Assembly: GCA_016214445.1 (NCBI GenBank)
Contig: JACROM010000132.1
Span: forward strand, 1-15,860
Origin: Microcaldota archaeon
Lineage (GTDB): Archaea > Micrarchaeota > Micrarchaeia > Norongarragalinales > Norongarragalinaceae
DNA: 15,860 nt
Reading direction: 5' to 3'
Shown here: positions 1-15,860 of the stretch, one piece after another
How positions within the stretch are numbered: the first letter of the stretch is position 1
How the letters are laid out: each line of letters starts with the position of its first letter
Program-made: the position numbers and the translations under genes
The notes under the pieces: model-generated
What the model was told of the DNA's origin: nothing
The model's database searches: none
What the model saw: only the letters and a program-made list of their open reading frames with translations

Positions 1-1
1 T

Positions 2-133
2 TTTTCTGACAAAAAAATAATTTTTCGAGGAGAACAGAGGAAGCTAAAGGCACCAAAAACGCTGAAAAAGAACCAAACAAGTAGAAAGCCGCAAGCCGAC
101 AACCAAAAGCTCAGAAACAACCCAAAGAAGTAA
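2..133 (+). CDS. Possible 3' end of a lysine-rich protein (5' truncated by window)
   Basis: One + frame is open from the window edge to a TAA at 131-133 and encodes 43 residues, rich in Lys, Asn, Gln, Arg and Pro, with no hydrophobic core. It could be the basic disordered tail of a nucleic-acid-binding or ribosomal protein. The stretch is strikingly poor in T on the + strand, which either fits a Lys/Asn/Gln-rich tail or marks an unstructured non-coding region. The other two + frames are closed early. No motif identifies a family, and the upstream part lies outside the window, so the call is weak. Confidence 0.28.
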   Translation, partial: FSDKKIIFRGEQRKLKAPKTLKKNQTSRKPQADNQKLRNNPKK

Positions 134-160
134 CGAAGAGCCTCGTTTTCCCGTCTTAAG

Positions 161-176
161 AAAGGTTTTTATATTT
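161..176 (+). promoter_or_regulatory. TATA-box promoter of the ftsZ pair
   Basis: A purine-rich BRE-like AAAGG (161-165) is followed by a T-rich TATA element (166-176). The expected start of transcription about 25 nt downstream falls near 198-203, leaving a short leader with a GGGGCGATC ribosome-binding-like stretch (211-219) ahead of ATG 226. This argues against a TTG start at 175, which overlaps the TATA element itself. Confidence 0.55.
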
Positions 177-225
177 GATAAAAGTGGTTTTAACACTTTT
201 TAAACAAAAAGGGGCGATCAAGCAT

Positions 226-1296
226 ATGATGGACAATCTGGTAAAGGATGCAATGTCTCACTCGGCAACAGCAACGAAAGCCATGAGCGATGACATAGAG
301 GAAATCAAGATAACAGTAGTCGGAGTAGGCGGCGGCGGAAACAACACTATCGGCAGGCTCAAGCGACTTAACGTGAGGGGCGCGGAACTCATAGCATGCA
401 ATACCGACAGGCAGCACCTGAACCTGTTGGATGAAAGCGTCAAGAAAATCCTGATAGGAAAGAGCGTAACAAAAGGCCTCGGGGCAGGGGGCTTTCCTGA
501 AGTGGGCATGAAGTGCGCCGAAGTGGACAGGCCGCTTTTGGAGAACACGCTGGCAGGCTGCCACCTTGTTTTCATTTGCGCGGGCATGGGCGGCGGCACT
601 GGAACCGGAGCAGCGCCCATAGTAGCGCAAGTAGCCAAGGACGCGGGAGCAATAGTTGTTTCGATGGTCAACTACCCGTTCGCGCTCGAAAGAGCAAGAG
701 TCAAGAAAGCGGACGAAGGCATACAGCGCCTGCGCGAGTTTTCCGACTCAGTTATCATACTCGACAACAACCGCCTAGTGCAGTTGGTACCGAACCTGCC
801 CATGAACCAGGCGTTCTTGGTAGCGGATGAAATACTTGCCAAGGCCATCAGCGGCCTGGTGTTCACCATCACGCAGCCTTCGCTGGTCAACATCGACTTC
901 GCGGACGTCCGGGCTGTAATGAGCGCTGGGGACGTGGGCATGATTGCAGTCGGGACAGGCAAGGGCAACAACAAGGTCGAGGACGCGGTTGAAAGCGTCA
1001 TGAAGAACAGGCTCTTGGACGTTGACTTCGCAGGCGCGAAAGGCGCGCTCATCCACATTGCAGGCGGCAACGACCTGACGCTCGGCGACGCGATCAAGGC
1101 AGGCGAAATGATTACCGAGCAGATGGACCCGAACGCGTCAGTCAAGTGGGGCGCGAGGCTGCTGCCGGACTATGACGGAAAAATAGACATCACCGCCATA
1201 GTGACCGGCGTAAAGTCACCACACGTGATAGGCAGGCCGCTAGTTGAAGCCAAGCCAATCAAGAGCGCAGGCTATGACATCGAAATCATAGGTTGA
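226..1296 (+). CDS. ftsZ: Cell division protein FtsZ (first tandem copy)
   Basis: This is a tubulin-superfamily GTPase that polymerises into the cytoplasmic division ring. From ATG 226 it is 356 aa. The N-terminal nucleotide-binding glycine loop is GVGGGGNN (about residues 33-40), followed by GLGAGGFPEVG (84-94). The tubulin signature GGGTGTG is at 122-128, and the T7 synergy loop NIDFAD (222-227) keeps the N-x-D-x-x-D catalytic residues, so it should be an active GTPase. The C-terminal tail is very short and ends in YDIEIIG. ATG 226 (or ATG 229) is chosen over TTG 175 because the TATA box overlaps 175. It shares unusual motifs with the next gene (GGFPEVGMKCAE, DNNRLVQ, VPNLPMNQAF), so the two look like a tandem duplication. 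Which archaeal class (FtsZ1 or FtsZ2) it belongs to cannot be set by eye; the DNNRL/VPNLP block resembles haloarchaeal FtsZs. Confidence 0.95.
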   Translation: MMDNLVKDAMSHSATATKAMSDDIEEIKITVVGVGGGGNNTIGRLKRLNVRGAELIACNTDRQHLNLLDESVKKILIGKSVTKGLGAGGFPEVGMKCAEVDRPLLENTLAGCHLVFICAGMGGGTGTGAAPIVAQVAKDAGAIVVSMVNYPFALERARVKKADEGIQRLREFSDSVIILDNNRLVQLVPNLPMNQAFLVADEILAKAISGLVFTITQPSLVNIDFADVRAVMSAGDVGMIAVGTGKGNNKVEDAVESVMKNRLLDVDFAGAKGALIHIAGGNDLTLGDAIKAGEMITEQMDPNASVKWGARLLPDYDGKIDITAIVTGVKSPHVIGRPLVEAKPIKSAGYDIEIIG

Positions 1297-1309
1297 TTCG
1301 TTTTTACGA

Positions 1310-1334
1310 AGAGGCCCTTTGTTTTTCGGCCTCT
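1310..1334 (+). terminator. Hairpin after the first ftsZ
   Basis: A 7-bp stem (1310-1316 with 1328-1334; core GAGGCC/GGCCTC) encloses an 11-nt T-rich loop, just after the stop of the first ftsZ. T-runs lie before the stem (1301-1305) and in the loop (1322-1326), while an A-run follows. It may attenuate transcription between the two ftsZ genes, but the downstream A-run is not a classical + strand terminator. The rest of the 162-nt gap up to 1458 holds no clear TATA box. Confidence 0.35.
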
Positions 1335-1458
1335 CAAAAAAAGACCAGTAAGCTGTTGAAACCACCGCAAGAAAAACCGACGGTCCCCAACAATAGGGCT
1401 GAAGGCCGAGTACTCCGGAGGGGTCAACAAGCCAAAAACCCGTCGGAGATGATGTAAA

Positions 1459-2532
1459 ATGGTAGGAATGGAGGGCATTCTTGCGGATGCCATGAAAAAG
1501 TCCTCCCAAAAGGGAGAAAAGGAATTTGACGCCTCAAACATAAAAATAAGCGTCGTAGGAGTAGGAGGAGCTGGAACCAACACCGTTGCCAGGCTCTACA
1601 AGATGGGAATAAAGAGCGCCGAGACCATAGCGGTCAACACCGACCAGAACCACCTGAAGATGATAGAATGCGACAGACGGCTCCTGATCGGCGGAAAACT
1701 GACCAAAGGCATGGGCGCAGGCGGTTTCCCTGAAGTGGGCATGAAGTGCGCGGAACAGTCCCGCGAAAAGTTCGCCGAAATACTTGGCGATTCCGAACTC
1801 GTTTTCGTGTGCGCAGGCCTAGGCGGCGGCACTGGAACAGGAGCAGCTCCAGTCATCGCCGAAGTGGCGAAGCAGACAGGCGCAATAGTTGTCTCCATGG
1901 TCACTTACCCGTTCTCGCTTGAACGCGCGCGCTTGGGCAAGGCCGACTGGGGTCTTGAAGCGTTGCGCAACGTATGCGACACAACAGTCATAATAGACAA
2001 CAACAGGCTGGTGCAGTACGTGCCCAACCTGCCCATGAACCAGGCTTTTGCAGTAGCGGACACGCTCGTCGCAAAGTCAGTAAAGGGCATCGCGGACACC
2101 ATCATGCTTCCGTCATTGATGAACATCGACTTCGCTGACTTACGCATGATCATGGGCAACGCCGGAGTGGCGATGATTTCCATAGGCGAAGGCCATGGCA
2201 ACGGAAAAGTCGAGGAAGCGGTCAAGAACACCTTGGAACACCCGCTGTTGGATGTCGACTATGCCGGCTCGAAGGGCGCGTTGGTCTTGATACAGGGCGG
2301 CTCGCAGCTCACGTTGGGCGAAGCAATCGAGGTCGGCGAAGGCATCACCGCCAACTTTGACCCGAACGCCTACGTAAAGTGGGGCGCGAGGCTGGTGCCT
2401 GAAATGGGCGACAAAATCAACGTCATGAGCATCGTGACCGGCGTAACCTCACCGCACGTGGTCGGCAGGGACACCAAGACAGTTGCTGCCGCACCGGAAA
2501 AGCAGTACGGCCTGGAAACCATCCGCTTTTAA
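1459..2532 (+). CDS. ftsZ: Cell division protein FtsZ (second tandem copy)
   Basis: This second FtsZ is 357 aa. It carries a glycine loop VGVGGAGTN (about 33-41), GMGAGGFPEVG (84-94), GGGTGTG (122-128) and T7 loop NIDFAD (222-227), all needed for GTP binding and hydrolysis. The first Asn of the usual GAGNN loop is Thr here. It aligns with the upstream copy with essentially one single-residue gap, and more than half of positions are identical by eye. The C-terminus ends in GLETIRF, which resembles the short conserved C-terminal peptide of some archaeal FtsZs and could bind a membrane anchor such as SepF; no SepF gene is in the window. The start is ATG 1459, preceded by a good site GGAGATGAT (1445-1453). 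ATG 1468 is an alternative. The gene lies 162 nt after the first ftsZ, probably in the same transcript. Confidence 0.95.
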   Translation: MVGMEGILADAMKKSSQKGEKEFDASNIKISVVGVGGAGTNTVARLYKMGIKSAETIAVNTDQNHLKMIECDRRLLIGGKLTKGMGAGGFPEVGMKCAEQSREKFAEILGDSELVFVCAGLGGGTGTGAAPVIAEVAKQTGAIVVSMVTYPFSLERARLGKADWGLEALRNVCDTTVIIDNNRLVQYVPNLPMNQAFAVADTLVAKSVKGIADTIMLPSLMNIDFADLRMIMGNAGVAMISIGEGHGNGKVEEAVKNTLEHPLLDVDYAGSKGALVLIQGGSQLTLGEAIEVGEGITANFDPNAYVKWGARLVPEMGDKINVMSIVTGVTSPHVVGRDTKTVAAAPEKQYGLETIRF

Positions 2533-2590
2533 GCCATAAAGCATAAAGGGCGGAAATTATGCTCAAGCCTCTCTGACGGGGTTTGTCTTA

Positions 2591-2663
2591 CTTAGGGTTC
2601 AGCCGGCAGCTTGTTTCACTCGTTTGCTCCTTTCTCTTGCTGCCGGCAACCTTAAGTTTTTTT
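2591..2663 (+). terminator. Long bulged hairpin with T-run after the ftsZ pair
   Basis: Arms CTTAGGGTT (2591-2599) and AACCTTAAG (2648-2656) pair over 9 bp with one G-U. After a 2-nt bulge (CA), GCCGGCAGC (2602-2610) pairs perfectly with GCTGCCGGC (2639-2647). The 28-nt loop is pyrimidine-rich and the stem is followed by seven Ts (2657-2663). It fits a strong terminator for the ftsZ transcript and lies between convergent genes. A smaller hairpin (GCATAA 2541-2546 / TTATGC 2557-2562) precedes it. The large ordered loop leaves room for an RNA-level function. Confidence 0.6.
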
Positions 2664-2679
2664 CCTGATTTTCACGGAG

Positions 2680-3303
2680 TCAACCATTACCCCAACCACT
2701 ATTGAAACTCAGCTTCGGGAAACCGTGCTTTTCCGCGACCTCGCCCAACGCGCTCGAGGCAAGGCCGCCGAAACTCGCCATGTCAACGTACAAAAGGAAA
2801 GGATTCACAACGTTCTCGCCTTTCAGCTTCCTTTTGCCGTAAAACACGAAATCATCATCCGCCTCAATCAGGACAATCTTTGACTTCAGCTCGCCGGCCT
2901 TTCCTTCAACCAAGCCTCCTGCCTTTAAGCCGGGTTTCACGTAAACCGTCCTGAAATCGCTTTTCAAATAACCAGAATCCAGCCACGCGCCTGAAAGCAG
3001 GGTATGCGCATGCGGGATTTTCTCCAGCACCCGCCCGTCTTTCGCGAAAAACGCCTTCTTCAACGCCAAGTTCCTGTTACCTATCCAGTCCAGCAAAAGC
3101 TTGCCCGGGTATTCGAGAACAAAACGCGTGCGGTATGGCCTCTTGACCAAACCCTTAGCGGACAACACGCTGACAATGCGGCTCACCAAACCCTTGCTCA
3201 ACCCCGTTGCCTCGACAATCTGCTTTTGGCTCACCTGTTTCCGGGAATTCAGCAGCAAATACATCACGACCCTGCCGGACTTGCCTGAAAAAACATCCAC
3301 CAT
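2680..3303 (-). CDS. Winged-helix regulator with AbiEi-like C-terminal domain
   Basis: This is a predicted DNA-binding repressor or antitoxin of 207 aa. Residues about 20-56 form a clear winged helix-turn-helix (VSQKQIVEATGLSKGLVSRI is the recognition region). The C-terminal part contains a stretch like VVLIEADDDFVFYGKRKL followed by NPFLLYVDMASFGG. This pattern (charged linker, FYG, then a [SN]P-x-x-LY-[LV]D block) is known from proteins of the type IV toxin-antitoxin AbiEi antitoxin family. No AbiEii nucleotidyltransferase toxin is next to it, so it would be an orphan regulator. ATG 3303 is preferred over an extended start at 3420, because the TATA box (3336-3343) and a perfect palindrome (3344-3363) lie between the two. 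It is transcribed divergently from the translin gene and may repress both. Confidence 0.7.
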   Translation of the reverse strand: MVDVFSGKSGRVVMYLLLNSRKQVSQKQIVEATGLSKGLVSRIVSVLSAKGLVKRPYRTRFVLEYPGKLLLDWIGNRNLALKKAFFAKDGRVLEKIPHAHTLLSGAWLDSGYLKSDFRTVYVKPGLKAGGLVEGKAGELKSKIVLIEADDDFVFYGKRKLKGENVVNPFLLYVDMASFGGLASSALGEVAEKHGFPKLSFNSGWGNG

Positions 3304-3335
3304 ACCCCCAAACACCTTCCAAACGCCAAATTCCT

Positions 3336-3376
3336 TTATAAGTAGTTTACTATATAGTAAACTTAATATAAATACT
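3336..3376. promoter_or_regulatory. Divergent promoter with a perfect 20-bp palindromic operator
   Basis: Positions 3344-3363 read AGTTTACTATATAGTAAACT, a perfect 20-bp palindrome. On the minus strand a TATA box (CTTATAAAG region, 3336-3343) lies about 33-40 nt from the regulator start at 3303. On the plus strand an AT-rich TATA-like stretch (3364-3376) follows the palindrome and faces the translin gene. The symmetry suits a dimeric winged-helix protein, and the obvious candidate is the adjacent regulator, which would control itself. Confidence 0.65.
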
Positions 3377-3486
3377 TTTGGTGGTTCGATTCGCCATTGT
3401 CGAGGCACACCATAGTCCACCGTAACTCTGATTCGTCCGTTTTATTAAACTCGGCCAACCATACTCTTCACAAGAAGGTGATTCAG

Positions 3487-3726
3487 TTGTCATTAGAGGA
3501 AACCATTTCAGAATTAGAGAAGGAATTGACCGCCAAGGAGAAGAGGCAGGACGAGGTCCTGCAGAAGAGCCGCGAGGTAATCCGCTCGTGCGCCAAGGCA
3601 ATCCGCCACATCCATACCGAAGACTACGCGGAAGCGGAAAAGCTGGCTGAAGAGTTGGATTCCGAAGTGAAGAAGCTTGCCAAGGTAGCCGGCGAGGACT
3701 TCCACCACATCGCCCAGAACGCCTAA
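3487..3726 (+). CDS. Translin-family protein, N-terminal part (ends at in-frame TAA)
   Basis: Translin/TRAX-family proteins bind RNA and ssDNA and form the C3PO ribonuclease; archaea carry a single ~190-200 aa homologue. This part is about 79 aa and all-helical: LEETISELEKELTAKEKR, then the conserved QKSREVIRSCAKAIRHIH helix and a short EAEKL hairpin. The start is TTG 3487 because a strong site AAGGTGATT (3475-3483) precedes it; GTG 3478 is an alternative, and a TTG at 3397 only adds non-conserved sequence. A TATA-like TTTATTAAA lies at 3441-3449. The frame ends at TAA 3724-3726. Downstream codons in the same frame continue the family without a gap, so this is half of a normal translin. Confidence 0.75.
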   Translation: MSLEETISELEKELTAKEKRQDEVLQKSREVIRSCAKAIRHIHTEDYAEAEKLAEELDSEVKKLAKVAGEDFHHIAQNA

Positions 3727-4044
3727 CAGGAGTACGTGGAAATCAAGGCGTTCCTTGCACTCGTAAAGAAGGAAAGCCTGCCAACTCCGGAAGAGCTGAA
3801 AATAGATGTTTTATCCTATTTGAACGGCCTGTCGGACTGCGTCGGCGAACTGCGCCGGGCGCTCCAGCTTGCCCTGAGAGCGGACAAAAAGAAGGAAGCG
3901 GAATACTTTTTCGAAAGGATGAACTACATCTACAACAACCTGATGGTCCTGAAATTCTCGAGTTCGCTTGTCGGGCCCCTGAAGAGAAAACAAGACATGG
4001 TTAGAGGACAAATCGAACAAGCTAGGAGTGAAATGTTGCGATAA
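3727..4044 (+). CDS. Translin-family protein, C-terminal part (same frame, after TAA 3724)
   Basis: This reads in the same frame as the preceding part, directly after its TAA. It begins QEYVE, the conserved E-x-x-E motif of TRAX/C3PO nucleases, and continues PTPEEL, LNGLSDCVGELRR and a C-terminal helix RKQDMVRGQIEQARSE. The D-x-x-x-E in DCVGE matches the second pair of catalytic acids of the family, so the whole predicted acidic active site lies after the stop. If translated separately, the likely start is GTG 3736 with AGGAG (3728-3732) ahead of it (102 aa); that would remove the first Glu of QEYVE. The alternatives are stop-codon readthrough, a pseudogene, or a sequencing error; TTA (Leu) to TAA is one base change. 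Confidence 0.75.
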   Translation, partial: QEYVEIKAFLALVKKESLPTPEELKIDVLSYLNGLSDCVGELRRALQLALRADKKKEAEYFFERMNYIYNNLMVLKFSSSLVGPLKRKQDMVRGQIEQARSEMLR

Positions 4045-4095
4045 CCGATTCGCGCACAAAATCGGGTCGGAAAACCAACTTCACCCACCATCGCA

Positions 4096-4449
4096 TCAAC
4101 CCAATGCGTACAGCTTTGCAGTAAGTTTTTTTACCCTCGAGATGAATTCCTCCTTTGCCTTACCGACCTTGCGGCCCGCGAGCCTCTTTTCAACAACCAG
4201 CGGAAAGTCAACCCTGACCACGCTGGCAGCCTTCAGCACGCCTTCGGACAGGTCGCTTTGGGCCAACGCAAGTTCAAAAACGCCGCCACGCCTGACTGAA
4301 GTTACCTTCAGAACTATCATGTCAGCTGAGGAAATGTTGTAACTGCCGGGGCTCATGACAAGCGCAGGCCTCAGCTTCGAACCTTCAAAGTCCGAGAACT
4401 TGAAGTCAAGAAGGACTATATCGCCTTGCTCAAAATTCGAATAGCTCAT
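4096..4449 (-). CDS. MazF/PemK-like toxin (type II, predicted mRNA endoribonuclease)
   Basis: This 117-aa small beta-barrel protein of the MazF/PemK superfamily should cleave mRNA in the cytoplasm when not bound by its antitoxin. The N-terminal FEQGDIVLLDFKFSDFEGSKLRPALVM is the family hallmark (GDIVL, then the S-K-L-R-P-A-L-V loop that holds the catalytic Arg). A later T-S-V-R-R-G block and the LAGRKVGKAKEEF helix match the usual C-terminal half. The start is ATG 4449 with GGAGTGG upstream; GTG 4458 would add three residues. It overlaps the 3' end of the antitoxin gene by 20 nt, so the two are translationally coupled. The partner antitoxin is an RHH protein rather than a MazE (AbrB-fold). 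Confidence 0.85.
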   Translation of the reverse strand: MSYSNFEQGDIVLLDFKFSDFEGSKLRPALVMSPGSYNISSADMIVLKVTSVRRGGVFELALAQSDLSEGVLKAASVVRVDFPLVVEKRLAGRKVGKAKEEFISRVKKLTAKLYALG

Positions 4450-4627
4450 CCGCGCCACTCCAGTCCTCGACGCTTTTAGCGTAAGCGTATTGCTTGAACT
4501 CGTCCTTTTCGACTTTTTCCGCGAAATCCGCTGCTGCCCGGCGCATTACTTCAGTCCACTTTATTTCCGGGTGCTTTTTCATTAGGGCATAAAGTTCCTG
4601 CGGAACCGATAAAGTAACGTTAACCAC
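4430..4627 (-). CDS. Ribbon-helix-helix antitoxin (partner of MazF-like toxin)
   Basis: This 65-aa protein has VNVTLSVPQELYALMKKHP at the N-terminus, a typical ribbon-helix-helix strand plus first helix. KWTEVMRRAAADFAEKV forms the second helix, followed by an acidic tail ending WSGADELFEF that would wrap the toxin. RHH proteins of this type dimerise, bind operator DNA and neutralise a toxin. In archaea the same sequence type (VTLSIPEELYxxMKKHPEIKW) often goes with PIN toxins; here it overlaps a MazF-like gene. GTG 4627 is chosen because GGTGAT lies 4 nt ahead; GTG codons at 4636 and 4639 are alternatives. Confidence 0.8.
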   Translation of the reverse strand: MVNVTLSVPQELYALMKKHPEIKWTEVMRRAAADFAEKVEKDEFKQYAYAKSVEDWSGADELFEF

Positions 4628-4655
4628 ACCAATCACCACACTTATTTGCCTTATT

Positions 4656-4673
4656 TAAGTATAAATACTTAAC
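4656..4673 (-). promoter_or_regulatory. Promoter/operator inverted repeat of the RHH-MazF operon
   Basis: TTAAGTAT (4656-4663) and ATACTTAA (4666-4673) form a perfect inverted repeat with a 2-nt spacer. Its centre, read on the minus strand as TATTTATAC, doubles as a TATA box about 37 nt upstream of the antitoxin start. A symmetric site over the TATA box is what is expected for autoregulation by an RHH antitoxin dimer. Confidence 0.5.
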
Positions 4674-4679
4674 GTTTGC

Positions 4680-5483
4680 TTAATCTTCCTCCCACAATTT
4701 CTTTTCCTCCTCTTCTCCCAGCGGAGGCGTTTCCGGTTTCTCCGGCAAAAAATGCTTTTCCGCTTCTTCTTCGGAATGCGGCCTGCGGAAAACGGAAGCC
4801 ACGGCGCCGGCCACTGACGAAAACAGCCGCTTAAAGAAGTGAGGACGATTTTTAGACTCTTCCTGTTCGCTTTTAAGGAGCTCGAACTCGCGCCTCACGT
4901 TTTTCAGGAAGGTTTTCGCTTTTTCTTCGGTAATGGTGCTGCTTAAGACGCCAGTAACTAATCCCCGGTTCTTTTCTATAAAATCAAGCGCAGCTGAGGG
5001 GTTCCTGAGGCGAACGCTTGTCTTTATCGCATCGTCGTAAGGCACCACGGCGGTTATTGGCTTTTTCCCTTCGCGCGAAAGTTTCAGCAGCCGGTAAGCC
5101 ATGAAAACAGCAGCTGCCCTTGCATATGCCTTCTTGTCAAAATGCTGTTCCAAATCAGCCGCCAAATAATGATGCAACGGTTTTGCGCTTCTACGGAACC
5201 TTTTAGGCAATAGGTGGCCGAATTGTTTGCCGCCAGTTTCCTTGGAAGCGGAAGTCCTCGAACCAATAGTCGCCACTACGCAGTTGCCCGAAAGGTAATT
5301 TTTAAGAAGCGAATCATGCAAGTGAGGCAAATCTTCTTCGCACGCATATCCGTCCACGCCGACGAGTATTATTTTGTTCCTGCCTTTCAGCCCAGTAAAG
5401 ACATGTTCAACAGGATGCAGCTTGCCTTTTGGAACGCCTTTCGGTCTGCCGGTCGGTTTTCCTTCCAGTTGCTCGCGGGCCAT
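4680..5483 (-). CDS. Unknown protein A, paralogue of the upstream gene
   Basis: I do not recognise this 267-aa protein. The N-terminus is basic with an AT-hook-like core (TGRPKGVPKGK). Next is a predicted strand region (LKGRNKIILVGVDGY), then a helical core with KPLHHYLAADL, and a conserved block KPITAV...LRNPSAALDFIE...LVTGV. A basic amphipathic segment (FFKRLFSSVAGAVASVFRR) and a strongly acidic tail follow. The LKGR, PL-H, KPITAV and P-x-x-AL-x-x-IE positions also occur in the same order in the protein encoded immediately upstream, so the two are paralogues. ATG 5483 is preferred over TTG 5492. The upstream gene stops at 5494, so the two are almost certainly co-translated. The C-terminal amphipathic helix could contact membrane or RNA; that is inference. 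Confidence 0.7.
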   Translation of the reverse strand: MAREQLEGKPTGRPKGVPKGKLHPVEHVFTGLKGRNKIILVGVDGYACEEDLPHLHDSLLKNYLSGNCVVATIGSRTSASKETGGKQFGHLLPKRFRRSAKPLHHYLAADLEQHFDKKAYARAAAVFMAYRLLKLSREGKKPITAVVPYDDAIKTSVRLRNPSAALDFIEKNRGLVTGVLSSTITEEKAKTFLKNVRREFELLKSEQEESKNRPHFFKRLFSSVAGAVASVFRRPHSEEEAEKHFLPEKPETPPLGEEEEKKLWEED

Positions 5484-5493
5484 GAAAACCAAG

Positions 5494-6159
5494 TCACTCT
5501 TCGGGCTCTTCCTTTTCTCTTCTCCCGATACTCCTCAAAAGTTTCAAAACGCGACTCTTCACTTCAACAGCACGGGTTTTCGGTTCCGCGACTGGTATCG
5601 GGGGTTTGACTTGATCAGTGACAGCTATGGACTCGAAACTTTTTTGAACTGCTTCTATGAGATTTGGAACGTATATCAGGCCCTTCCTATTAGCCAGCTT
5701 CGTCAGAGCAGGCGCCTTCGTTTCAATTATCCGCAAAGCAGTCTGGGGCTTACCAAGAAAATCCAGGACATGCTTTGCAACGTTCTCGCGCAGAACCGCG
5801 GTTATCGGCTTTCTATGGGCGATAAGGGCATGCACGATTAAAAGAGCCCTCAGCTTGTTGACTACTCCGATCTGGCGCGCCTGAACCTCCTTGGAAGCTC
5901 CACGTTCGATGAACTCGTAAAGGTGCGGGGCGATTTTATGATCCAAAGGAATGGCGCGGGAGTGAAAGCCGTCAGGCAGAAGGTCAGTATCGAGATTGTC
6001 CTCAAAACCTTCGGTTCCCACGCTTCTTTTTTCAAGGTTTTCGAGGTACTCCCGCAAGTCCGAATGGAATGTATCGCCTTTAGGGTTCCTTACTGAAATG
6101 ATTTCAATATCCCTGCCTTTCAAGGTCGGCCTTAAGACTTCAAAATGTTCCGAGGTCAT
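5494..6159 (-). CDS. Unknown protein B, paralogue of the downstream gene
   Basis: This is an unrecognised 221-aa protein. It begins with LKGRDIEIISVRNPKGD (predicted strands) and carries a helical middle (IPLDHKIAPHLYEFIE). It then has the shared KPITAV block followed by GKPQTALRIIE and LTKL, and ends with a basic helix (KSRVLKLLRSIGRR) and an acidic tail. Order and spacing match protein A, although the proteins differ in length because A has an extra basic N-terminus and longer tail. The start ATG 6159 has AAGGTGG 5 nt ahead, and a TATA-like TTTATTTA lies at 6184-6191. The gene starts a two-gene operon lying between two toxin-antitoxin loci. There are no catalytic motifs, signal peptide or transmembrane segment visible to me. 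Confidence 0.7.
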   Translation of the reverse strand: MTSEHFEVLRPTLKGRDIEIISVRNPKGDTFHSDLREYLENLEKRSVGTEGFEDNLDTDLLPDGFHSRAIPLDHKIAPHLYEFIERGASKEVQARQIGVVNKLRALLIVHALIAHRKPITAVLRENVAKHVLDFLGKPQTALRIIETKAPALTKLANRKGLIYVPNLIEAVQKSFESIAVTDQVKPPIPVAEPKTRAVEVKSRVLKLLRSIGRREKEEPEE

Positions 6160-6204
6160 ATTTCCACCTTAACGCTTCCGGCTAAATAAAGTTTCGTTTC
6201 GCGT

Positions 6205-6567
6205 CTAATAGAGCTTCAGCTTCAGGCCCTTGATTTTGGAGAAGTCCCCGTCCATGGTGTGGAGAGTTGCGTCGTTAGCGATGCACACTCCGGCTATAAG
6301 GGCATCCGGAGTCGATAGGGTCACGCCTGCACCCTGAAGAGACTTGAACAGTTCACTCGCGACTCTTGCCGCGGTCTTGCCAACCTGCAGAACGTAAAAC
6401 AAGTCCAGAAACGCGACAGCGTCTTGTTTTTTCGTTCCTCGTAAAAACTCGTAGTAGGAAACCGAGGTTACGACGGTTTCTTTCCCGCGAAGGGAATCCA
6501 AAACTTCCTTGCCGACCGAGGTTCCTCTGGAAATTTCAATCAACAGAGTAGTATCCAAGACGTTCAT
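6205..6567 (-). CDS. vapC: PIN-domain toxin VapC
   Basis: This 120-aa PIN-domain ribonuclease is the toxin of a VapBC module; the family cleaves tRNA or rRNA using Mg2+ held by acidic residues. The full set is present: D5 (MNVLDTTLLIE), E40 (SVSYYEFLRG), D88 (STPDALIAG) and D106/D108 (MDGDF). Length and residue order are normal, so it should be active. ATG 6567 is chosen because the hallmark NVLDT begins directly after it; longer readings only cover the antitoxin gene in another frame. It overlaps the 3' end of vapB by 32 nt and so is translationally coupled to it. Confidence 0.9.
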   Translation of the reverse strand: MNVLDTTLLIEISRGTSVGKEVLDSLRGKETVVTSVSYYEFLRGTKKQDAVAFLDLFYVLQVGKTAARVASELFKSLQGAGVTLSTPDALIAGVCIANDATLHTMDGDFSKIKGLKLKLY

Positions 6568-6832
6568 ACTTCCTAAACCTTTTCTCGAAATCTTCGCCGA
6601 TTTCCTTACGTATCCTGCGGACCGCCTTGCGTTCTTCTGCAAGTGCCTTGTCGTCCTTTCCAAAAAAACCGAGCGCCTTGCCCAAATTGTTCACGTCGCT
6701 CCTTTCGTCGGTTACAAAGGACACTATGGCCGCGCTAACTATTTTGCCGACTGTTTCGTCGTTCTGGATGGCAAGCATCCTAGCAAGCTTGTACGCCTTT
6801 TCGTCCATACCCTTGATGTACACGTTGACCAT
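6536..6832 (-). CDS. vapB: VapB-type antitoxin
   Basis: This is a 98-aa protein upstream of and overlapping vapC. The N-terminal MVNVYIKGMDEKAYKLARMLA followed by ETVGKIVSAAIVSFV looks like a ribbon-helix-helix or related dimeric DNA-binding fold. The C-terminal half is long, charged and helical (DKALAEERKAVRRIRKEI) and would bind the toxin. ATG 6832 lies about 27 nt after the centre of a TATA box (6855-6862 on the minus strand) with no ribosome binding site, so the transcript is probably leaderless. Longer readings start upstream of the promoter and are rejected. The identification as antitoxin rests mainly on position and size. Confidence 0.8.
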   Translation of the reverse strand: MVNVYIKGMDEKAYKLARMLAIQNDETVGKIVSAAIVSFVTDERSDVNNLGKALGFFGKDDKALAEERKAVRRIRKEIGEDFEKRFRKYERLGYYSVD

Positions 6833-6847
6833 GGAATCATACTGGTA

Positions 6848-6875
6848 CAACAAGTATATAAAGTTGTACTTGTTG
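6848..6875 (-). promoter_or_regulatory. vapBC promoter with inverted repeats over the TATA box
   Basis: CAACAAGTA (6848-6856) and TACTTGTTG (6867-6875) are perfect 9-bp inverted arms flanking a 10-bp spacer. A second overlapping pair, TACAAC/GTTGTA (6846-6851 / 6863-6868), is nested in it. The minus-strand TATA box TATATA lies inside. This suits autorepression by VapB or the VapBC complex. Confidence 0.5.
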
Positions 6876-6991
6876 GCCAAGCTCATCGCGGGCACTTTCA
6901 TTTTATCGGGCGCATAGCCTATCTCGGAGTGTCGTGCGGGCGGCTGCTTATCCGTAGCTGCCGGCCCCATAAGGTCTACTGGAATAGGCTC

Positions 6992-7408
6992 TTAGAGCAT
7001 ATGGGCTAAAACCAAGCCAATGACGAAACTGCCGATGAACCCGTTGACGAACTCGATTGCAAGAAGCTTGTTTGGATAATTGGTTTGAATCCACATATCG
7101 TAAAACCTGGGAATTATTTTCAAGGCTACCAGAATAGCGCCGAACCACAAGCCCTTAAAGAGAGCAGGACCAGGCAAAGCGTCTTTTATCAACGCAAAAA
7201 CAAAAGCCCACAGCAAACACTGCAGGAGAATACCAACGTACTGCAGGCCTATATACTGTTTCGTGTCCTTCCACTTCTTCAATGCAGGCGAGTTTTCAGC
7301 GTTCTTGTATATTCCGGCAACAAAAGGGTTCATGTACAACGCTCCGCCTACAACAAACCAAACAATTGAAGCTATTACGCCTGCGAAGGCAGCCTGAACA
7401 ACATCCAC
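6992..7408 (-). CDS. Small four-helix membrane protein (DUF1761-like)
   Basis: This is a 138-aa integral membrane protein. Hydrophobic segments lie at the N-terminus (GVIASIVWFVVGGALYM), then around GILLQCLLWAFVFALI, FKGLWFGAILVAL and FVNGFIGSFVIGLVLAHML, giving four predicted helices with a short soluble loop after the first. The pattern (G-x-L-Y-M-N-P-F after helix 1, and a final F-x-x-G-x-x-x-G-x-V helix) resembles DUF1761 proteins, whose function is not known to me. GTG 7408 is chosen because GAGGGGTG lies 6 nt upstream; GTG 7417 would have no spacing. It lies downstream of the methyltransferase gene beyond a strong hairpin, so it is probably transcribed separately. Confidence 0.6.
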   Translation of the reverse strand: MDVVQAAFAGVIASIVWFVVGGALYMNPFVAGIYKNAENSPALKKWKDTKQYIGLQYVGILLQCLLWAFVFALIKDALPGPALFKGLWFGAILVALKIIPRFYDMWIQTNYPNKLLAIEFVNGFIGSFVIGLVLAHML

Positions 7409-7432
7409 GACAAACACCCCTCATATCCGTCC

Positions 7433-7459
7433 AAATAGTAATTCGGCGTAAGCCGGCTC
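7433..7459 (-). repeat. 27-nt motif following a hairpin, first copy
   Basis: On the minus strand this reads GAGCCGGCTTACGCCGAATTA and a few more bases. It lies directly after the 15-bp hairpin at 7465-7501 and about 25 nt before the membrane-protein start. It matches 14425-14451 on the plus strand in sequence and in its place after a hairpin. Confidence 0.45.
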
Positions 7460-7464
7460 TTTAA

Positions 7465-7501
7465 CAAAACGACTTAACGACCCAACCGTTAAGTCGTTTT
7501 G
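7465..7501 (-). terminator. Perfect 15-bp hairpin at the 3' end of the methyltransferase gene
   Basis: Arms 7465-7479 (CAAAACGACTTAACG) and 7487-7501 pair perfectly over 15 bp around a 7-nt loop. The stop codon of the methyltransferase gene (7489-7491) lies within the arm. A second hairpin, six C paired with six G (7504-7509 / 7525-7530), sits just upstream in the coding end. On the minus strand the arm ends in TTTTG, so it could terminate the surface-protein/methyltransferase transcript. A third small stem (CGGC-GTAA-GCCG, 7444-7455) follows. Confidence 0.55.
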
Positions 7502-8145
7502 AACCCCCCGAAAAACAAATTTGAGGGGGGATATTTCCTTGCTTTAAATATGACCAGTTCCTCGAAGAAAAACCTTTTGCTGGCTAGAGTTTCAACGCTG
7601 AATCCGCTGGATTCGAGCTTTTCCTTCGTCAGCCTGTTTCCGCTCTCCCCGTCTTCAGCTGAAACCGAGCTGTTCAAGAGCAGAAGGACGCCTTCTGGAG
7701 CCAGGTAATCGGGAAAAGCCATCAAGAACAGGTCTAGGGCGTCCCTTCCGAAACGGCCGCCGTCCAAAGCCAGGTTGAGTTCGCCTTTCACTTTTTCCTG
7801 CCCGGTCGTCGGCAGGTAAGGCGGATTGAATGTTATGGTGTCGAATTCGCCTTCGATGTCGGAGAACAAGTCGGTTTGGACAAACCGGGCGGGTTTGTAA
7901 AGCTTGTTGGCGGCCGCGTTTTTTTCAGCCAGAGCGAGCGCTTTCTGTGAAACGTCCGCGAAAACTATTTCCTCCACGTTTTTGTTCTTTGCTGCTGACA
8001 GCCCGACTATGCCGGTGCCGCAGCCCAAGTCCAAAACTTTTCCTTTTGCGTGATTCAGGGCCGCTTCCGCCAACAGGATGGAGTCTTCCCTCGGAGAATA
8101 GACTTCATCGGTTGCAGCCAGGTTTAGACCGTTCCAGGAAAACAA
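7489..8145 (-). CDS. HemK2/Mtq2-like class I SAM methyltransferase
   Basis: This 218-aa Rossmann-fold methyltransferase has SAM motif VLDLGCGTGIVG (37-48), an acidic strand end FAD (62-64) and the NPPY catalytic motif (107-110) used to methylate a planar amide or amino nitrogen. The N-terminal YSPREDSILLAEA matches the YxPxEDSxLL of the HemK2/Mtq2 group. That group methylates the glutamine of the GGQ motif in class I release factor in archaea and eukaryotes, with Trm112 as partner. The C-terminus (PPSNLFFGGFKTT) runs into hairpins and is not typical. The start TTG 8145 lies 4 nt after the stop of the upstream surface-protein gene (8150-8152), so translation is coupled. Confidence 0.85.
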   Translation of the reverse strand: MFSWNGLNLAATDEVYSPREDSILLAEAALNHAKGKVLDLGCGTGIVGLSAAKNKNVEEIVFADVSQKALALAEKNAAANKLYKPARFVQTDLFSDIEGEFDTITFNPPYLPTTGQEKVKGELNLALDGGRFGRDALDLFLMAFPDYLAPEGVLLLLNSSVSAEDGESGNRLTKEKLESSGFSVETLASKRFFFEELVIFKARKYPPSNLFFGGFKTT

Positions 8146-8149
8146 GAAA

Positions 8150-10219
8150 TCACTTTGTCTGGCGGACGAATTCTTCGAGCTGTTCCTTGCGCATCAGGAA
8201 CGCGAGCGCGATTATCACCAGGATGAGGACGATTACTGCAACGAACAGCGGAGTGTCTATCGAATCCACCACTGCTGGAGGCTGTATGGTCTGGGCGTTG
8301 CTCTCCACCCCTTCATTCGACCTCGCCTTGACCACCAAGGGGGCAGCTGCGAGGGCCTGGAAGGCCAGGAGTTTCTGTTCGCCAGGCGCAAGCACGTCCA
8401 CCAAGACGCTTTCTTCACCTGCCTGTACAACAACCCCGCTGAGCGGAAGCGCGCCGTTGTTGTACACCACCACGCTGAACTGAACTGTGTCGCCTTGCCG
8501 GACCACGTTCGCGACAGCGAGGTTGAGGTGGGCAGGCGGCTTGGTTACGGAGAGAACGTTGAATGCCTCGGTTTTCTCCCCTTCCTGCGACTGCGCAACG
8601 TAAGAGAAGGTCTTTCTTGTTTCCGGCGAGTCTTTTGGAATGTTCAAAGCTATATCATAGGTGGCAGTCTTGCCTGAAAGCACGTGTTTCGGGTCGGTTG
8701 CAACTGACGCCCAGCCTTCGGGCAGCCCGTTTATGGACAGGGAAAGGTTGTACTGCGTCTTGAGCGCGTTGTTCCTCACGCTTACTGTCTGCGAGGAGTT
8801 CACGCCCGAATAGCCTTCAAGGGGCTTGGCAAGCACGTCGAGGAAGCTCTTTCCTGGTTTGGAGCTTGAGACTATGTTTATGGAAGTGTTGACTACTTTG
8901 GTTACGGCGCCATCGCTTACCGAGAAGAGCAAATTGGTGGGACCGAGCGGAGTCTTCATGGTGGTGCTTAAAGCAATAGAAGCGTTCTTTTCCTTGCCCG
9001 GAAGAACGGTTAGGAAATCCTCGAGCAGACGCGAGTCGAAGCTCGGGGGAACTGAAGAGGTGAAGACGTAGGTTTCCTTGATTGTTCCGGTGTTGCGGAC
9101 GAGGAAATCCACCTGAGCGGATTCGCCTCTTGTCAATTCCACTTCTTCGGGCCCGAACAGCCTGAAGTTGTGGGCCGCGTCCACTTCCACGCACAGGGGC
9201 TTTTCGAACACTACGTGGTCGAGGTATTTTGCTATCAAGCGGAACGGGTAGGAACTAAGAGGGACTGCGCCCGAAGGCTTCATTTTCAGCGTCAGCTGCT
9301 GCGAGTCCCCTGCGCTTATTTCAAGCAGGGAAGCGTCAAGGGAAACGAAGTCAGTTACCGAAGAGAGGCCGTCTATGGAGAAAGAGAATGGCCCTGTTTT
9401 TTCGCCGTCGTTGCGTATGGTGAACACTCTGGTCGTCTCGTTGCCGTGCTGGGCGGCCATGCAGGAAAGAGGAGCGTTCTGAAGAGCAAGTTTTACGTTG
9501 TCCGCGAAAACGAAAACCTCGCGGTTGAATGCGAACTGGTACTCGCAGCACCCGCTTCCCTCGAAGGCGTTGACTATGAAGAGCACGTCGTAGGTTTCGC
9601 GGGAAGTGCCTGCCGGAACGAACACTCTCGCTTTAATGGTCTTCTGGGAGTTGGGCTCGACATCAACGTCTATGGCGTCGAAGTCCACTTCCAATGGCGT
9701 TTTGGCTTCGAGCCTCGCGTAGCCTTTTTCGGCCTTGTTGTTCTTTATGTCTATGAAGTACGTGATTTCGCCGAGCGGCCTGGCTGTCTGGTTTCCAGCT
9801 GGAGTCACCTTCACTTCGAAAGGTTTCTGCTGCGATTCGGGCGCCTCCTTGACAGTAACGCCGAAATAGTAGTTCTGGCAGGAAACGCCGCCTACTATCA
9901 CTTCTGCAGGAACAGTGTAGTTGCCTGGCTTGGAGTCAACTGCGCTTACCTGAAGGGTAAACGTGTGCGTTTCAGAAGCGGCAATGGTCTTGTAAGGCAG
10001 AGGAGTGAAAGAGCAGCCCATGCCTTCGGCGCAAGTGCCAGACAGCTGGACGAGTTTGCTGTTGACATCCCGGTTGGTGAAAGTTATTGGAAAGGAAGCG
10101 GTTACGCCCTGCTGGATTGTTGCGTGCGAGACAGTGGAAACGTCCATCAGCGGACAGGTCGCTGAAACAAAGGAAAAAAGGAAAACAAATGAAAGGAACC
10201 ACAGAATTAAGGCTTTCAT
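8150..10219 (-). CDS. Secreted, membrane-anchored surface protein with Ig-like modules
   Basis: This 689-aa protein has a signal peptide (MKALILWFLSFVFLFSFVSA, cleavage likely after residue 20). Next come five or six beta-rich modules of about 100 residues resembling CARDB/NEW3 Ig-like domains (recurring patterns such as F-x-x-x-N-x-G and PGE/GK turns). Near the C-terminus there is one transmembrane helix (TPLFVAVIVLILVIIALAFL) and a short cytoplasmic tail (MRKEQLEEFVRQTK). Several N-x-S/T sites suggest N-glycosylation. Cysteines cluster in the first half (TCAEGMGC, GVSCQN, GSGCC), so disulfides are plausible. It likely lies in the cell envelope, perhaps as an S-layer-associated or adhesive protein. 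ATG 10219 follows a TATA box (10244-10252) by roughly 30 nt, giving little or no leader. The pairing with a translation-factor methyltransferase may only be genomic compaction. Confidence 0.8.
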   Translation of the reverse strand: MKALILWFLSFVFLFSFVSATCPLMDVSTVSHATIQQGVTASFPITFTNRDVNSKLVQLSGTCAEGMGCSFTPLPYKTIAASETHTFTLQVSAVDSKPGNYTVPAEVIVGGVSCQNYYFGVTVKEAPESQQKPFEVKVTPAGNQTARPLGEITYFIDIKNNKAEKGYARLEAKTPLEVDFDAIDVDVEPNSQKTIKARVFVPAGTSRETYDVLFIVNAFEGSGCCEYQFAFNREVFVFADNVKLALQNAPLSCMAAQHGNETTRVFTIRNDGEKTGPFSFSIDGLSSVTDFVSLDASLLEISAGDSQQLTLKMKPSGAVPLSSYPFRLIAKYLDHVVFEKPLCVEVDAAHNFRLFGPEEVELTRGESAQVDFLVRNTGTIKETYVFTSSVPPSFDSRLLEDFLTVLPGKEKNASIALSTTMKTPLGPTNLLFSVSDGAVTKVVNTSINIVSSSKPGKSFLDVLAKPLEGYSGVNSSQTVSVRNNALKTQYNLSLSINGLPEGWASVATDPKHVLSGKTATYDIALNIPKDSPETRKTFSYVAQSQEGEKTEAFNVLSVTKPPAHLNLAVANVVRQGDTVQFSVVVYNNGALPLSGVVVQAGEESVLVDVLAPGEQKLLAFQALAAAPLVVKARSNEGVESNAQTIQPPAVVDSIDTPLFVAVIVLILVIIALAFLMRKEQLEEFVRQTK

Positions 10220-10243
10220 AATGTTTGTTTTGGTCCCTCAAGC

Positions 10244-10252
10244 ATTTAAATA
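10244..10252 (-). promoter_or_regulatory. TATA box of the surface-protein operon
   Basis: The minus strand reads TATTTAAA here, ending about 25 nt upstream of ATG 10219, so the transcript is leaderless or nearly so. No ribosome binding site is close to the ATG. Confidence 0.5.
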
Positions 10253-10261
10253 TGTGGCTGG

Positions 10262-10283
10262 GTGGGAGTTCGTCCCACTTTTT
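10262..10283 (+). terminator. Hairpin plus T-run with no upstream + strand gene
   Basis: GTGGGA (10262-10267) and TCCCAC (10273-10278) pair around GTTCG and are followed by TTTTT (10279-10283), the form of a + strand intrinsic terminator. No + strand gene precedes it. The rest of the 278-nt gap between the divergent genes (10220-10497) holds only the two TATA boxes; I see no tRNA or further gene in it. Confidence 0.4.
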
Positions 10284-10466
10284 GCAGGGCACGTTTTGAA
10301 AGTTGTTCAGGCGGATTTTACGCAATTGATGAAGCGATGCCACGGGTTGCTGAAAATGGCGTAAACGGCTTCCAAACGCTCCAAAGCAGCAGAATACACG
10401 TTCCCCACTCCGACAGAATGGGCTAGAGTCGACTGAAAAACAAATCTCTTCCCGTTCCCAGCCTAG

Positions 10467-10475
10467 TTTTTATTA
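10467..10475 (+). promoter_or_regulatory. TATA box of the 299-aa unknown gene
   Basis: TTTTTATTA is centred 27 nt before ATG 10498 with no ribosome binding site between them, which predicts a leaderless mRNA. Confidence 0.5.
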
Positions 10476-10497
10476 GGCAAAAACCAATTACTCAAAC

Positions 10498-11397
10498 ATG
10501 GCAATACGCTTTTTCTTGAATCTGGCCAGAAAAAAGGAAGAAAAAGAAGCCGAAAAGGCCAAACGGGCCTTCTTCAATGCAATACAAGACCCTTTCGAAG
10601 TTAAGCATCCTGGTCTCGTGCACGCGCTTCTTGACGAAAACAAAGAAAACCACGAATGGACAATAAATGCGGAATACCTCCATTTCAAAATAGGCAGTCC
10701 CGTGCAAACGCCCGGCGCGCTGCTCTACATCCTAGGCCTAGGCAACAAAAAAAGCAAGAATGACGTTTCCAGAGTCTACACCTACCCGTCTGAATTGAGT
10801 TTACATACTGCCGACGGCTCAAAACAATACTTCGCGGTCGCTAAAATATCCCCGGAAAACAATCCCTATAATCAAGGACGCTTTGACAAAATCTCCGCAT
10901 TCGGCCACCTCGTTCTCCTGCGGCAGGGCAAACACAACATCCTGCTGTTAAGCTGCATGCAAAAAGTGATGAGCAAAGTAAAATCAAAGCGAGTCGCAAA
11001 AGAACTGCGGACGATAAACAGAACGCGAGACTTCGACGATGACGAAGAACACGGCTGGACCTCACAGGACCTACACCAAATGAGTCAAGGCCCCACCCGC
11101 AACTATTCAATGATTGACGCGGCCTTGGAAATAGCGGAAAGAATGAGGAAGCTGGGAGTAACCGTAGAGGTACACGCGCCGCACCCTGAAGCAATAAACC
11201 CGCCCAACGATGAAACAGGCAAACGCATCAAAAAACCTCTCATTGCATTGCAACAGCACTTCAAAGAAGACCTGCTGCACGAAACCAGAAACAACTACCT
11301 CAAAACTATAAACCTCTCCAAGGCGAAAACACGCAGGGCTAGAGAACTGCTAAGTCGAATAAAATCGGAAAAAAATAGGCGGCAAAAGCTATTCTAG
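10498..11397 (+). CDS. Unrecognised 299-aa charged protein
   Basis: I do not recognise a family. The protein starts with a basic/acidic helix (ARKKEEKEAEKAKRAFFNAI), then has a mixed alpha/beta middle (HEWTINAEYLHFKIG, GALLYILGLG, KQYFAVAKIS, HLVLLRQGKHNILLLSC). An acidic spot DFDDDEEHGW, a helix-strand unit MIDAALEIAERMRKLGVTVEVHAPHP, and a highly basic C-terminal helix rich in Lys/Arg follow. There is no signal peptide or membrane segment. The basic ends suggest nucleic-acid or ribosome contact, which is inference. ATG 10498 fits the TATA spacing. Codon choice leans more to A-ending codons than the neighbours, which may reflect a different origin. It is a single gene, divergent from the surface-protein operon and convergent with the dehydrogenase. 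Confidence 0.65.
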   Translation: MAIRFFLNLARKKEEKEAEKAKRAFFNAIQDPFEVKHPGLVHALLDENKENHEWTINAEYLHFKIGSPVQTPGALLYILGLGNKKSKNDVSRVYTYPSELSLHTADGSKQYFAVAKISPENNPYNQGRFDKISAFGHLVLLRQGKHNILLLSCMQKVMSKVKSKRVAKELRTINRTRDFDDDEEHGWTSQDLHQMSQGPTRNYSMIDAALEIAERMRKLGVTVEVHAPHPEAINPPNDETGKRIKKPLIALQQHFKEDLLHETRNNYLKTINLSKAKTRRARELLSRIKSEKNRRQKLF

Positions 11398-11431
11398 ACC
11401 GATACAAAAAGAAAAATAAAAAGAACGCTTG

Positions 11432-12553
11432 CTAGCCCTTCCAAGTTCCGCGGTACTCCATCGCCTTCTGGACTCGTTCCTGGGCTATCTGAAGGGCAAC
11501 CGCTCTCGTGTATTTGCCGGTGTCGCGCCTTCTCTGGAGAACCACCTTGGTGTTGTTGACTATCTTGTGCTTGACGTGGCCGAACATCTGTTCGGGAGTG
11601 CAGCCGATGGTCTCGCACCACGAGCTGATTACGCCGCCAGCGTTCGCCAAAAAGTCAGGCAACACCAATATGCCCTTCTTTTCGAGCTCCTCCTCTATTC
11701 GGGGTGCAATCGGAAGGTTCGCTCCTTGCGAGATGACTTTGGCCTTGATGTTGGCCTTGTTTGCGTCGGTTATGACATCAGGCCGCGCGCCTGGTATGAG
11801 GATGTCGCACTGCACTTCGAACAGCGCCTTTACGTCGAGCTTCTGCGCGTCCTTGTAGTTGGACACTTTGCCTGTTTCAGCTTTTATCTTTTCGAGCGCG
11901 CCGGTGTCTATTCCTTTCGGGTTGTAGATGGTTCCTGAAGAGTCCGAAACAGCTAGGGTCTTCACGCCGTTCTCCTTGAAGAATTTGGCGGTGAAGATGC
12001 CTACGTTTCCGAAGCCCTCTATAGCTGCAGTAGCGCCTTGCAGGTCGATCTTCAGCTCCTCCATTCCAACCAGCGCGCTCTGCACTACTCCGTACCCTGT
12101 CGAGCCGAGCTCGTGCGGCAGCCCTCCTATTTCAGACGGTTTGCCTGTCACAACGCGCATATCCCCAGCTTCGTCGGCCATCCACGCCATCGCCTTTTCC
12201 GTTACGTTCATGTCAGGGCCGCCGATGTAGATGGAAGGCATTATTTCCTTGAGTTTGCTCGTGAAAGCGCGCATTATGGCCTGCTTGTCCACTTTCTTCG
12301 GGTCGGCCTTGATTCCTGACTTTGCCCCGCCGAACGGTATGTCCGCCAAGGCGTTCTTCCACGTCATCGCCCTTGCCAAACGGCATACTTCCTGGATTGA
12401 AATGTCCGGAACCATCCTGATGCCGCCCTTCCCGACGCCGCGCGCGGTGTTGTCTATTACTGCGACCCCTTCCATTCCGGTTTTCGGGTCATAGACGTTG
12501 AATATCCTCTCCGGGCCCCACTGGTCCGGCTGTATCTCTGGCGTAGACAACAT
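11432..12553 (-). CDS. Glu/Leu/Phe/Val dehydrogenase family (probable glutamate dehydrogenase)
   Basis: This NAD(P)-dependent oxidoreductase of 373 aa should interconvert glutamate and 2-oxoglutarate plus ammonia in the cytoplasm. GKGGIRM (41-47), then TWKNALADIPFGGAKSGI (64-81), hold the substrate-binding K66 and catalytic K78; GGPDMNV supplies the conserved Asp. The second domain has the dinucleotide fold AIEGFGNVG, and SQGANLP with FLANAGGV closes the active site as in the family. It is about 40 residues shorter at the N-terminus than classical ~415-aa enzymes, lacking the first helices. Amino-acid specificity cannot be fixed by eye, so leucine or other dehydrogenase activity is possible. 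ATG 12553 is used, with GAGGTG 9 nt ahead; a TTG at 12577 would include that site. A TATA-like element (12626-12634) implies a leader of roughly 50 nt. Confidence 0.9.
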   Translation of the reverse strand: MLSTPEIQPDQWGPERIFNVYDPKTGMEGVAVIDNTARGVGKGGIRMVPDISIQEVCRLARAMTWKNALADIPFGGAKSGIKADPKKVDKQAIMRAFTSKLKEIMPSIYIGGPDMNVTEKAMAWMADEAGDMRVVTGKPSEIGGLPHELGSTGYGVVQSALVGMEELKIDLQGATAAIEGFGNVGIFTAKFFKENGVKTLAVSDSSGTIYNPKGIDTGALEKIKAETGKVSNYKDAQKLDVKALFEVQCDILIPGARPDVITDANKANIKAKVISQGANLPIAPRIEEELEKKGILVLPDFLANAGGVISSWCETIGCTPEQMFGHVKHKIVNNTKVVLQRRRDTGKYTRAVALQIAQERVQKAMEYRGTWKG

Positions 12554-12681
12554 GTTCTGGAACACCTCAAAAAACAATTTTTTACATCAAGCCCAAGCGG
12601 GCGTAAGCTACGGTTTGGTTTGCGGATTTATTAAGCGTAATGTTTTCGTCAAAGAACGTTGGTCGCTAAAATAGAAGTCAC

Positions 12682-13086
12682 TCACTTCACAAGCTGCAAC
12701 AACGTCTCGTTCAGCGTTATTTTCTTGCCTTTCCGAAACACGAGAACATCAAGCTTCTTAAGAGGGGCTAGTATTACCTTTTTGAATGATCCTTTGTCCA
12801 GCGCAATCAAACCAATGTCTGCCATCTTTTCGTGCAAAGTGCCAACAGTGTGGTTGCCGAGCTGCGGGTCGGCTTTTCTTTCGTTTGCGCGTTCGGCCAA
12901 AAGCAACAGCGCTACGTGAAGGCGGCCGGTGCTGTAAGCTGTTTTTGATTTGACCCACTTCTCTATAGGTGTCCAACGCAATCCAAAGCGCTCAAGCGTG
13001 CCTGATGTTCTGTGCCTCTGTATTTCCTCGGCAATCAGCCGCTCACGTACAGCTTCTACTGCAGCCTGTCGCTTTGCCTTCGTCAT
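12682..13086 (-). CDS. Unrecognised 134-aa basic protein coupled to glyA
   Basis: This is a small soluble protein of unknown family. A charged N-terminal helix (KAKRQAAVEAVRERLIAEEIQRH) leads to LRWTPIEKWVKSKTAYSTGRLHVALLLLAE, then GTLHEKMADIGLIALDKGSFKKVILAPLKKLDVLVF and RKGKKITLNETLLQLVK. The last part could be a winged-helix (helix, helix, two strands), but that is uncertain. ATG 13086 starts 2 nt after the glyA stop codon (13089-13091), so the two genes share a transcript and probably ribosomes; a longer reading to 13182 would lie inside glyA. The function may relate to serine/glycine or folate metabolism only by position. Confidence 0.6.
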   Translation of the reverse strand: MTKAKRQAAVEAVRERLIAEEIQRHRTSGTLERFGLRWTPIEKWVKSKTAYSTGRLHVALLLLAERANERKADPQLGNHTVGTLHEKMADIGLIALDKGSFKKVILAPLKKLDVLVFRKGKKITLNETLLQLVK

Positions 13087-13088
13087 TT

Positions 13089-14333
13089 TCACAAATCCTC
13101 GTATACCGGGAACTCCCCGCACAACGCGAGAACTTCCTTTTTCACTTCTCCCAACTCTTGCTCGCTGTTCCAGTTCTTGCACGCTCTCGCGATGAGCTCT
13201 CCCACCTTCTCCATCTGTTTTTCCTTCATTCCCCTGCTCGTGAGGGTGGGGGTTCCGAGACGGATTCCCGAAGGGTCGAAAGGAGAACGCGGATCGAAAG
13301 GAATGGTGTTCTTGTTGACTGTAATGTTGGCCTTGTCCAACGCTTCCTCTGCCTGCTTGCCAGTAACGTTCAAAGGCTGAAGGTCCACAAGCAAAAGATG
13401 GTTGTCTGTTCCGCCAGTCACCAACCTCAATCCTTGCGATGAAAGCTCTTCGCCCAAAGCCCGTGCGTTCTTGACTATCTGCCTGCCGTAATCCTTGAAT
13501 TCAGGCTTAAGCGCTTCAGCGAAACAAACCGCTTTAGCTGCGGTAACGTGGTCGTGCGGCCCGCCCTGCATTCCCGGGAAAACAGCCTTGTCAATCGGCT
13601 TCGCGTATTTTTCCTTGCACATGATTATGGCGCTCCTCGGGCCCCGCAGGGTCTTGTGGGTCGTAGTGGTTACGACGTCCGTAAAGGGAAAGGGCGAAGG
13701 GTGCGCGCCTGAAACTATGAGGCCCGCGATGTGCGAAATATCCGCCATTGATATGGCTCCGATGCTTTCGGCTATTTCAGCGAATCGCTTGAAGTCTATC
13801 TGCCTCGGGTAGGCTGTTGCTCCTGAAACAATCATTTTGGGTTGTTCTTTCTTGGCAATTTCCTCTATCTTGCCGTAATTCAGCAGTTCAGTGTCCTTTT
13901 CTACGCCATACTGCACAAAATGGTAGGCGCGGCCGGAAAAATTCACTTTGTGCCCGTGCGTCAAGTGGCCTCCTTCGCTCAACGACATGCCCATGACTTT
14001 GTCGCCGAACTGCAGCAAGGCAAAGTAAACCTCGATGTTGGCGGGCGAACCGGAATAAGGCTGGACGTTTACGTGCTCGCAGCCGAAAAGCTCTTTCGCG
14101 CGCGAAATAGCCAGCTCTTCTGCCTGGTCCGCGAACTCGTTGCCGCCGTAATAGCGCTTGCGGGGGTAGCCTTCGGAGTATTTGTTCGTAAGCACTGAAC
14201 CGACCGCATCCAGAACAGAGGGGGAAACTATGTTCTCGGAAGGAATGAGTTCCAACACCTGCTGTTGACGCTTGAGCTCGTTCCTTATCACTTCAGCTAC
14301 TTTTGGATCGGTTTTGGCCAAATGTTCAAGCAT
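13089..14333 (-). CDS. glyA: Serine hydroxymethyltransferase
   Basis: This 414-aa PLP enzyme converts serine and tetrahydrofolate (or an archaeal pterin) to glycine and methylene-folate. The PLP lysine is K227 in [13 protein letters not shown]198 and H201 (DISHIAG) contact the cofactor ring; QPYSGSPAN (91-99) binds the phosphate; [15 protein letters not shown] is the standard substrate loop. Length is normal for the bacterial family. The [28 protein letters not shown] and [21 protein letters not shown] blocks are of bacterial (notably candidate-phyla-like) or eukaryotic type, not the usual archaeal type, which suggests transfer. ATG 14333 is preceded by an AGGGGG site (about 14341-14346) and a TATA-like ATTTAAC box at 14374-14380. 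Confidence 0.95.
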
Positions 14334-14392
14334 GAGAAAAACCCCCTTGAAGCACTATTAGTACCCACAAAACATTTAACCTTTTGCCGTAT

Positions 14393-14451
14393 CCCACTCA
14401 AAACAAGTTTTTCGTGGGTCTACAGAGTCGGCTACGCCGAATTAGTTATTT
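14393..14451 (+). repeat. Hairpin plus 27-nt motif, second copy
   Basis: CCCAC (14393-14397) pairs with GTGGG (14414-14418), with an inner AAAAC/GTTTT pair. Six nt later, 14425-14451 closely match the minus strand of 7433-7459 (24 of 27 bases with two small gaps; core CGGCT(T)ACGCCGAATTA). The gap between glyA and the insertion sequence (14334-14542) also holds the glyA promoter and a T-run (14467-14473), and no gene. Confidence 0.45.
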
Positions 14452-14542
14452 ACCTGACTTTTCCGGTTTTTTTGAACACTACGTCCGCGCGATTCTTTTT
14501 CCCTCGTAAAAGTGCTTTCGAATACCGGCAAGTTTATTAAGT

Positions 14543-14565
14543 GTAGTGTTTATTATAAACACTAC
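14543..14565. repeat. Inverted repeat before the transposase gene
   Basis: GTAGTGTTTAT and ATAAACACTAC flank a single T; the centre is TATA-like. A third copy of AACACTAC occurs at 14475-14482. The site ends 1 nt before ATG 14567. Confidence 0.6.
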
Positions 14566-14566
14566 A

Positions 14567-15860
14567 ATGAGTTTCATCCGGAAAATCAAACGGCAAGGTC
14601 CGGCAAAAGTTCATTCGCTACCTTGGCAAAGACGTCAAAGGCAAACCGCAGAAACGCGTCTTGGAAAGTGACGTGGTGGTCAAAAGTGTCAAGCGTAGCT
14701 TGGATGTTCTCGCTATCGATGCCGTGGCCAAAGAACTCGGCGTCAACGAGATTGCTAACCGACACGTGATTGCCTTGATTTATTCGCAGTTGATGGAGCA
14801 TCGAAGTATCAACTCTCTTGAAAGCTGGATGAAGTTCACAGAAATTCCCGACGTATTGAATCTGGATGCGCCGTCGACAAAAAGCCTGTACGAATCCCTA
14901 TCGGATTTTAGCCAAGGTGAGTTTGATTTGTTGAACTTACGCCTTTTGGATAAATTTCGGGAGGTCGAACCGTTGGAGGAAGCGGCCGTCATTGATGTGA
15001 CGGACACGTATCTGGAAGGAAAAAACATTTCCATAAGACGACGGCGTGGAAAGGAAGGCAAGGTTCGCAAACTAATCCAATTGGGGTTGGCGGTGAGTTT
15101 TCAGAACGGTTTTCCGTTGTGTTACAAGCAATACCATGGCAATCTGAACAACACGCAAATTTTCAAGGACATGGTGTTGACTTTACGAGGGCAAAATCGC
15201 AAATGCGTCATCATGGATCGGGGCATGTCATCGGATGAAAACATCAAACTTGCACACCATTTGAACGCCGGGGTGATTGCAGGCTTACGGAAGACGAGCG
15301 CCCTAGAAAAGAAATTTCTTGAACCGATTGACCGTTCGGAAATTTATTCGCGTCAACATCGGGTCGTTCTGAAAAATACGACGGTGTTCGTCAAGGGTTT
15401 CGTGTTTGGCAAGGGTCGGTTATTGGTGGTTTACAATCCGATGTTGGAGGCGGTAAAGCGTGAAAAGGCTTTCCGGAAGAAGGGCGATTCGGATGACGTT
15501 TACGCGGGCTATTCTCTTGTTTATCATAACACCGAGTACACCGATGAAGTGGTTGTAAAAAAATATTACGAAAAGGATATCGTGGAGCGGGCGTTCAAGC
15601 AGATGAAAGGTGTGCTCAAGCTTCGTCCGATTCGCGTTTGGCTGGAAGAACATGTGGAGACGCACGTACGGATTTGTTATCTTGCGTACGCGATTCTTGC
15701 GTACATGAATTTTAAACTCGCGGCCAAGTCATCGGCGGTGCAGGCGTTGGCATCTTTGCGGCATGGTTATCGCGTGTGTTTGGGTGTGAAAAGTAATTCG
15801 GATGCGTGGTCGGTTTTTGTTCCGTTGGAGCCGCATCAAATCGATATCCTTAAGACATTA
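14567..15860 (+). CDS. IS1634-like transposase, frameshifted at the start, partial at window end
   Basis: From 14571 one frame stays open to the window end, about 430 codons with no stop. It reads NGKVRQKFIRYLGKD (typical N-terminal part of the family), then VIDVTDTYLEG (first Asp), VIMDRGMSSDENI (second Asp) and KYYEKDIVERAFKQMKGVLKLRPIR (catalytic Glu in a Y-x2-K-x3-E-x6-K form of the IS4 signature), then a helical C-terminus. There is no ATG, GTG or TTG in this frame before TTG 14661, and a TGA closes it at 14568. ATG 14567 begins MSFIRK in a different frame; removing one base in the GAAAATC run (14581-14587) joins MSFIRK to the transposase. Either one base was gained, the original N-terminus suffered a deletion, or a +1 frameshift is used. 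The third frame in this region is a shadow. Confidence 0.8.

Follow-up and report, generated by a model that had tools for sequence, protein, structure and literature searches.

A lone in-frame TAA in the sequence of an archaeal translin/C3PO gene from a fragmented draft genome

Archaeal C3PO nucleases and the interrupted translin frame

The solved chains closest by sequence profile to the gene described here are AfTrax, of the AfC3PO of Archaeoglobus fulgidus, and NEQ131 (NeC3PO), presumably of Nanoarchaeum equitans. Both of these chains are continuous, whereas the gene studied here is crossed by a TAA. The gene also recalls the recoded archaeal genes (pyrrolysine, selenocysteine and a fucosidase frameshift), which are likewise coding sequences that seem interrupted. 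In the available part of PMC8211752, the recoding of termination described for archaea concerns selenocysteine and pyrrolysine, and the interruptions are UAG or UGA stops or a frameshift, whereas the present case is a TAA, in a single genome that shows no trace of machinery of this kind. The original prediction had already set pyrrolysine aside on the ground that TAA does not fit it, and this holds. According to the same part of PMC8211752, most interrupted genes are functional; this is a reasonable ground for not discarding the translin TAA before sequencing reads have been consulted. Neither that text nor the other literature that was looked at contained a case of archaeal UAA readthrough.

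The window, by which we mean the whole stretch of 15,860 nucleotides that was analysed, is one entire contig (C122) of a draft genome, G000. This draft comprises 1.29 Mb in 140 contigs with an estimated completeness of 72%, and is thus fragmented and incomplete. The translin frame lies on the plus strand and runs from a TTG at 3487, with a putative Shine-Dalgarno-like GGTGAT (3477-3482) at a 4-base spacing upstream, to its natural TAA stop at 4042-4044, and it is open apart from the TAA at 3724-3726. The 79 codons ahead of this stop (3487-3723) end within the third predicted helix, and codons 81-185 follow it (3727-4041). Read through, the product has 185 residues. Its TTG corresponds in the alignment to the initiator ATG of the nearest homologue (P0001), so that the two proteins align from residue 1; P0001 also has 185 residues and is 83% identical over its full length.

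The Pfam model PF01997 matched positions 3499-4017 in one frame with one TAA inside, scoring 27.9 bits against a family cut-off of 25.9 and covering profile positions 4-192 of 205. Taken alone, the C-terminal part fell just below this cut-off (23.5 bits, E=6.4e-5), and the N-terminal part gave no Translin match in the Pfam test. A profile of homologues, in which one of the 53 rows is the window's own read-through protein, matched 3490-4041 with E=2.6e-85. Given these two matches, the translin frame across the TAA is not due to chance, and the original prediction that the two halves share one frame and form a translin/C3PO is borne out.

A protein search returned 148 homologues at E<=0.001, the best 120 of which were listed. 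One of these (P0019, with 2 member sequences) is the window's own restart frame, a mechanically called open reading frame of 102 residues from GTG 3736 to 4044, so that 119 homologues remained for alignment. E82 (3730-3732) and E85 (3739-3741), forming an E-x-x-E motif, and D117 (3835-3837) and E121 (3847-3849), forming D-x-x-x-E, were invariant in 119/119 aligned homologues and aligned with AfTrax in the profile comparison; we take these four to be the catalytic residues. The alignment agrees with the prediction that the stop sits just ahead of the first motif, with the second one following: QEYVE comes directly after the TAA, which stands two codons before E82, and DCVGE lies further downstream.

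The predicted structure of the read-through chain (pLDDT 96.9, pTM 0.89) has the all-helical translin fold. Its best match in the Protein Data Bank (PDB) was AfC3PO (PDB IDs 3zc1 and 3zc0), with a TM score of 0.91 over 182 columns, an rmsd of 1.6 and about 31% identity in the structural alignment. AfTrax is alike in family, length and the positions of both acidic motifs (profile E=4.7e-31, 111 bits). NeC3PO (PDB IDs 5jr9, 5jrc and 5jre) has the same fold (TM 0.88-0.90) and equal motif spacing, and with a profile score of 65 bits against 111 for AfTrax it is more distant. Judged by its sequence, the gene is an ordinary, conserved archaeal translin/C3PO encoding a putative RNA-cutting nuclease; what it lacks, in the sequence as given, is the one continuous frame of the family. 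More remote translin homologues, 32-34% identical, were seen on two contigs labelled as bacterial metagenome-assembled genomes (MAGs) of Zipacnadia and Chloroflexi (L032, 5946-6500; L033, 6001-6555), and represent either misbinning or gene transfer.

The TAA site among relatives

The fourteen nearest homologues (P0001-P0014; the named ones from Candidatus Micrarchaeota) are uninterrupted translins, 60-83% identical over 99-100% of their length, and all of them have Tyr at position 80, where the window has its stop. Over the 119 homologues, this column holds Tyr in 72, Leu in 25, Phe in 11, Met in 7, Glu in 2 and Gln and Pro in one each. At the DNA level, a codon could be read at the site in 50 of 52 loci of relatives, a set in which L027 and L031 apparently represent one and the same stretch of contig and a small number of distant alignments may be shifted by one residue; none of the 50 was a stop and 23 were Tyr codons, which in the three loci of highest similarity (G001, G008 and G010) read TAC. 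It had been proposed that the stop arose from a TTA codon by one base change. This route was rejected for the near relatives: Leu does occur in the column, but as the nearest relatives carry Tyr codons, no TTA ancestor is supported. Moreover, the AGGAG at 3728-3732, which had been taken to indicate a second start, is coding sequence, namely the CAG GAG of a conserved Gln-Glu pair. At the same place 37 of the 50 loci carry a like hexamer (CAGGAG in 11, CAGGAA in 26), none of them with a stop at the site.

Three overlapping sets of genomes were searched for the stop. In a set of 40 genomes, made up of 39 relatives plus that of the window, 31 had a translin match, and the stop was present in the window's genome alone, the other 30 being stop-free. 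The same result was obtained for 11 genomes of the same family, 9 of them with a match. In the class, 255 of 295 genomes had a translin match, and 16 of the 150 matches listed showed a stop, one of these being the window. The other 15, all from one family (f18), suggested a recurrent interruption; this was rejected on inspection of all 15 loci and 5 stop-free ones, since these proteins stop a little short of the profile end, the stops being natural gene ends. With these terminal stops excluded, none of the 149 other listed matches contained an internal stop. The comparison with close relatives that the original prediction had called for gives 0/50 loci with a stop, and among the relatives checked the stop looks private to the window's genome.

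We also looked for signs of decay in the rest of the protein. Apart from the TAA site, the window protein deviated at 0/35 columns with a conservation of at least 90%, and it held no residue unseen among the homologues. The 117 other homologues in this comparison, from which P0019, P0082 and P0104 had been dropped as self or partial, had a median of 1 deviation. As zero deviations are common to several other near relatives, this is a normal state and not a special one. The terminal branch was 0.178 for the window against 0.082 for its sister P0001, and a relative-rate count gave an excess on the window side with one of five outgroups (16 vs 5, p=0.027) and no significant excess with the other four (p 0.24 to 1.0). 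Such conservation, lasting until now or until shortly before, agrees with either an error or a mutation of very recent date.

Disruptions elsewhere in the draft and in its sisters

A lone in-frame stop in a fragmented metagenome assembly has to be weighed against the disruptions in the same and sister assemblies before recoding or splitting is considered. For this, 61 contigs of G000 (539,382 bases) were compared with stretches of two relatives, the sister genome G001 (631,307 bases) and G008 (359,019 bases), yielding for G000 240 matches and 65,026 aligned codons. Stops at least 20 residues from the ends of matches numbered 16 in G000, 15 in G001 (74,296 codons) and 17 in G008 (56,940 codons). 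When only those with both flanks well matched by identity were counted, two were left in G000, one in G001 and none in G008. The 14 others in G000 fell in four matches, in which a flank was weak or in the wrong frame. In G001 and G008, three stops with at least 10/20 identical residues on both sides (L101 14751, L184 14603 and L180 14225) were taken as lying in shadow frames, being located inside longer open frames of 488, 362 and 207 residues, respectively, in another frame or strand; the remaining stops there were dropped on flank identity. Initial disruption counts were too high, since they took in antisense and shadow frames, 5' extensions ahead of gene starts and the N gap of L042.

Of the two lone stops of G000, one is the translin TAA; the other is a TGA in a gene of the Na/H-exchanger family (PF00999) on the minus strand of L076 (G000:C27, around 5569), at a position occupied by Gly in relatives. 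This TGA was the only stop among strong matches to that gene across the 11 family genomes; in G001, a TAA is present in a weakly scoring match of 26 bits. The one in G001 is a TAG in the aIF5B gene (L101, G001:C6, around 11653); the 8 other family genomes in which the gene is well matched lack it, and G006 and G010 match only weakly. Since aIF5B is taken to be essential, this TAG is most easily explained as an error. The lone stops are thus of three types (TAA, TGA and TAG) at three residues (Tyr, Gly and Leu), and do not look like a change of code. A literature search for error-borne stops in MAGs found no papers.

Frameshift-like places were found at 5 positions of G000 when its first 41 contigs were compared with G001, one of them over an N gap, and at 2 positions of G001 in the reverse comparison. 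Judged against G001 alone, the breaks affect, among others, a SecD-like gene (L071, around 8210) and an Obg-like GTPase gene (L043, around 15388-15426), the families of these two being assigned by Pfam on the G001 copies. A gene of the eRF1/Pelota family (L115, around 1500-1760) seems, tentatively, to lose its N-terminus: the matched N-terminus is missing in its frame, and the upstream piece has no Pfam match. Either faulty assembly or real change may account for the SecD-like, GTPase and other breaks. In the same draft, a secretion-ATPase-like gene (T2SSE; L072, 1443-4298, minus strand) has an in-frame insertion that includes an intein splicing domain (PF14890) and is absent from the matched copy in G001.

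Possible origins of the TAA

The original prediction listed readthrough, a recent nonsense mutation and a sequence error. The list was right, and the evidence favours the last two, readthrough being left almost without positive evidence. The likeliest cause, which we favour without great assurance, is an error in the consensus or a base from a minor strain, because no decay is seen elsewhere in the gene and other lone disruptions occur in these drafts. One wrong or minority base in the assembled sequence would thus read as an in-frame TAA in an ordinary translin/C3PO gene, which would probably be intact in most cells of the population and make the usual, predicted all-helical RNA-binding nuclease. 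The stop-free relatives, the fragmented state of the draft and the disruptions in G000 and G001 would all support such an origin. Against it, two lone stops in 65,026 codons do not amount to an extreme error rate, and real changes could underlie the other breaks; the control for frameshifts is not clean (5 places in G000 against 2 in G001), and the window contains no N, its Pfam-matched genes looking whole except for a transposase gene cut by the contig end. A recent, real nonsense mutation, by which translation would end after 79 codons and translin activity would be lost with the remainder not yet decayed, is a substantial possibility to which we nevertheless give less credit. A Tyr codon becomes TAA by one base change, and the gene is missing from part of the class, a translin match being absent from 40/295 genomes, from 8 of the 96 with a completeness of 90% or more and a contamination of 5% or less, and from 2 of the 11 of the same family, both incomplete. 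The longer terminal branch and the rate excess with one outgroup would also agree with loss, but the other four outgroups give no significant excess, the conserved columns show no relaxed constraint, and the disrupted SecD-like and GTPase genes of the same draft point to sequence quality.

The TAA is probably not the mark of a new mechanism. Functional readthrough, in which a tRNA would decode UAA part of the time and yield a short N-terminal piece along with full-length C3PO, is improbable. The frame is open and conserved on both sides of the TAA, and the base after it is C, a leaky context in other organisms. However, a stop conserved at the site, as expected for programmed readthrough, was found in 0/50 loci, and all 30 relatives with a match were stop-free; the 121 nt from 3715 formed no RNA structure better than shuffled sequences (z = -0.06), and no UUA anticodon was present among the 3 typed of the 5 tRNAs found, a weak test with so few tRNAs. 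Nor does termination itself appear altered. The aRF1 of G000 contains NIKS, YRCESVF and GGQ, the usual functional motifs of this factor, and in a 41-contig sample of G000 frames matched to G001, 117 of 120 terminal stops could be read, as TGA in 49, TAG in 38 and TAA in 30; these are stop-to-stop frames, some of which may not be genes. After filtering for at least 45% identity and at most one interior stop (169 of the 240 matches, 44,881 codons), 1 of 1,128 aligned Tyr sites was a stop in G000, that of translin, and the antiporter TGA was the sole other interior stop. To this may be added that the archaeal cases named in the available part of PMC8211752 concern selenocysteine and pyrrolysine. 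A more elaborate version, in which UAA readthrough would be programmed in this lineage, giving an N-terminal helical fragment and the full-length nuclease, with termination tuning the nuclease dose, is very improbable. Should the TAA be real and a full-length protein be detected, the gene would be an unusual archaeal example of UAA readthrough. That TAA is read as an amino acid throughout the genome is hardly credible: a single in-frame TAA is all that speaks for it, and it is contradicted by the regular use of TAA as a terminal codon, the retained aRF1 motifs and the rarity of other interior stops. Recurrent in-frame TAA at one residue together with a changed release factor, the signature of reassignment, was not found in the genome sample.

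A division into two subunits, with the C-terminal part restarting at GTG 3736 and assembling with the N-terminal part, is also most improbable. It could appeal to the AGGAG 3 bases ahead of this GTG and to the open frame downstream, but that AGGAG is the coding sequence recurrent in relatives, and its spacing to the GTG is short. As the original prediction had argued, the restart would lose the first catalytic Glu, since E82 lies outside the restart frame, and with it the two N-terminal helices. Moreover, the TAA falls inside a predicted helix (residues 73-93), which makes a split unlikely. A split translin would be expected to divide in a loop, to have its own starts and to be conserved in relatives, and here the break is in a helix, E82 is lost and the arrangement was not seen in the relatives checked. 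Apart from P0019, no split-translin part is known among the 120 listed of the 148 homologues, a set in which parts shorter than about 102 residues could not appear; the short homologues P0082 and P0104 come from short contigs.

Several other genes were recognized in the window. Two FtsZ genes are arranged in tandem at 175-2532. A MazF/PemK-like toxin gene (PF02452) is located on the minus strand at 4096-4639, and a small gene that overlaps it upstream and has no Pfam match is, by its position, probably the antitoxin. A PIN-domain gene (PF01850; 6205-6970, minus strand) likewise overlaps a small gene upstream that has no Pfam match, the two possibly forming a VapBC-like pair. Finally, a DDE transposase gene (PF01609; 14661-15860) runs off the end of the contig.
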